Positions 1 to 64,000 of a stretch of 64,000 bases of DNA are shown here, in pieces. A model generated the notes under the pieces. The model worked only from the letters and a program-made list of their open reading frames with translations, was not told the origin of the DNA and did not search any database. The stretch is from NCBI RefSeq assembly GCF_004078635.1, contig NZ_RZNB01000002.1:248001-312000 (forward strand), in the 5' to 3' direction. This DNA comes from Labedella phragmitis (GTDB taxonomy: Bacteria; Actinomycetota; Actinomycetes; Actinomycetales; Microbacteriaceae). Position numbers and translations under genes: made by a program. Every line of letters starts with the position of its first letter. The stretch's first letter is position 1.

Positions 1-1564
1 TCGATCGCAGCAGGTCCTTCAGCAGTCGGACGAACGCCATGGTCGTGGCGATCTCCTGCGTTCCGGAGCCCTTCTTGCTGATCGCGTAGGCGGAGTCGTC
101 CGGCAGGTTCAGCTGCGTGTACTTGCTGCGACGCTCGGGTAGGTACCCGCCGAGCGCGCGGCGACGCTCGTGCAGGTACTGGATCGCCTCGTCGTCCTCT
201 CCCGGGTGGAAGTACGGCGGGAGGTACGGGTTCTCCTCGAGCTTCTCGTCCGTGATCGGGATGTGCATCGCGTCGCGGAAGGTCTTGAGGTTGTCGAGCG
301 TCATCTTCTTCATCTGGTGGGTCGCGTTGCGACCCTCGAAGCTCGGGCCGAGGCCGTAGCCCTTGACCGTCTTCGCCAAGATGACCGTCGGCTGGCCCGT
401 GTGCTCGGCCGCCGCCTTGAAGGCCGCGTACACCTTGCGGTAGTCGTGTCCGCCGCGCTTGAGGTTCCAGATTTGGTCGTCGGAGTAGTCCTCGACGAGC
501 TTGAGTGCCCGCTCGTCCTTGCCGAAGAAGTGCTCGCGGATGAACGCGCCGCTCTCCGCCTTGTACGTCTGGTAGTCGCCGTCGGGCGTCTGGTTCATGA
601 TGTTGAGGAGGGCGCCCTCGGTGTCACGGGCGAGAAGGTCGTCCCACTCGCGGCCCCAGACGACCTTGATGACGTTCCAGCCGGCGCCCCGGAAGAAGCT
701 CTCGAGCTCCTGGATGATCTTGCCGTTACCGCGGACGGGGCCGTCGAGGCGCTGAAGGTTGCAGTTGATGACGAAGTTGAGGTTGTCGAGCCCCTCGTTC
801 GCCGCCACCTGGAGTTGACCGCGGCTCTCGACCTCGTCCATTTCGCCGTCGCCGAGGAAAGCCCAGACCTGCTGGTCCGATGCGTCCTTGATTCCGCGGT
901 TGGTGAGGTACTTGTTGGCGTGCGCCTGGTAGATCGCGTTGATCGGCCCGAGACCCATCGACACGGTCGGGAACTGCCAGAAGGACGGCATGAGGCGCGG
1001 GTGCGGGTACGAGGAGAGCCCGCCGGCCTGGTGCGACTTCTCCTGGCGGAAGCCGTCGAGCTGCTCCGTCGAGAGGCGACCTTCGAGGTAGGCGCGCGCA
1101 TAGGTTCCGGGGGAGGCGTGGCCCTGGATGAAGATCTGGTCGCCGCCGCCCGGGTGGTCCTGACCGCGGAAGAAGTGGTTGAAGCCCACCTCGTAGAGCG
1201 CGGCGGAGGACGCGTAGGTCGAGATGTGACCGCCGACACCGATCCCGGGCCGCTGAGCGCGGTGCACCGTCATCGCGGCGTTCCACCGGATCCAGGCGCG
1301 ATACTTGCGCTCGAGCTCCTCGTCACCGGGGAAGGCCGCCTCGTTCTCCGGGGCGATCGTGTTGATGTAGTCGGTGGTGGGAACCATCGGCACGCCGAGG
1401 TGGAGTTCCTTCGACTGCTTCAGGAGGCTCAGCATGATCTCGCGAGCGCGGCCGCTGCCGCGTGCTTCGACGAGTGCTGAAAGCGACTCCTGCCATTCGG
1501 CCGTCTCTTCCGGATCGGAATCGCTGTGGCCTACCGAGTACGGGTCCTGATCGTGAACAGTCAC
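1..1564 (-). CDS. aceE: Pyruvate dehydrogenase E1 component AceE (5' part, runs off the left edge)
   Basis: The thiamine-diphosphate E1 enzyme decarboxylates pyruvate and transfers the acetyl group to the lipoyl domain of E2. About 521 N-terminal codons are visible; single-chain AceE proteins are usually about 900 residues. The product starts [13 protein letters not shown] from a GTG at 1562-1564, with GAAAGG just upstream. The ThDP motif GDGEMDE lies near residue 238, followed by the conserved [19 protein letters not shown] region. This is the homodimeric E1 family, not the alpha/beta type. The matching E2 (26722-28215) and E3 (28284-29657) genes lie 25 kb away, so the complex is not encoded in one operon. 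Identification is firm; the C-terminus is not visible. Confidence 0.97.
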
Positions 1565-1715
1565 CGTCGACCTTTCTGTGTGGGGCAGATCGTGCCGGGT
1601 TGAGCGGGCTGACCCGCCGTACGGCGCCGCCCGCATCATGGGGGCGCGCCCTTCGCTTCCAGCCTACCCAGTCGTGCGCGGCTGCGCGTCACGCACCATC
1701 CGCGTCCTGCGGGGT

Positions 1716-1721
1716 TAGGAT
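1716..1721 (+). promoter_or_regulatory. -10 element TAGGAT upstream of the peroxiredoxin gene
   Basis: TAGGAT fits the actinobacterial housekeeping -10 pattern TANNNT. Transcription would begin near 1728, leaving a leader of about 54 nt before the ATG at 1782. No clear -35 is visible. Inferred by eye. Confidence 0.45.
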
Positions 1722-1781
1722 GGCTGACCGAGCCCGCCAGCGTCCGCGACGGGAACGCGCCGCTTCTGAAAGACGAGGACA

Positions 1782-2255
1782 ATGGCACTCGAGAACGACA
1801 CGAGGGCTCCCGACTTCGAACTCCTCGACCAGTACGGGGAGTCGGTCCGCCTCTCCTCGTTCCGTGGGAAGCGGACCGTCGCGGTCGTCTTCGTGCCGTT
1901 GGCGTTCTCGGGCATCTGCACGAACGAGATGTGCGCCCTGAGCGAGAACCTCGAGATGTTCGCCGACGCCGGGGTCGAACTCCTTGCCATCTCCGTCGAC
2001 TCGACCTTCTCTCTGCGCGCCTGGGCCGAACGGGAGAAGTTCCCCTTCCGGCTGCTCGCCGACTTCTGGCCGCACGGCCAGGTCGCGAAGGAGTACGGGG
2101 TCTTCCTCCCCGAGCGGGGCCAGGCCAACCGGGCGACGTTCCTCATCGACGTGGAGGGGATCATCCGGGCGAGCTTCATCACGGCCCCTGGCGAGGCGCG
2201 GGACATCGCCGCGTACCGCACGGCCCTCCGCGAGATGCAGCGCGTCCCCGCCTGA
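1782..2255 (+). CDS. AhpE/BCP-type peroxiredoxin
   Basis: A 157-residue thiol peroxidase that reduces hydroperoxides in the cytoplasm. The thioredoxin-fold motif PLAFSGICTNEMC carries the peroxidatic Cys46. A second cysteine, Cys51, lies five residues later, the spacing of the resolving Cys in BCP/PrxQ proteins, whereas the surrounding PLAF.GIC sequence is typical of one-Cys AhpE. APDFELLDQYG near the N-terminus is the usual family opening. The ATG follows GAGGA at a good distance. The gene is divergent from aceE and convergent with the EamA gene. The family assignment is firm; whether it works by a one- or two-Cys mechanism is open. Confidence 0.93.
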   Translation: MALENDTRAPDFELLDQYGESVRLSSFRGKRTVAVVFVPLAFSGICTNEMCALSENLEMFADAGVELLAISVDSTFSLRAWAEREKFPFRLLADFWPHGQVAKEYGVFLPERGQANRATFLIDVEGIIRASFITAPGEARDIAAYRTALREMQRVPA

Positions 2256-2302
2256 TCTCAGGTCGTCTCGCATGAGCCTGAGGCGCGACGCGCGCGGTCG
2301 CG

Positions 2303-3205
2303 TTACCCCGACGTCTCCGGACGCACCACGGGAGACGGCTCGCCGCCACGCCGCCTCGGCGCCAGGACGGCTGCGGCGATCCCGGCGAGCATGACGGCTC
2401 CTCCGCCGAGTTCGAGCACCGTGGGCACCTCGCCCTGAACGAGCCACGCCGCCAGCAGCCCGATGATCGGCACGAGCAGCGTGAACGGCGCGACGCGGCT
2501 CGCGGGATAGATCGCCATGAGCGAGTTCCAGATCCCGTAACCGACGAGCGACGCGGCGACCGCCGTGTAGAGCGTCGAGAGGATCGCGACGAGCGACAGG
2601 TTCGCGAGGGCATCGAACACGACGGCAGGGCTTTCCACCGCGAGGGCGAGCAGGAAGCTCGGGAGCGGGACGACGAGAGCCGACCACACGACGATCGAGA
2701 GGCCCGACGACACCCGCGCGTACCGCGTGACGACGTTGCCGATCGCCCACGAGAGCGCGGCGGCGAGGATCACGACGACGGGCAGCCACGCTATGGCTCC
2801 GGCCTGACCGGAGATGACGACGCCGAGGCCCGTCGTTCCGATCACGACACCGACGATCTGGCGCCGCCTCGGTCGCTCCTTCAGGGCGACCGCCGCGATG
2901 AGGACCGTGAAGATGACCTGGACCTGCAGCAGGAGCGACGCGAGTCCCGACGGCATCCCGAGGTGGAGGGCGACGTAGAGCAGCGAGAACTGCCCGAGGC
3001 TCATGAACGCACCGATGAGGACGACGACGCGGACGGGAGCCGTCGGCGGCTTCACGAAGAAGACGGCGGGGAGAGCGACGAGCACGAACCGCATCGCGAG
3101 GAACAGCAGGGGAGGGACGCCTTCGAGTCCTTCGTCGATGACGGCGAAATTCGCTCCCCACAGCACCACGACGAGGAGGGCGAGCAGCGTGTGGCGGAGC
3201 GTCAT
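2303..3205 (-). CDS. EamA/DMT-superfamily membrane exporter
   Basis: A 300-residue integral membrane protein made of two EamA repeats with about ten transmembrane segments. It starts MTLRHTLLALLVVVLWGANF, the characteristic first helix with WGxNF. The first repeat ends near the LKERPRRRQIVGV loop and the second begins near LSWAIGNVVTRYA, which matches the usual duplicated layout. An ATG 63 nt further upstream would add an Arg/Pro-rich non-membrane extension, so the ATG at 3203-3205, preceded by GGGAG, was chosen. These proteins export amino acids or metabolites; the substrate cannot be told from sequence. Confidence 0.93.
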   Translation of the reverse strand: MTLRHTLLALLVVVLWGANFAVIDEGLEGVPPLLFLAMRFVLVALPAVFFVKPPTAPVRVVVLIGAFMSLGQFSLLYVALHLGMPSGLASLLLQVQVIFTVLIAAVALKERPRRRQIVGVVIGTTGLGVVISGQAGAIAWLPVVVILAAALSWAIGNVVTRYARVSSGLSIVVWSALVVPLPSFLLALAVESPAVVFDALANLSLVAILSTLYTAVAASLVGYGIWNSLMAIYPASRVAPFTLLVPIIGLLAAWLVQGEVPTVLELGGGAVMLAGIAAAVLAPRRRGGEPSPVVRPETSG

Positions 3206-3289
3206 GACTCCCACCCTGCCAGGCGGCGGGCGCGAGCGGCGGACGGCCGGACGCCGACGCGCTACCATTGTCGAGCGCCGCGCGCGCGG

Positions 3290-3362
3290 GGGCCTTTAGC
3301 TCAGTTGGTAGAGCGCCACGTTTACACCGTGGATGTCATCGGTTCGAGCCCGGTAGGGCCCA
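3290..3362 (+). tRNA. tRNA-Val (anticodon TAC)
   Basis: A 73-nt cloverleaf can be folded by eye. The acceptor stem GGGCCTT pairs with AGGGCCC (one G-U pair), the D arm is GCTC..GAGC, the anticodon stem is CCACG/CGTGG with loop TTTACAC, and the T arm is ATCGG-TTCGAGC-CCGGT. Bases 34-36 are TAC, which reads GUA and other Val codons. The discriminator base is A and no CCA is encoded. A TACCAT -10-like element lies about 20 nt upstream. Confidence 0.97.
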
Positions 3363-3394
3363 CCCTCGAAGCGTCACGAGCGGGGCCTTCCGTC

Positions 3395-3595
3395 TCAGAC
3401 CCCAAGGCTCCGCTCGTACCAGGCCTGCGTCACCGCGACCTCGTGGTGACCGGCCGCGTCGTCGGTGACGTCCACCGTCTCGCCAACGCGGACGAGGACG
3501 TACTCCCCGTTGTTGGTGGTGTACGTCTCGGGCGGCGTCTCGCCCTCGAAGTTCACATCGTTCTCATCGGGCAGGATCAATCGGATGTAGGACAT
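3395..3595 (-). CDS. Small acidic hypothetical protein (66 aa)
   Basis: I do not recognise this protein. It starts MSYIRLILPDENDVNFEGET, is acidic, has no cysteines, signal peptide or membrane segment, and ends in a short Trp/Tyr-containing helix-like stretch (QAWYERSLGV). The predicted strands (YVLVRVGETVDV) suggest a small beta-rich fold. There is no obvious Shine-Dalgarno. It lies between tRNA-Val and a zinc-ribbon/GIY-YIG gene on the same strand, a stretch with an accessory character. Coding status rests on the composition of the translation and an ATG start. Confidence 0.6.
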   Translation of the reverse strand: MSYIRLILPDENDVNFEGETPPETYTTNNGEYVLVRVGETVDVTDDAAGHHEVAVTQAWYERSLGV

Positions 3596-3686
3596 ACGTC
3601 AACGCTTCCAAAACCGGGCACGAGCGTCCAGGGATGGCGCGATCGGCGATCGAGGCGTATCGCGTTTGGCAGCGTCGTGGACGACC

Positions 3687-4265
3687 TCACCCGCGACGCG
3701 CGATCGCCTCGCTGACCCAGCGAGCGTGGCGGAGCCACGGATCGTCGACGCCCGCGGCGAGAGCGGCGACGTGCTCGCCGAGTTCGCGAGACGGGGAGAA
3801 CCACTCGGAGCGGCCGAGCCGGTCCGCGGCGAACTGCTCGTGGCGACGGCGTTCCACGATCCGGTCGCCTTGCTCGAAGGCGAGGACATCGTGATGCCAG
3901 AGCCGTGCGAGACGCTGCCTCGGATTCGCGGTCGTACCGATCTTGATGCGGTCCTCGAAACGGATGTAGTAGACGACGTCGACACGCGGCGGCGGCAGCT
4001 CTCCGTCGAGGACGTCGCCCGCGCGCCACTCGCAGACGGCGCACGACCAGCCTGCGGGGTGTCGTACTCCGAGGCGCGACCCGCAGAGGCTGCACGGTGT
4101 CGGGAGGAGATCGGTCCGCCCGATCTCGCCATCGGCCCACTCGAGGACGATGGCCGCATGGGCGTCGCACAGTCCGAAGGGTGCCCCGGTTCCGAAACGA
4201 GAGCACGCCGGACCATCATCGTCCCGCGCAGGACAGGGGGTCGACGTCGATGCGTAATCGAACAT
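3687..4265 (-). CDS. Zinc-ribbon protein with a GIY-YIG-like (MUG113/T5orf172-type) domain
   Basis: A 192-residue protein with two parts. Residues 11-80 contain Cys/His clusters (Cys21, Cys33, His36, then Cys58/Cys61 and Cys75/Cys78) that look like one or two zinc sites. Residues 95-170 match the compact GIY-YIG variant found in MUG113/T5orf172 proteins: VVYYIRFEDRIKIGTT, then PRQRL with the conserved Arg, and a later Glu in GRSEWF. Such domains occur in phage and accessory proteins and are suspected nucleases; activity here is unproven. The ATG at 4263-4265 was chosen because a longer reading would overlap the neighbouring membrane-protein gene; GGGAG lies upstream. Confidence 0.8.
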   Translation of the reverse strand: MFDYASTSTPCPARDDDGPACSRFGTGAPFGLCDAHAAIVLEWADGEIGRTDLLPTPCSLCGSRLGVRHPAGWSCAVCEWRAGDVLDGELPPPRVDVVYYIRFEDRIKIGTTANPRQRLARLWHHDVLAFEQGDRIVERRRHEQFAADRLGRSEWFSPSRELGEHVAALAAGVDDPWLRHARWVSEAIARRG

Positions 4266-4320
4266 GTGTTCGATCGTGCTCCCATTCGGTCCCCGAGGCA
4301 AGCGTCCCCGACGGTGAGTC

Positions 4321-5736
4321 TCAGACCACACGGCCGCCCGACTCGAGGCCGATCGGCGCGATGAGCTCACCCACGGGCTGCCGCACCCAGTAGAGCCCCG
4401 TCCGCCGCCGCTCCTCGTGCGTCGCGAAGCGGTACAGGAACAATCGCGCGCGGACTCGAGCGGGGCGCCGTCCGTCGAACGGATCCGTTCGGAGGAGACG
4501 CAGCGTCGCGCTATCCGCCTCGAGCAGCCGCACGAGGAAGACGAGGAACCACGGCTCCAGTCGGCCGAGGGCGAGGAACCACATGAGCCAGTCGAGGCGC
4601 AGATGGTACGGCGCGAACTGCCGCGGACGCCTCGTCGGATCGCCGGGCTTCCCTCGGAATTCGTACTCCCGCCATCCTGCGTCCGCGTGCTCCTCGACGG
4701 TCCCCTCCACGATCACCTCGAGGCGCTCGGTCGTCACGCTCCCGAAGGCCCCGTAGGCGTTCACGAGGTGGAGGGGGTCGAAGCTCGCGTTCATCAACTG
4801 GTGCCGGGAGAAGAGATTGCGGAGAGGACGCCAACTGAGCACGAGCAGGGTGGCGCTCGCCGTCGCGACCACGACCACGAACCAGACGGGTGACGTCGGA
4901 TCCCGCGATCCGTCGTCGATCCAGGCGGGATCGGCCACGGCGCTGAATGCGAGGATCATCGTCAGCACGTTGAGCCACGCGAAGTTGCCGGTGAGCACGA
5001 GCCAGGCCTGTGTCGCGACGACGATGAGCCCGGCCGCCGTCCCCACCGGTCCGGGGACGAAGAGCAGGAACGGCACGACGAGCTGCGAGACGTGATTCGC
5101 CAGCACCTCGAGGCGATGGAACCACCGCGGCAGGAGGTGTGCGGACCGGCTCAGGGGATTCGGCATCGGCTGCGTCTCGTGGTGGTAGTACAACGCCGTG
5201 AGGTCGCGCCACGACGCGTCGCCGCGCATCTTGATCATGCCGGCGCCGAACTCGAGCCGGAAGACGAGCCACCAGAACAGGATCATGACCGGAAGCGGTG
5301 GGGGAGCGTCCCGCGAGCCCAGGAAGGCCGCGAGGAAGCCCGCCTCGAGGAGGAGGGTCTCCCAGCCGAAGCCGTAGAAGGTCTGCCCGACATTCACGAT
5401 CGACAGGTAGAGCGCCCAGATGACGAGGAACGCGAGGAGCGGCAGCCACGGCGGCCCCGTTTGCGGCAGCCCGAGGACGAGCGAGATCGCGACGATCGAT
5501 CCCACGATGGTGACGGCGAGCAGGAGACGGTCCGAGTAGGCGAACCGGAACAGGCTCGGGGCTCGCGACCACGATGTGCGTCGCACGAAGTCTGGGACGG
5601 GCAGCAAGCCGCGCTCGCCGAGGAGTACGCGGAACTGGGCCGCCGTCGACAGGAAGGCGACGAGATAGATCGCCGCGATGCCGCGTTGCAGCACCTCGCG
5701 AGCGAGTTCGTAGTCGTCGGCCGAGAACCACTCCAT
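4321..5736 (-). CDS. Lipase maturation factor (LMF1)-family membrane protein
   Basis: A 471-residue polytopic membrane protein resembling vertebrate LMF1, the ER protein needed for lipase folding. Conserved family blocks are visible: YGFGWETLLLEAGFLAAFLG, the Phe/Trp-rich RLEFGAGMIKMRGD..W.DLTALYYHHETQPMPNP stretch, and a C-terminal soluble part (REYEFRGKPGDPTRRPRQFAPYHLRLDWLMWF). At least six hydrophobic helices lie in the first 300 residues. The bacterial function is unknown. TAGCGT sits six bases before the ATG and no ribosome-binding site is evident, so the message is probably leaderless. Confidence 0.9.
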   Translation of the reverse strand: MEWFSADDYELAREVLQRGIAAIYLVAFLSTAAQFRVLLGERGLLPVPDFVRRTSWSRAPSLFRFAYSDRLLLAVTIVGSIVAISLVLGLPQTGPPWLPLLAFLVIWALYLSIVNVGQTFYGFGWETLLLEAGFLAAFLGSRDAPPPLPVMILFWWLVFRLEFGAGMIKMRGDASWRDLTALYYHHETQPMPNPLSRSAHLLPRWFHRLEVLANHVSQLVVPFLLFVPGPVGTAAGLIVVATQAWLVLTGNFAWLNVLTMILAFSAVADPAWIDDGSRDPTSPVWFVVVVATASATLLVLSWRPLRNLFSRHQLMNASFDPLHLVNAYGAFGSVTTERLEVIVEGTVEEHADAGWREYEFRGKPGDPTRRPRQFAPYHLRLDWLMWFLALGRLEPWFLVFLVRLLEADSATLRLLRTDPFDGRRPARVRARLFLYRFATHEERRRTGLYWVRQPVGELIAPIGLESGGRVV

Positions 5737-5742
5737 GCCTCG

Positions 5743-5748
5743 ACGCTA
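5743..5748 (-). promoter_or_regulatory. -10 element TAGCGT for a leaderless LMF1-like transcript
   Basis: On the minus strand TAGCGT is followed by the six bases CGAGGC and then the ATG at 5736. This spacing places the transcription start at or next to the start codon. Inferred from spacing alone. Confidence 0.55.
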
Positions 5749-5788
5749 GGACCACCCGCTCGCGTCGCGAACGGGATTGCCTCACGCC

Positions 5789-7117
5789 TCAGGGAGTGGG
5801 ATGGTCTGCGTCGTAGGTCCGGAAGCTCGGTGTGAGGCGGAGGCACAGAGCGATGAGCGCGACGATGAGCACACCGCCGAGGAGCGGCGGCACCCATACG
5901 CTCACGAGGAGGGCCGCGGCGCCGACGTAGAGGTCGCCGACCCGCGGGCCGCCCGTCACGACCACGGTGAAGATGCCCTGCAATCGTCCGCGCATGTTGT
6001 CGGGCACGGCGGTCTGGAGCATGGTGTTGCGGAAGATCGAACTCACGTTGTCAGCGGCGCCGGTGCCCGCGAGCATGACGGCGGCGATGCCCAGGGCGAC
6101 GAGGTCGGCGCCCTCGATCGAGGTCGTCGGGCGCGTCGATCCCGAGAGCACGAGAACCGCGAGCACCGCGCCGAATCCGGCGACGAATGCGCCGTACACG
6201 CCGATGGACCAGCCGATCGCGACACCGTGACGCCGGACGAGACCGATCCGCCCCGAGAAGAGGCTGCACACGAGGGTGCCGACGGCACCGGCCGCGGTGA
6301 GGATGCCGACCGTCACGGCCCCACCGCCGATGACGAGCGAGCCGACCGCGGGAAAGAGGGCGTGCGGTCGACCGAACGTCATCGCGACGATGTCGACGAT
6401 GAAGGACATCCGGATGTTGGGGGCTCCGCGGAGGAACCGCAGTCCCGTGCGCACGGATTCGAGTCCCGGCCGATGGGTCTCGCCCTCCGGCCGGATCGGC
6501 GGAAGCGTGACGATGCCGAGGAACGCAGCGGTGAAGAGGATCACGTCGACGGTGTACGTCCATCCGAAGCCCACCGATGCCACGAGGACGCCCGCGATGG
6601 CCGGGCCCACCGTGACCATGACGCCCATGCTCACGCCGCCGAGCGCCGAGGCGGCGGGCAGGAGTTCGCGCGGTACGAGGCGCGGCGTGATGGCGGCGCG
6701 AGCGGTCCCCGTGATGGTCGCGGCGACGGACGTGAGGGTCGTCAGCACGTAGAAGGGCCAGACGGCCTCGACCCCCGTCCAGGCCACGAGCGCGAGCCCG
6801 ATCGTCGAGAGCCACGCGACGGTCGCGGAGGCGAGGGCTACGCGGCGCCGATCGAAGGCGTCGGCGAGCATGCCGCCGTAGAGTCCCGCGGCGATCATGG
6901 GGATGAGCGCGATCGTCCCGACCATCGCGACGGCGAACGTCGAGCCCGTGATCTCGTAGATGTGGAGACCGACGGCGACGATCGTCATCTGGCCGCCGAT
7001 GCCGGCGACCGCGCTGCCCGCCCACAGACGCGCGAACGCCGGGCTCTGTCGCAGGGGGGAGAGGTCGATCAGGTGACCACGTCGCGTGCGCGAGGCCGGT
7101 GGGACTGCTGGTGGCAC
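5789..7117 (-). CDS. MFS transporter, EntS-like exporter
   Basis: A 442-residue major facilitator protein with about twelve membrane segments. The N-terminal block PLRQSPAFARLWAGSAVAGIGGQ and the loop GMLADAFDRRRVAL (the MFS G..aDr.grr motif A) are typical of the EntS/MFS_3 branch of drug or siderophore exporters. A late motif NMRGRLQGIFTVVVTGGPRVGDL matches the same group. The substrate is unknown. The GTG start at 7115-7117 lies six bases after TAGACT, which argues for a leaderless message and fixes the start. No siderophore genes are adjacent. Confidence 0.92.
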   Translation of the reverse strand: MPPAVPPASRTRRGHLIDLSPLRQSPAFARLWAGSAVAGIGGQMTIVAVGLHIYEITGSTFAVAMVGTIALIPMIAAGLYGGMLADAFDRRRVALASATVAWLSTIGLALVAWTGVEAVWPFYVLTTLTSVAATITGTARAAITPRLVPRELLPAASALGGVSMGVMVTVGPAIAGVLVASVGFGWTYTVDVILFTAAFLGIVTLPPIRPEGETHRPGLESVRTGLRFLRGAPNIRMSFIVDIVAMTFGRPHALFPAVGSLVIGGGAVTVGILTAAGAVGTLVCSLFSGRIGLVRRHGVAIGWSIGVYGAFVAGFGAVLAVLVLSGSTRPTTSIEGADLVALGIAAVMLAGTGAADNVSSIFRNTMLQTAVPDNMRGRLQGIFTVVVTGGPRVGDLYVGAAALLVSVWVPPLLGGVLIVALIALCLRLTPSFRTYDADHPTP

Positions 7118-7123
7118 TCGAGG

Positions 7124-7129
7124 AGTCTA
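7124..7129 (-). promoter_or_regulatory. -10 element TAGACT for the leaderless MFS transporter
   Basis: Minus strand: TAGACT, then CCTCGA, then the GTG start codon at 7117. The hexamer is a strong match to actinobacterial -10 sequences, and the six-base spacing implies that transcription starts at the GTG. Confidence 0.6.
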
Positions 7130-7194
7130 CGTGCCCGACGCGCCGACGAGTCGGGCTACCGGCTCGCCCGCGTCGCGGAGGAGCAGTGGGGTCA

Positions 7195-7932
7195 TCAGTG
7201 CGCGCCGCGCTTCCGGGCGGCCTCGACGGCCGATCGGATTCCGTCCGGCCACGGCTCGCCGTGTCCCGGGAGGACGGTCGTCGCACCGGTCTCGACGAGG
7301 GCGTCGAGCGAGCGCAACGCCTCGGGACTGTTCGCCGTCGCCGCTCGCGCCACGATCTGGGGGCCGGCCTCTCCCGTGTACGGATCGAGGGTCACGATCG
7401 CGTCGCCGACGATGAGGGCGTCCTGCTCCGGGAAGTGGAGCGCGACGTGCCCGGCCGTGTGGCCGGGCGTCGGTACGACGGCGGGCATCCCGGGGAGGGG
7501 GAACCCGGGGGAGAGGATCGTCGCATCCTTCACCCCCGGTACCAGGAGCGCTCCGGCCGCCGCCATCGCCGCGAGCGGACGCAGACCGCCCGGGTGCCGA
7601 AGCGGGTAGAGCAGCCGGGCGGTCTCCGGGCGGTAGGAGTACGGGTGGGCAGCGAGCCGGAGGTCGGCGATGTGCACCCACACGGGTACGCCCCATTCCT
7701 CGCGGATTCGCTTCGCGACGCCCACGTGGTCGAAGTGCGCGTGCGTCAGGGCGACGCCGTCGACGTCGGCTGGGCGGCGGCCGATCTCGGTGAGAGCATC
7801 GACGAGGGGGCGCCAGAACGACGGGAGCCCGGCGTCGACGATGAGGACCCTGTCGTCGTGCTCGACGAGGTACACGTTGGTGTGGGCGATGCAGAGTCGG
7901 TGCACGCCCGGTGCCACGTTCCGCTGGAACAT
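7195..7932 (-). CDS. Metallo-beta-lactamase-fold hydrolase
   Basis: A 245-residue MBL-fold protein. The metal-binding motif THAHFDH is present, followed by the later ligands in PTPGHTAGHVAL, the Asp of VGDAIV and the His of LPGHGEPW, so both metal sites look complete. The family includes glyoxalase II-like thioesterases and lactonases; the substrate cannot be named. The ATG at 7930-7932 follows GAGGGGAAGG, and a longer upstream reading would run into folA, so the shorter form was chosen. The gene lies downstream of thyA-folA on the same strand. Confidence 0.9.
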   Translation of the reverse strand: MFQRNVAPGVHRLCIAHTNVYLVEHDDRVLIVDAGLPSFWRPLVDALTEIGRRPADVDGVALTHAHFDHVGVAKRIREEWGVPVWVHIADLRLAAHPYSYRPETARLLYPLRHPGGLRPLAAMAAAGALLVPGVKDATILSPGFPLPGMPAVVPTPGHTAGHVALHFPEQDALIVGDAIVTLDPYTGEAGPQIVARAATANSPEALRSLDALVETGATTVLPGHGEPWPDGIRSAVEAARKRGAH

Positions 7933-8024
7933 GCCTTCCCCTCGTCGAACGGCAGGTGGATTCTCGACGTTAGCCCGTCGGAGGGGCGCCGCAGGAAGGG
8001 CTTGCCTGCCGGAGGTCGGCCGTG

Positions 8025-8522
8025 TCAGGCGCCCGTGCGCTCCAGGCGGAGGAAGCGGTACGGCACGCCCGTCCGCGAGGTCGACCAGCCGGAGTCGGGT
8101 TCGACGGCGACGGTCGTCCATTCCGGCCCGATGGCGGGGGCACGAGTGTCTCCGTCGACCTCGAGGTCGAGTTCGGTCAGTTCGATGACGTCCGCTCGAT
8201 GGATCGCCTCCGCGTAGAGCACCCCGCCACCGATGACCCAGACGTCATCCGACCCGGTGAGCTCGAGAGCCTCGTCGAGGGACGCCGCATGCTCCGCCCC
8301 GTCGGCCGCCCACCCGGCGTCACGCGTGAGGACGATGTTCCGCCGATGGGGGAGGGGCCGGAACCGGTCCGGGAAGGACTCCCACGTGCGTCGGCCCATG
8401 ACGACGGTCGTGCCGACCGTCACAGCCTTGAAATGCGCCATGTCCTCCGGGACGTGCCACGGCATGCCGCCGTCGCGGCCGATGACCGCGTCGCGGGCCT
8501 GCGCCCAGATGAGCCCGAGCAC
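8025..8522 (-). CDS. folA: Dihydrofolate reductase
   Basis: NADPH-dependent reduction of dihydrofolate to tetrahydrofolate, the partner of thymidylate synthase. The 165-residue product has the family landmarks: LIWAQARDAVIGRDGGMPWH at the N-terminus (Met20 loop and Trp), the acidic residue in PEDMAHFK, VVMGRRTWESFP, and the NADPH-binding VWVIGGGVLYAEAI. The GTG start lies six bases after the thyA stop, so the two genes form a translationally close pair. Length and motifs are fully normal. Confidence 0.97.
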   Translation of the reverse strand: MLGLIWAQARDAVIGRDGGMPWHVPEDMAHFKAVTVGTTVVMGRRTWESFPDRFRPLPHRRNIVLTRDAGWAADGAEHAASLDEALELTGSDDVWVIGGGVLYAEAIHRADVIELTELDLEVDGDTRAPAIGPEWTTVAVEPDSGWSTSRTGVPYRFLRLERTGA

Positions 8523-8528
8523 GCGGCG

Positions 8529-9341
8529 TCAGACCGCGACGGCCGCGCGGATCGCCGGGTGGTGCTGGTAGTCCTCCACGACGAGGTCCTCGAAGGTGTA
8601 CTCGGAGATGTCGGCGTGCTCACCCGTGATGTGCAGACGCGGAGCCGGGAACGGCGTGCGGGAGAGCTGCTCCTCGACCTGCTCGACGTGGTTGTCGTAG
8701 ATGTGGCAGTCGCCGCCCGTCCAGATGAAGTCGCCGACTTCGAGCCCCGTCTGTGCCGCGACGAGGTGCGTCAGCAGGGCGTAACTCGCGATGTTGAACG
8801 GCACTCCGAGGAACATGTCGGCGCTGCGCTGGTAGAGCTGGCAGGACAGCTTGCCGTCCGCGACGTAGAACTGGAACAGGGCGTGGCACGGGGCGAGCGC
8901 CATGTTCGGGATGTCGGCGACGTTCCAGGCGGAGACGACGAGCCGGCGGGAGTCCGGGTCGCGCCGGATGGTGTCGATGATCTGCTGGAGCTGGTCGATG
9001 TGCTGGCCGTCCGGCGCGGGCCAGGACCTCCACTGCACGCCGTAGACGGGTCCGAGATCGCCGTTCGCGTCCGCCCACTCGTCCCAGATGGTGACGCCGT
9101 GGTCCGTGAGCCACCGGATGTTGCCGTCGCCGCGCAGGAACCACAGAAGCTCGTAGGCGATGGAGCGGAAGTGCACACGCTTCGTCGTGATGAGGGGGAA
9201 GCCCTCCGACAGGTCGAAGCGGATCTGGCGTCCGAACACGCTTCGCGTGCCGGTGCCCGTGCGGTCCGACTTCGGCGTCCCGTTCTCGAGCACATCCCGG
9301 AGGAGGTCTTCGTACGGCGTGGCGATCGGCGTCTCGTTCAT
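8529..9341 (-). CDS. thyA: Thymidylate synthase
   Basis: Methylates dUMP to dTMP using methylene-tetrahydrofolate. The product has 270 residues. The catalytic cysteine is in [12 protein letters not shown], the phosphate-binding arginines in [15 protein letters not shown], and the C-terminal PFPAPRLHI...[13 protein letters not shown] is canonical. The track from an upstream Met would add 36 unsupported residues. Instead TAGCAT followed by CGTGGGG points to the ATG at 9339-9341 as a leaderless start. The gene leads the thyA-folA pair. Confidence 0.98.
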
Positions 9342-9348
9342 CCCCACG

Positions 9349-9354
9349 ATGCTA
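9349..9354 (-). promoter_or_regulatory. -10 element TAGCAT for leaderless thyA
   Basis: Minus strand: TAGCAT, seven bases, then the thyA ATG. The spacing matches leaderless initiation. No -35 was identified with confidence. Confidence 0.55.
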
Positions 9355-9453
9355 CGCCGCCGGGCGTCCGAACGGTGCGGCGCCACTCCCATGTGCGAGT
9401 GCGGCCGTCCCGAGACCCTGGAACCGGCCGCTCCCGCGGATCGGGGCATCCCG

Positions 9454-9459
9454 TAGGGT
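9454..9459 (+). promoter_or_regulatory. -10 element TAGGGT setting the Nif3-like start
   Basis: TAGGGT is followed by GATTGTC and then GTG at 9467-9469. Another GTG at 9458 overlaps the -10 box itself and so is unlikely to be transcribed; this makes 9467 the preferred start of the downstream gene. Confidence 0.55.
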
Positions 9460-9466
9460 GATTGTC

Positions 9467-10285
9467 GTGCCGTACGCCCTCGCCGAAGTCCTCGAGACCA
9501 CCGAACGTCTGTGGCCGGCCGCAGGCGCTTCCTCGTGGGACGCGACGGGCCTCGTCTGCGGTCACCCCGACGACGAGATCTCCCGCGTGTCGTTCGTTGT
9601 GGACGTCGTCGCCGACACCGTCGACGAGGCCGTCGCCGAGAAGAGCGACCTCCTCATCGCGCACCACCCGCTCCTCCTCCGTGGTGTCACATCACTAGCG
9701 GGCGACACCGTCAAGGGAGCACTCGTCTCGAGGCTCCTCCGCGCGGGTTGCGCGCTGGTCTCGGCGCACACGAATGCCGACGTCGTGACGGACGGCACCT
9801 CCGGCGTGCTCGCCTCGCTCCTCGGACTGTCCGACGTGCGCCCCATCGAGCCCGACGCCTCGGGAGCCCACGGCATCGGACGCGTCGGGCGGCTCGCGCA
9901 TCCGACCACACTGGGAGCGCTCGCCGCGGCCCTCGCGCAGCTGCTTCCCGCCACGGCCGGGGGAGTCCGGGCGGCGGGCGCGTACGAGACCTCCGTTTCG
10001 GAGATCGCCTTGTGCGCCGGTGCCGGCGACTCCCTGCTCGAGCACCCTGCGGTCCTCGCCGCGGACGTCTACATCACGAGCGACCTGCGACACCACCCCG
10101 CGTCCGACGCGAGCCAGCGTGCCGCTCTCGGCACCGGCCCCGTCCTCCTCGACACCTCCCACTGGGCGAGCGAGTGGCTGTGGTTGGAGACCGCCGCCGA
10201 CCAGCTCCGCCACGAACTCCCCGACCTCGACGTGCGCGTGAGCGACCTCCGCACCGACCCGTGGGACTTCGTCGTCACGCAATGA
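9467..10285 (+). CDS. Nif3-like dinuclear metal centre protein (NGG1p-interacting factor 3 family)
   Basis: A 272-residue member of the Nif3/YbgI family, hexameric proteins with a two-metal site whose cellular role is not settled; GTP cyclohydrolase-like activity has been suggested for some. Metal-binding residues are visible in [20 protein letters not shown] and the C-terminal [12 protein letters not shown]. The GTG at 9467 is preferred to 9458 because of the leaderless promoter geometry. It is followed after 30 bases by the zinc-ribbon coiled-coil gene, an arrangement often seen in actinobacteria, and probably forms a two-gene operon leading to rnpB. Confidence 0.93.
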
Positions 10286-10315
10286 CCTCCTCTCGAACAC
10301 CGAAGTGAGAAACCG

Positions 10316-11050
10316 ATGAAAGCCACCGCAGCAGCCCAACGCTCGCTCCTCGACCTCCAGACCGTCGACACGAACGTCACCCGGGTCGCCCATCGCCTCA
10401 GCCACCTGCCGGAGAACGCGGCGATCGCCGCCGTCGTCGCGGAGCGCGACGCGCTCCGCGGCCGCCTCGCGACCGAACTCGGCGTCGTCGAGGACGCGCG
10501 GACGGAGCTCTCGCGCATCGAGTCCGACGCGACCGTCGTCGACACCCGTATCGCTCGCGACACGGATCGTCTCTCCGGATCCGTGTCGGCGAAGGACGCG
10601 ACGGCCCTCGAATCGGAGCTCGTCTCGCTGCGGCGGCGCAAGGAGAATCTCGAGGACGCGGAGCTCGAGGTCATGGAGCGTCTCGAAGCGGCCGAAGCCG
10701 CTTACGGGGAGACCGCGACGTCCGACGCCGCCCTGCGCGACCGCATCGCGGAGCTCGAGGCGGCGCGCGACGAGAGCCGCGCGGGACTCGAGCGGGAGCT
10801 CGATGCGCTGAAAGCCTCCCGCGAGAGCGTGATCGCCACGATCGAGGAGTCGCTCCTCTCCGTCTACGAGCGCTCCCGATCCCGGAGCGGATTCGGCGCC
10901 GCACTCTTCCGTGCGGGCACGTGCGGCGCGTGCACCATGACGCTCACGGGGAACGACTTCGCCGCGGTGCGAGCCGCAGCGGCTGACGAGGTCGTCCTCT
11001 GCCCCGAGTGCGGTGCCGTACTCGTGCGCACCGAGGAGTCCGGACTCTGA
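10316..11050 (+). CDS. Zinc-ribbon coiled-coil protein (C4-type, CT398/DUF164-like)
   Basis: A 244-residue protein. Residues about 1-185 are almost entirely heptad-like helix, rich in Glu/Arg/Ala/Leu and without Gly or Pro, predicting a long antiparallel coiled coil. The C-terminus holds a zinc ribbon of two CxxC pairs (CGAC and CPEC). This matches the C4-type zinc-ribbon family that usually follows nif3 in actinobacteria; a nucleic-acid or RNase-associated role has been proposed but is not established. Composition is normal for the region. Confidence 0.9.
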   Translation: MKATAAAQRSLLDLQTVDTNVTRVAHRLSHLPENAAIAAVVAERDALRGRLATELGVVEDARTELSRIESDATVVDTRIARDTDRLSGSVSAKDATALESELVSLRRRKENLEDAELEVMERLEAAEAAYGETATSDAALRDRIAELEAARDESRAGLERELDALKASRESVIATIEESLLSVYERSRSRSGFGAALFRAGTCGACTMTLTGNDFAAVRAAAADEVVLCPECGAVLVRTEESGL

Positions 11051-11085
11051 GAGGCTCGCGCCCGAGGCGCGGACGCGCCACCCGG

Positions 11086-11091
11086 TAGGAT
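11086..11091 (+). promoter_or_regulatory. -10 element TAGGAT of the RNase P RNA gene
   Basis: TAGGAT is followed by seven bases and then the first base of helix P1 at 11099, which is where transcription of a stable RNA should begin. It serves as an internal control for the spacing used to call leaderless genes elsewhere in the window. Confidence 0.65.
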
Positions 11092-11098
11092 CGTCTCT

Positions 11099-11481
11099 GT
11101 GAACGGGTCGGCAAGACGGCCGCGTCGGTCGCACGGGTCCGCCCGTCGTCCGCCGAGGAACGTCCGGGCTCCGCAGAGCAGGGCGGTGGGTAACACCCAC
11201 CCGGGGTAACCCGCGAGACAGTGCAACAGAGAACAGACCGCCACCGGCGTGCGCGTCGGGGGTAAGGGTGAAACGGTGGTGTAAGAGACCACCAGCGGCC
11301 GGGGTGACCCGGCCGGCTCGGTAAACCTCGCCCGGAGCAAGGTCAGACAGGGGACCATGGGGCTGCTCGTCCCGTCCTCGGGTAGACCGCTAGAGGGTTG
11401 CGGTGACGCAATCCCGAGAGAGATGGCCGTCAGCGGCATTCATGCCGCGACAGAACCCGGCGTATCAGCCGGCCCGTTCAC
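11099..11481 (+). ncRNA. rnpB: RNase P RNA (bacterial type A)
   Basis: Catalytic RNA that removes tRNA 5' leaders. The ends pair as helix P1: GTGAACGGG at 11099 with CCCGTTCAC ending at 11481. The universal 5' core GAGGAACGTCCGGGCTCC (P4 strand) starts at 11155, and the matching 3' core ACAGAACCCGGCGTAT starts near 11450. Between them lie ACAGTGCAACAGAGAACAGACCGCC and the GGGTAACACCCACCCGGGG hairpin region, both typical of actinobacterial type A RNAs. Length is about 383 nt. Any apparent reading frames through it are spurious. Confidence 0.96.
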
Positions 11482-11532
11482 CTCGACCGCCGGGGTCGGC
11501 CGACGCCCGATCGTCTCGAACGCCGGCCGGGC

Positions 11533-12333
11533 TCAGGCTCCCGTCGTCGACTTCTCGGGAACAGCGGGGTGGCCGCGATCGGCCATCGCCGCGGCTCCCA
11601 GGATCCCCGCCTTGTTGCGGTGGGTCGCCGGGATGATCGGCGTATCGATGTCGATGAGCGGGAGGAAGTGCTCGTGGTGCTTCGAGACACCACCGCCGAC
11701 GATGAACAGGTCCGGCGCCATGAGCCGCTCGAGCCGCTTGTAGAACGTCGTCAGGAGGGCGGCCCACTCCTCCCAGCTGAGATCGTCCCGCTCCTTCGCG
11801 CCGTAGGACGCGACGGTCTCGATGTCCCTGCCGTCGATCTCGAGGTGACCGAGCTCGGCGTTCGGGACGAGCACCCCGTCGAAGAGAAGGGCGGTCCCGA
11901 TCCCGGTTCCGAGCGTCGTCACGAGGGTGACGCCCTCGACGTCCTTCGCCGCGCCGAAACGGGCTTCGGCGAATCCGGCGGCGTCCGCGTCGTTCACGAA
12001 CGTGATGTCGCGTCCGATCGCCTTCTCGAACTTCTTCTCGGCCTCGAGTCCGATCCACTCGTCGGAGACGTTCGCGGCGCTGAGTGTCCGTCCGCGCTTG
12101 ACGATCGCGGGGAAGGCGACGCCGATCGCGATCGACTCGTCATCGGAGGACGGGAGCTGCGAGACGATGTCGGCGACGACGGAGACGATGTCGTCCGGTC
12201 GACCGCCCTCGGGAGTGGCGATCTTGATCCGATCGCTCACGAACACCCCCTTCTCGAGGTCGACCGTCGCGCCCTTGATGCCGGTCCCCCCGATGTCGAT
12301 GCCGATCGCGACCGAGGAAGTGTGCTTCGTCAT
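11533..12333 (-). CDS. ppgK: Polyphosphate glucokinase
   Basis: Phosphorylates glucose with inorganic polyphosphate (and usually ATP), a largely actinobacterial enzyme. The 266-residue ROK-type kinase begins with the phosphate-binding GIDIGGTGIKGATVD. It has the catalytic Asp region FVNDADAAG, the polyphosphate-type TLGTGIGTALLFDGVLVPN, and ELGHLEIDG with no ROK zinc cysteines, as expected for PpgK. A long upstream reading overlaps the neighbouring genes and was rejected. The ATG at 12331-12333 lies seven bases after TACGCT. The gene ends near the 3' end of rnpB, with which it is convergent. Confidence 0.96.
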   Translation of the reverse strand: MTKHTSSVAIGIDIGGTGIKGATVDLEKGVFVSDRIKIATPEGGRPDDIVSVVADIVSQLPSSDDESIAIGVAFPAIVKRGRTLSAANVSDEWIGLEAEKKFEKAIGRDITFVNDADAAGFAEARFGAAKDVEGVTLVTTLGTGIGTALLFDGVLVPNAELGHLEIDGRDIETVASYGAKERDDLSWEEWAALLTTFYKRLERLMAPDLFIVGGGVSKHHEHFLPLIDIDTPIIPATHRNKAGILGAAAMADRGHPAVPEKSTTGA

Positions 12334-12340
12334 GTCTCCC

Positions 12341-12346
12341 AGCGTA
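12341..12346 (-). promoter_or_regulatory. -10 element TACGCT for leaderless ppgK
   Basis: Minus strand: TACGCT, the seven bases GGGAGAC, then the ppgK ATG. The GGGAG could also act as a weak ribosome-binding site, so leaderless status is less certain here than at the other sites. Confidence 0.45.
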
Positions 12347-12409
12347 GCGAGGCCGGGTCGGGCCCCGCGCGCGGCGCTAGGATCATGGCAACGCGACGAA
12401 GGAGCCGAG

Positions 12410-12598
12410 ATGTCGACCGACGACGACAAGAAGTACTGGTACAACCTCCGCACCGGGGCGGTCGAGCACGGTTTCCTGTCGCCCTCCGTGGATCGAGCGG
12501 GCCCGTTCGACACCGAGCAGGAGGCCGCCGCGGCTCCCCAGAAGCTGCGCGAGAACAGCCGCCGTTGGGCCGAGGAAGAGGCCGCGGAGGACGCGTGA
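12410..12598 (+). CDS. Small SPOR-like protein (62 aa)
   Basis: A short cytoplasmic protein starting MSTDDDKKYWYNLRTGAVEHG. The pattern KYWYNLRTGxVE followed by RAGPFDTEQEAAAAPQ resembles the short actinobacterial proteins annotated as SPOR-domain-like; the function is unknown. It has no signal peptide or membrane segment, so peptidoglycan binding as in true SPOR domains is doubtful. GGAG at 12401 precedes the ATG. A TAGGAT at 12381 may be its -10. It lies between ppgK (divergent) and glnA2 (same strand). Confidence 0.8.
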   Translation: MSTDDDKKYWYNLRTGAVEHGFLSPSVDRAGPFDTEQEAAAAPQKLRENSRRWAEEEAAEDA

Positions 12599-12638
12599 CG
12601 CGCCTGCCGTCCACCGCTCACGTACAGCGCCGAGACGG

Positions 12639-12644
12639 TAGCCT
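12639..12644 (+). promoter_or_regulatory. Candidate -10 element TAGCCT for glnA2-glnE
   Basis: TAGCCT fits TANNNT and would start transcription near 12652, giving a leader of about 25 nt that contains the GAGGAG ribosome-binding site. No GlnR-type sites were found in this intergenic region, in contrast to glnA1. Confidence 0.4.
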
Positions 12645-12676
12645 GGGATTCGCCCGGCCGACTGAAAGAGGAGTGG

Positions 12677-14032
12677 ATGGACAAGCAGCGTGACTTCGTG
12701 CTTCGGACGATCGAGGAGCGCGGTGTCAAGTTCGTCAGGCTGTGGTTCACGGACGTCGTCGGCACGCTGAAGTCGGTCGCGATCGCGCCGGCGGAGGTCG
12801 AAGGTGCGTTCGCCGAGGGCCTCGGTTTCGACGGTTCGGCGATCGAGGGGCTGTCCCGCTCGTACGAGTCCGACCTCCTCGCGCTTCCCGACCCGTCGAC
12901 GTTCCAGATCCTGCCGTGGCGCGGTGAGATCGACCCGACCGCTCGCATGTTCTGCGACATCACGACGCCCGACGGCCAGCCGGCGGTCGCCGATCCGCGC
13001 AACGTGCTCAAGCGCACGCTCGCGAAGGCGGCCGAGGCCGGCTTCACCTTCTACACCCACCCCGAGATCGAGTTCTACCTCCTGAAGTCGGCGCAGTACG
13101 GCTCGGACGGCCCGGTGCCCGTCGACAACGCCGGCTACTTCGACAACGTGCCCGGCGGCACGGCTCACGACTTCCGGCGCCGCTCGGTGCGCATGCTCGA
13201 GGACCTCGGCATCTCCGTGGAGTTCAGCCACCATGAGGCCGGTCCCGGTCAGAACGAGATCGACCTCCGCTACGCCGACGCCCTGACGACCGCCGACAAC
13301 ATCATGACGTTCCGCACCGTCATCAAGGAGGTGGCGATCGAACAGGGCGTGCACGCCACGTTCATGCCGAAGCCTCTGGCGCAGAAGCCCGGCAGCGGCA
13401 TGCACACCCACATGTCGCTCTTCGAGGGCGACTCGAACGCGTTCTACGAGGCGGGGGCGCAGTACCAGCTCTCGAAGATCGGGCGGCAGTTCATCGCGGG
13501 CCTGCTCACGCACGCTCCCGAGATCACCGCCGTGACGAACCAGTTCGTCAACTCCTACAAGCGACTCTGGGGCGGCGTCGGCACCGGCATGGTCTCGGAA
13601 GCACCGAGCTTCGTCTCCTGGGGCCACAACAACCGCTCGGCGCTCGTGCGCGTTCCGCTCTACAAGCCCAACAAGGGCCAGTCCGCTCGGGTCGAGTATC
13701 GGGCGATCGACTCGGCGGCCAACCCGTACCTCGCGTTCTCGCTCATGCTCGCCGCGGGCCTCAAGGGCATCGAGGAGGGCTACGAGCTTCCCCCGGAGGC
13801 CGAGGACAACGTCTGGAGCCTCACCGACACGGAGCGCCGCGCTCTCGGCTACGACAGCCTTCCGGCGAGCCTCGATCGAGCCACGAGCCTCATGGAGCGC
13901 TCGGAGCTCGTCGCGGAAACGCTCGGCGAGCAGGTGTTCAACTACGTGCTGCTCAACAAGCGTCAGGAGTGGCAGCAGTACCGCGCTCAGGTGACGCCGT
14001 TCGAGCTCGAGACGAACCTCCAGATCCTCTGA
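12677..14032 (+). CDS. glnA2: Glutamine synthetase GlnA2 (GSI-alpha type)
   Basis: ATP-dependent synthesis of glutamine from glutamate and ammonia. The 451-residue length, the opening RGVKFVRLWFTDVVGTLKSV, the ATP-binding KPGSGMHTHMSL and RVEYRAIDSAANPYLAFS identify the GSI-alpha subgroup, which lacks the 25-residue insertion and the adenylylation site of GSI-beta. At the position of the adenylylated Tyr of GlnA1 this protein has Trp380 (EDNVWSLT). It lies four bases upstream of glnE and clearly forms an operon with it, although GlnE's expected target is GlnA1. Confidence 0.95.
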   Translation: MDKQRDFVLRTIEERGVKFVRLWFTDVVGTLKSVAIAPAEVEGAFAEGLGFDGSAIEGLSRSYESDLLALPDPSTFQILPWRGEIDPTARMFCDITTPDGQPAVADPRNVLKRTLAKAAEAGFTFYTHPEIEFYLLKSAQYGSDGPVPVDNAGYFDNVPGGTAHDFRRRSVRMLEDLGISVEFSHHEAGPGQNEIDLRYADALTTADNIMTFRTVIKEVAIEQGVHATFMPKPLAQKPGSGMHTHMSLFEGDSNAFYEAGAQYQLSKIGRQFIAGLLTHAPEITAVTNQFVNSYKRLWGGVGTGMVSEAPSFVSWGHNNRSALVRVPLYKPNKGQSARVEYRAIDSAANPYLAFSLMLAAGLKGIEEGYELPPEAEDNVWSLTDTERRALGYDSLPASLDRATSLMERSELVAETLGEQVFNYVLLNKRQEWQQYRAQVTPFELETNLQIL

Positions 14033-14036
14033 GCCG

Positions 14037-17030
14037 ATGAGACGCGAGTTGGCGACCCTCAGCGGGCTCGCCAGGGTCGGATTCATGTCGCTCTCGGAGG
14101 CGCGAACGCGGCTCGACGAACTCGACGCGCTCTCGGTCGTCGGCGACGTCGAGATCGTCGGCGACTTCACCGACGTCGCGGACCCCGACGCCGCACTGAA
14201 CGCTCTCCTCGCCCTCGCGCGGAGTCACCCGGACGAGGTCAGGCAGGCGTGCGTCCCCGCCTCCTCACGGCGCACGATGCTCGCGGTCCTCGGGGCGTCG
14301 AGCGGCCTCGCGGAGTTCCTCGAGCGCCATCCGGACTGCCTCGAGGTCTTCGACACGCCGCTCACGGCCCTGCCGTCGGTGGAGGCGCTGCGGTCGTCGC
14401 TGCTCTCGTCGGTGGAAGCGACGGACGGCACGTCCGCGGAGGGGACCGAGGCGGAATGGACGGCGCTCCGGGTCTGCTACCGGCGGTGGCTCACCGCGAT
14501 CGCGGCATTCGATCTCACCTCCCGCTCTCCCGTCGACGTCGTCGCACGGGTCTCGGAGTGCCTCGCCGATCTCGCCGCCGCCGCGCTCGACGCCTCCCTC
14601 GCCGTCGCGCGCCGCATGGTGTCCTCGGACGTCGCCGGTCCCGGTCGCTTCCCGCCGCACGAGGTCGCCGCCACGCGGTTCGCGATCATCGGGATGGGGA
14701 AGGCCGGCGCGTCCGAGCTCAACTACGTGAGCGACGTCGACGTCATCTTCGTGACCGAGCCGGACGGTGACGTCTCCTCGGCGCGCGCCGTCGACATCTC
14801 CACGCGACTCGCGATGCTCACGATGAGGGGTATCGCGGAGCACGGCGTGGAGCCGCCGCTGTGGGAGGTGGACGCCAACCTCCGGCCCGAGGGGAAGGCG
14901 GGTGCGCTCGTCCGCACCCTCGAATCCCACCTCGCCTACTACGACCGATGGGCGAAGAGCTGGGAGTTCCAGGCCCTTCTCAAGGCGCGGTCCTTCGCGG
15001 GCGACCGGGAACTCGGCGACCGCTACGTGGCCGCGGTCGCGCCGCGCGTGTGGTCGAGTTCGTCGCGCGAGGGCTTCGTCGAGAGCGTCCAGCGCATGCG
15101 CGAGCGGGTGACCGAGCACATCCCCACGGAGGACGTCCACCACCAGCTCAAGCTGGGCCCCGGCGGCCTGCGCGACATCGAGTTCACCGTGCAGCTGCTC
15201 CAGCTCGTGCACGGCTCCACGGACGACGCCGTCCACCAGCGCGGGACGCTCGCGGCGCTCGATGCCCTCGCCGGCCGCGGGTACATCGGCCGGGCCGAGG
15301 CCGCGGACTTCGCCGCCGACTACCGGCTGCTGCGCGTCCTCGAGCACCGACTGCAGTTGACCAGACTGCGGCGAACGCACCTCATGCCACGCGACGAGGA
15401 TGCGCTCCGCGCGCTCGCGCGCGGCTCCCGGCTCGCGGCCACGGCGTCGCAGCTCGTCGAGACCTGGGAGCGCACGAAGCACAGCGTCCGGACGTTGCAC
15501 GAGCGGCTGTTCTACCGCCCCCTGCTGAGCGCCGTCGCCGCGCTCCCTGACGACGAGTTCGTTCTGACGCCCGACCAGGCGGCCGCACGCCTCGCAGCCA
15601 TCGGCTTCCGCGATCCCGCCGGCGCCTTCTCGCACATCGCCGCGCTCACCTCGGGAGTGTCCCGCTCCGCGACCATCCAACGCCTCCTCCTGCCGGTGAT
15701 GCTCCGCTGGTTCGCCGAGGGCGCGGATCCCGACTACGGGTTGCTGACCTTCCGCCGTGTGAGCGAGTCGCTGGGGGAGACGCACTGGTTCCTGCGGATG
15801 CTGCGGGACTCCTCCGGCGCGGCCGAGAGGCTCACGCGCGTCTTGTCGGGTTCCCGTTACATCGGTGAACTCATGGACCGGTTTCCGGAGGCGGCCGCGT
15901 GGCTCGCCGACGACGACGAGTTGCGCGCGAAGCCGCGTGCCACCCTCGACGAGGAGATGCACGCGATCCTCTCGCGGCACGAGGACCTCGAACGGGCGGC
16001 GGCCTCGATTCGTCGGGTCCGCCGACGCGAGATCCTCCGGCTCGCGATGTCCTCGGTCCTCGGCGTCAACTCGCTGCGCGACATATCGGACGCCCTGTCG
16101 GACGTCACGACCGCGACCCTCACGGGCATGGTCGGGGCGCTGCGGGACGCCGCCGTCGACGACCCGCCCTTCGAGTTCGCGGTCATCGGTATGGGACGGT
16201 ACGGCGGCAGCGAGCTCGGTTTCGGCTCGGACACCGACGTCATCTACGTCTACCGGGCGACGGGGGCGCGGGCGGACGAGGTTCCCCGAGCCGCCACCCG
16301 GATCGTGCACGAGCTCACTCGGCTGACCGACGATCCCCGGTTGCCGCTCGATCTCGACATCGGTCTCCGGCCCGAGGGGAAGAACGGCCCGGTCACGCGA
16401 TCTCTCGACTCGTATCGCGCATACTACGAGCGCTGGTCGCTCACGTGGGAGGCGCAAGCGCTGCTCCGCGCGCGCCCCGTGGTCGGGGACCCCGCCCTCC
16501 TCGACGACTTCGCGCGACTCGCCGACTCCGTCCGCTACCGGGACGACGTGAGCGAGGCCGACGTCCGCGAGGTCAAGCGCATCAAGGCGCGCGTCGAGAG
16601 CGAACGCCTCCCGAAGGGGGCGGATCCCGCCCGACACGTCAAACTGGGGCGCGGCTCGCTGAGCGACGTCGAGTGGCTCGTGCAGCTGCTTCAGCTCGAG
16701 CACGCCGCGACCATTCCCCGTCTTCGCACGACGTCGACGCGCGAGGCGCTCGAGGTCGCCCGTCAGGAGGGTCTCGTGAGTGATGAGGACGCGCAGACGC
16801 TCGATGCGGCCTGGGTGTTCGCGTCCCGCGTCCGATCGGCGATGACGCTGTGGCTCAACAAGACGATCGACGTGCTTCCGTCCGATCGTCGCCAGCTCGA
16901 CGGCATCGCGCGCATCCTCGACTACGCACCCGGCTCGGCGAGCGAGCTCGAGGAGGACTATCTCGCCGTCACACGCCGAGCGCGCGCCGTCTTCGAGCGC
17001 CTCTTCTACGGCATTCCCGAGGCCGACTGA
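14037..17030 (+). CDS. glnE: Bifunctional glutamine synthetase adenylyl-transferase/adenylyl-removing enzyme
   Basis: Adds AMP to and removes it from a tyrosine of glutamine synthetase to tune activity to nitrogen status. The 997-residue protein shows the internal duplication of the family. The N-terminal nucleotidyltransferase (deadenylylase) half has GMGKAGASELNYVSDVDVIF near residue 220, and the C-terminal adenylylase half has GMGRYGGSELGFGSDTDVIY near residue 720. Each is followed by a helical GlnD-PII-uridylyltransferase-like segment. The DxD metal residues are intact in both. The start lies four bases after the glnA2 stop, so the genes are co-transcribed. Confidence 0.97.
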   Translation: MRRELATLSGLARVGFMSLSEARTRLDELDALSVVGDVEIVGDFTDVADPDAALNALLALARSHPDEVRQACVPASSRRTMLAVLGASSGLAEFLERHPDCLEVFDTPLTALPSVEALRSSLLSSVEATDGTSAEGTEAEWTALRVCYRRWLTAIAAFDLTSRSPVDVVARVSECLADLAAAALDASLAVARRMVSSDVAGPGRFPPHEVAATRFAIIGMGKAGASELNYVSDVDVIFVTEPDGDVSSARAVDISTRLAMLTMRGIAEHGVEPPLWEVDANLRPEGKAGALVRTLESHLAYYDRWAKSWEFQALLKARSFAGDRELGDRYVAAVAPRVWSSSSREGFVESVQRMRERVTEHIPTEDVHHQLKLGPGGLRDIEFTVQLLQLVHGSTDDAVHQRGTLAALDALAGRGYIGRAEAADFAADYRLLRVLEHRLQLTRLRRTHLMPRDEDALRALARGSRLAATASQLVETWERTKHSVRTLHERLFYRPLLSAVAALPDDEFVLTPDQAAARLAAIGFRDPAGAFSHIAALTSGVSRSATIQRLLLPVMLRWFAEGADPDYGLLTFRRVSESLGETHWFLRMLRDSSGAAERLTRVLSGSRYIGELMDRFPEAAAWLADDDELRAKPRATLDEEMHAILSRHEDLERAAASIRRVRRREILRLAMSSVLGVNSLRDISDALSDVTTATLTGMVGALRDAAVDDPPFEFAVIGMGRYGGSELGFGSDTDVIYVYRATGARADEVPRAATRIVHELTRLTDDPRLPLDLDIGLRPEGKNGPVTRSLDSYRAYYERWSLTWEAQALLRARPVVGDPALLDDFARLADSVRYRDDVSEADVREVKRIKARVESERLPKGADPARHVKLGRGSLSDVEWLVQLLQLEHAATIPRLRTTSTREALEVARQEGLVSDEDAQTLDAAWVFASRVRSAMTLWLNKTIDVLPSDRRQLDGIARILDYAPGSASELEEDYLAVTRRARAVFERLFYGIPEAD

Positions 17031-17506
17031 CCGCGAGGACGCGCCGCGCGCGTTTCGGGCAGGTTAAGCGTTCGTTCCGGCGTCGTGAATTTCCACCGGA
17101 AGCCGTCCGCTCCTCTGGACCAGCCATAAGCCGGTCGCGACCCCCGATCCGGTAGTGAGATGCTTCATTTCCCTGATCAGCCCTCGGATTCCCTCAGGCT
17201 TACCGGTGACGTGCCTCCGTTTGCGGATCCGGACTGTGACCGGGATATTTGCCTCGGGGATCGAGTCGGAAGCGCTGACAGGCCTCGGATCTGGCGTCGT
17301 TCGAACCTGCGCGCGGCCGTCTCAAGCTCCGTCCCCCGGGGAAGTCGGCGCTCCACCGGTCGCCCGCCGACGCGACGGTATGTCCCCCATTCGGCCGGGT
17401 TGTGACGCCCGAAAGAGGGGTGTTAGACATCACTCACCCGAGTCCCCCTCCCCAACGTCGTGGATCCGTTCTCTCTCCACCGTCTGTGGTTTTCGAGGAG
17501 TCGTTC
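17031..17506 (+). promoter_or_regulatory. Long intergenic region upstream of the exopolysaccharide genes
   Basis: A 476-bp gap with no credible gene. From about 17080 to 17260 it is visibly richer in A/T than its surroundings. A possible promoter is TTGCGG (17221-17226), 17 bases, GATATT (17244-17249), which would give a long leader of about 250 nt. A second weak candidate is TTGTGA near 17399 with TTAGAC 17 bases later. No known riboswitch could be recognised. The ribosome-binding site GAGGAG of the next gene is at 17495-17500. The length suggests regulated expression. Confidence 0.4.
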
Positions 17507-19048
17507 GTGTTCATCGTCATCCTGCAGTTGAGGCACATGCTCGGAGGTCATCCCGAGCTCTACATGTTCGTCGTCTACTCCGCCTTCATCTGGGCCCTGT
17601 GGCTCATCAAGGTCGTGCTGTCCTCTCGCTACCGGCCGTACACCGGAACGTTCACCGGTACCACGAGCGTCGTCGTCCCGGTCGTCGACGAACCCCTCGA
17701 TCTCTTCCGCGAGGTGCTCGGCCGGATGGTCGAGCAGCGCCCCGGAGAGATCATCGTCGTCATCAACGGCGCTCCGAACGCGGGCCTCGTGGAGGTGTGC
17801 GAGGAGTTCGCCCCCCTCGTGCGCTGGGTCCACACCCCGATCCCCGGGAAGCGCAATGCCGTCCGCGTGGGAACGGAGCTGTCGAACGGCGAGATCACCG
17901 TCCTCGTCGACTCCGACACGATCTGGACGGACGGCACACTCACCGAACTGGTGAAGCCGTTCGCGGAGGCACGTGTCGGAGGGGTGACGACGCGTCAGCG
18001 GATCCTCGATCCCACTCGCAGCTGGATCACCCGCTGGGCTGACTGGCTCGAGAATTCGCGGGCGCTCTACTCGATGCCGGCGCAGAGCGTGCTGGGCCAG
18101 GTCGGTTGCCTGCCCGGACGTACGATCGCGTTCCGGCGCTCGATCCTCATACGCGTGATGGACCGCTTCATGACCGAGAGGTTCATGGGCGTATTCCTCG
18201 AGGTCTCCGATGACCGGACGCTCACGAACCTCACGCTGAAGGAGGGGTACAGCACCGTCTACCAGTACACGAGCCTCGTCTACACCGACGCACCCCTGCA
18301 GGTGAAGAAACTGTTCAAGCAGCAGCTCCGCTGGGCTCGGGGGAGCCAGTACAACACCCTACGGATGTTTCCGTGGATGGCGGTGCACGCTCCGCTCCTG
18401 TGCTTCTTCTTCGTCATGGACATCGTGCTGCCGTTCCTGCTCGCCGGGGTGATCATCGGCTGGGTCTACCGAGCGCTCACGGGGCAGGGCCAGGATCTCT
18501 ACGAAGGCTTCCTCGCCGAGTTCGGTTTCAGTACCGGCCTGCTCTACGTGCTCGGACTCATGGTCGCCTCGACCGTCGTGAGCATGGCCATCCGGCAGAT
18601 GCGCCACCTCTCCGAAAAGCCGACGGACTTCTTCCGCCTCCCCGTGTTCATCATCGTGTCGACGTTCTTCCTCATGCCCATCCGCATCATCGGGTTCTTC
18701 CGGATGGCCCACGCGAGCGGTTGGGGCACGCGGGCCGGCGCATACGGCGGTGCCGTCGACGACCCGGACGCACTCGAACTCGCGAGCTCCCCGACCGCCG
18801 TGATCGACGATGCCTCGGTCGCGGCTCCGGAGTTGACGGCGATGGCGGAGTCGTCAGCGGACGGAGCGGCGACGGTGCCGAGCGCACCGGGCACGGCCCT
18901 CGCCGTCCTCGAGCGCTCGACCACGGAGGTCGCCGTGCGGCGGGTCCGGTCCGCGCGGAAGCCGCGCCGTCGCCCGAACCTGTACGCGGGTATCCCGTAC
19001 CTGATCGGCGCGACCATCTTCGCTCTGCAGGTGGTGTTCATTGTCTAG
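17507..19048 (+). CDS. Processive GT2 polysaccharide synthase, hyaluronan-synthase-like
   Basis: A 513-residue membrane glycosyltransferase predicted to polymerise and export a polysaccharide. An N-terminal helix (about 17-38) precedes a GT-A domain with substrate-binding DSD (135-137), the second acidic motif SDD (234-236) and the QQLRW motif of processive synthases (272-276). About four further membrane helices follow (from about 291), then an Ala/Ser-rich stretch and a final C-terminal helix ending LQVVFIV. No PilZ domain is present. The GTG at 17507 is favoured by GAGGAG six bases upstream; an ATG at 17402 would add an unlikely Pro-rich leader. It overlaps the next gene. The polymer is unknown, but the UDP-glucose dehydrogenase nearby suggests UDP-GlcA use. 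Confidence 0.88.
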   Translation: MFIVILQLRHMLGGHPELYMFVVYSAFIWALWLIKVVLSSRYRPYTGTFTGTTSVVVPVVDEPLDLFREVLGRMVEQRPGEIIVVINGAPNAGLVEVCEEFAPLVRWVHTPIPGKRNAVRVGTELSNGEITVLVDSDTIWTDGTLTELVKPFAEARVGGVTTRQRILDPTRSWITRWADWLENSRALYSMPAQSVLGQVGCLPGRTIAFRRSILIRVMDRFMTERFMGVFLEVSDDRTLTNLTLKEGYSTVYQYTSLVYTDAPLQVKKLFKQQLRWARGSQYNTLRMFPWMAVHAPLLCFFFVMDIVLPFLLAGVIIGWVYRALTGQGQDLYEGFLAEFGFSTGLLYVLGLMVASTVVSMAIRQMRHLSEKPTDFFRLPVFIIVSTFFLMPIRIIGFFRMAHASGWGTRAGAYGGAVDDPDALELASSPTAVIDDASVAAPELTAMAESSADGAATVPSAPGTALAVLERSTTEVAVRRVRSARKPRRRPNLYAGIPYLIGATIFALQVVFIV

Positions 19049-20582
19049 CGCGGTCTCGGCACACTGGTGGGCGCCGACCACCTCGAAGTCCCGGCTCACG
19101 ACGCTCGCGTCCGTCGCGTTCGTCACGGCGTTGTCGATCATGACCTACGTCGTCTGGACGTCACCCGGCGGACAGAGCACCGTGCAGGCGATCCAGGAGG
19201 CGTTGTCACCCACGCATCTCCAGGCGGAGAACGCGCAACTGACGGCGACGATCTCCGGCCTCGAGCAGAAGGTCGCCGATCTCGAGTCGACCGTCTCGCT
19301 GCAGTCCGACCAGGTCGAGGCGCTCCTCGCGGAGCAGCTCGAACAGAAGTCCTCCTATACGGCGCTGCTCGCCGAGGCGCAGCAGGAGCTCGTCGACGTG
19401 AGGGCCGAGCTCGACCGCGCCAACGCGTCACTCGAAGCGGCGCGCGAGTCCGGCGGCGGGAGCGGCTCGGCTCCCGCTGCGCCGTCCTCGCCCGGCGCAC
19501 CCGGCGGTGGCGGCGGTGCCGGCGGTGGCGGCGGCTCGGGGGGAGGGGCCGGCGGCGGATCGGGTGACAGCCCGGACACGCCCGCGATCACGGCGCCGTC
19601 GCTCGCGTCGATCCTCGACCCGGACTACCGGTACTTCGGCATGTACACGGAGCAGGCGCCCTTCAACTGGGCGACCCTCGACAACACCGCGGCGAAGATC
19701 GGCGCGTCCCCGAACCTCGTCGGCTACTTCAGCGGCTGGGACGAGGAGTTCCGAGCGAGCGCCGTCACGCGTGCCTGGCAGCAGGGTCGCGTCCCGATGC
19801 TCACGTGGGAGTCGCGGCCGATCGAGTCGAAGAACGACGTGATCGACGAGCCGGAGTACTCGCTCCCCGTCATCATCGAGGGCGGATTCGACGACTACCT
19901 GCGGCAGTACGCTCGCGACATCATCGCGACGGGACTGCCACTCGTGATCCGACTCGACCACGAGATGAACGGCGTCTGGTACCCCTGGAACGAGGTCACG
20001 TCGAAGGGCGCGTCGATCAACGGCAATTCGCGCGGCGACTTCGTGAAGATGTGGCGGCACGTCCACGACATCTTCGAGGAGGAGGGTGCCAACGAGTACG
20101 TCGGGTGGCTCTGGTCGCCGAACATCGTCAACAACCTCCCGGCGCTGCAGAAGGACCCGGCCTTCCTCGCAAGCCTCTACCCCGGGGACGAGTACGTCGA
20201 CTGGGTCGGACTGTCCGGATACCTTCGACCCGCCTACAAGCCGGATCAGGTGTTCACCTTCGACTACAGCTTCGGAGCGAGCCTCGACCAGCTCCGCGCG
20301 CTCACCGACAAGCCGATCATGCTCTCGGAGGTCGGCGCGTCGGAGACGGGCGGCCATAAGCCCGAGTGGGTGACGAGCTTCTTCGAGTCGTTCCGGCAGG
20401 AGGAGAACGCCGACGTGATCGGCTTCGCCTGGTTCAACCTCGCGGTGACCACCTACGTGGAGGGCGAACGGTCGACGAACGACTGGCGGATCGATTCCCG
20501 AGCGGACTCGCTGCTCGCCTTCATCACGGGGCTCTCCGATCCGGCGGCCGAGTTCCGCCTCATCCCGGTGGCCGGGCCGTGA
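19041..20582 (+). CDS. Membrane-anchored coiled-coil protein with GH26-like glycosidase domain
   Basis: A 513-residue protein with four parts: a membrane anchor (about residues 19-40, LTTLASVAFVTALSIMTYVVW); an extracytoplasmic coiled coil (about 58-136); a Gly/Ser-rich linker (about 137-176); and a (beta/alpha)8 glycoside hydrolase domain (about 190-500). The last resembles GH26 beta-mannanases and lichenases, with the acid/base Glu308 in RLDHEMNGVWYPW and the nucleophile Glu430 in PIMLSEVGASE. The TTG start overlaps the synthase stop codon, so translation is probably coupled. Likely role: trimming or release of the polymer made by the upstream synthase. The substrate is inferred, not seen. 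Confidence 0.85.
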   Translation: MSSAVSAHWWAPTTSKSRLTTLASVAFVTALSIMTYVVWTSPGGQSTVQAIQEALSPTHLQAENAQLTATISGLEQKVADLESTVSLQSDQVEALLAEQLEQKSSYTALLAEAQQELVDVRAELDRANASLEAARESGGGSGSAPAAPSSPGAPGGGGGAGGGGGSGGGAGGGSGDSPDTPAITAPSLASILDPDYRYFGMYTEQAPFNWATLDNTAAKIGASPNLVGYFSGWDEEFRASAVTRAWQQGRVPMLTWESRPIESKNDVIDEPEYSLPVIIEGGFDDYLRQYARDIIATGLPLVIRLDHEMNGVWYPWNEVTSKGASINGNSRGDFVKMWRHVHDIFEEEGANEYVGWLWSPNIVNNLPALQKDPAFLASLYPGDEYVDWVGLSGYLRPAYKPDQVFTFDYSFGASLDQLRALTDKPIMLSEVGASETGGHKPEWVTSFFESFRQEENADVIGFAWFNLAVTTYVEGERSTNDWRIDSRADSLLAFITGLSDPAAEFRLIPVAGP

Positions 20583-20653
20583 CCCGCGCGAGCCGGCGGC
20601 CGGGCGTCCGCACCGCATCCACTCCCACCGCACACACCGTCTCGGAGGACATC

Positions 20654-22054
20654 ATGACGAATCAGAACATCCTCGCCGTCGACGACGCGACCGACCGTCC
20701 GCGCATCAGTGTCATCGGCACCGGCTATCTCGGCGCCACCCACGCCGCCGCCATGGCGGAGATGGGCTTCGACGTCGTCGGTGTCGATCAGGACCCGCGC
20801 AAAGTCGAGGCGCTGAGCGCCGGGCGCGTCCCCTTCTTCGAGCCGGGGCTGCCCGAGCTCATCGAGAAGCACGTCGCCACGGGTCGGCTGCGATTCACCA
20901 CCGACATCGCCGAGGCGACGGCCGTCTCCGATGTGCACTTCATCTGCGTTGGCACGCCGCAGCAGGCGACGAGCTTCGCGGCGAACCTCAGTTATGTGGA
21001 GGACGCGACCGCCGCCGTCGCGAAGAACCTCACTCACCCCGGACTCATCGTGGGCAAGTCGACCGTACCCGTCGGGACCGCCGCGCGACTGCGTCTCCTC
21101 GTGGCGCGCCACGTCCCGGCCGGCGTCGGCGTCGAGCTCATCTGGAACCCGGAGTTCCTGCGCGAGGGCAAAGCCGTCGACGACACGCTGTCGCCGGACC
21201 GCATCGTGCTCGGCGGCGCGAGTCCCGCTGCGGAGGCGACGATGCGGGAGCTCTACGCCCTCCCGATCGCCGCGGGAGCGCCCGTGATCACGTGCGACCT
21301 GCCGACGGCCGAGCTCGTGAAGGTGAGCGCCAACGCCTTCCTCGCGACGAAGATCTCGTTCATCAACGCGATCGCCGAGGTCTGCGAGGCGGCGGGTGCC
21401 GACGTCTCGGTCCTCGCGGATGCGCTCGGGCACGACGTCAGGATCGGGCGGCAGTTCCTGAACGCGGGCCTCGGATTCGGGGGAGGGTGCCTGCCGAAGG
21501 ACATCCGCGCCCTCATGCACCGCTCGAAGGAGCTCGGTGCGCATCAGGCGGCCGGGCTGATGCAGCAGGTCGATGAGATCAACATGGCGCAGCGGCAGTC
21601 GGTCATCGACAAGACGGTCGTGGCGGCGGGCGGCTCGGTGCTGAACAAGCGGATCGGCGTACTCGGCGTCGCCTTCAAGCCTTTCACGGACGACGTGCGC
21701 GATTCGCCGGCCCTCAACGTCGCGGCGGCGCTCCACCTCCGCGGCGCCCAGGTGACCGTGCACGACCCCGAGGCGAACGGGACGGCGCGGGCGAACTTCC
21801 CGACCCTGAGCTACGCCTCGAACCCGCTGGACGCGGCGATCGGCGCGTCGGCGCTCCTCGTCCTCACTGAGTGGCCGGAGCTCGTCGACGTCTCGCCCGA
21901 GAGCCTCGGGGAGATCGTCGAGAACCGCGTCGTGATCGACGCCCGCAACTGCCTCGACCCCGAGCGCTGGGCGGCCGCGGGCTGGCGCGTCGTCTCCCTC
22001 GGCAAGGAGACGGTAGTCCCGGCTCCCGCCGTTCGAGTCGCCGCGCTCGTCTAG
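20654..22054 (+). CDS. ugd: UDP-glucose 6-dehydrogenase
   Basis: Oxidises UDP-glucose to UDP-glucuronate with two NAD+. The 466-residue protein has the N-terminal Rossmann motif GTGYLGATHAAAMAEMGFDV, the catalytic Cys279 in GFGGGCLPKDIRAL, and the C-terminal domain with GVAFKPFTDDVRDSPAL. The ATG at 20654 follows GGAGG and sits 71 bases after the GH26 gene on the same strand. With the synthase and the GH26 protein it makes a compact exopolysaccharide unit, supplying a uronic-acid donor. GDP-mannose dehydrogenase is the only close alternative; the KPFTDD..S form favours UGD. Confidence 0.92.
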   Translation: MTNQNILAVDDATDRPRISVIGTGYLGATHAAAMAEMGFDVVGVDQDPRKVEALSAGRVPFFEPGLPELIEKHVATGRLRFTTDIAEATAVSDVHFICVGTPQQATSFAANLSYVEDATAAVAKNLTHPGLIVGKSTVPVGTAARLRLLVARHVPAGVGVELIWNPEFLREGKAVDDTLSPDRIVLGGASPAAEATMRELYALPIAAGAPVITCDLPTAELVKVSANAFLATKISFINAIAEVCEAAGADVSVLADALGHDVRIGRQFLNAGLGFGGGCLPKDIRALMHRSKELGAHQAAGLMQQVDEINMAQRQSVIDKTVVAAGGSVLNKRIGVLGVAFKPFTDDVRDSPALNVAAALHLRGAQVTVHDPEANGTARANFPTLSYASNPLDAAIGASALLVLTEWPELVDVSPESLGEIVENRVVIDARNCLDPERWAAAGWRVVSLGKETVVPAPAVRVAALV

Positions 22055-22066
22055 CGGGGGACATGG

Positions 22067-22105
22067 CGAAGGGCCCGCCACCGGAAACCGGTGGCGGGCC
22101 CTTCG
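22067..22105. terminator. Bidirectional terminator between ugd and glnA1
   Basis: A perfect 18-bp inverted repeat (arms 22067-22084 and 22088-22105) with an AAA loop, very GC-rich. It lies between the convergent ends of ugd and glnA1 and could stop transcription from both sides. There is no T-run. Confidence 0.85.
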
Positions 22106-22121
22106 ACGTGCGATCCGAGGA

Positions 22122-23546
22122 TCAAACGCCGTAGTAGAGCTCGAACTCGAAGGGGTGCGGACGCTGCGCGAGCGGCTTGATCTCCTTCTCGCGCTTGTAC
22201 TCGACCCACGTCTCGATGAGTTCGGGCGTGAAGACGCCGCCCGCGAGCAGGAACTCGTGGTCGGCCTCGAGGGCGTCGAGCGCCTCACCGAGCGACGCCG
22301 GCACCTGCGGGATGAGCTTGGCCTCCTCGGGCGGGAGCTCGTAGAGGTCCTTGTCGACGGGCTCGTGCGGCTCGATGCGGTTCTTGATGCCGTCGAGGCC
22401 CGCCATGAGCTGAGCGGCGAACGCGAGGTACGGGTTGCCCGAGGCGTCGGGAGCACGGAACTCGATGCGCTTGGCCTTGGGGTTGGTACCGGTGATCGGG
22501 ATACGGATCGAGGCCGAGCGGTTTCCGGCCGAGTAGACCAGGTTCACGGGGGCCTCGAAGCCGGGGACGAGGCGGTGGTAGGAGTTCACCGTCGGGTTCG
22601 TGAACGCGAGGACCGCCGGGGCGTGCTTGAGCAGGCCGCCGATGTACCAGCGCGCGACGTCGGAGAGTCCGCCGTAGCCGTTCTCGTCGTAGAACAGCGG
22701 CTTGCCGTCGTTCCAGAGCGACTGGTGCGTGTGCATGCCCGAGCCGTTGTCGCCGAAGAGCGGCTTCGGCATGAACGTGGCCGTCTTGCCCCACTGCTCG
22801 GCCGTGTTCTTCACGATGTACTTGAACTTGAGGATGTCGTCCGCGGCGTGGACCATCGTGTCGAAGCGGTAGTTGATCTCCGCCTGGCCGCCCGTGCCCA
22901 CCTCGTGGTGTGCGCGCTCGAGGATGAGGCCGGCGTCGATGAGCTTGAGGCTGATGTCGTCGCGGAGGTCGGCCTGCTTGTCGACGGGGCTCACGGGGAA
23001 GTAGCCGCCCTTGTACGGCGTCTTGTTGCCGAGGTTTCCGCCCTCTTCCTCGCGGCCGGTGTTCCAGGCGCCCTCTTCCGAGTCGACCGAGTAGAAGGCC
23101 TGGTTCTGCGTGACGGAGTAGCGCACGTCGTCGAAGATGTAGAACTCGGCCTCGGGGGCGAAGAACGCCGTGTCGGCGATGCCCGTGGAGGCGAGGTACT
23201 TCTCGGCCTTCTTCGCGACCTGGCGCGGGTCCTTCGCGTAGATCTCGCCGTTGCGCGGGTTGTAGATGTCGAAGACGACGATGAGGGTGCGCTCGACGCG
23301 GAAGGGGTCGATGTAGGCGGTCGTCACGTCGGGGATGAGCTGCATGTCCGACTCGTGGATGTTCGCGAAGCCGCGGATCGACGACCCGTCGAACAGCTGG
23401 CCGACCGTGAAGAACTCCTCGTCGACGGTGGAGGCGGGGATGTTGAAGTGCTGCTGGACACCGGGGAGATCGGTGAAGCGGATGTCGAGGAATTTGACGT
23501 CCGTCTCTTTGATGAACTTGAGAACTTCGGAAGAATCACTGAACAT
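22122..23546 (-). CDS. glnA: Glutamine synthetase GlnA1 (type I, GSI-beta)
   Basis: The main ammonia-assimilating enzyme. The 474-residue product has the 25-residue GSI-beta insertion region and the adenylylation target Tyr402 in [10 protein letters not shown], the residue modified by GlnE (14037-17030). Active-site motifs are intact: APEAEFYIF, the GNGSGMH-like [21 protein letters not shown] and [17 protein letters not shown]. The ATG at 23544-23546 was chosen because the longer reading lacks conserved sequence. A canonical GlnR operator lies 76-113 bases upstream. It is separated from glnA2-glnE by the exopolysaccharide genes. Confidence 0.98.
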
Positions 23547-23605
23547 GTGACGATCTCTCCATCGTTGGTTGCGTCGGATCCGGCTGCATGGCGCAACCTC
23601 GCCCA

Positions 23606-23611
23606 AGCGTA
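23606..23611 (-). promoter_or_regulatory. Candidate -10 element TACGCT of glnA1
   Basis: Minus strand TACGCT fits TANNNT and lies just downstream of the GlnR operator, so the operator would cover the -35 region. This is the arrangement expected for activation by GlnR. The leader to the ATG would be about 50 nt. Confidence 0.45.
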
Positions 23612-23621
23612 TGCAGCGGGG

Positions 23622-23659
23622 ATTTCCCGACCGTGACACCCATGTTTCCGGCATGTTAC
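23622..23659 (-). promoter_or_regulatory. GlnR operator (two tandem a/b sites) upstream of glnA1
   Basis: Read on the minus strand the sequence is GTAAC-N6-GAAAC-N6-GTCAC-N6-GAAAT, with exact six-base spacers throughout. The established GlnR consensus is gTnAC-n6-GnAAC repeated at this spacing; only the last base departs from it. GlnR is the OmpR-type nitrogen regulator of many actinobacteria. The position upstream of glnA1 fits nitrogen-dependent control. Confidence 0.85.
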
Positions 23660-23671
23660 GGGCGCGGCGGC

Positions 23672-23677
23672 TAGGAT
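23672..23677 (+). promoter_or_regulatory. -10 element TAGGAT for the leaderless RDD gene
   Basis: TAGGAT is followed by CGG and then ATG at 23681, with a GTG three bases later at 23684 (spacing six from the -10). The true start could therefore be the GTG, one codon shorter. No ribosome-binding site is visible. Confidence 0.5.
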
Positions 23678-23680
23678 CGG

Positions 23681-24121
23681 ATGGTGCCGTCAGACTCCCG
23701 GGATTCCGCGCCGAACGGTGCATCAGCCGACTGGCCGGGTCGGCGGCTCGGTCTGCCGGAGAGCGGTTCCCTCAGCATCGCGCGACCCGGCCGACGCATC
23801 GTCGCCCTCCTGATCGACCAGACGCCCGCCTACCTCCTGGCCTTCGCGTTCTTCCGGTCGCCGGAGGGCTTCATCGACGGGCTCGCGATCACCGTCATCT
23901 TCGCCGCGCTGCAGATCCTGTTCATCCCGACGATCGGCGGCAGCATCGGTCATCGGCTCCTCGGTATGCGCGTGATCGCGATCGGCGGCGGTTGGGTGGG
24001 CGTCTGGCGCCCGATCGTCCGCACACTGCTCCTGCTCCTCGTGATCCCCGCGCTCATCTGGGATGCGGATCAACGGGGGATGCACGACAAGATCGCCGGG
24101 ACCGCTCTCGTCCGCTTCTGA
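23681..24121 (+). CDS. RDD-family membrane protein
   Basis: A 146-residue membrane protein. The RDD hallmark is present as [20 protein letters not shown] (Arg, then Asp in the first helix), and three hydrophobic helices can be seen. A conserved Gly-rich loop [14 protein letters not shown] and the final DKIAGTALV are typical of the family. The function is unknown; some relatives are transporters of compatible solutes or ions. It is divergent from glnA1, a neighbour pairing common in actinobacteria. A GTG one codon downstream fits the promoter spacing slightly better. Confidence 0.9.
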
Positions 24122-24164
24122 GCGTCGAGCGCGACGCCGCGCATCGCTCCGGCGCCCCGCACGA

Positions 24165-24207
24165 ACGACTGCGCCCCTCGTCCCGGTCGGGAGAGGGGCG
24201 GAGTCGT
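24165..24207. terminator. Terminator hairpin between the RDD gene and the DUF4191 gene
   Basis: A 15-base stem with one mismatch (arms 24165-24179 and 24193-24207) around a GC-rich loop, placed between two convergent genes. It can act in both directions. Confidence 0.65.
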
Positions 24208-24223
24208 CAGCCTGTGAGTCGCG

Positions 24224-24931
24224 TCAGCGGGCGCGCTGAGGGCGGACCTTGTAGGGGTCGACGCCCTTCGGGATCGGAAGCGCAGTACCGAGCGAGCTGA
24301 GACGGTTGCTCACGGCGAGGACCTCGGGCTTGGTGAGCTGCGGCTTGACGCGGCGGAGCTCACGTGGCACCCGGTGGAGTGGGACGGCCGAGTCGTCCGG
24401 TCCGACGAAGAGCGTCGTCACGGGCACGTTCGGGAGGACGCGCGACACCTTGCGCTTCTCGTCTTCCACCATGCGGCGGGTCCGCGACTGCGGGCCTTCA
24501 CCGACGAGGGCGATACCGCCGCGTCCGATCGCCCGATAGACAGCGTCCTGCGTCTTCCCGTTCACGGCAACGGGCATCTCGCTTCCCGCCCAACCGCGCG
24601 GGAGCGAGCCCTTGAAGACGGCGCCGACGGCGCCGGGCTGGCCGGCGATCTGGCCGTAGGCCGCGCGTTCGGCACGACGGCCGAGGATGATCATGGTCAC
24701 GAGGACGCCGGCGAGGAGACCCGCGACGCTCCACAGCACGACGCCGACGATGCTTCCGCCGGAGAAGAAGACCGCGGCGAGCACGAAGACAGCCACGCTC
24801 CCGACGAATCCGAGGACCATCCACCAGACGACTGAGGGGTCGTAGCGGCGGGTCATGTGGAAGACCTGAACCATCTGCCGGATGCGACCGGGTTCCTTCG
24901 GCGCCTTCGCTGCGCGTTCCTTGCGTGCCAT
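24224..24931 (-). CDS. DUF4191-family membrane protein
   Basis: A 235-residue protein starting MARKERAAKAPKEPGRIRQM. Two close membrane helices (about residues 37-80) are flanked by basic segments, followed by a cytoplasmic domain with GRGGIALVGEGP and RRMVEDEKRKVSRVLPNVPV. This matches the actinobacterial DUF4191 family, whose function is unknown and which is usually found near glnA1 and the RDD gene. The ATG at 24929-24931 follows TATTCT by seven bases, indicating a leaderless start and excluding a longer upstream reading. Confidence 0.88.
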   Translation of the reverse strand: MARKERAAKAPKEPGRIRQMVQVFHMTRRYDPSVVWWMVLGFVGSVAVFVLAAVFFSGGSIVGVVLWSVAGLLAGVLVTMIILGRRAERAAYGQIAGQPGAVGAVFKGSLPRGWAGSEMPVAVNGKTQDAVYRAIGRGGIALVGEGPQSRTRRMVEDEKRKVSRVLPNVPVTTLFVGPDDSAVPLHRVPRELRRVKPQLTKPEVLAVSNRLSSLGTALPIPKGVDPYKVRPQRAR

Positions 24932-24938
24932 GTCACCA

Positions 24939-24944
24939 AGAATA
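24939..24944 (-). promoter_or_regulatory. -10 element TATTCT for the leaderless DUF4191 gene
   Basis: Minus strand: TATTCT, the seven bases TGGTGAC, then ATG. It is among the better -10 matches in the window. Confidence 0.55.
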
Positions 24945-25072
24945 CCCTTCCGCCGAGTCCGATCGGGCGCGGGATGAGCCACTCCGCTCGGTCCAGGATG
25001 TGGAGGAGGGAAGCGACCACACATCGGCTCGGGGAGGCCGCGAAGGACGGGGCACTCGATCAGGATCGTCGC

Positions 25073-26725
25073 ATGTCACCGCCGTCCAGCGATCCGCCCT
25101 CCACTCCCGTGTCACGCAGCTCGAGAGCTCCCATCACGCCGATCCCCGGTGGGACCGAACTCGTCGCGGGATACCGCGTGCTCAGACGATCCGGCGATCG
25201 GCACGGGGGCCACGTCCGCACGGCCGCGTTGGAGGCGGCGGGCGGAGGCCTCGGCGACGCCGCGTCGCGGACCGTGGTGTCGATCGTGACGTTCGACACG
25301 GCCGTCGCGGAGGAACGCTCCATGCGACTCATCGATCGGCTCGAGCGTCTCGCGGCGCCCGGTGTTCCCCGCGTCCTCGACGTCGTCGTGGAGGACGGAG
25401 GCGGCCCTGCCGTCGTCCTCGAGTTCTGCGGCGACTCGATCGCGTCGATCCTGGCCGGTGGCGCCGAGATCACGGCGGGGGAGGTCGTGACCCTGGTCGC
25501 TCCGATCCTGACGGCGCTCGTGACCCTCCACGATCGGGGGTTCGCCCACGGCGACGTCTCCATCGCCAGCATCGCGGTCGGCGGCCGTGGGCGGCCGCTG
25601 CTCGTCGGTTGCGAGCGAGCGGTCGAGCTTCCCGACGAGCACGCGCAGGCTCGTGAGGTGGCGGCGGACGACCTGCGCCGACTCGCCGACTCCCTCACCG
25701 AACTGTCCAGGGAGGTGCGCGACCCGAAGGCCCGGGCTCGGGTGGTCGCGAGCGCGGCTGCGATCCGCTCGGGTGCCGTCACGCCGTTCTCGCCGGCCTT
25801 CCGCGCCGCAGCCGAAGTGCGGCTCTTCGAGATCGCGGAGCCGAGCCCGCTCGCCTTCTCCGCCACCGAGGAGCGCGAACTCCTCGACGCGGAGACCATC
25901 CCGCCCCTGGTGCGTTCGGCGGGCGCTCTCCGTCCCCGTTCTCCCGAGCGACGGTCGGGTCTCCTCGATGCGGCCGGGGGACTGATCGCTCGAGTACGTG
26001 GTCGGCTCGAGTCCCGCGCCCGGGTCGAGCGCCGGCATCCGAGTGACCGGGAGGACCGGGCCGGTCAGGGGGGCCGGGTCGATAAGGGGGGCCGGGGCGA
26101 TCAGGGGGACAGGACTGGACGACACCGCGGCCTCGGGCTCCGAGGGCGTCGCGAGTCGGGGCAGGGCTCGGCGAGGTCCCGGCGGCGGGGTCCGCTCATC
26201 GTGGGTGCCGCGATCGTCGGTGTCACCATCGCGTTCCTCGTCGTGGTTCCGGCATGGGAGTCGGCGCGGTCCACGGGCGCCACCGATGACGCCGCGGCGA
26301 CGCGAGCGAGGCAGGCGTCGTCAGACCCGGCGAGCGGGTTTCCAGCACCGTCTGCCTCGCAGACGTCGACGGCGGGTCCGGCATCCAGCGGTAGGGCTGA
26401 ACCGGCGGATGATGCCGTCGTCGGCGCTCGCGCCGCACTCGACGCCATAGCGAGCTGCGCGGCGGCCTCCGACGATTCCTGCTGGCGGTCCGTGATCGAA
26501 CCCGATACGGCGCTGCTCGAGGAGGTGTCGGCGTCGAAGGACCCGCTGTCCGCACTGCCGGCAGCGCTCGCGCTGCCCGTCGATGCCGTGGAGATCACAC
26601 CCCGCGACGACTACGGGGATCTCCGTGTCGTGCTCGTCGCGCCGGTGGACGAGACGCGTCCGGCCTCCGTCCTGATGATCAGGACGGAGGCCGGATGGCG
26701 TGTTCGCGACGCGTTCGACGCCTAG
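25073..26725 (+). CDS. Membrane pseudokinase with extracytoplasmic C-terminal domain
   Basis: A 550-residue protein. Residues about 25-250 have the outline of a Ser/Thr kinase fold, but the catalytic features are lost. There is no glycine loop, no Lys at the VAIK position (TVVSIVTF), the catalytic loop reads [11 protein letters not shown] (Arg, Lys and Asn missing), and VGC replaces DFG. A basic, Gly-rich linker follows, including three 18-bp repeats. A membrane helix lies near 376-397, then an outside domain with a Cys pair ([10 protein letters not shown]). A scaffold or sensor role is inferred. It ends inside CTAG shared with the convergent E2 gene. The start is supported by CAGGAT six bases upstream. 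Confidence 0.8.
26063..26116 (+). repeat. Three tandem 18-bp degenerate repeats in the pseudokinase linker
   Basis: Units at 26063-26080, 26081-26098 and 26099-26116 share the pattern GRTMAGGGGGgCcGGg. They encode a charged Gly-rich run ([17 protein letters not shown]). The repeat length is a multiple of three, so copy number can change without a frameshift. Confidence 0.75.
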
Positions 26726-28215
26726 ATCCCGAGGGAACCCTCGAACGCTCCACCTTCGAGGCGGTTCTTCACCGCGACGAGGAAGCGGGCGGCGTCGGCA
26801 CCGTCGACGATGCGGTGGTCGTACGACAGCGCGAGGTACACGACGGAGCGGATCGCGATGGCGTCACCGGAGTCGGTCGGCACGACGAGCGGCTTCTTCG
26901 ACACGATCCCCGTGCCGAGGATGGCGCTCTGCGGCTGGAACACGAGCGGGGTGTCGAACAGGGCGCCACGCGAACCGGTGTTCGTGAGGGTGAACGTGCC
27001 GCCGGCGAGCTCGTCGGGCTTCAGCTTGTTGTCACGCGTGCGTGCAGCGAGATCGGCGATCTGCGTGGCGAAACCGGCGAGGTCGAGATCGGCGGCGTTG
27101 CGCACGACGGGGGTGAGGAGCCCGCGCTCCGTGTCCACGGCGATGCTGATGTTCTCGTGGTCGGGGTACACGATCTGGTCGCCGTCCACGACGGCGTTGA
27201 TGATCGGGTACGTCCGCAGTGCCTCGGCGGCTGCGAGGGCGAAGAACGGCAGGAACGAGAGCTTCACGCCGGTCTTCTCGAGGAAGCGGTCCTTGACCTT
27301 CTGGCGGAAGGCCGCGACCTTGGTGACGTCGACCTCGACGACCGTGGTGAGCTGAGCGGTCGCCTGCAGCGAGGCGACGGCGCGCTCGGCGACGACCTTG
27401 CGCAGACGAGACATCGGCTGGGTCGTGCCGCGGAGAGGCGAGACCTCGACGACCGGAGCGGCCGCGGACGAAGCAGCTGCGGGAGCGGACGACGACGCCG
27501 CCTCGGCAGCGGCGAGCACGTCCTCCTTTCGGATGCGCCCACCGACGCCGGTACCGGCGACCGATGCCAGGTCGACGCCCTTGTCGCTCGCCAGGCGGCG
27601 AACGAGAGGGGTCACGTAGCCGGCACCGCCGGAGGACGCCGGAGCCTCGGTCGGAGCAGCGGCAGCCGGGGCTGCGGCTACCGGGGCAGCGGCGGGGGCG
27701 GACGGAGCAACCGCGGGCGCGGGCGCAGGGGTGGCGGCCGGAGCGTCCTCGGGCTCGTCGACGTCCTCGGAGACGGCCTCCTGGGCGATCTCCTCGGCCT
27801 CGCTCTGCGGAGCAGCGTCGGGGGAGGCGGGCGCCTCGGTCTCCTGCTCGCGCGACGTCTGGTCCGGCGTCTCGTCGGTGGGAGCCGGGGTCTCCTCCGG
27901 AGCGGACTCGGAGGGAGCCGCCTCAGCAGTGGCCTCCTCTGCCGGTGCGTCCGCCGGTGCGTCGTCGCCGGCACCGGAGCCGTCGCCGATCACGACGAGA
28001 TCGGTGCCGACCTCGACGGTCTCGTCTTCCTGGACGAGGATCTTCTCGATGACTCCCGCGACGGGCGACGGGATCTCGGTGTCGACTTTGTCCGTCGAAA
28101 CCTCGAGGAGCGGCTCGTCCACCTCCACCCTGTCGCCCACGTTCTTGAGCCAGCGGGTGACCGTGCCCTCGGTGACGCTCTCGCCGAGCGCCGGGAGGCT
28201 GACGGATTCGCTCAT
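26722..28215 (-). CDS. sucB: 2-oxoacid dehydrogenase E2, dihydrolipoamide acyltransferase (SucB/PDH-E2 type)
   Basis: The acyl-transferring core enzyme shared by the pyruvate and/or 2-oxoglutarate dehydrogenase complexes. The 497-residue protein has one lipoyl domain at the N-terminus with the modified lysine in [13 protein letters not shown], a long Ala/Pro/Glu linker, a peripheral-subunit-binding domain ([21 protein letters not shown]) and a C-terminal catalytic domain with the active His in [19 protein letters not shown]. It lies 68 bases downstream of lpd on the same strand, so lpd-sucB probably form an operon. In actinobacteria one such E2 often serves AceE; whether it also serves OdhA cannot be told here. 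Confidence 0.95.
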
Positions 28216-28283
28216 GACCTTGTCTCCTTCAAAACCGTACTTCGTATGACAACTCTATCGACCGGAACACCGGTCGTCGTGAA

Positions 28284-29657
28284 TCAGAGGGCGTGCAGGG
28301 GCTTCCCAGCGAGAGCGAGGAACGCCTCGCCGAGCGCTTCGCTCTGCGTGGGGTGTGCGTGGATGAGCGGCGCGACGTCCTCCGGGTACGCTTCCCAGTT
28401 GACCGCGAGCTGCCCCTCCGTGATCAGTTCGCCGACGCGAGCACCGATCATGTGGACGCCGACGACGGGTCCGTCGGCGACGCGGACGACCTTGATGACG
28501 CCGCTCGTGTCGATGATCTCGCTCTTGCCGTTGCCCGCGAGGTTGTAGTCGTAGGACACGACCTTGTCGTCGCCGTGCTGCTCCTTGGCCTTCGCCTCGG
28601 AGAGGCCGACGGACGCGATCTCCGGGTCGCTGTAGGTGACCTTCGGGATGTTGACGTCGGGGACGACGACGGGGCTCAACCCGGCGATCTCCTCGGCGAC
28701 GAAGATACCCTGCTGGAAACCGCGGTGTGCGAGCTGCAGGCCGGGGACGATGTCACCGACCGCGTACACACCCGGGACAGACGTCTCGAGCCGGTCGTTC
28801 GTCGTGACGTAGCCGCGATCCATCGCGACGCCGACCTCCTCATAGCCGAGGCCGGAGGTCGAAGGGCCGCGGCCGACGGCCACGAGCAGGATGTCGGCGT
28901 CGATCGTCGTGCCGTTCTCGAGTGAGACGTGGACGCCGTCGTCGTCCTGCGTGACCCCCGCGAACCGGATGCCGAGCGAGAACGTGATCCCGCGGCGGCG
29001 GAAGGCGCGCTCGAGGAGCTTGCTGATGGCCTCGTCCTCGGCCGGCACGAGGTGGGGGAGGGCCTCGATGATCGTCACGTCCGCGCCGAAGCTCTTCCAG
29101 ACGCTCGCGAATTCGACGCCGATGACGCCGCCGCCGAGGACGGCGACGCGCTGGGGGACGTGATCGAGCTGGAGGGCGTGCTCACTCGTCATGACGCGGC
29201 CGCCGACGTCGAGCCCGGGGAGCGAGCGGCTGTACGAGCCCGTCGCGAGGATCACGTTCTTCCCGGTGATCGTCTGATCGCCGACCTGCACGGTCGTGGG
29301 CGACGTGAGCCGCCCCTCGCCCTCGATCGTCGTGATGCCGCGGGCCTTCACGAGGCCCTGCAGGCCCTTGTACTTCTTGGCGACGATGCCCTCGCGGTAC
29401 GCGGTCACGCCCGCCATGTCGATGCCCTCGAACGACGTCTTCACGCCGAACTTGGAGGAGTCGCGAGACACGTCGGCGACCTCGGCGGCGTGGAGGAGGG
29501 CCTTGGTCGGGATGCAGCCGCGGTGGAGGCAGGTGCCGCCGACCTTGTCCTTCTCGACGAGACCGACGGAGAGCCCGAGCTCGCTCGCGCGGAGCGCCGC
29601 CGCGTAACCGCCGCTTCCACCCCCGAGCACGACGATGTCGAAATCCTGCTCTGACAC
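28284..29657 (-). CDS. lpdA: Dihydrolipoyl dehydrogenase (E3)
   Basis: FAD- and NAD-dependent reoxidation of the lipoyl groups of 2-oxoacid dehydrogenase complexes. The 457-residue protein has the FAD motif GGGSGGYAAALRASELG, the redox-active disulphide GGTCLHRGCIPTKALL, the NAD motif VLGGGVIGVEFASVW and the C-terminal HAHPTQSEALGEAF with the catalytic His-Glu pair. The GTG at 29655-29657 has GGGAG upstream; the longer reading has no family similarity. It is upstream of sucB on the same strand. Confidence 0.97.
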   Translation of the reverse strand: MSEQDFDIVVLGGGSGGYAAALRASELGLSVGLVEKDKVGGTCLHRGCIPTKALLHAAEVADVSRDSSKFGVKTSFEGIDMAGVTAYREGIVAKKYKGLQGLVKARGITTIEGEGRLTSPTTVQVGDQTITGKNVILATGSYSRSLPGLDVGGRVMTSEHALQLDHVPQRVAVLGGGVIGVEFASVWKSFGADVTIIEALPHLVPAEDEAISKLLERAFRRRGITFSLGIRFAGVTQDDDGVHVSLENGTTIDADILLVAVGRGPSTSGLGYEEVGVAMDRGYVTTNDRLETSVPGVYAVGDIVPGLQLAHRGFQQGIFVAEEIAGLSPVVVPDVNIPKVTYSDPEIASVGLSEAKAKEQHGDDKVVSYDYNLAGNGKSEIIDTSGVIKVVRVADGPVVGVHMIGARVGELITEGQLAVNWEAYPEDVAPLIHAHPTQSEALGEAFLALAGKPLHAL

Positions 29658-29769
29658 TGAGCTTCTCCCTTGTACGTGTCGATGGTGCTGTGGGGCGGAC
29701 TTCCGCTCAGGCGTTGCGGCTCGGACCGGGACGCCCGATCCGTGCACGTTTCCCGCCTCTTGAACCCTA

Positions 29770-31263
29770 CTACGGGCGTGCGAAGGTCTCCGCGAGAGCG
29801 AGCAGCGTCCGCACGCCGACGCCCGTCGGTCCCGATCCCGTGAATCCGTAGGGGGAACCCTCGTTGTTCGCGGTCGCAGCGATGTCGATGTGGGCCCAGG
29901 GGATCGGGGTGCCGTCGACGGTTCCGACGAACTCCTGGAGAAAGACGCCGGCGAGCAGCATGCCGCCGTTGCGGTTTCCGATCTTCGCGTTCGCGATGTC
30001 CGCGACGCTCGAGGTGAGCAGAGCTCGCAGCTCGGACGGCAGCGGCATGTGCCAGAGCTTCTCGCCGACGGCCTCGCCGAGCTCGACGAGCCGCTTCGAC
30101 AGTTCCGCGTCTCCCATGACCCCCGAATAGCGTGAGCCGAGAGCGATAGACGCGGCGCCCGTGAGCGTCGCGATGTCGATCAACGCGTCCGGCTGTTCCT
30201 CGCTCGCCGCCACGAGACCGTCCGCCATGACGAGGCGGCCCTCGGCGTCGGTGTTGAGCACCTCGACGGTTCGGCCGCCGCGGATCGTGATGACGTCCTC
30301 CGGCCGCATGGCCGTTCCGGACGGCATGTTCTCCGCGAGGCACAACCACCCCGTCAGGCGGACGGGGAGGTCGAGCTCCGCCGCCGCGGCCACGACGGCG
30401 AGGACCGTCGCGGCACCCGTCATGTCGTACTTCATGCCCACCATCGAACCGGCGGGCTTGAGCGACAGACCCCCGGTGTCGAATGTGATCCCCTTGCCGA
30501 CGATCGCGACGCGCCGTTCGGCTGACGCCGGCGAGTAATCGATGCGCACGAGGCGTGGGCCCCTCGACGATCCCGCGCCGACGCCGAGGATGCCGCCGAA
30601 CCCGTCGCGCGCGAGGGACTCCTCGTCCCAGACGGTGACCTCGACTCCCGTGTCCGCGAGCAGTGCGACGGCGTGGTCTGAGAAGGACTCGGGGTACAGG
30701 TCCGAAGCCGGGGTGTTGACGAGGTCCTTCACGGTAGAGATCGCCGTGGCGGTCGTCACGGCCCGGCGGGTGATGTCCTCAGCGTCGTCCTGAATCGTGT
30801 CGGGCACGTGCACCGACACCGAGGCCACGGGAGCACGGAGGTCGTCCGCCGAGCTGCTGCGATACCGCGTGAAGGCGTACGACCCGAGCACGGCGCCGTC
30901 GACCGCCGCGATCGCGACGGCGGGAACGAGCGTGGATGCGTCGATCGACACGTTCGACGTCCCCGCGAGTCGCCGCACTGCCGCTCCGACGGCGTTCCGA
31001 ACGGAATCAGCGTCGAGGGTCGACCCCACGCCCGCGACGGCGAGCGACGCCGCTCCCGGGAACGGCGAGGGCAGTCGCACGAGCTCCTCGGACGCGCCGG
31101 TGGCTCCGACGGCGGCGAGAGAAACCAGGATGGTGCCGTCGAGAGCGGGATCGGGACCGACCAGTTGCACGCCGTCCGGCGTCTTGGTCGAGAGCAGAAC
31201 GAGGACGTCGGCTTCGGACTCTGCGGGGGAATCGGTCGTGAGCTGGAGGGAGGGGATCGCCAT
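29770..31263 (-). CDS. pepA: Leucyl aminopeptidase (M17)
   Basis: Two-metal aminopeptidase removing N-terminal residues from peptides. The 497-residue protein has an N-terminal macro-like domain and a catalytic C-terminal domain with the metal/active motifs GKGITFDTGGLSLKP, MKYDMTGAATVLA and NTDAEGRLVMADGL. The start is taken as the ATG at 31261-31263, seven bases after TAGCAT. The ATG three codons upstream overlaps that -10 box and could not be on the same message. It is divergent from the PAC2 gene. Confidence 0.96.
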   Translation of the reverse strand: MAIPSLQLTTDSPAESEADVLVLLSTKTPDGVQLVGPDPALDGTILVSLAAVGATGASEELVRLPSPFPGAASLAVAGVGSTLDADSVRNAVGAAVRRLAGTSNVSIDASTLVPAVAIAAVDGAVLGSYAFTRYRSSSADDLRAPVASVSVHVPDTIQDDAEDITRRAVTTATAISTVKDLVNTPASDLYPESFSDHAVALLADTGVEVTVWDEESLARDGFGGILGVGAGSSRGPRLVRIDYSPASAERRVAIVGKGITFDTGGLSLKPAGSMVGMKYDMTGAATVLAVVAAAAELDLPVRLTGWLCLAENMPSGTAMRPEDVITIRGGRTVEVLNTDAEGRLVMADGLVAASEEQPDALIDIATLTGAASIALGSRYSGVMGDAELSKRLVELGEAVGEKLWHMPLPSELRALLTSSVADIANAKIGNRNGGMLLAGVFLQEFVGTVDGTPIPWAHIDIAATANNEGSPYGFTGSGPTGVGVRTLLALAETFARP

Positions 31264-31270
31264 GACGGCC

Positions 31271-31276
31271 ATGCTA
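31271..31276 (-). promoter_or_regulatory. -10 element TAGCAT for leaderless pepA
   Basis: Minus strand: TAGCAT, seven bases, ATG at 31263. The sequence also contains an out-of-use upstream ATG. Together with the plus-strand TAGCAT at 31377 it makes a divergent pair of leaderless promoters in a 125-bp gap. Confidence 0.55.
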
Positions 31277-31376
31277 ACGGGCGGTTCCCGCCCCGCCGGT
31301 GCCGGGCCGAGCGCACCGACATCGAGGTGTTCGCCCTGAGCGCACCCCGGGCGGCACTCGGCGATCCGGGCGCGAT

Positions 31377-31382
31377 TAGCAT
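31377..31382 (+). promoter_or_regulatory. -10 element TAGCAT for the leaderless PAC2 gene
   Basis: TAGCAT, then GATTCC, then ATG at 31389. The same hexamer and nearly the same spacing occur in the divergent pepA promoter. Confidence 0.55.
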
Positions 31383-31388
31383 GATTCC

Positions 31389-32318
31389 ATGCCCAGTTCC
31401 GAAGCACTGTACGAGTTGACGCCCGAGGCCCGCGAGGTGCCGGGTGGACTCCCGCTCGTGGTCGGGCTCACCGGGTTCGCCGACGCCGGTTCGGCTGTCT
31501 CGCAGGTCACCGAGCACCTCCTCGAGTCGATCTCGCACCGTGTCGTCGTGCGCTTCGACAACGACGTCCTCCTGGACTACCGCGCCCGTCGACCGATCAT
31601 CACGTTCGAGCAGGACCGCCTGACCGCATACGCCCCGCCGCGGCTCGAGTTGTCGCTCGCCGAGGACGACATGGGTCAGCCGTTCCTGCTCCTGTCCGGT
31701 TACGAGCCCGACTTCGCCTGGGAGGCCTTCATCCAGGCGATCATCGACCTCGTCGACCGCTTCGCCGTGTCGACCATCACGTGGGTCCACGCGATCCCCA
31801 TGCCCGTCCCGCACACGCGGCCGATCGGCGTGACCGTGAGCGGCACGCGCGCCGAGCTCGTGGAATCGCTCTCGGTGTGGCGTCCGCGGACGCAAGTGGC
31901 GGCGAACGTCGCGCACGTCCTCGAATACCGGCTCGCCGAGCACGGTGCGGACGTCGCCGGCTTCGCACTCCTCATCCCGCACTACCTCGCGGACACCGAG
32001 TACCCCGACGCCGCCGTGGCGGCTCTCGACAGCATCGCGGCCGCGACGGGACTCATCCTCCCGAGCGACGAGCTGCGTGGAGCGGGACGGGAGTTCGTTT
32101 CCCGCATCGACGAACAGGTCGCCGGCAACGAGGAGCTCGGCCGCCTCGTCACCACGCTCGAGGAGCGGTACGACGCTTACATGGAGGGGACCTCGGTGCG
32201 TTCGCCCCTCACGGACGAGGATGGGGAGCTCCCCTCGGCCGACGCGATCGCCGACGAGCTCGAGCGGTTCCTCGCGGGTCAGCGCTCGGGCGACGACGAC
32301 TTCCCCGGCTCCGTCTGA
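31389..32318 (+). CDS. PAC2-family protein (proteasome-assembly-chaperone-like)
   Basis: A 309-residue soluble protein with the alpha/beta fold of the PAC2 family. Typical features are VVGLTGFADAGSAVSQVTEHL near the N-terminus, LLLSGYEPDFAWEAF, and the GHxT-like PHTRPIGVTVSG with a Thr/Ser after the conserved turn. A helical, acidic C-terminus follows. Actinobacterial members are often linked to the proteasome or Pup system in annotation, but a direct role is not shown and no proteasome genes are in this window. The leaderless geometry fixes the ATG. Confidence 0.88.
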   Translation: MPSSEALYELTPEAREVPGGLPLVVGLTGFADAGSAVSQVTEHLLESISHRVVVRFDNDVLLDYRARRPIITFEQDRLTAYAPPRLELSLAEDDMGQPFLLLSGYEPDFAWEAFIQAIIDLVDRFAVSTITWVHAIPMPVPHTRPIGVTVSGTRAELVESLSVWRPRTQVAANVAHVLEYRLAEHGADVAGFALLIPHYLADTEYPDAAVAALDSIAAATGLILPSDELRGAGREFVSRIDEQVAGNEELGRLVTTLEERYDAYMEGTSVRSPLTDEDGELPSADAIADELERFLAGQRSGDDDFPGSV

Positions 32319-32367
32319 CTCCGTCGTCGACCGCAGGCCCGACCGTCGGGGACGCTTTTCCGGGCGG

Positions 32368-32373
32368 TAGGAT
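32368..32373 (+). promoter_or_regulatory. -10 element TAGGAT for a leaderless MFS gene
   Basis: TAGGAT, the six bases CGTCGG, then the GTG start at 32380. No ribosome-binding site is possible in this arrangement if transcription begins at the GTG. Confidence 0.6.
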
Positions 32374-32379
32374 CGTCGG

Positions 32380-33699
32380 GTGAATTCGCGTCGTTCCTGG
32401 GTCGTCTTCTGGGTCGGGATCGCCGCCTACATCGTCGCGATCCTGCAACGCACGAGCCTCGGTGTCGCGGGAGTGGATGCGGCGGACCGATTCGACGTGT
32501 CGGCCGCGGCCCTCTCGAGCCTCGCGGTGGTCCAGCTCATCGTCTATGCGGCCGCGCAGATCCCCGTCGGCGTGCTCATCGACCGGCTCGGACCGCGCGT
32601 GCTCCTCATCTCGGGGCTCGCTCTCATGGCGGCCGGGCAGATCGTGCTCGCGATCGCGCCGGACATCACGATCGCGATCTCCGGACGCGTCCTCGTCGGG
32701 CTCGGGGACGCCGGCATCTTCGTGTCCGTCATGCGACTCGTCGGCTCGTGGTTCTCCGGGCGCACGGTGCCGCAACTCTCGCAGTGGGTCGGCAACCTGG
32801 GTCAGCTCGGCCAGATCCTGTCGGCCGTGCCGTTCGCCGCCCTGCTGCATTCCATCGGGTGGACTCCGGCCTTCCTGTCGATCGCCGCCCTCGCCGTGCT
32901 CGCGACCGTCGTGGTCATCGGCGCCGTCTCCGACCGCCCGGCGGACTCCATCGAGGGGCCGAGGGCCTCGAGCTGGGGCCAGTCGCTCGATCTCCTCGTC
33001 TCGAGCCTCAAGCGGCCGGGTACCCGGCTCGGCTTCTGGGCCCACTTCGTCTCCCAGTCGAGCGGGACGGTCTTCTCGCTCATGTGGGGGTTCCCCTTCA
33101 TGGTCTACGGCCTCGGGCTCGACGAGCACGTCGCGGCGGCGATGCTCCTCGTGATCGTCGCGGCCGGGGTCGTCTTCGGCCCTCTGCTGGGACTCCTGAG
33201 CGCGCGCTTCCCCTACCGACGGAGCAACCTCGTCCTGCTCGTCGTCGGACTCGTCTTCTCGGCGTGGACGGTCCTGCTCCTCTGGCCGGGCACGCCACCT
33301 CTCGCCGTGCTCGTCGTGCTCCTCGTGTTCCTCGGCATCGGCGGCCCCGGATCGCTCATCGGCTTCGACTACGCGCGGACCTACAATCCCGCTCGGGCGC
33401 TGGGGTCGGCGAACGGCGTCGTGAACGTCGGCGGCTTCCTCGCGAGCTTCGTGATGATGTTCCTCATCGGCCTCGTGATCGACCTGCTCGGTCACGGCGC
33501 CACCACGAACCCCGAGCTCTATCGGCTCGACTCCTTCCGCACGGCTTTCACGGTGCAGTACGTCGTCGTCGGCATCGGCGTGGTCTTCCTGCTCCTCACG
33601 AGGCGGACCGTGCGCTCGCGTCTCTCCGACGACGAAGGAATAAACGTCGGCCCCATCTGGGTTGCACTGCTTCGGAGGCTCAGGCGGTCGAAGGGATGA
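32380..33699 (+). CDS. MFS transporter
   Basis: A 439-residue major facilitator protein with about twelve membrane helices. The N-terminal half shows the motif VGVLIDRLGPRVLLISGLALM (motif A, D..G.R), and RVLVGLGDAGIFVSVMRLVGSWF resembles the oxalate/formate and phthalate-type antiporter groups. A large cytoplasmic loop occurs in the middle (about residues 190-215). The substrate is unknown. It begins with a leaderless-type GTG after TAGGAT and is followed by the sigA upstream region. Confidence 0.9.
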   Translation: MNSRRSWVVFWVGIAAYIVAILQRTSLGVAGVDAADRFDVSAAALSSLAVVQLIVYAAAQIPVGVLIDRLGPRVLLISGLALMAAGQIVLAIAPDITIAISGRVLVGLGDAGIFVSVMRLVGSWFSGRTVPQLSQWVGNLGQLGQILSAVPFAALLHSIGWTPAFLSIAALAVLATVVVIGAVSDRPADSIEGPRASSWGQSLDLLVSSLKRPGTRLGFWAHFVSQSSGTVFSLMWGFPFMVYGLGLDEHVAAAMLLVIVAAGVVFGPLLGLLSARFPYRRSNLVLLVVGLVFSAWTVLLLWPGTPPLAVLVVLLVFLGIGGPGSLIGFDYARTYNPARALGSANGVVNVGGFLASFVMMFLIGLVIDLLGHGATTNPELYRLDSFRTAFTVQYVVVGIGVVFLLLTRRTVRSRLSDDEGINVGPIWVALLRRLRRSKG

Positions 33700-34014
33700 C
33701 GGCCGGTCGGGGATCCGTGGGTATAATGGTGTACGGACCCGTTCGGGCCCCGGGATCGTCGGCTTCGACTCGATCATCGTTCGCTTCGGGAGACTGAGGT
33801 GGCCAGGTCGGGACGTACCGCGATCGAAGCGGAAGCTGATCGTACGATCGGCGCGCGCCGCCCGGGACTTGACATGGGTCCTCGTACTGCCCGAAATCTC
33901 GTCGTGTCCCGCACGGCGAGGCTCGGACGGTGAAGCTCGACGATTCTGTCCGACAACGCAACCCGAGCCCGGTAGGCGCACATCTCACGCCGCTCGGACC
34001 GAAAGGTGTTCGCA
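33700..34014 (+). promoter_or_regulatory. sigA upstream region with two candidate promoters
   Basis: A 315-bp region without a gene. It holds a perfect TATAAT at 33722-33727 (no good -35) and a perfect TTGACA at 33869-33874 followed after 17 bases by CGAAAT at 33892-33897. Either would give a leader of more than 100 nt before the sigA ATG at 34015. Both are inferred by eye. Confidence 0.5.
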
Positions 34015-35346
34015 ATGGCAACCAAGACCGCTCCGACGAAGGCTGACGCCGCCGTCGACGAGGAGCAGACGACCACACGGACGACGACGACCAAGACCGC
34101 CGCCACGAAGAAGGCCGCCGCCACGAAGGCCGCGCCGAAGACGAAGGCGGCCCCCAAGACCAAGGCCGCCGCGGCGAAGAAGACCGCGGCGCCGGCCGGC
34201 GACGACGCCGAGCCCGATGACGTCGAGGCCGTCGACGAGGCCGACGTCGCCGATGTCGTCGACACGCCCGACGTCGCAGACGACGCCGCTCCCGAGGCCG
34301 TCGTCGCCGAGGACGCGGACGAGGACGCGGCTCCCGTCGCCGCGGTCGAACCGCTCCCGCAGGGAGCCCTCGTCCTGTCGATGACGGACGACGAGGACGA
34401 GGTCCCCGTCTACTCGTCGGCCATCACCGGTGCGACCGCCGACCCCGTCAAGGACTACCTCAAGCAGATCGGTAAGGTCGCGCTCCTCAACGCGGCCGAA
34501 GAGGTCGAGCTCGCCATGCGGATCGAGGCGGGACTGTTCGCCGAGGAGAAGCTCTCGCACCTGAGCGAGCAGGAGAAGCGCACCCAGCTGGGCCGCGAAC
34601 TCCTCTGGGTCGCGAAGGACGGGCAGCGCGCCAAGAGCCACCTCCTCGGGGCGAACCTGCGCCTCGTCGTCTCGCTCGCCAAGCGCTACACGGGTCGCGG
34701 CATGCAGTTCCTCGATCTCATCCAGGAAGGCAACCTCGGTCTCATCCGTGCGGTCGAGAAGTTCGACTACACCAAGGGCTTCAAGTTCTCGACGTACGCG
34801 ACGTGGTGGATCCGTCAGGCGATCACGCGTGCTATGGCCGACCAGGCGCGTACCATCCGCATCCCCGTGCACATGGTCGAGGTCATCAACAAGCTCGCCC
34901 GCGTTCAGCGGCAGATGCTGCAGGACCTCGGCCGCGAGCCCACGCCGGAAGAGCTCAGCCGGGAGCTCGACATGACCCCGGAGAAGGTCATCGAGGTCCA
35001 GAAGTACGGCCGCGAACCGATCTCCCTCCACACGCCCCTCGGTGAGGACGGCGACAGCGAGTTCGGTGACCTCATCGAGGACACCGAAGCCGTCGTGCCG
35101 GCAGACGCCGTCGGGTTCACGATGCTGCAGAAGCAGCTCGAGAGCCTCTTGGACTCCCTCTCGGAGCGCGAGGCCGGTGTCATCCGGATGCGCTTCGGTC
35201 TCGGCGACGGCATGCCGAAGACGCTCGACCAGATCGGCGACACCTTCGGCGTCACGCGCGAGCGCATCCGGCAGATCGAGTCGAAGACCATGGCGAAGCT
35301 GCGGCACCCGAGCCGGTCGCAGTCGCTGCGGGACTACCTCGAGTAG
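34015..35346 (+). CDS. sigA: Principal RNA polymerase sigma factor (SigA/HrdB type)
   Basis: The housekeeping sigma factor. The 443-residue protein has a long N-terminal region rich in Lys-Ala-Thr repeats (about residues 15-65) followed by an acidic stretch, as in other actinobacterial primary sigmas. Then come region 1.2 ([21 protein letters not shown]), region 2 with [20 protein letters not shown] and the -10 recognition segment [19 protein letters not shown], region 3, and region 4.2 ([20 protein letters not shown]). GAAAGG lies eight bases before the ATG at 34015; a GTG at 34006 is less well placed. Four bases separate it from the murT-like gene. Confidence 0.98.
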
Positions 35347-35350
35347 ATCG

Positions 35351-36628
35351 ATGGGTCTCCGCTACACCGTTCCCATCCTCATCGGTCGGTTGGCCAGGAC
35401 AGCCACGCGGGCACGCGGCGGCGGCTCCGCCTATCCCGGGCACCTCGTCAACCGGCTCGCGCCGAGCTACCTGCCGAGCCTTCCCGACCAGTTGCCCGGC
35501 GGCGTCGTGTTCGTGCTCGGCTCGAACGGCAAGTCGACGACCACGCACATGGTCTCCGAGCTGCTGCGCGCCCATGGCCTCAAGGTCTTCACCAACCCGA
35601 CGGGCGCGAACCTGCCGCAGGGCGTCACGAGCGCACTGCTCAGCGAGGTGAGCCTCACGGGGAGGCTCTCGGCCGACGTCGCGGTGCTCGAGATCGACGA
35701 GGCGTACGCCGTCAAGCTGGCGCAGACGCTGCGCCCGTCGATCGTGCTCATGCTCAACGTGCAGGTCGACCAGCTCTTCCGCTTCTACGAGACGGAGCGC
35801 GTCGCCGACATGATGATCGACACGGGTGTCCTCGCGGAGTCCCACGTCGTGACGAACCGCGAGGACCCGTACCTGAGCAAGGTCGGGCGGAAGATCACCG
35901 ACGATCGCCCCGCGGTGTCCTACTTCGGAGCGAGCTCCGACGTCGTGGCTTCGTCCGCCCACGGTCTCGTGAACGCGGAGGACTTCCGCGACCCCGAGGC
36001 CGTCGGCGATGTCGACGCAGCCTCCGAGGTCGTCGCGTGGTCGGGGACGACCGCGCGGATCGCCATCGGGGGTGACGAGCTCGACATCGTGCTGCCCGCC
36101 CGCGGTCTTCACTACGCGGTCGACGCCGCAGCCGCGCTGCAGACGGCACGGCTCGTGCTCGAGTCGCAGTTCTCGGCGTCGCGAGCGGTCGAAGCGTTCC
36201 GCGTCATGAGGCCTGCTTACGGTCGAGGCGAGCTCTTGCGCTTCGGCCAGGAGGACGTCGAGATCACGATGTTCAAGAACGGGGCGAGCCTCCAGCTCAA
36301 CCTCGACGCGTTCGACACGCCGCCGGAGCAGGTGTTGCTCGCGATCGACGAGGGTACTCCCGACATCTCCTGGATCTACGACGTCGACTTCTCGGCTCTC
36401 GACCACGTCGACGTCATCTCCGGCGCGAAGGGCTGGCAGGTCGCTTTGCGTCTCGAGCACGCTGGTATCCCCGTCCACCACGTGGAGCCGGAACTCAAGA
36501 AGGGCATCGAGATCATGCGGGGCATGCCCGCGCCGACGTCGGGCCGGAAGGCCTGGATCGTCAACTACGAACAGATGATGTACGCGCGGAAGCTCGTCGG
36601 TCAGGGTGACATGGAGATCGCACGATGA
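35351..36628 (+). CDS. murT: MurT-like Mur-ligase-family protein without the zinc ribbon
   Basis: A 425-residue homologue of MurT, the synthetase half of MurT-GatD, which normally amidates the alpha-carboxyl of D-Glu in lipid II. The ATP loop GSNGKST (57-63), the Mur-ligase core and the C-terminal DUF1727 domain are present, with PDISWIYDVDF holding the Asp (338) of the proposed catalytic site. The protein contains no cysteine, so the Cys4 zinc ribbon of characterised MurT is missing. The usual NPAG-like segment reads FKNGASLQ. It starts four bases after sigA and overlaps the gatD-like gene by ATGA. A changed nucleophile is suspected (see findings). Confidence 0.88.
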   Translation: MGLRYTVPILIGRLARTATRARGGGSAYPGHLVNRLAPSYLPSLPDQLPGGVVFVLGSNGKSTTTHMVSELLRAHGLKVFTNPTGANLPQGVTSALLSEVSLTGRLSADVAVLEIDEAYAVKLAQTLRPSIVLMLNVQVDQLFRFYETERVADMMIDTGVLAESHVVTNREDPYLSKVGRKITDDRPAVSYFGASSDVVASSAHGLVNAEDFRDPEAVGDVDAASEVVAWSGTTARIAIGGDELDIVLPARGLHYAVDAAAALQTARLVLESQFSASRAVEAFRVMRPAYGRGELLRFGQEDVEITMFKNGASLQLNLDAFDTPPEQVLLAIDEGTPDISWIYDVDFSALDHVDVISGAKGWQVALRLEHAGIPVHHVEPELKKGIEIMRGMPAPTSGRKAWIVNYEQMMYARKLVGQGDMEIAR

Positions 36629-37374
36629 GCATCGACGCGGAGAACCTCGACATCCTGCAGGTGTATCCGGACGAGCTCGGAGTCACGGGTGACAGCGGCA
36701 ACGTCCTCGCGATCGCGACGCGTGTCCGACGTGCCGGCGCGACAGCGACGGTCCGCCACCATCGAATCGGTGACGCGACGCCGGAGCGTCCGGACGTCGT
36801 CGTGATCGGCAACGGCCCGCTCTCGGCCGTGCGCTCGGTACTCGATGACGCCAGACGGCTCGGTCCGGTGCTCGGCGATTGGGTCGCCGCCGGGGTTCCA
36901 CTCCTCGCCGTGGGTGCCGGGATGGAGCTGCTCGGTCAGCGCATCCTGACACCGGAACGCGAGTCCATCGACGGTCTCGGGATCTTCCCGATCACGACCG
37001 ATCGCGCAGGCTCGCGCCACGCCGGCTACCTCGTCGTCGAGTCGCCCGTCGGACCGATCGTCGGCTTCGAGGACCACCGCACGACTACGACGTGGGCGGA
37101 CGGCGCCGTTCCGTTCGGCCGAGTGACCGCAGGAGTCACGGGCACCGCGGGATCCGCGGACGGGATCCGGGTCGCCAACGCGATCGGAACCCGCGTTCAG
37201 GGTCCCGTCCTGCCCCTCAACCCCGTATTGACCGACTTTCTCATCGCTCGTGCGCTCGAGCGCCGCGGCGTCGACTGGTCCGCGTCCTCGGCGCACGACG
37301 AACTCGACCGGCTCGCGTCTGAGGCCCGCGCGGTCATCCTCGCGAACATCGATCACGTCTTCAGCACGATCTGA
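36625..37374 (+). CDS. gatD: GatD-like glutamine amidotransferase homologue lacking catalytic Cys and His
   Basis: A 249-residue class I amidotransferase-fold protein corresponding to GatD along its whole length (DSGNVLAIATRVRRAG; LTPERESIDGLGIFPITTD; VGFEDH). In GatD the nucleophile lies in the ICGGYQ-LG motif; here the aligned segment is AVGAGMELLG, so Gly97 replaces Cys. The catalytic His of the YLHGPILPKN motif is Gln192 in RVQGPVLPLN. The protein has no cysteine anywhere. It therefore should not hydrolyse glutamine. ATGA overlap with murT implies a tight complex. It may be a structural partner, or a binding site for another amine donor. Confidence 0.88.
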   Translation: MSIDAENLDILQVYPDELGVTGDSGNVLAIATRVRRAGATATVRHHRIGDATPERPDVVVIGNGPLSAVRSVLDDARRLGPVLGDWVAAGVPLLAVGAGMELLGQRILTPERESIDGLGIFPITTDRAGSRHAGYLVVESPVGPIVGFEDHRTTTTWADGAVPFGRVTAGVTGTAGSADGIRVANAIGTRVQGPVLPLNPVLTDFLIARALERRGVDWSASSAHDELDRLASEARAVILANIDHVFSTI

Positions 37375-37384
37375 CGTCCCGGTC

Positions 37385-38122
37385 ATGGGCCCCGTTCGTG
37401 AAGCGCGCGTCCTCGTGGACGCGCTGACGGAGAACATCGCCGTACTCGACCGGGCAGGCGTCCTCATCGACGTGTCGGCCGACGCGTACGGTCACGGCGT
37501 CGTCCGGGTCGCGGAAGCGGCTCGGACGGTCGGCGTCCGCTCGTTCTTCGTCGCGACGGCGGACGACGCGTTGCGGACGGCATCGCTCGTTCCGGACGCC
37601 GACCTCGTCGTGGGCCGGGTCGCCGAGGGGCGACGGGACGAGATCGCGGCAGCCGGAATCGCCGTGTCCTCGGAGCGGGCCGGCGAACGGGTCGAGCGTG
37701 ACAGCGTCTACGGTTTCGACGGACGAGCGTCGGCAGCCATGTCGTTGCGGTCCCGGGTGCTGGCGACGAAAGCGATCCGCGCCGGCGACGGCGTCTCGTA
37801 CGGATACACCTACCGAGCACCCCGGGACGGGCGCACGGCGCTCGTGGGGATCGGGTACGGCGACGGAGTGCACCGACACGCGGGGAACACAGCCTTCGTC
37901 CTCCTCGACGGGGCCATGCTTCCCGTCGTCGGTCGAGTGGCCATGAACGTCTTCGTCGTCTTCCTCGGAGACCGGCGTGTAGACGATGGCGCCGACGTCG
38001 TCCTGTTCGGGGACGAGCGCTCCGGTGAGCCGCCCCTGACGCGGTGGGCCGCGGCCCTCGGCGTTCAGCCCGCCTCCGTCACCGCGGGCATCGGCGCTCG
38101 AGTCGAGAGGACGGTTCGATGA
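37385..38122 (+). CDS. Alanine-racemase-like subunit A: Tyr domain kept, PLP lysine lost
   Basis: A 245-residue protein related to PLP-dependent alanine racemase (usually about 370). The start of the barrel is recognisable, but VSADAYGHG has Ser31 where VKADAYGHG carries the PLP lysine, and most of the barrel (about 120 residues) is missing. The C-terminal beta domain is well kept: the catalytic Tyr139 in DGVSYGYTY, then LVGIGYGDGV and VVGRVAMNVFVVFLG (Asn188 where Asp is usual). It begins ten bases after gatD and overlaps the next gene by ATGA. It should be inactive alone but could supply the Tyr to a partner's active site. Confidence 0.87.
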   Translation: MGPVREARVLVDALTENIAVLDRAGVLIDVSADAYGHGVVRVAEAARTVGVRSFFVATADDALRTASLVPDADLVVGRVAEGRRDEIAAAGIAVSSERAGERVERDSVYGFDGRASAAMSLRSRVLATKAIRAGDGVSYGYTYRAPRDGRTALVGIGYGDGVHRHAGNTAFVLLDGAMLPVVGRVAMNVFVVFLGDRRVDDGADVVLFGDERSGEPPLTRWAAALGVQPASVTAGIGARVERTVR

Positions 38123-39177
38123 GCGCGGACGTCTGGGCGGAGATCGATCTCGACGCCTACCGGCGGAACCTGCGACTCGTGCAGCGGAGGGTCGCTCCGG
38201 CTGAGGTCATGACCGTCGTGAAGAACGACGCGTACGGGCACGGCATCGCCGCCGTCGTGGCGACCGCCGTCGGGGAGGGGGTGCGGTTCGTCGGAGTCCT
38301 CGACGCAGCCGTCGGCGTCGGACTCCGTGCGTCGGGGCTCCCGCGCTCCGTCCGCCTCTTCGCGTGGCTCTTCGCTCCCGACGAGGACTACAGAGCGGCC
38401 GCCGCCGCGGGCGTCGAGCTCGGTGTCTCGAGCGTCGACCAGCTCCGGCGGATCGTCTCCACGACGTCGACCGGTGCGTCGGGTGCCGTTCCGCGCGTGC
38501 ACGCGAAGATCGACACGGGACTCGGCCGTGCCGGAGCGCGCCCGGAGGACTGGCCGGCGCTCATCGCGGCCATCGACGCCGAGGCCGACGCCGGACGCGT
38601 CGAGTTCTCCGGCATGTGGACCCACATCGCCGAGGCGTCGGACGCCGAGGACTCCGCGTCGATCGCCGCTTTCGAATCCGCGACGCTCGAAGTGCCACCG
38701 CGGCGGCGCGATGGCCTCGTCCGACACCTTGCGGCGAGCGCCGCGTCCTTCGAGCGTGCCGACAGCCGCTTCGACCTCGTCCGGGTGGGGGCATTCGGCT
38801 ACGGGATCGCGCCAGGGGGAGGCGTCTCGCCGTCATCGCTCGGTCTCACGCCCGTGATGTCGCTGCGCGCGCGCGTCATCGATCGTGTCGGCGACTCGGC
38901 GGTGATCCCGGTCGGCGCGGCGGACGGCCTCCCCGACGCCGTGCACGGGCTCGAGGGCGCGGCCGCGGGACGTCGTGTCGCGTTGAGCATCGGTCTGACC
39001 GAGACGCTCGTCGCCGACCCGACGCTCGATCCCGGCGACGTCGTCACGCTGTTCGGTCGCGAGGACCGCGGCGAGCCGACGCTCCAGGAGTGGGCGGACG
39101 CGCTCGGGACGATCGGCGAGGAGATCGTCGTCCGGCTGTCGCGTCGGATCGAGCGACGGGTCTCGGGGGAGTCATGA
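38119..39177 (+). CDS. Alanine-racemase-like subunit B: PLP lysine kept, Tyr strand lost
   Basis: A 352-residue relative of alanine racemase with a full-length PLP barrel. Lys35 in VVKNDAYGHG is the PLP lysine, and the KxDTG..R motif is intact (Lys130, Arg137), as are WTHIAEASDAED and DLVRVGAFGYGIAP. The C-terminal domain is degenerate. The strand with the catalytic Tyr (VSYG) is absent between RARVIDRVGD and SAVIPVGAADG, and the GR.xMD motif is replaced by GRRVALSIG. Start ATG overlaps the stop of subunit A. The two proteins have complementary losses, suggesting an obligate heterodimer. The amino acid substrate is unknown. A hairpin terminator follows. Confidence 0.87.
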   Translation: MSADVWAEIDLDAYRRNLRLVQRRVAPAEVMTVVKNDAYGHGIAAVVATAVGEGVRFVGVLDAAVGVGLRASGLPRSVRLFAWLFAPDEDYRAAAAAGVELGVSSVDQLRRIVSTTSTGASGAVPRVHAKIDTGLGRAGARPEDWPALIAAIDAEADAGRVEFSGMWTHIAEASDAEDSASIAAFESATLEVPPRRRDGLVRHLAASAASFERADSRFDLVRVGAFGYGIAPGGGVSPSSLGLTPVMSLRARVIDRVGDSAVIPVGAADGLPDAVHGLEGAAAGRRVALSIGLTETLVADPTLDPGDVVTLFGREDRGEPTLQEWADALGTIGEEIVVRLSRRIERRVSGES

Positions 39178-39198
39178 CCGTCACGCCCCGGACATGAC

Positions 39199-39230
39199 GA
39201 ACGGCCGCCACGAGATCGTGGCGGCCGTTC
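39199..39230. terminator. Terminator after the racemase-like pair
   Basis: A perfect 15-bp GC-rich inverted repeat (39199-39213 and 39216-39230) with a two-base loop, between the convergent ends of the sigA-murT-gatD-racemase run and the DUF7455 gene. It marks the 3' end of that gene run. Confidence 0.85.
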
Positions 39231-39254
39231 CGTCGTCTCGTCGGCGGAAACCGA

Positions 39255-39485
39255 TCAGGCGCGCTGGTCTTCGAGGAGTCGGGCGGACTCGTCGTGGAAG
39301 CTCTGAGCGACGCTCGTGAGCTTCTCCTGGTACTTACGGCCGTGGTGAGCGCAGAAGAAGAGTTCTCCCGAGTTCATCTCGACGCGGATGTACGCCTGTG
39401 CACCGCAGCTGTCGCAGCGGTCGGCGGCCGTGAGCTGGGGAGCGCTCGACTCGAGCTGCTCGCCCTGGCTTGTGGTGTATTCCAT
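39255..39485 (-). CDS. DUF7455-family small zinc-binding protein (76 aa)
   Basis: A 76-residue protein: MEYTTSQGEQLESSAPQ, then DRCDSCGAQAYIRVEM, then ELFFCAHHGRKYQEKL. The CxxC and CxHH groups suggest a single zinc site. It matches small actinobacterial proteins of the DUF7455 family, often found next to a topoisomerase gene; the function is unknown. The ATG at 39483-39485 is preceded by a strong AGGAGG, so the 65 extra upstream codons of the longer reading are not used. It is divergent from parE. Confidence 0.88.
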   Translation of the reverse strand: MEYTTSQGEQLESSAPQLTAADRCDSCGAQAYIRVEMNSGELFFCAHHGRKYQEKLTSVAQSFHDESARLLEDQRA

Positions 39486-39661
39486 GGGGCTCCTCCTGTT
39501 CGACCTACTACGTTCTGCGTGGTCTTCCAATACAACCACGGCACCGCGGGCTTTCTGCCCCATTGCGGGGCATTTCGCTGTGCGCGTACCAGGGTCGCTC
39601 GCGGTCGGGAAGACCGTGTCGAACGGTGTTCGGAGCGGAGCCCGAACTAGGCTGGACATCC

Positions 39662-41752
39662 GTGACCGACTACTCCGCACGCCACCTCTCCGTCCTCGAA
39701 GGCCTCGAAGCCGTGCGGAAGCGTCCGGGCATGTACATCGGCTCGACGGACTCCCGTGGTCTCATGCACTGCTTGTGGGAGATCATCGACAATTCGGTCG
39801 ACGAGGCCCTCGCCGGTCACGGCAGCGAGATCGGCATCGTCCTGCACGCCGACGACAGCGTCGAGGTGCGCGACACCGCACGCGGGATCCCCGTGGACAT
39901 CGAGCCCAAGACGGGGCTCTCGGGAGTCGAGGTCGTCTTCACCAAGCTCCACGCCGGCGGCAAGTTCGGCAGCGGCTCGTACGCCGCGTCGGGAGGCCTG
40001 CACGGCGTCGGCGCCTCGGTCGTCAACGCGCTGTCCGAGCGCCTCGACGTCGAGGTCGACCGCGGCGGCAAGACCTGGGCCATGTCCTTCCACCGCGGCG
40101 AGCCCGGCGTCTTCGACGACTCCGCCGGCCGCAGCCCGGACTCGCCATTCACGCCCTTCGAGAAGCGCAGTGAACTGCGCGTGGTCGGCAAGGTCGCCAA
40201 GGGCGTCACGGGAACCCGGGTGCGCTACTGGGCGGACCGGCAGATCTTCACCCCGGGGGCGGCCTTCAACGTCGACGACCTGCACGCGCGGGCGCGACAG
40301 ACCGCGTTCCTGGTGCCCGGGCTCGGGATCCGCATCGATGACGCCCGAGCGACCGCCGCGACGGGGGAGGCCCCCGCCGTGTCGGAGTTCCGCTACGACG
40401 GCGGCATCTCCGAGTACGTCGACTTCCTCTCGAACGATGCTCCGGTGACGGACACCTGGCGGCTCACCGGCGAGGGCACGTTCTCGGAGACCGTCCCGGT
40501 GCTGCAGGACACGGGGGCGATGATCCCGACGGCCGTCGAGCGGACCTGCTCCGTCGATATCGCCCTGCGCTGGGGATCCGGCTACGACACGACCGTGCGC
40601 AGCTACGTGAACATCATCGCGACGCCGAAGGGTGGGACACACCACGCCGGCTTCGAGCAGGGCCTGCTCAAGTTCGTGCGCGCGCAGGTCGAGCAGAACT
40701 CTCGACGCCTCAAGGTGGGCAACGACAAGCTCGAGAAGGACGACGTTCTCGCCGGTCTCACGGCAGTCGTCACGGTGCGTGTCCCCGAGCCGCAGTTCGA
40801 GGGGCAGACGAAGGAGGTCCTCGGCACTCCAGCGGTGCGCGCGATCGTGGCCAACGTCGTGGGGGAGCGGCTCAAGGAGCGCTTCGCCTCGACGAAGCGC
40901 GACGACAAGGCGCAGACGGCCCTCGTCCTCGACAAGGTCGTCGCCGAGATGAAGTCGCGCATCTCCGCGCGAGCGCACAAGGAGACCCAGCGACGGAAGA
41001 ACGCGCTCGAGAGCTCGACGCTCCCGGCGAAGCTCGTCGACTGCCGATCGAGCGACGTCGCGTCGACCGAGCTCTTCATCGTCGAGGGGGATTCGGCCCT
41101 CGGAACGGCGAAGCTCGCCCGCAACAGCGAGTTCCAGGCGCTCCTACCCATCCGGGGCAAGATCCTCAACGTGCAGAAGTCGTCGGTGAGCGACATGCTC
41201 TCGAACGCCGAGTGCGCCTCGATCCTGCAGGTGATCGGCGCGGGGTCCGGTCGCTCGTTCGACATCGACGCGGCCCGCTACGGCAAGGTGATCCTCATGA
41301 GCGACGCCGACGTCGACGGAGCACACATCCGCACGCTCCTGCTGACGCTCTTCTTCCGCTACATGCGGCCGCTCATCGAGGCCGGCCGGGTGTTCGCCGC
41401 CGTCCCGCCGCTGCATCGGGTCGTCGTCGTGAATCCCGGTTCGAAGCCGAACGACATCCTCTACACCTACTCGGAGCAGGAACTCCAGGGCGTGCTGACG
41501 GGGCTGAAACGCAGCAACAAGCGCTACCAGGAGCCCATCCAGCGTTACAAGGGCCTCGGCGAGATGGACGCTGAGCAGCTCGCGTCGACGACCATGGAGC
41601 GCTCGCACCGCACGCTCCGTCGTGTGCGCATCGAGGACGCCGAGATGGCCGGCAACGTGTTCGAGCTCCTCATGGGCAACGACGTCGCCCCACGCAAGGA
41701 ATTCATCATCGACAGTTCCGACCGGCTCTCGCGCGACCGCATCGACGTCTGA
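39662..41752 (+). CDS. parE: DNA topoisomerase IV subunit B / GyrB-like type IIA ATPase subunit
   Basis: The ATPase subunit of a type IIA topoisomerase. The 696-residue protein has the GHKL ATPase (EGLEAVRKRPGMYIGS, EIIDNSVDEALAG, GGLHGVGASVVNALS), the transducer domain and TOPRIM (FIVEGDSALGTAKLARN, LMSDADVDGAHIRTLLL) plus the C-terminal RYKGLGEMDAEQL. With the convergent parC gene it makes a complete enzyme separate from the chromosomal gyrase expected near dnaA. The GTG at 39662 lies eight bases after TAGGCT (39648-39653) with no Shine-Dalgarno. A longer upstream reading overlaps the divergent gene and was rejected. Confidence 0.95.
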   Translation: MTDYSARHLSVLEGLEAVRKRPGMYIGSTDSRGLMHCLWEIIDNSVDEALAGHGSEIGIVLHADDSVEVRDTARGIPVDIEPKTGLSGVEVVFTKLHAGGKFGSGSYAASGGLHGVGASVVNALSERLDVEVDRGGKTWAMSFHRGEPGVFDDSAGRSPDSPFTPFEKRSELRVVGKVAKGVTGTRVRYWADRQIFTPGAAFNVDDLHARARQTAFLVPGLGIRIDDARATAATGEAPAVSEFRYDGGISEYVDFLSNDAPVTDTWRLTGEGTFSETVPVLQDTGAMIPTAVERTCSVDIALRWGSGYDTTVRSYVNIIATPKGGTHHAGFEQGLLKFVRAQVEQNSRRLKVGNDKLEKDDVLAGLTAVVTVRVPEPQFEGQTKEVLGTPAVRAIVANVVGERLKERFASTKRDDKAQTALVLDKVVAEMKSRISARAHKETQRRKNALESSTLPAKLVDCRSSDVASTELFIVEGDSALGTAKLARNSEFQALLPIRGKILNVQKSSVSDMLSNAECASILQVIGAGSGRSFDIDAARYGKVILMSDADVDGAHIRTLLLTLFFRYMRPLIEAGRVFAAVPPLHRVVVVNPGSKPNDILYTYSEQELQGVLTGLKRSNKRYQEPIQRYKGLGEMDAEQLASTTMERSHRTLRRVRIEDAEMAGNVFELLMGNDVAPRKEFIIDSSDRLSRDRIDV

Positions 41753-41853
41753 CGGGGAGATCGGCCGACGTTGGTAGACGGGCGGCGGCCCATCGGCTCG
41801 CGGGTCCCCGTGAGCGGCGTGGGTCCCGATCGAGCGACCCCTCTGCCGCGTGC

Positions 41854-44331
41854 TCAGGCGATCGGGGCGCCGATCGAACCGACCGCGGCGTCGAGCGTCG
41901 TTCCGGAGGCGTCGCGCTTCGCGCCCGCGTCGGGGAGCGTCCGGAGGGCGCCGTCGGCGCCGAGCGCGCGAGCGGGCGGGACGCCGACCCAGGCGAGGGC
42001 GAGCCGATCCTCGCCCCGGACGAAGCGCTGCGCGCGGACGCCTCCCGTCGCGCGACCCTTCGGTGGGAACTCGGAGAATTCCGAGACCTTGCCACTGCCG
42101 GGATCGGTGCCGTCGAGGGTCGTGGAGTTGTGCGCCACGGTCACGACGACGGCCTCGGAGCCGGCGGGGACGACACCGAAGTGGACGGCGGTGGCGTCGC
42201 TCGCGAGCTTGATGCCCGCCATGCCCCCGGCGGAGCGGCCCTGCGGGCGCACGGAGGACGCAGCGAAGCGCAGCAGTTGCGCGTCGTCCGTCACGAATAC
42301 GAGTTCGTCGTCGTCGGCGGCCGTGGCGGCGCCCACCACAGTGTCACCGGGCTTCAGGGAGATGACCTCGACGTCGGGACGCGCGGGCCACTCGCCCGGC
42401 GCGACGCGCTTGACGATGCCGGCGGCGGTTCCGAGGGCTATGGGGCGCTGCTCGTCGAGGGCGACGAGCGCGAGGACCTTCTCGGCGCGATCCGTCAGGG
42501 CGAGATAGTCGGCGACCTTGACGCCGGCGCCCAGCTGCACGCTCTGCGGCGGGACGACGGGGAGGTCGACGGGGCTGAAGCGAACCATGCGCCCGCGTGA
42601 CGTGATGGCCCCGATCTCCGAGCGGCTCGTCGTGTCGAGCGCCGACCGGATCGCGTCATGCTTGGACCGCCGAGAGGGCGGGACGATGGCGTCGGACCCC
42701 TCCGCGAGGTCGACGCGCACGATGCGCCCCGTCGTCGAGAGGAAGACGCGGCACGCGACGTCGGCGACCTCGAGGACGGGCGCGTTCTTCGACCGCGAGG
42801 TCGACGCGATGCTCGGGCGGGCCGCGGTGAGAAGAGTCCGCCGCGGTGTACCGAATCGCTCGGCGATCTCTTCCAGCTCGGCGGAGACGAGGGCGCGCAG
42901 GGCGGCGTCGGAGCCGAGCAGCGCCTCGAGCTCGTCGATCTCGCGGAGGAGGGCGTCCCGCTCCGCCTCGAGCTCGATGCGCGAGAACTTCGTGAGACGG
43001 CGCAAGCGCAACTCGAGGATGTACTCGGACTGGATCTGGGAGAGGTCGAAGACCTCCATGAGCCGGGTCCTGGCCTGCTCGGTGTCGTCGCTCGCGCGGA
43101 TGACCTGGATGACCTCGTCGATGTCGAGGATCGCGACGAGGAGTCCCTCCACGAGGTGCAGACGCTCACGGCGTCGGTCGAGTCGGTAGCGCGAACGACG
43201 CGTGACGACGGAGAGTCGGTGCGCGACGTAGACCTGCAGCAGCTCGCGGAGGCCGAGTGTCCGCGGCCCGCCGTCGACGAGGGCGACGTTGTTGATGCTG
43301 AACGAGTCCTCGAGGGGTGTGTAGCGGTACAACTGCTCGAGCACGGCCTCGGGGCTGAACCCCGTTTTGATTCCGATGACGAGCCGGAGCCCATGCGTGC
43401 GGTCGGTGAGGTCCGTGACGTCGGAGATGCCGCTCAGCTTCTTGGAGCCGACACCGTCCTTGATCTTCTCGATGACCTTCTCCGGACCGACGAGGTAGGG
43501 GAGCTCCGTCACCACGAGACCCGCCTTGCGGGCCGTGATGTTCTCGACGCTCACGCGAGCCCGCGTCTTGAAGGCGCCTCGACCGGTCGCATACGCGTCG
43601 CGGATGCCGTCGAGACCGACGATGGTGCCGCCCGACGGCAGGTCGGGGCCGGGGACGTATTCCATGAGGTCCTCGAGGCTCGCATCGGGATGCGCGAGCA
43701 GGTGGCGGGCCGCTCCGATGACCTCCACGAGGTTGTGCGGGGCCATGTTCGTCGCCATGCCGACGGCGATGCCGCTCGCGCCGTTGACGAGCAGGTTCGG
43801 GAAGGCGGCCGGCAGGACGTCGGGCTGCGTGAACTGGTTGTCGTAGTTCGGGATGAAGTCGACGACGTCCTCGTCGAGGCCCTCCGTGAGCGCGAGGGCC
43901 GACGAGGCGAGTCGCGCTTCGGTGTATCGGGGAGCGGCCGGGCCGTCGTCGAGCGAGCCGAAGTTGCCGTGGCCGTCGACGAGCGGCACTCGGAGCGTGA
44001 AGGGCTGGGCGAGACGGACGAGGGCGTCGTAGATCGCCGTGTCACCGTGCGGGTGCAGCTTCCCCATGACCTCGCCGACGACGCGAGCCGACTTGACGTG
44101 TCCCCGATCGGGACGGAGTCCCATCTCCGTCATCTGGAACAGGATGCGCCGCTGCACCGGCTTGAGTCCGTCGCGGGCATCGGGGAGAGCCCGGGAGTAG
44201 ATGACCGAGTACGCGTATTCGAGGAAGGACCCTTGCATCTCGGTCGAGACGTCGACGTCCTCGATGCGCTCGGCGATCTCGTCGCCGGCGGGACTCGCCG
44301 GGCGAGTGGAATCGGTGTTTCTGGGCGTCAT
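41854..44331 (-). CDS. parC: DNA topoisomerase IV subunit A / GyrA-like type IIA cleavage subunit
   Basis: The DNA-cleaving partner of ParE. The 825-residue protein has the winged-helix breakage domain with the active Tyr136 in [10 protein letters not shown], the quinolone-region sequence [19 protein letters not shown], a long coiled-coil arm, and a C-terminal beta-pinwheel (repeats such as [18 protein letters not shown] and GQSAGGMAG-like [12 protein letters not shown]). AAGGA precedes the ATG at 44329-44331. parE and parC face each other tail to tail, about 100 bp apart. Confidence 0.95.
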
Positions 44332-44396
44332 TCCTTGCTTCCGTGCGGGAGCGGGTGGGGGAGAAGGGGCCGGACGGGTGTGGGAGACTGGCCCGG

Positions 44397-45527
44397 ATGC
44401 CGACCATGCTACCCATCGTGAAACCCGGCGCCGTGAGCCTTGCCGACGTTCTTCCGGATTCGGTCTCGGCTCTCGACGGTCGACGCGGGCGGCTGGGCCT
44501 GCCCGCCGCCCGGGCCGTCGTCGTGATCGTCGTCGACGGCCTCGGAGCCCAGGCCCTCGCGAATCGCGCCGGTCACGCGCGTACGCTCGTCGCCGCACGG
44601 GCCCGTTCGATCGACTCGGTGGTGCCGAGCACGACCGCCGCCGCCCTGACGACGATCCTCACGGGAGCGTGGCCAGGGGTGCACGGCCTCGTGGGATACC
44701 GCGCCATCGACCGCCGGAACGACCGCGTCGTCAACCAGCTGTCGGGCTGGGACGACCGGATGCTCCCCGAGACCTGGCAGCGAAGCCCGACCGTGTTCGA
44801 GGGCATCGCCGACGGACCCGTCTCGGCCGTCGCGGTGGGGCCCACGAAGTTCGCCGGCTCGGGACTCACGCGCGCGATCCTCCGCGGAGCCCCGTACGTC
44901 GGTGAGGACGACGTCGCCCGGCGCTTCGCGATCGCCGCCGAGCGCGCCCGTGCCGAGCGCACCCTCACTTACGTATACGTCCCCGAGCTCGACAAGGCGG
45001 GCCACAAGGGGGGCGTCGAGAGCTCCGAGTGGATGACGGCTCTCGAGTACCTCGACGCGGAGGTCGCGGTCCTGGAGTCGGCAGTGCCCCGGCGGACGGG
45101 GATCATGATCACGGCCGACCACGGCATGCTCGACATTCCGCACGACTCCCACGTGCTGCTCTCGCAGCACACCGACGTCATGGCGGGAGTGCGTCACGTC
45201 GCGGGGGAGCCGCGCTTCCTCCACCTCGGGCTCGAGCACCCCGACGACGCGCCGAACGTCGTGGCGGCGTGGGAGGAACGTTTCGGCGATTCCTCCTGGA
45301 TCACGGCGCGGGACGACGCGATCGCGGCGGGATGGTTCGGGACCGAGGTGTCCGTCGAAGCGCGCGAGCGGATGGGTGACGTCCTCGTCGCGCCACGCCG
45401 GAGGATCGCCTTCTATGACGACCGCCACGCGGACGACCCCGGACGCGGAATGGTGGGCCAGCACGGGTCTCTCACTCCCGAGGAGCGCTCGGTCCCCGTC
45501 ATCCGTCTCGGCGCCTGGCGCCGATGA
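44397..45527 (+). CDS. Alkaline-phosphatase-superfamily nucleotide pyrophosphatase/phosphodiesterase
   Basis: A 376-residue soluble member of the type I phosphodiesterase/nucleotide pyrophosphatase family. Metal and nucleophile motifs are visible: [14 protein letters not shown] (Asp), [21 protein letters not shown] (Thr nucleophile region), [13 protein letters not shown] (Asp/His) and [11 protein letters not shown] (Asp-His). There is no signal peptide, so it acts in the cytoplasm. The natural substrate is unknown. The ATG at 44397 is preferred to an upstream GTG; a weak GAGACT lies seven bases before it. It is divergent from parC and ends at a terminator shared with sepH. Confidence 0.9.
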
Positions 45528-45532
45528 CACGA

Positions 45533-45568
45533 CACGGCCCGCGTCCGATCGCTCGGACGCGGGCCGTG
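45533..45568. terminator. Bidirectional terminator between the phosphodiesterase gene and sepH
   Basis: A perfect 16-bp inverted repeat (45533-45548 and 45553-45568) with a four-base loop, placed between two convergent stop codons (45527 and 45584). Confidence 0.85.
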
Positions 45569-45583
45569 GGTCTCCCGGTGCCT

Positions 45584-46615
45584 TCAGTCCTCGTCGGTGC
45601 GCGCGCCGAAGACGATCTCGTCCCACGACGGCATCGATGTGCGGCCCTTGCGGGCCGGCGGTGCCGGAGGCTTCGTGAGCTCGGGAGTGGGCGCGGGGGT
45701 CTCGTCGGCGTCGTCCAGCGGGATGTCGAAGAGCTGTGAGGGCGTGGCCGTCGGAGACGGAGCGTCGGAACCGCGGTAGTCGGCGGGCTCGCGCTCTCCG
45801 CGGCGCTTCCTCAGCGCTTCGAGGAGGTCGGCCGTCTGCGTTGAGGACGGCGTTCCGTCCTCTCCTCGATTGACGGCGGCCGCTGCTGCCGCCTTCGAGG
45901 AGGTCTGCGGACGACCGAACGCGAGCGGCTCGAGGACCGCGACGAGCTCGTCGTCACCCGTCGTACGCTCCACCTTGAACGCTCCGCTGTCGAAGCGTGA
46001 GTCGTCGTGCGTGTGTCGGTCCGGTTCGACGGCGCGGAGCCGGGGGATCAGGCCGTTCGGCATCTCGCCCTGCCGCGAGAGGGTCATCGCCTCCGAGTTC
46101 TGCGGCGAGAGGGTCTGACGCTTGGGCTCGAACGTCCAGCGGGCGTCGTGGTCGACCTCGCCGGAGGTGAAAGAGACCTTCACGATCCAGCCGTGCTCGG
46201 CGTCCTTCCAACTCGTCCAGCGCTCGCCCGTCGCCGAGAGCGACTCCAGTCGGGCTCGGATGGCGGCCCCGAACGTGGCTTCCTCACCGTCCGCCGCCTC
46301 GATCGGCGCGATGACAGGGACGCTGAGCGCCTGACCGACGATGTGCTCGCGTTCGGCGAGGACCGGGCGCTCGAAGCGACGGACGTAGTCGAGCGTCGCG
46401 CCCGTGAGTTCGGCGACCTCCTCGGCCGACATGCCAGACCGGATGTGGGCCTGGATGTCCTTCGGGCTGATGCGCGGGCCCGTGTTCTGCTCGAGACGCG
46501 GGGGACGCACGTACGAGTGCAGTACTTCGTCGATGACGATTCGGTACCGTTCGCCGTTCTCCGTCGCGGCGACGAGGGCCCCGTCTTCCACTCCGACGAC
46601 CTTCAAATCCTGCAT
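45584..46615 (-). CDS. sepH: Septation protein SepH (DUF3071 family)
   Basis: An actinobacterial FtsZ-interacting division protein. The 343-residue protein starts MQDLKVVGVEDGALV, followed by the DUF3071 domain with SPKDIQAHIRSGMSAEEVAELTG, a helix-turn-helix-like element, and FERPVLAEREHIVGQA. The second half is disordered and Pro/Ala-rich, ending in the conserved C-terminal motif SMPSWDEIVFGARTDED. In Streptomyces and mycobacteria SepH binds FtsZ and stimulates its assembly. GGAAGG precedes the ATG at 46613-46615. It is divergent from the DUF4193 gene. Confidence 0.93.
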   Translation of the reverse strand: MQDLKVVGVEDGALVAATENGERYRIVIDEVLHSYVRPPRLEQNTGPRISPKDIQAHIRSGMSAEEVAELTGATLDYVRRFERPVLAEREHIVGQALSVPVIAPIEAADGEEATFGAAIRARLESLSATGERWTSWKDAEHGWIVKVSFTSGEVDHDARWTFEPKRQTLSPQNSEAMTLSRQGEMPNGLIPRLRAVEPDRHTHDDSRFDSGAFKVERTTGDDELVAVLEPLAFGRPQTSSKAAAAAAVNRGEDGTPSSTQTADLLEALRKRRGEREPADYRGSDAPSPTATPSQLFDIPLDDADETPAPTPELTKPPAPPARKGRTSMPSWDEIVFGARTDED

Positions 46616-46811
46616 GTGCCTGCCTTCCAGGATCAGTTCCGGACGCCTCATACTCACACGGGATGACGCGGATTTCAGGGAATAGCGATGGCGTGCCGGA
46701 AGTTGATCAGGAAGCGCGGTCGGAGGCCGGCACATCGGTTTGCTATTCGCAGTCGATTGATGCAGACTGACGCCGCGATTTCACTGGACTACACAGCAGA
46801 TTTGGACGGGT

Positions 46812-47105
46812 ATGGCAACCGATTACGACGCCCCGCGGAAGACCGAAGACGACTCAGAGTCGATCGAGGCCCTCAAGGAGCGCGTTCCTGACAAGATGTC
46901 GGGCGCCGTCGACGTCGAGGATGCGGACAACCCCGGCGGTTTCGACCTGCCGGGCGCGGACCTCTCCGACCTCGACCTCGACGTGGTCGTCCTCCCGCCG
47001 CAGGCCGATGAGTTCACGTGCGTCAACTGCTTCCTGGTCAAGCACCGATCGCAGTTCGACCACGAGACGAAGCTCGGCCCGATGTGCGCGGAGTGCGCCG
47101 CCTGA
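46812..47105 (+). CDS. DUF4193-family zinc-ribbon protein
   Basis: A 97-residue protein: an acidic N-terminal half (MATDYDAPRKTEDDSESIE; DLDLDVVVLPP) and a zinc ribbon CVNCFLVKHRSQF...GPMCAECA at the C-terminus. This is the strictly actinobacterial DUF4193 family, usually next to sepH and dut; its function is not known. The 196-bp gap to sepH must hold divergent promoters, but no strong -10 was found. Its stop lies two bases from the stop of the convergent DUF3093 gene. Confidence 0.92.
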   Translation: MATDYDAPRKTEDDSESIEALKERVPDKMSGAVDVEDADNPGGFDLPGADLSDLDLDVVVLPPQADEFTCVNCFLVKHRSQFDHETKLGPMCAECAA

Positions 47106-47107
47106 CG

Positions 47108-47563
47108 TCACTCTCTCGAAGCGACAGCCCCGATCAACTCGGAAACGAGCCGGTCGGGGCTTCTCGTTGAGACGAGCCAGTACGGCGTCGGGTCGGCCGG
47201 ATCCGACAGGTGGACACGCACGAGCCCGTCGACTCCGCCCCGCAGGAGGAGGAACGCCCGGGCATCGAGTCGCGGTCCGCGTTCGGCCGTCGCCTCGGCA
47301 CCCGTGAAGGCCGTCGCACCCGCGACGTAGCGCAACTCGATACTCGCTCGACCCGCTCGGAACGAGTCGTCGCTCACCTCGACCGGGGCGCCCGCGACCA
47401 CGTAGAGCACCACGCACGCAGCGTAGAGGGCGACCCCGACGACGATCCCGACGGTCCACGAGAGCGGCGCGAAGACGAGCGCACTCGCGGGGATGACGAG
47501 GAGAGCCGCGATCAGGATCCATCGCGCCGGCCAGAGTCTTTCGCGATACCGCACCGCACCCAC
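47108..47563 (-). CDS. DUF3093-family membrane protein
   Basis: A 151-residue protein beginning MGAVRYRERLWPARWILIA. Two close membrane helices (about residues 14-57) are followed by a soluble beta-rich part with VEVSDDSFRAGRASIELRYV and DARAFLLLRGGVDGLVRV, and a tail ending YWLVSTRSPDRLVSELI. This matches the actinobacterial DUF3093 family, whose function is unknown and which is regularly divergent from dut. The GTG at 47561-47563 has no visible ribosome-binding site. Confidence 0.88.
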   Translation of the reverse strand: MGAVRYRERLWPARWILIAALLVIPASALVFAPLSWTVGIVVGVALYAACVVLYVVAGAPVEVSDDSFRAGRASIELRYVAGATAFTGAEATAERGPRLDARAFLLLRGGVDGLVRVHLSDPADPTPYWLVSTRSPDRLVSELIGAVASRE

Positions 47564-47582
47564 TTCGTTCGATGTTCTGCAC

Positions 47583-47588
47583 TACCCT
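47583..47588 (+). promoter_or_regulatory. -10 element TACCCT for leaderless dut
   Basis: TACCCT, the six bases CGACAC, then GTG at 47595. The start is also supported by the protein, since MTESVDVLIIAPELP is a normal dUTPase N-terminus. Confidence 0.6.
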
Positions 47589-47594
47589 CGACAC

Positions 47595-48050
47595 GTGACC
47601 GAAAGCGTTGACGTTCTCATTATCGCGCCGGAACTCCCGAGCTACGCACATCCGGGCGACGCGGGGGCGGACCTCCGCTCGGCCGAATCGCTCCGGCTCG
47701 AGCCCGGGGAACGGGCGCTCGTGGGCACGGGTGTGTCGATCGCGTTGCCCGACGGCTTCGCCGCGTTCGTCGTCCCGCGCAGCGGGCTCGCGACGAAGCA
47801 CGGCATCACGATCGTCAACTCGCCCGGTACGGTCGATGCCGGATACCGCGGCGAGATCAAGGTCACGCTGCTCAACACGGACTCCCGAGAACCGTATGAC
47901 ATCGCCGTGGGTGACAGGATCGCCCAGATGATCGTCATGCCGGTCACCCGGGCACGCTTCGTTCCGGTCGAGACCCTCCCGGGCAGCGCCCGGGGTGAGG
48001 GCGGTTTCGGCTCGAGCGGGTACGGCACGCAGACAGGAGCAACACGGTGA
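47595..48050 (+). CDS. dut: dUTP diphosphatase (trimeric)
   Basis: Hydrolyses dUTP to dUMP, limiting uracil in DNA and feeding thyA. The 151-residue protein has the five trimeric-dUTPase motifs: HPGDAGADLRSAE, VPRSGLATKHG, GTVDAGYRGEIKVTLLN, VGDRIAQMIVMPV and the C-terminal GEGGFGSSGYGTQ. The GTG at 47595 is leaderless by promoter spacing; the longer upstream reading overlaps the divergent gene. Its stop overlaps the start of the DUF3710 gene (GTGA), so the block dut-DUF3710-DUF3159 is an operon. Confidence 0.97.
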   Translation: MTESVDVLIIAPELPSYAHPGDAGADLRSAESLRLEPGERALVGTGVSIALPDGFAAFVVPRSGLATKHGITIVNSPGTVDAGYRGEIKVTLLNTDSREPYDIAVGDRIAQMIVMPVTRARFVPVETLPGSARGEGGFGSSGYGTQTGATR

Positions 48051-48742
48051 AGCGCAAGAAGAAGACCACGGAACTCGACGCCACGAGCGTCGAGACGGTG
48101 GAGCCGACGGATGACGTCGTCGACGAGATCGCCGCGTCCGGCGACGAGCCCGACCCCGAGCTCGATGCGAAATCGGGTCCGGAGGACCGCGCCGAGAACG
48201 GGCCGTTCGACGAGGCCGAGGCCAATGCGGTCCGCCCCTACATCGACCTCGGCGGCGTGAAGATCCTGCCGAGGGAGGGCCTGAACCTGCGCCTCGAGGT
48301 CGAGGAGAGCTCGAAGCGCATCGTCGCGGTCGGACTCGACTACGCGGGATCCACGCTGCAGGTGCAGCCTTTCGCTGCGCCGCGTTCGACGGGCCTCTGG
48401 CACGAGACGCGCACGCAGATCGTCGATCAGATCACCCGGCAGGGCGGCACGGTCACCGAGGTCGACGGCCCCTTCGGGCCCGAGTTGCGCGCTGAAGTGC
48501 CGGTCGCGTCGGCCGACGGCACGGGCGCGACGAGTCGCACCGCCCGGTTCGTCGGCGTCGACGGGCCGCGCTGGTTCCTCCGCGGTGTGATCGCGGGTGC
48601 CGGCACGACGTCTCCCGATGCCGCCGAGCAGATCGAGGACCTCTTCCGCAGCGTCGTCGTCGTGCGCGGTACGCAGCCGATGCCTCCGCGGGATCTCATC
48701 CCGCTGAAGATGCCGGCATCGGCCGACGCCGCCGAGAAGTAG
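48047..48742 (+). CDS. DUF3710-family protein
   Basis: A 231-residue cytoplasmic protein: a charged, acidic N-terminal tail (KRKKKTTELDATSVE and following), then the DUF3710 domain with YIDLGGVKILPREGLNLRLEVEE, VQPFAAPRSTGLWHETR and RFVGVDGPRWFLRGVIAG. The family is confined to actinobacteria and follows dut; its function is unknown. The GTG start overlaps the dut stop, and the next gene begins two bases after its own stop. Confidence 0.92.
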   Translation: MKRKKKTTELDATSVETVEPTDDVVDEIAASGDEPDPELDAKSGPEDRAENGPFDEAEANAVRPYIDLGGVKILPREGLNLRLEVEESSKRIVAVGLDYAGSTLQVQPFAAPRSTGLWHETRTQIVDQITRQGGTVTEVDGPFGPELRAEVPVASADGTGATSRTARFVGVDGPRWFLRGVIAGAGTTSPDAAEQIEDLFRSVVVVRGTQPMPPRDLIPLKMPASADAAEK

Positions 48743-48744
48743 CG

Positions 48745-49485
48745 GTGGCCGAGCAAGCGGATGCCGCAGAGCCGCGGTCTGAGGACGACGCGCGTAAGCG
48801 ACTCGAGGGCGCAGCGCGAGCCTCGGGGATCGGGCGGCTCTCGGAGTCGGAATCCCTCGACGGTCGTGCCGTGCTCGCCGCCATCGGGGGCCTGCGTGGC
48901 ATCGCGGAGGCGATGCTCCCTGGTCTCGTCTTCCTCGTGGCGTTCACGCTGACGAAGGATCTCGTCCTCTCGATCGTCGTGCCCGTCGTCGTCGGTGTCC
49001 TCTTCATCGCCGTCCGGGCGATCCAGCGTCAGCCGGCGGCGCCCGCGATCGGCGGCCTCCTCGGGATCGCCCTCTCGGCGGTCCTCGCGCTGCTCAACAA
49101 TCGTCCGGAGGACTACTACGTCCCCGGCTTCTGGACGAACGGCGCGTACCTCGCCGTGCTTCTCGCCTCCGTCCTCGCGGGCTGGCCCCTCATCGGCGTG
49201 ATCGCCGGTCTGCTCGCCGGCACGGGTTCCACCTGGCGCTCCGACGTCCGGTTGCGCCGGATCTACGCTGCCCTGACGCTCGCGTGGTGCGGCCTCTTCG
49301 CCCTCCGCCTCATCGTGCAACTCCCTCTCTACTTCTCCGGATCGATCGAGGCCCTCGGCACGACGCGCCTCGTCATGGGGGTCCCGCTCTACGCCCCGGT
49401 GCTCGTCGTGACGGTGCTCGTCATCCGTTCGGTCCTTCGTCGGAGCGCGAGTCCGACGGACCGGGCGGGGTCGGACCTGCGGTAG
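48745..49485 (+). CDS. DUF3159-family membrane protein
   Basis: A 246-residue integral membrane protein of the DUF3159 family. After a charged N-terminal tail come about six helices, with conserved loop sequences RGIAEAMLPGLVFLVAF, FWTNGAYLAVLLASVLAGWP and TWRSDVRLRRIYAALTLAWC. The function is unknown; the family is the usual third member of the actinobacterial dut operon. GTG start two bases after the previous stop. A perfect palindrome begins two bases after its stop codon. Confidence 0.91.
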   Translation: MAEQADAAEPRSEDDARKRLEGAARASGIGRLSESESLDGRAVLAAIGGLRGIAEAMLPGLVFLVAFTLTKDLVLSIVVPVVVGVLFIAVRAIQRQPAAPAIGGLLGIALSAVLALLNNRPEDYYVPGFWTNGAYLAVLLASVLAGWPLIGVIAGLLAGTGSTWRSDVRLRRIYAALTLAWCGLFALRLIVQLPLYFSGSIEALGTTRLVMGVPLYAPVLVVTVLVIRSVLRRSASPTDRAGSDLR

Positions 49486-49486
49486 C

Positions 49487-49510
49487 ATTTATCTCGACAT
49501 CGAGATAAAT
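49487..49510. promoter_or_regulatory. Perfect 24-bp palindrome upstream of acnA, operator-like
   Basis: Arms of 11 bases (ATTTATCTCGA and its exact complement) surround a central CA. The A/T-rich ends stand out in this high-GC region. Position: 2 bp after the DUF3159 stop and about 124 bp before acnA. The geometry fits a dimeric regulator (for example MarR- or TetR-type); no T-run follows, so a terminator is less likely. The regulator is not identified. Confidence 0.7.
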
Positions 49511-49633
49511 CGCGGTTCGATCGAGCGGCACCGGAGTCGGCACGGAAGTTAGGTCCTCCTTGCTAGCCGGGGGCGCTCGGGGAATCCAAGATTGACATGA
49601 GCGCGCCGACGGCGCCGACGAAGGAGAGGCATC

Positions 49634-52477
<2,844 letters not shown>

Positions 52478-52497
52478 CCCCGGGTCCGTCGAGTACC

Positions 52498-52535
52498 ACG
52501 GCGACCGGTTCCGCGCGAGCGGGGCCGGTCGCCGT
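52498..52535 (+). terminator. Terminator after acnA
   Basis: An 11-bp perfect stem (52498-52508 and 52525-52535) with a GC-rich loop followed by TTTCGTT. It separates acnA from dxs, which has its own -10-like TAGAGT at 52557-52562. Confidence 0.8.
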
Positions 52536-52556
52536 TTCGTTGTCCGCCGCTCTGCG

Positions 52557-52562
52557 TAGAGT
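52557..52562 (+). promoter_or_regulatory. Candidate -10 element TAGAGT of dxs
   Basis: TAGAGT fits TANNNT and lies just after the acnA terminator. Transcription would start near 52569, about 30 bases before the dxs ATG. Confidence 0.45.
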
Positions 52563-52598
52563 GGAGGGACCGACCGACGAGTGGAAGCGAGGGACGGC

Positions 52599-54578
52599 AT
52601 GGCACTTCTCGACGGCATCGGCGGTCCGCGCGACCTCGACCGGCTGAGTCCCCGTCAGCTGGACGAGCTGGCCCGGGAGATCCGACGCTTCCTCGTCGCA
52701 GAGGTGTCGAGGACGGGCGGCCACCTCGGACCCAATCTCGGAGTCGTCGAGCTGAGCATCGCCCTCCACCGTGTGTTCGACTCGCCCCGGGACGCGATCG
52801 TTTTCGACACCGGTCACCAGTCGTACGTGCACAAGCTGCTCACGGGACGGCAGGACTTCTCAGCCCTCCGTCAGCGCGGGGGGCTCGCAGGGTACCCGCA
52901 GCGCTCCGAGTCGGAGCACGACATCGTCGAGAGCTCGCACGCCTCGAGCTCCCTCTCCTGGGCCGACGGCATCTCCCGTGCCTTCACCATGACGGGCCAG
53001 GACGACCGCACGGTCGTCGCGGTGGTGGGAGATGGTGCCCTCACCGGCGGGATGACGTGGGAAGCGCTCAACAACATCAGCGACGACAACACCCGTCGTC
53101 TCGTCATCATCGTCAACGACAACGGTCGCTCCTACGCCCCGACCATCGGCGGCATGGCGCGCTTCCTCAACGACGTCAGGGTGCGGAAGACGTACCGATC
53201 CCTGCACCGATCGAGCGAGCAGGTCTTCGCGCGGTTCGGCGCTCCGGGTCGGGCCATCTACCGCGGCGTCCGCGGCGGTGCCCACGGCTTCCTCTCGCGG
53301 TTCGCCAACAACGAGGCGCTGTACTCCAACCTCGACATCAAGTACCTCGGCCCGGTCGACGGGCACGACATGACGGCGCTGCAGGAGGTGCTCACCCAGG
53401 CTCGCGACTTCGGCGGACCGGTCATCGTGCACGCGATCACGGAGAAGGGGCGCGGTTACGAGCCGGCACGCCGCGACGTCGCCGATCAGTTCCACGCCGT
53501 CGGCAAGATCGATCCCGAGTCCGGAGAGCCGCTCGACACCGGCGCCGGGCTGTCGTGGACCGACGTCTTCGGCGAGTCGCTCGTGCGCCTCGCCGCGTCG
53601 AACGAGCGTCTCGTGGGCATCACCGCCGCGATGCTCAGGCCGACCGGGCTCCACCGGATGGCCGAGCGCTTTCCCGAACGCGTCCTCGACGTCGGGATCG
53701 CCGAGCAGCATGCCGTCACGTCGGCGGCCGGGCTCGCGTTCGGCGGGATGCACCCGGTCGTCGCCGTCTACGCGACCTTCATGAACCGAGCGTTCGACCA
53801 GACCCTGCTCGACGTGGCCCTTCACAACGCCGGCGTCACCTTCGTGCTCGATCGTGCCGGCGTCACCGGTCCCGACGGGCCGAGCCACCACGGTGTGTGG
53901 GACCTCGCGCTCCTCCAGTCCGTTCCCGGTATCCGCATCGCCGCTCCGCGTGACGGTGCACGCCTCACCGAGGAGCTCGGCGAGGCCGTCGCGATCGATG
54001 ACGGCCCCACCGTCCTGCGGTTCCCGAAGGGGGAGGCGGGGGAGGACATCCTCGCTGTCGAGAGGATCGCCGGGGGCGTCGACGTGCTCGCGCGGTCGAG
54101 CGGTAAGGACGTGCTCATCGTCGCCGTCGGCCCGTTCGCCCGATTGGGGCTCGACGTCGCCCGTCTTCTCGAGGCCCACGGCATCGGGGCGACGGTCGTC
54201 GATCCGCGCTGGGTCGTCCCGGTCCCGGAGGCGGTTGTCGAGCTCGCCGCGGCGCACCGGCTCGTGATCACGCTCGAGGACGGCATCCGGGTCGGAGGAA
54301 TCGGCACGAGGGTCCGGCAGGATCTGCGTGCGGCCGGCATCGATACGCCCGTCGACGAGCTCGGCCTCCCGGACCGTTTCCTGTCGCACGCGTCACGCGG
54401 TGAGATCTTGGAGGAGGTCGGTCTCTCCGCTCGAGCGATCGCGCGCGGGGTCGTCTCTCAAGTCCTCGGGACCCGCATCCCGGTCGCGCGTCCCCTCGCC
54501 GACGTGGGCGACGACGGAGAGGTCAACGCCGACCGGTTCGACGGCATCGGGGCGTCCCCGGACGAGCAGCACTCCTAG
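52599..54578 (+). CDS. dxs: 1-deoxy-D-xylulose-5-phosphate synthase
   Basis: Condenses pyruvate and glyceraldehyde-3-phosphate, the first step of the MEP isoprenoid pathway. The 659-residue thiamine-diphosphate enzyme has HLGPNLGVVELSIALH with the conserved His, FDTGHQSYVHKLLTGR, the ThDP motif GDGALTGGMTWEALNN and the C-terminal transketolase domain (DVGIAEQHAVTSAAGLAF). The start ATG at 52599 gives MALLDGIGGPRDL, a usual beginning. The length and motifs are complete. No other MEP genes are in the window. Confidence 0.97.
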   Translation: MALLDGIGGPRDLDRLSPRQLDELAREIRRFLVAEVSRTGGHLGPNLGVVELSIALHRVFDSPRDAIVFDTGHQSYVHKLLTGRQDFSALRQRGGLAGYPQRSESEHDIVESSHASSSLSWADGISRAFTMTGQDDRTVVAVVGDGALTGGMTWEALNNISDDNTRRLVIIVNDNGRSYAPTIGGMARFLNDVRVRKTYRSLHRSSEQVFARFGAPGRAIYRGVRGGAHGFLSRFANNEALYSNLDIKYLGPVDGHDMTALQEVLTQARDFGGPVIVHAITEKGRGYEPARRDVADQFHAVGKIDPESGEPLDTGAGLSWTDVFGESLVRLAASNERLVGITAAMLRPTGLHRMAERFPERVLDVGIAEQHAVTSAAGLAFGGMHPVVAVYATFMNRAFDQTLLDVALHNAGVTFVLDRAGVTGPDGPSHHGVWDLALLQSVPGIRIAAPRDGARLTEELGEAVAIDDGPTVLRFPKGEAGEDILAVERIAGGVDVLARSSGKDVLIVAVGPFARLGLDVARLLEAHGIGATVVDPRWVVPVPEAVVELAAAHRLVITLEDGIRVGGIGTRVRQDLRAAGIDTPVDELGLPDRFLSHASRGEILEEVGLSARAIARGVVSQVLGTRIPVARPLADVGDDGEVNADRFDGIGASPDEQHS

Positions 54579-54608
54579 CGGTTCGGTCGCCGCCGAGACG
54601 GGGCGGCG

Positions 54609-54652
54609 GAACGACGAGGGGCCCGGCCGTGGCGGCCGGGCCCTCGTCGTTC
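54609..54652. terminator. Bidirectional terminator between dxs and fadB
   Basis: A long GC-rich stem (about 20 bp with a single bulged G) around a short loop lies between the convergent stops of dxs (54578) and fadB (54668). Confidence 0.8.
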
Positions 54653-54667
54653 AGGCGGTTCGATCGC

Positions 54668-56803
54668 TCAGCTGACGCCGGCGATGCGCGGGGAGTGGAA
54701 GGTGCCGCCGAAGACGCGCTCGCTCGCCCCGACCCGGTCGAGGTAGGGCGTGACTCCGCCCATCTGGAACGGCCAACCGGCACCGAGGATCATGCAGAGG
54801 TCGATGTCCTCGGCCGCGTGCACGACGTCGTCCTCGAGCATCCGGTGGATCTCGTCGGCGAGCCCGTCCTGCAGTCGGCGCAGGATGTCGTCGCCGGGTG
54901 TCGGCGTGCCGCCGCCCGACACGATCTTGAGCGCCCCCTTGTCGAAACCGGTCACCTTGCCCGACTTGTCCCGTTCCAGAAGGGTGCCGTGTTCAGCGAG
55001 CTTGTGGAGGTTGTCGGATCGGTAGAACCGGTCGGGGAAGGCCGCGTGATGGGTGTCGAGGACGTGTGCGCCGACCGTGAGCCCGACGAGGTCTAGGAGG
55101 GCCGACGGGGCCATGGGGAGGCCGAGCGGTGCCATCGCCGCGTCGACGTCGACGAACGACGTTCCCGTGTCGACGGCCCGCATCGCTTCTCCGAGCACCT
55201 TGGCGAGGACCCGGTTGACGACGAAACCCGGGGTGTCGCGCGTGATGACGGCGTTCTTCTTGAGTGCTTTCGCCGTCACCATCGCCGTCGACAGCGCGAC
55301 GTCGTCGGTGGCCGGTGCGGAGACGACCTCGATGAGAGGCATGACGGCGACAGGGTTGAAGAAGTGGAAGCCGACGAGTCGCTCCGGGTGCTCGAGCTTC
55401 TCGCCGATACGCTCGACCGAGAGCGACGAGGTGTTCGTCGCGAGAATCGTCTCGGGACCGACGTGCTTCTCGATGTCGGCGAAGACCTCCTGCTTGACGG
55501 AGAGCTCCTCGAAGACGGCCTCGATGACCCAGTCGGCGTCGGCGAAGTCGGCGCGGTCGGTCGTTCCCGTGACGAGGGCGCTGAGCCGGTTGGCCTCGTC
55601 GCTCGAGATGCGTCCCTTCGACCGCAGCGTCTCGATCTCCGAGCGGATCGAGGCGACGCCCTTGTCGACGCGTGCCTGGTCGAGGTCGGTGATGACGACG
55701 GGCACCTGCAGACGGCGGACGAACAGGAGCGCGAACTGACTCGCCATGAGGCCCGCGCCGATCACGCCGACCTTGGTGATCTTGCGTGCGATCTTCGGGT
55801 CCGGCGCTCCCGCTGGACGCTTCGCGCGCTTCTGCACGAGGTTGAACGCGTAGACGCTCGCGCGGAACTGATCGCCCGAGATGAGATCGGTGAGAGCATC
55901 GTCCTCGCGAGCGAATCCCTCGGCCTTCGTCCCCGACTTCGCGGCCTTGAGGAGGTCGAGAGCGACGTACGGTGACTTCTGCACGGTGCCGAGTCGCGAG
56001 GCGACCTGCTTGCGGGCGATGCTCACGGCGGCGTCCCACTTCACGGCCCGTTCGATGCGGCCGGGAACGTGGGGACGCTTGACGACGATCGAGCCGGAGA
56101 TGACGGCGTCGGCCCACCGGATGGACTCCTCGAGGAAGGTCGCGGGGGAGAAGGCGACGTCGGCGATGCCGAGCTCGAGCACGTCGGCCGGCTTCAGCAT
56201 CCGGTTGTTCTTGAGCGGGTTCTCGATGACGACCTTGAGCGCGTTCTCGATCCCGATGAGGTTCGGCAGGAGGTACGCGCCACCCCATCCGGGGATCAAG
56301 CCGAGGAAGACCTCGGGCAGAGCGATCGCCGGGGCCGAGAGATCGAGCGTCCGGTAGTCGGCGTTGAGCGCGATCTCGAGGCCGCCGCCGAGCGCGAGCC
56401 CGTTCACGAAGGTGAAGCTCGGCACGCCGAGGTCGCCCAGACGACCGAGCACGTCGTGACCGAGCTTCGGCAGGAGGGCGGCGGTCGCGCGGTCCGGGAT
56501 CCGGTCGACCTGGCTGAGGTCGGCGCCGGCTGCGAGGATGAACGGCTTGCCCGTGACGGCGACACCGTGGATCTCGCCTCGGGCGGCGCGCTCGCGCAAC
56601 GCGTCGAGCACATCGCGCAGCTCGAGCAGGGTCGTCGGGCCGAGCGTGTTCGGTCGTGTGTGGTCGCGCCCGTTGTCGAGCGTCACGAGGGCGAGGGTCC
56701 GCCCACCGGAGAGGGGCACGTCGCGCACGAAGGAGTGCGTCACGACCTCGTCGTCCGAAAGGGCGACGAGAGGCGCGAAATCGATCGATTCGTAGTCGTT
56801 CAT
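54668..56803 (-). CDS. fadB: Multifunctional fatty-acid oxidation protein (enoyl-CoA hydratase/3-hydroxyacyl-CoA dehydrogenase)
   Basis: Performs the middle steps of beta-oxidation. The 711-residue protein has an N-terminal crotonase domain (AAGADLSQVD, FVNGLALGGGLEIALNADY, LGLIPGWGGAYLLP) and a C-terminal NAD-dependent dehydrogenase domain (KVGVIGAGLMASQFALLF, ATNTSSLSVERI, and VGFHFFNPVAVMPLIEVV with the catalytic His). In the nucleotide motif the third Gly is replaced by Ala-Ser (GAGLMAS), a small departure. It lies four bases downstream of fadA, so fadA-fadB form an operon as in other actinobacteria. Confidence 0.94.
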   Translation of the reverse strand: MNDYESIDFAPLVALSDDEVVTHSFVRDVPLSGGRTLALVTLDNGRDHTRPNTLGPTTLLELRDVLDALRERAARGEIHGVAVTGKPFILAAGADLSQVDRIPDRATAALLPKLGHDVLGRLGDLGVPSFTFVNGLALGGGLEIALNADYRTLDLSAPAIALPEVFLGLIPGWGGAYLLPNLIGIENALKVVIENPLKNNRMLKPADVLELGIADVAFSPATFLEESIRWADAVISGSIVVKRPHVPGRIERAVKWDAAVSIARKQVASRLGTVQKSPYVALDLLKAAKSGTKAEGFAREDDALTDLISGDQFRASVYAFNLVQKRAKRPAGAPDPKIARKITKVGVIGAGLMASQFALLFVRRLQVPVVITDLDQARVDKGVASIRSEIETLRSKGRISSDEANRLSALVTGTTDRADFADADWVIEAVFEELSVKQEVFADIEKHVGPETILATNTSSLSVERIGEKLEHPERLVGFHFFNPVAVMPLIEVVSAPATDDVALSTAMVTAKALKKNAVITRDTPGFVVNRVLAKVLGEAMRAVDTGTSFVDVDAAMAPLGLPMAPSALLDLVGLTVGAHVLDTHHAAFPDRFYRSDNLHKLAEHGTLLERDKSGKVTGFDKGALKIVSGGGTPTPGDDILRRLQDGLADEIHRMLEDDVVHAAEDIDLCMILGAGWPFQMGGVTPYLDRVGASERVFGGTFHSPRIAGVS

Positions 56804-56807
56804 GCTG

Positions 56808-58004
56808 CTACTTCTTTCCCTTCCAGTTCGGGTTCTCCCAGATGACGGTGCCGCCCTGCCCGAGGCCGACGCACATCGCCGTGATGCCGTAACGCACGTC
56901 CGGACGCTCGGCGAACTGACGGGCGAGCTGGATCATGAGCCGGACGCCGGAGGCCGCGAGCGGGTGGCCGATCGCGATGGCGCCGCCCCACGGATTCACG
57001 CGGGGGTCGTCGTCGTCGATCCCGAAGTGGTCGAGGAACGAGAGCACCTGGACGGCGAACGCCTCGTTGAGCTCGAAGAGACCGATGTCCTCGATCGAGA
57101 GCCCGGCCTTCAGCAGGGCCTTCTCGGTCGAGGGCACCGGACCGAGGCCCATGACCTCGGGCTCCACGCCCGCGAAGGCGAACGAGACCATCCGCATCTT
57201 CGGGGTGAGGGAGAACTCGGCGACGGCGTCGGAGGACGCGAGCAGGCTCACCGTTGCGCCATCCGTGAGGGGAGAGGCGTTGCCCGCCGTCACACGGCCA
57301 TGGGGGCGGAACGGCGTACGCAGCGTCGCGAGGCCCTCCATCGTCGTCTCGGGGCGCATGCCCTCGTCCGTCGTCGCGAGGCCCCACCCGGCCGCGCCGC
57401 GGACGGCGACGGGCACGAGGTCCGGCTGGATCTTGCCGGCCTCGTAGGCCGCGGCGACGTTCTGCTGGCTGCGCATCCCGTAGCGGTCGGACCGCTCCTT
57501 CGTGAGCACCGGGAAGCGGTCGTGGATCCGTTCGGCCGTGACGCCCATGTTGAGGGCGTCGCCGCTCACGAGTTTCTCGGAGAGAAAACGCGGGTTGGGG
57601 TCGGCGTCGAATCCCATCGGGTGCCGTCCCATGTGCTCGACGCCGCCGGCGATCGCGAGATCGTAAGCGCCGAAGGCGACCCCCGAGCCCGTCGTCGTGA
57701 CGCTCGTCATGGCACCGGCGCACATGCGGTCGATCGCGAAGCCCGGCACCGAGCGGGGGAGTCCCGCGAGGAGCGCAGCGGTGCGACCGAGCGTGAGTCC
57801 TTGATCGCCCACTTGAGTGGTCGCCGCGATGGCGACCTCGTCGATCCGTTCCTTCGGCACGCTGGGATTGCGTTCCATGAGCCCGATGATCGCCTTGACG
57901 ACCAGATCGTCCGCTCGCGTGTCCCAGTACACGCCCTTCTCGCCAGCTCGCCCGAAGGGCGTGCGTACTCCGTCGACGAAGTAGACGTCGTTGTTCCCGG
58001 CCAC
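56808..58004 (-). CDS. fadA: Thiolase (acetyl-CoA acyltransferase)
   Basis: Cleaves 3-ketoacyl-CoA with CoA in the last step of beta-oxidation. The 398-residue protein has the nucleophilic Cys95 in FAIDRMCAGAMTSV, the His of NPWGGAIAIGHPLAASG, and the second cysteine in ITAMCVGLGQGG. It starts MAGNNDVYFVDGVRTPFGRAG. It is the first gene of the fadA-fadB pair; no repressor gene is adjacent. Confidence 0.95.
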   Translation of the reverse strand: MAGNNDVYFVDGVRTPFGRAGEKGVYWDTRADDLVVKAIIGLMERNPSVPKERIDEVAIAATTQVGDQGLTLGRTAALLAGLPRSVPGFAIDRMCAGAMTSVTTTGSGVAFGAYDLAIAGGVEHMGRHPMGFDADPNPRFLSEKLVSGDALNMGVTAERIHDRFPVLTKERSDRYGMRSQQNVAAAYEAGKIQPDLVPVAVRGAAGWGLATTDEGMRPETTMEGLATLRTPFRPHGRVTAGNASPLTDGATVSLLASSDAVAEFSLTPKMRMVSFAFAGVEPEVMGLGPVPSTEKALLKAGLSIEDIGLFELNEAFAVQVLSFLDHFGIDDDDPRVNPWGGAIAIGHPLAASGVRLMIQLARQFAERPDVRYGITAMCVGLGQGGTVIWENPNWKGKK

Positions 58005-58075
58005 AGTGCCTCCTTTTCGGATTACGCCCCGATCTTAGGAAGGCGTCGGTGAGCGACCCAATCCTTTGACTCTTT

Positions 58076-59272
58076 CTACGACGGGTCGGAGTGCGTGTCG
58101 TCCGGCGATTGGTGTGCTTCGACAAAGGCGTCGGCGATCGTTTGCGCAGTCGCCTCGATCTGCCACGGCCGTGCGCCCAGTTGGACGAGGACCTCCGCGA
58201 TCGTCTCGGCTGTCACGGGGTCCGGAGGGGTCCACGCGAGCCGACGCAGGAAGTCGGGGGCGAGGAGGTTCTCGACCGGGAGGTCGAGTTCCTCGGCTAT
58301 CGCGACGACCGCGGGGCGGGCGCTCTTCAGTCGGGCATCGGCTTCCGGGTTGCGCTCGGCCCACGCACGAGGCGGGGGCATCGTCTCGCCCGTGCCGCGG
58401 GGCACCGGTGGGTCGACGAGGGTACGGCCGCGCTCGATGGCCGCCCACCAGCGCTCGAGTTCCGATCGGCTCGCGCGACCGGAGAAGTCCTTCTGCGCCG
58501 CGAGGGCCCTCATCGACGTCGGCTGGGACCGTACGGCTGCGACGATCGACGCGTCGGGGATCAGACGGCCGGGGGCGACGTCGAGTTCACGGGCGAGGGC
58601 GTCGCGCGTCTCCCACAGCTCGCGGGCGACGGCGAGGCCGCGACCGCCCCGCACGGCATGGATTCCGCTCAAGCGGCGCCAGGGGTCCACACGCGCGGCG
58701 CGTTCGGGACGAGCGATCGTCGCCTCGAACTCCTGCCGGGCGATGTCGGTCTTCCCGGCCGTGACGAGGTCCGCCTCGAGGGCGTCGCGGACGTCGACGA
58801 GGAGCTCGACGTCGAGGGCCGCGTACTCGAGCCACGACTCCGGGAGCGGTCGCGTCGACCAGTCCGCCGCCGAGTGCTCCTTGCGGAGGACGACGCCGAG
58901 CTTCTCCTCTACGACGGTCGCGAGCCCGACGCGGGGCATCCCCAGCAGTCGAGCGGCGAGCTCCGTGTCGAAGATCCGCTCCGGGTCGAGTCCGACCTCC
59001 CGCAGGCACGCGAGGTCCTGACTCGCGGCATGCAGCACCCACTCCTCGGGGCGCATGACCGCCTGCAGTTCGCCGAAGTCGCCGATGGCCGGGGGGTCGA
59101 AGAGGAACACGCCGGACCCGCGGCGGAACACCTGGATGAGGTAGGCGCGCTGCGAGTAGCGGAAACCACTCGCCCGTTCGGCATCCACGGCGATCGGTCC
59201 GTTCCCGGCCGCGATTGCGTCGACGGCGGAGAGGTAGGACTCGCGGGTGTCGATGACCGTGCGCTCAGTCAC
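58076..59272 (-). CDS. rnd: Ribonuclease D-like 3'-5' exonuclease with HRDC domain
   Basis: A 398-residue DEDD exonuclease. The metal motifs are IAVDAERASGF (ExoI), the VLHAASQDLACL region (ExoII) and the Tyr/Asp of WLEYAALDVELLVDVRD (ExoIII, DEDDy type). An HRDC domain follows at about 205-290 (LAVARELWETRDALARELDVAPGRL). It likely acts in stable-RNA 3' processing. The GTG at 59270-59272 overlaps the end of the DUF3000 gene by eight bases (GTGACTGA), indicating coupled translation; a start further upstream is less likely. Confidence 0.93.
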   Translation of the reverse strand: MTERTVIDTRESYLSAVDAIAAGNGPIAVDAERASGFRYSQRAYLIQVFRRGSGVFLFDPPAIGDFGELQAVMRPEEWVLHAASQDLACLREVGLDPERIFDTELAARLLGMPRVGLATVVEEKLGVVLRKEHSAADWSTRPLPESWLEYAALDVELLVDVRDALEADLVTAGKTDIARQEFEATIARPERAARVDPWRRLSGIHAVRGGRGLAVARELWETRDALARELDVAPGRLIPDASIVAAVRSQPTSMRALAAQKDFSGRASRSELERWWAAIERGRTLVDPPVPRGTGETMPPPRAWAERNPEADARLKSARPAVVAIAEELDLPVENLLAPDFLRRLAWTPPDPVTAETIAEVLVQLGARPWQIEATAQTIADAFVEAHQSPDDTHSDPS

Positions 59273-59864
59273 GCGTGTTCCTCCGGAGGTCGAGTGAGGC
59301 GACACCCTCGGCGCCGAGCGGCGGAAGTCCCGCGAGCAGGCACAGCAGCTCGCCCCATCCCTCGATATGAGCCGTCATGTCGCCGTCGCCGGGCGACCAC
59401 GACGCCCGCAACTCGATCTGCGCGCCGTCGCCGTGCTCGGCGAGCTCGCCGAAGCCCGAGGAGAGGATCTTCGTCGCGGTCCCGGACGCGGACGAATACT
59501 GCGCTCCGAGGGCGTCGAGGGAGTCGACGAGCCACGACCAGGCGACGTCGGCGAGGAAGGGGTCGAGCCCGATCTCCGTCTCGAGCGGCGCTTGCGCGAA
59601 GCACACGACGCGGAACGGTCCGCCCCACGCCTCCGGCTCGTCGGGGTCGTAGAGCAGGATGAACCGCCCGGTGCCGAGTTCCGAGTCCACGCCGTGACGT
59701 GACGGGCGGACGTCAGCCGCGAACGCCACGGCGTGGGGAGCCAGTTGCGCGGGGGCCGGGATCTCCGAGACGACGAGCTCGTCTCTCATGCGCGCGCCGC
59801 GCACGGCGTCGCGCGCGGCGGCGAATACGGTCGGTGCGCCGTCGGCGATCGGAAACTCTGCCAC
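59265..59864 (-). CDS. DUF3000-family protein
   Basis: A 199-residue soluble protein of the actinobacterial DUF3000 family, nearly always upstream of the HRDC ribonuclease D gene. Visible blocks are SEIPAPAQLAPHAVAFAADV, GRFILLYDPDEPEAWGGPFR, ADVAWSWLVDSLDAL and EIRASWSP-like ELRASWSPGDGDMTAHIEGWGELLC. The function is unknown; its coupling to RNase D suggests an RNA-related role, which is an inference. The GTG at 59862-59864 lies six bases after TAGTCT, so the message is leaderless. Confidence 0.92.
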   Translation of the reverse strand: MAEFPIADGAPTVFAAARDAVRGARMRDELVVSEIPAPAQLAPHAVAFAADVRPSRHGVDSELGTGRFILLYDPDEPEAWGGPFRVVCFAQAPLETEIGLDPFLADVAWSWLVDSLDALGAQYSSASGTATKILSSGFGELAEHGDGAQIELRASWSPGDGDMTAHIEGWGELLCLLAGLPPLGAEGVASLDLRRNTRD

Positions 59865-59870
59865 GTCGGC

Positions 59871-59880
59871 AGACTAGAGT
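59871..59880. promoter_or_regulatory. Overlapping divergent -10 boxes (DUF3000 gene and alpha/beta hydrolase gene)
   Basis: The ten bases AGACTAGAGT contain TAGAGT for the rightward gene (59875-59880) and, on the other strand, TAGTCT for the leftward gene (59871-59876). The two hexamers share the central TA, so only one polymerase can open the site at a time. Both genes begin 6-9 bases away. Confidence 0.65.
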
Positions 59881-59889
59881 GATGTGACG

Positions 59890-61083
59890 ATGAAAGCTCA
59901 GAGGCACGCCGTTCGTCGCCCGGGGGAGACCGCCGGGACGTCCCGCACCACAGCCGTACTCGCCGCTCTCGCCGTCACCTCGTCGGCGGCCGCCGCCTTC
60001 CTCGCACTCGTGTCGACGGTGTCCCGCAAGGTCGTCGTGCCGCCGAAGAAGCGCCCCGCCAACGCGCACATCGTGGCCGTCGACCGGCCAGGTCGGACCA
60101 TCACGCTGCGAGCGGACGCCGACACCGTCGTCCCCGGCCGCTACGGGGTCTGGATCGATGGCTCCGAGCCCTACGTGAAGGTCGGTGACGTCCTCTCGCA
60201 GAGCGACCGGACCGTGACGCGAGAGGTCCTCTCCTCGAACCTCGCACGCGTGCCGGGCGACGTCGCCGCGGGCATGAGCGGCTGGTTCTACCGCCACCCC
60301 CGCGAGCTGGGCGTCGAGTACGAGTACGTGTCGATCGCGACTCCGCTCGGGGCGGCACCCGCGTGGGTCGTTCCCTCCGCCGACGGTGTCGGTGCGGACT
60401 GGGTGATCCAGATCCACGGTCACGGATCCCAACGGGCCGAGGGACTGCGCGCCGTACCCGTCTTCGCGCGGTCGGGGTACACCTCGCTGCTGGTGTCTTT
60501 CCGCAACGACGGCGAGGGCCCCCGCAGTATCGACGGGCGCTACGGACTCGGTTCCACCGAGTGGCGCGACATCGAATCGGCGATCGACCTCGCGATCGAG
60601 CGCGGTGCGCGACGCATCGTGCTCATGGGCTGGTCGATGGGCGGCGCGATCGCCCTCCAGACGGTGCTCCGGTCGGATCGCGCCGACAGCATCGTCGGGC
60701 TCGTCCTCGATTCGCCCGTGGTCGACTGGCACCGCGTCCTCGCGTTCCAGGCCACGGCGTCGCGCATCCCGGGGGTCCTCCGAGACGCCGCGCTGCAGGC
60801 GATCGCGCACGAATGGGGGCGGCGGCTGACCGGCCTCGAGCAACCCGTCGACCTCGATTCGCTCGACGTGGTCGCGTCCGCCGGTGCTCTCACGCACCCC
60901 GTGCTCATCCTGCACAGCGACGACGACGGCTTCGTGCCCTCCGACGGCTCGAAGGCCCTCGCGGAGGCGCGACCCGACCTCGTCTCACTCGTCACGTTCC
61001 ACACCGCTCGTCACGCGCGCATCTGGAACTACGACGAGGAGGGCTGGAACTACGCCATCGCGGACTGGATCAGCGCGCTCTGA
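59890..61083 (+). CDS. Membrane-anchored alpha/beta hydrolase
   Basis: A 397-residue protein. An N-terminal helix (about residues 20-42, VLAALAVTSSAAAAFLAL) acts as a signal anchor, then a beta-rich segment precedes the hydrolase fold. The nucleophile is Ser in LMGWSMGGAIALQ, the oxyanion region is VIQIHGHGSQR, the acid is likely the Asp of LHSDDDGFVPSDGS and the His lies in FHTARHARIWN. A peptidase- or esterase-like activity is likely; the substrate is unknown. The ATG at 59890 is nine bases after TAGAGT; a GTG at 59884 is only three bases away and so less likely. Confidence 0.87.
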   Translation: MKAQRHAVRRPGETAGTSRTTAVLAALAVTSSAAAAFLALVSTVSRKVVVPPKKRPANAHIVAVDRPGRTITLRADADTVVPGRYGVWIDGSEPYVKVGDVLSQSDRTVTREVLSSNLARVPGDVAAGMSGWFYRHPRELGVEYEYVSIATPLGAAPAWVVPSADGVGADWVIQIHGHGSQRAEGLRAVPVFARSGYTSLLVSFRNDGEGPRSIDGRYGLGSTEWRDIESAIDLAIERGARRIVLMGWSMGGAIALQTVLRSDRADSIVGLVLDSPVVDWHRVLAFQATASRIPGVLRDAALQAIAHEWGRRLTGLEQPVDLDSLDVVASAGALTHPVLILHSDDDGFVPSDGSKALAEARPDLVSLVTFHTARHARIWNYDEEGWNYAIADWISAL

Positions 61084-61099
61084 GGCGACGGTCGGCTGG

Positions 61100-61534
61100 T
61101 CAGGCGGTGCGCGCGGCCACTTGGCGCTTGATGCGCGCGAGCATTCCCGACATACCCGCGAGGCGGAGCGGGGAGATCGCCTTCGCGAGGCCGAGTCGAT
61201 GCGCCACGTCATTGGGCGTGTCGAGGACCTGCTGAGGCGTCAAACCGTCGAGCCCCTGAACCAGGATGCTCGCGAAGCCGCGCGTCGTCGGAGCCTGCTC
61301 GGGCGCCGTGGCGTGCAGGTGCACGGCCCCGTCGGTCACCTCGGCCACGATGAACACGGGGGACTGGCACTCGGCGACGCGCTCCAGGAGCTCGGGGTGC
61401 TCCTCGAGCCGCGTCGGCAGCGCGGGCAGCTCTCGCGAGAACTCGAGCAGGAGTTGGAGCCGGTCCGGCTCGCCGACAGCGAGGAACTCCTCGCTGATCT
61501 CCGCGAGCACGGGGGGAAGGGTCTGTTCGGTCAC
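61100..61534 (-). CDS. sufE: SufE-family sulfur acceptor protein
   Basis: Takes sulfur from a cysteine desulfurase for Fe-S cluster assembly. The 144-residue protein starts MTEQTLPPVLAEISEEFLAVG and has the reactive cysteine in ERVAECQSPVFIVAEV, the normal SufE position. RGFASILVQGLDGLTPQQVL and the C-terminal R-rich MLARIKRQV complete the domain. It lies 37 bases downstream of the rhodanese gene on the same strand, so the two may act in one sulfur-transfer step, but GATAAT seven bases before the GTG suggests its own leaderless promoter. Confidence 0.93.
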   Translation of the reverse strand: MTEQTLPPVLAEISEEFLAVGEPDRLQLLLEFSRELPALPTRLEEHPELLERVAECQSPVFIVAEVTDGAVHLHATAPEQAPTTRGFASILVQGLDGLTPQQVLDTPNDVAHRLGLAKAISPLRLAGMSGMLARIKRQVAARTA

Positions 61535-61571
61535 CCGATCGATTATCCCTCGACCGTGGACCATGGGTGCG

Positions 61572-62471
61572 TCAGACGGACGGTACAGACCCGGGTTCGG
61601 TGCCCGTGGCGATCGGTACCCGCACGGCGCTGCCCCACTCGGTCCACGAGCCGTCGTAGTTGCGCACGTTCTCGAAGCCGAGGAGGTGGGTGAGCACGAA
61701 CCACGTGTGGCTCGACCGCTCACCGATGCGGCAGTACGCCACGATGTCGTCGCCGTCGGAGAGCCCCGCTCCGGCACGGTACACCTCCTCGAGGTCGACG
61801 ACCGGCTTGAACGTCCCGTCGTCGGCGACGGCCTTCCCCCATGGCACGTTGCGCGCGCTCGGGATGTGGCCGGCGCGGAGGGCGCCCTCCTCCGGGTACG
61901 CGGGCGCCGTCGTGCGTTCGCCCGAGTACTCCTCCGGGGAGCGCACGTCGATGAGCGGGTTGCCGAGGTGGGTGAGCACGTCGTCCTTGAAGGCGCGGAT
62001 CGCGGTGTCGTCGCGTTCGACGACGGGGTAGGTCGTGCGTCGGGGTTCTGGCTTCTCCGTCGTGACGGCACGGCCCTCCGCGATCCACGCGTCGCGACCC
62101 CCGTCGAGCAGCCTGACATCCTCGTGCCCGAAGAGCGTGAACACCCAGAGGGCGTACGCGGCCCACCAGTTGTTCTTGTCGCCGTAGATGACGACGGTGT
62201 CGGTGCGCTCGATGCCCTTGCGCGCCATGAGACGAGCGAAGCCTGCGCCATCGATGTAGTCGCGCTGCACGGGGTCGTTGAGCTCCGTGTGCCAGTCGAC
62301 CTTCACAGCCCCGGGGATGTGGCCCACCTCGTAGAGCAGCACGTCCTCGTCGGACTCGACGACGACGAGACCGTCCGACCCCAGGTGTTCTTCGAGCCAC
62401 GCCGTCGTCACGAGGCGTTCGGGGTGCGCGTAGCCGGCGAACTTCTCGGTCGAGTCGATTTCCACGGGCAT
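61572..62471 (-). CDS. Thiosulfate sulfurtransferase (tandem rhodanese)
   Basis: A 299-residue sulfurtransferase of two rhodanese domains. The N-terminal domain (about 1-145) lacks the catalytic Cys and the C-terminal one carries it in [21 protein letters not shown] resembles thiosulfate sulfurtransferases more than mercaptopyruvate ones (CGSGVT). [17 protein letters not shown] and [14 protein letters not shown] are typical. GAGGAGG precedes the ATG at 62469-62471. It is divergent from zapE and upstream of sufE, suggesting a sulfur-relay function. Confidence 0.93.
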
Positions 62472-62532
62472 CGCTGTCCTCCTCAGGATCGGAACGGGGT
62501 CACCCTCGACGTTACCCGGCACCGCTGACGGA

Positions 62533-62538
62533 TAGGCT
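62533..62538 (+). promoter_or_regulatory. Candidate -10 element TAGGCT of zapE
   Basis: TAGGCT fits TANNNT; transcription would start near 62546, giving a leader of about 85 nt that ends in GAAGG before the ATG at 62632. Confidence 0.4.
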
Positions 62539-62631
62539 GGGGACGGGCCACGAGCGAATCTACGGAAGCTCCGTCGGGCGTGTCACCGTGGCCGTAAGAC
62601 TTCGACACACGATCCCCCACCGAAGGTTCAG

Positions 62632-63669
62632 ATGGCCTCCTCCTCGACGTCCCCCGTGAGCCTCGCGGCGCGCTCGCCTCAGTTCAGCGGAACGGAGCTC
62701 GCGGAGGGTCTCGCCCCGCCGCGCCAGTTCTCCAGCGCCTCCTTCGACAACTACCGTCCGGACCCGGAGTACCCCTCGCAGGAGGACGCCGTCGAGAGGC
62801 TGCGCGCCTTCGCCGGATCCTGGTCGGCGCCGGCTCGCTCCGGCGGTCTCTTCTCGCGGAAGAAGAAGGTGCCGGAGACGCGGCCGGGCCTGTACCTCGA
62901 CGGCGGCTTCGGCGTCGGCAAGACGCACCTCCTGGCCGCGCTCTGGCACGCCGCACCGGGACCGCGGAAGTACTTCGGCACCTTCATCGAGTACACGGCG
63001 CTCGTCGGCGCCCTGGGTTACGCCAGCACGGTGACGCTGCTCACGGGCTCGACCCTCCTCTGCATCGACGAGTTCGAGCTCGACGACCCGGGTGACACGA
63101 TGATGATGACGCGTCTGCTCACAGAGCTCGTCTCGACGGGCACCCGCCTCGCGGCCACGTCGAACACGCCGCCGAACGCCCTCGGCGAGGGCCGCTTCGC
63201 CGCCGCGGACTTCCTGCGCGAAATCCACGCGCTCTCGGGGAACTTCGACACCCTCCGGATCGACGGCACCGACTACCGGCGCCGGTCTCTCGAGGGTCAC
63301 GCGCTCGTCACCGACGGCGAGGCCTACGACGAGCGGGTGCGGTCGGCGATCGAGGCGGGCGAGACCGTGAGCGACGACACGTTCGACGGCATCATCGCCC
63401 ACCTCGCGAACGTGCACCCCTCCCGCTACATCGGGCTCATCGACGGCATCGACCGCATCGCGCTCTCGGGAGTCCACGTGCTCGAGTCGCAGACGGAGGC
63501 GCTTCGCCTCGTCGCATTCGTCGACCGCGTGTACGACGCGCAGATCCCGATCATCGCGAGCGGGGTCCCGCTCGACGAGGTCTTCGGTGGCGACATGCTC
63601 TCGGGCGGTTACCGCAAGAAGTACTTGCGGTCGATGTCCCGCATGATGGCGCTCACCTCCGCCGACTGA
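62632..63669 (+). CDS. zapE: ZapE/AFG1-like cell-division ATPase
   Basis: A 345-residue AAA-type P-loop ATPase of the AFG1/ZapE family. Walker A is DGGFGVGKTHLLAAL, Walker B is LLCIDEFELDD, and the sensor region includes RLAATSNTPPNALGEGRF and the Arg-rich GYRKKYLRSMSRM end. In E. coli ZapE acts at the Z ring; in actinobacteria the role is assumed from homology. An insertion of basic residues follows the N-terminus (SRKKKVPETRPG). It is divergent from the rhodanese gene. Confidence 0.94.
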   Translation: MASSSTSPVSLAARSPQFSGTELAEGLAPPRQFSSASFDNYRPDPEYPSQEDAVERLRAFAGSWSAPARSGGLFSRKKKVPETRPGLYLDGGFGVGKTHLLAALWHAAPGPRKYFGTFIEYTALVGALGYASTVTLLTGSTLLCIDEFELDDPGDTMMMTRLLTELVSTGTRLAATSNTPPNALGEGRFAAADFLREIHALSGNFDTLRIDGTDYRRRSLEGHALVTDGEAYDERVRSAIEAGETVSDDTFDGIIAHLANVHPSRYIGLIDGIDRIALSGVHVLESQTEALRLVAFVDRVYDAQIPIIASGVPLDEVFGGDMLSGGYRKKYLRSMSRMMALTSAD

Positions 63670-63803
63670 CCGGCCCCGGTGGCGCGTCCGTCACTCGAGC
63701 GCTGCTTCTTCTGGCGAGCGCTGCTGCAATCGGCGCGGCGCTCGCCGAGCGATGCAGTGCCGGCGTCGTGCACAGCCCGCCTTCCCCGCGGCAGCAGCGT
63801 CGG

Positions 63804-63809
63804 TAGTCT
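63804..63809 (+). promoter_or_regulatory. -10 element TAGTCT for the last, leaderless gene
   Basis: TAGTCT, six bases (GCCGGG), then ATG at 63816, the same geometry as the other leaderless starts in the window. Confidence 0.55.
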
Positions 63810-63815
63810 GCCGGG

Positions 63816-64000
63816 ATGGCTCGTTCCTCCGGCTTCCTCATTTCGCTCCTCGGTGCCTTCCGTCCGACGGCACGGGCGCGTGCCCGACTGAAGAACGGAC
63901 TTCCGCCTCGCCTGAAGGTCGTCGGCTCCGTCACGACCGAGGAGATCGACCCGCGTGCGCTCGGCCGTGTTCTGCTCGAGTACACGCCCTCGGCCGACGG
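63816..64000 (+). CDS. Partial gene downstream of zapE, possibly a PemK/MazF-like protein
   Basis: The first 61 codons of a gene that runs off the right edge. The translation starts MARSSGFLISLLGAFRPTAR and continues basic, then RLKVVGSVTTEEIDPRALG and VLLEYTPSADG. The position after zapE and the ending ..VLLEYTPSADG recall Microbacteriaceae proteins annotated as PemK/MazF-type, in which the toxin-like domain follows this point. The diagnostic part is outside the window, so the family is only a guess. Leaderless start after TAGTCT. Confidence 0.5.
   Translation, partial: MARSSGFLISLLGAFRPTARARARLKNGLPPRLKVVGSVTTEEIDPRALGRVLLEYTPSAD

What the first reader, a model, noticed from the sequence alone, without database searches (positions are those of the whole stretch)
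35351..39177. Candidate type B peptidoglycan cross-bridge module: murT*-gatD*-alrA*-alrB*
The four genes run with ATGA overlaps or gaps of ten bases or fewer and end at a strong terminator. Established knowledge: MurT-GatD modifies the alpha-carboxyl of D-Glu2 in lipid II, and Microbacteriaceae have type B peptidoglycan in which that same carboxyl carries the cross-bridge, often with a D-diamino acid. A MurT-GatD pair without glutaminase chemistry beside a probable new racemase could make a D-amino acid and ligate it to D-Glu2. To my knowledge the enzymes for this step are not established.
Basis: inference. Interest (0 to 1): 0.93.

Follow-up and report, generated by a model that had tools for sequence, protein, structure and literature searches.

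The report
Swappable cell-wall cross-bridge locus, split racemase
Beside its main sigma-factor gene this Labedella-like bacterium carries a ligase pair that seems rebuilt to hang an amino acid on the cell-wall peptide and two half-dead racemase genes that can only form a working active site together; relatives keep the racemase but swap in unrelated ligases, so the locus probably helps build the long-unexplained type B cell-wall cross-bridge.

Summary
In detail: murT*, gatD*, alrA*, alrB* follow sigA with ATGA overlaps and one 10-base gap. The type B cross-bridge reading is supported by comparative genomics, not proven, and needs revision. (1) GatD* has lost the catalytic Cys (Gly97): 0 of 79 named loci keep it, 13 of 80 unnamed family loci do, 20 of 20 outgroup loci do. 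(2) AlrA* and AlrB* are reciprocal wrecks: AlrB* has the PLP lysine but not the Tyr265 segment, AlrA* the tyrosine but not the lysine, in 44 of 44 aligned pairs. Since alanine-racemase sites are shared between subunits, I infer an obligate heterodimer with one composite site. Agreia has a second, mirror-image pair. (3) Of 130 family genomes, 24 lack MurT; 18 of these have a CofE-like ligase (0 of 106 with MurT), usually beside an ATP-grasp ligase. In 11 such AlrA*B* loci read, the replacement ligases sit with the racemase. (4) Class I MurT* genomes have two or more racemase C-domains in 44 of 49, other MurT genomes in 12 of 57. Best reading: AlrA*B* makes a D-diamino acid that MurT*-GatD* (elsewhere CofE-like plus ATP-grasp) ligates to D-Glu2. 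Substrates and reactions are untested.

The parts
34006..35346 (+). sigA-type sigma factor gene, fixed upstream neighbour of the variable locus
   Evidence: ORF (446 aa); named from its sequence (recalled family); similar 420-470-aa genes precede the locus in relatives
35351..36628 (+). murT*: Mur ligase without zinc ribbon, P-loop GSNGKSTTTHM and Asp338 kept
36625..37374 (+). gatD*: GATase-like partner; catalytic Cys replaced by Gly97, His151 kept in the window
37385..38122 (+). alrA*: racemase half with Tyr139 (VSYGYTY) but Ser31 in place of the PLP lysine; about half the barrel missing
38119..39177 (+). alrB*: racemase half with PLP Lys35 (VVKNDAYGHG) but without the Tyr265 segment
39200..39229 (+). 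13-bp G+C-rich hairpin after alrB*, candidate terminator without T-run

Best explanation
The four genes carry out one cross-bridge step of type B peptidoglycan. AlrA* and AlrB* form a heterodimer. In alanine racemase each active site takes the PLP lysine from one subunit and the catalytic tyrosine from the other, so the pair has one complete site (Lys35 of AlrB* with Tyr139 of AlrA*) and one dead site. The AlrB*-type barrel is not that of alanine racemase and most likely takes a diamino acid (ornithine or 2,4-diaminobutyrate). MurT*-GatD* activates the alpha-carboxyl of D-Glu2 as ordinary MurT-GatD does, but without glutamine hydrolysis lets the D-amino acid, not ammonia, attack. Shown here: gene order, residue losses and their complementarity, separate barrel lineage, co-occurrence, exchange of ligases. 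Inferred: the dimer, the substrate, the ligation.
For: Cys lost in 79 of 79 named and 67 of 80 unnamed family loci, kept in 20 of 20 outgroup loci, while the MurT* P-loop and Asp338 stay. Reciprocal Lys/Tyr loss in 44 of 44 aligned pairs. AlrB* and the second gene of tandem alr pairs form one barrel clade apart from Alr (0.998 in 82 tips; 0.785 in 96 tips). AlrA*B* adjoin gatD* in 30 of 80 named and 19 of 80 unnamed loci, in two orientations. Two or more racemase C-domains in 44 of 49 class I genomes against 12 of 57 other MurT genomes. The 11 named genomes without AlrA*B* beside murT* that were searched have tandem full-length alr instead. Where MurT is missing, amide-forming ligase families take its place beside AlrA*B*, in one locus with a diaminobutyrate transaminase gene.
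Against: No substrate, complex or product was tested. 5 of 49 class I genomes have a single racemase C-domain. Rhodoluna has D-Dab without AlrA*B*. The 927,303-base genome (Tropheryma by recall) has AlrA*B* as its only Alr-like barrel, and Agreia lacks full-length Alr, so split racemases may also serve D-Ala. 13 of 80 family loci keep the GatD Cys and 6 of 130 genomes have neither MurT nor the CofE-like gene. The diaminobutyrate transaminase was found in one locus only. Statistics ignore relatedness.
Confidence: 0.6

Rival explanations
1. AlrA*B* is a second alanine or serine racemase for D-Ala supply, and MurT*-GatD* adds glycine, an L-amino acid or ammonia from another source. Linkage only reflects common wall function.
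For: Agreia and the 927,303-base genome have no full-length Alr, so a split pair must supply D-Ala there unless it comes from elsewhere. Class II MurT, also Cys-less, mostly occurs with one racemase (21 of 27 genomes in the 375-500-bit band).
Against: The AlrB*/T2 barrel is a clade apart from Alr, and in the Labedella-like genome two full-length Alr are present besides. Agreia's second pair has an Alr-like barrel and could be its alanine racemase.
Confidence: 0.25
2. MurT*-GatD* still amidates D-Glu2, using free ammonia, and the racemase is unrelated to it.
For: MurT* keeps the ATP site and Asp338.
Against: The same position of the genome holds CofE-like and ATP-grasp ligases in relatives, and these genes exclude MurT (0 of 106 against 18 of 24); Cys loss occurs in several distinct classes.
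Confidence: 0.1
3. Decaying pseudogenes without function.
For: Each protein lacks a catalytic residue, and AlrA* shrinks to 159-187 aa in four relatives.
Against: The loss is complementary in 44 of 44 pairs and kept even in a 0.93-Mb genome; frames are open and both racemase halves model as Alr folds with pLDDT 88.5 and 91.9.
Confidence: 0.04

Closest known systems
MurT-GatD lipid II isoglutaminyl synthase (S. aureus; PMC6113224 seen in passages; PMC3266927 seen in search listings only)
   Same: Gene pair, Mur ligase with ATP site, GATase partner, Asp counterpart of D349; presumed target D-Glu2 alpha-carboxyl
   Different: Catalytic Cys lost (Gly97), zinc ribbon absent, no glutaminase chemistry expected
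Alanine racemase (Alr, PF01168 + PF00842)
   Same: Fold of both proteins: best match 5fac, S. coelicolor Alr, Z 24.6 over 244 residues and Z 41.9 over 349
   Different: Each chain holds only one half of the catalytic pair; barrel lineage apart from Alr; usual Alr is a homodimer (recalled)
Racemase plus ATP-grasp ligase for D-Asp cross-bridges of enterococci and lactococci (Aslfm/Racfm; recalled, not examined here)
   Same: Works like it: a racemase and a ligase together supply a D-amino acid to a cross-bridge
   Different: Other enzyme families, attachment expected at D-Glu2 instead of the Lys side chain
CofE F420-0:glutamate ligase (PF01996) and sugar-transfer-associated ATP-grasp (PF14397)
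   Same: Families of the replacement ligases in MurT-less relatives
   Different: The one CofE-like protein scanned gives 20-30 bits against CofE models with cut-offs of 180-304, and sits in a racemase locus

Membership tests
MurT-GatD isoglutaminyl synthase | GatD catalytic Cys (C94 of S. aureus) | tested here: not met
   Gly97 in the window; 0 of 79 named loci have Cys
MurT-GatD isoglutaminyl synthase | MurT ATP site and Asp counterpart of D349 | tested here: met
   GSNGKSTTTHM and Asp338, invariant in 14 aligned rows for G57-K61 and D338
MurT-GatD isoglutaminyl synthase | Score above the curated family cut-off | tested here: not met
   MurT 99 of 800 bits, GatD 97.5 of 450 bits
Alanine racemase | PLP lysine and catalytic tyrosine in the same chain | tested here: not met
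   AlrA* lacks Lys, AlrB* lacks the Tyr segment; 44 of 44 pairs
Alanine racemase | Alr fold | tested here: met
   Predicted structures, Z 24.6 and 41.9 to 5fac
Alanine racemase | Racemisation of alanine | not testable with these tools
   needs enzyme assay
Type B cross-bridge synthesis module | Confined to type B organisms | tested here: inconclusive
Type B cross-bridge synthesis module | Amino acid placed on the alpha-carboxyl of D-Glu2 | not testable with these tools
   needs lipid II assay or muropeptide mass spectrometry

The most novel reading that the evidence does not exclude
The sigA-parE interval of Microbacteriaceae is a chemotype locus. It encodes a heterodimeric D-diamino acid racemase whose subunits became mutually dependent by losing opposite halves of the active site (at least twice, once in mirror image), together with one of several mutually exclusive ligase modules (Cys-less MurT-GatD of class I, II or IV, or CofE-like with ATP-grasp) that decide which amino acids bridge type B peptidoglycan: MurT*-GatD* alone adds one D-diamino acid, a first ligase with ATP-grasp adds two residues, and lack of the racemase gives an L-diamino acid bridge.
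Probability: 0.5. Interest if true: 0.92.

Novelty: new variant of a known kind. Interest (0 to 1): 0.87.

Why it matters
Type B peptidoglycan is a classic taxonomic marker, yet I found no paper naming the enzymes of its cross-bridge (searches, in an open-licence library). [quoted passage not shown] The locus gives named genes, residues and a testable code from genome to wall chemistry. The racemase is also a clean natural case of a homodimer becoming an obligate heterodimer, with a mirror-image replicate in Agreia.

Tried and rejected
Rejected: decay or chance (44 of 44 reciprocal pairs); MurT*-GatD* as universal type B ligase (24 of 130 genomes lack MurT). Pfam MurT_C (211 of 299 genomes) and the GatD alignment (245 of 299, only part of the first-look candidates scored) mix classes or under-report; I relied and took genomes whose best hit was weaker than E 1e-10 as MurT-less. 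IQ-TREE failed on threads and then timed out, so the trees are FastTree; the larger barrel tree is weaker (0.785) than the smaller (0.998), and the AlrA* C-domains form no single clade in the short C-domain tree, so their origin is open. One search printed no locus names and was repeated. One search misplaced the PLP site of four AlrA* (L014, L018, L066, L068); one search shows D, D, S, S there. L240 (ordinary alr) and L241 (a mur gene region) were fetched and not used in the counts. The gene caller missed several AlrA*; one search recovered them. One search found no paper on a heterodimeric alanine racemase. The wall type of Aurantimicrobium was not in the passages seen. The 44 pairs and 80 unnamed loci are not independent: some share a genus, and three genomes (G050, G060, G111) gave two loci each.
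Full report
WHAT IS THERE. The closest named loci to the window are Labedella populi and L. endophytica, 93-94% identical in MurT*. After sigA (34006-35346) lie murT* (35351-36628), gatD* (36625-37374), alrA* (37385-38122) and alrB* (38119-39177), with ATGA overlaps and one 10-base gap. A 13-bp hairpin follows at 39200-39229 (z -5.6 for 39178-39250), without a T-run. The genome has one MurT_C hit and four Ala_racemase_C hits: AlrA*, AlrB* and two full-length Alr.

MURT*-GATD*. MurT* keeps the P-loop and Asp338, by motif the counterpart of S. aureus MurT D349 (PMC6113224 seen in passages). GatD* aligns with S. aureus GatD over residues 8-229 but has Gly97 for C94. His151, counterpart of H189, is kept in the window and in 58 of 79 named loci; the rest have Asn, Leu, Gln, Val or a gap. 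Of the 80 named loci, 79 have a readable GatD and none has Cys at that position (73 Gly, 4 Ala, 2 Thr). Of 20 outgroup loci from 8 other families of the order, 20 keep it, and none has an alr in the fetched stretch. MurT_C scores are 65-104 bits in all 77 outgroup genomes with a hit (85 of 248 genomes had a hit, 8 of them in the family) and 37 bits here.

CLASSES. Within the family I sort MurT-GatD into five kinds. Class I, like the window: mostly TPDxSWIY, no CxxC, Cys lost. Class II: GSSGKSTTTKM and VRDPSYFW, Cys lost. Class III: Cys kept, like the outgroups. Class IV: CxxC kept (two in most), Cys lost. Class V: CxxC and Cys kept. Some loci fit no class well (for example L143, L155, L156, L164, L167, L169, L180, L181). 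Most class II and the class IV loci share flanking DNA with named class I loci; class III and V loci show little or none. Some genera hold several classes: g34 I and IV, g38 and g44 II and IV, g61 I-like and IV.

THE SPLIT RACEMASE. AlrA* reads DVSADAYGHG where the genome's own Alr reads VVKADGYGHG, so the PLP lysine is gone, but keeps VSYGYTY with the catalytic tyrosine. AlrB* keeps VVKNDAYGHG but has a deletion where the tyrosine belongs. In one alignment of 140 sequences, 44 are of kind A, 44 of kind B, 52 full-length and none otherwise. At the lysine position the 44 A have R (24), T (5), S (3), A (3), G (3), D (2) or a gap (4: the barrel start is missing). So the same loss was fixed in many forms. 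Both halves model as Alr folds (pLDDT 88.5 and 91.9; Z 24.6 over 244 and 41.9 over 349 residues to S. coelicolor Alr 5fac); AlrA* lacks about half the barrel. That Alr active sites are shared between two subunits is established knowledge, recalled, as are the residue numbers Lys39 and Tyr265. One composite site per heterodimer follows; the dimer itself is inferred.

HISTORY. The barrel of the second tandem gene (T2) groups with AlrB*: 40 of 82 tips at 0.998; an exact split of 54 of 96 tips at 0.785. The first gene (T1) groups with Alr. Agreia has no full-length Alr but two split pairs. The second runs B'-A'; its B' barrel falls with T1 and Alr, its A' C-domain with T2 (0.842). So that tandem split the other way round: the first gene lost the Tyr segment, the second the Lys. 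This suggests that T1 and T2 already formed mixed dimers and that specificity sits in the PLP barrel; both are inferences.

LINKAGE AND SWAPS. AlrA*B* lie by gatD* in 30 of 80 named loci (26 on the same strand, 4 convergent and up to about 1.5 kb away) and 19 of 80 unnamed ones. In 130 evenly drawn family genomes 106 have a MurT and 24 do not. Class I genomes (at least 500 bits) have two or more Ala_racemase_C domains in 44 of 49, other MurT genomes in 12 of 57 (p 2.9e-13, uncorrected for relatedness; the domain count is a proxy for a second racemase). In one search I fetched AlrA*B* loci of 11 MurT-less genomes, of two with an unusual MurT (G049, G112) and of one class I genome (G006). All 11 hold a CofE-like gene and 9 also an ATP-grasp gene; 3 CofE-like and 5 ATP-grasp proteins were checked with Pfam. 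A search of all 242 held sequences finds neither in a class I or II locus; it finds ATP-grasp in four class IV loci and L164 and a weak CofE-like match in L180 and L239. Genome-wide, CofE-like genes of at least 370 bits occur in 18 of the 24 MurT-less genomes and 0 of the 106 others (p 2.6e-17, same caveat); G049 and G112 have a divergent one (about 155 bits) beside their MurT. ATP-grasp genes occur in 21 of 130 genomes; in 16 a copy lies within about 3 kb of the CofE-like gene, in the other 5 within about 1 kb of a MurT. MurT and CofE-like genes replace each other inside genera g7, g9, g53, g54 and g70, which counts for more than the totals. One Humibacter-like locus (L232) has sigA, CofE-like, alrA*, alrB*, a diaminobutyrate transaminase (603 bits, cut-off 552) and ATP-grasp on one strand; no other held locus has that transaminase at similar strength. 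Humibacter walls contain ornithine and DAB (PMC6346192, passage).

WALL CHEMISTRY. Microbacterium species have D-Orn, L-Lys or DAB, varying inside clades (PMC10757982, passages), as a locus with and without racemase would allow; which unnamed genera are Microbacterium is not established. A table gives Orn and B2beta for Frondihabitans, DAB for Lacisediminihabitans, Lys and Orn for Salinibacterium (PMC7033078, passages). D-Dab in Clavibacter and D-Orn in Curtobacterium are recalled. Against a simple rule: Rhodoluna lacicola (closed genome 1,430,433 bp, the length of contig G009:C1) has D-Dab, type B2beta (PMC4156110, passages), with one full-length Alr and a Cys-less MurT-GatD (L155). The 927,303-base genome, Tropheryma by recall, has MurT*-GatD*, AlrA*B* and no other Alr barrel, so the pair may also make D-Ala there.

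VERDICT. Most likely a D-diamino acid is made by an AlrA*/AlrB* heterodimer and ligated to D-Glu2 by MurT*-GatD*: about 0.6 for the whole chain, about 0.9 for joint catalysis by the two racemase halves, about 0.75 for MurT*-GatD* as a non-amidating wall ligase. It is a new variant of known kinds (Alr, MurT-GatD, racemase-ligase bridge pairs). Searches showed no paper on it, in a library that lacks most subscription journals.

Noticed in passing
L096:2415-4354 and L097:2282-4320 (Agreia): A second split racemase pair in mirror image: the first gene keeps the lysine and lost the tyrosine segment, the second the reverse; Agreia has no full-length alanine racemase.
   Followed up: yes
L226-L228, L231-L234, L236, L237: CofE-like (PF01996) and ATP-grasp (PF14397) ligase genes stand beside alrA*-alrB* in genomes without MurT: candidate new cross-bridge ligases.
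   Followed up: partly
L172-L179: A further Cys-less GatD (LFTHNALEVLG) with a CxxC-bearing MurT (class IV), beside an ATP-grasp gene in L173, L175, L176 and L179.
   Followed up: partly
L168 (genome with one 927,303-base contig, Tropheryma by recall): A strongly reduced genome keeps murT*-gatD* and an alrA*-alrB* pair, its only Alr-like barrel.
   Followed up: partly
L232:4902-6170 (- strand): EctB-type diaminobutyrate transaminase gene inside a racemase-ligase locus of a Humibacter-like genome.
   Followed up: partly
L163 and L159 with L121 and L116 (genomes G050 and G060): Genomes that hold both a class I Cys-less MurT-GatD and an ordinary Cys-bearing one.
   Followed up: no
L075: A record titled Acidobacteria bacterium carries the Microbacteriaceae-type locus; probably a mis-binned metagenome contig.
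   Followed up: no
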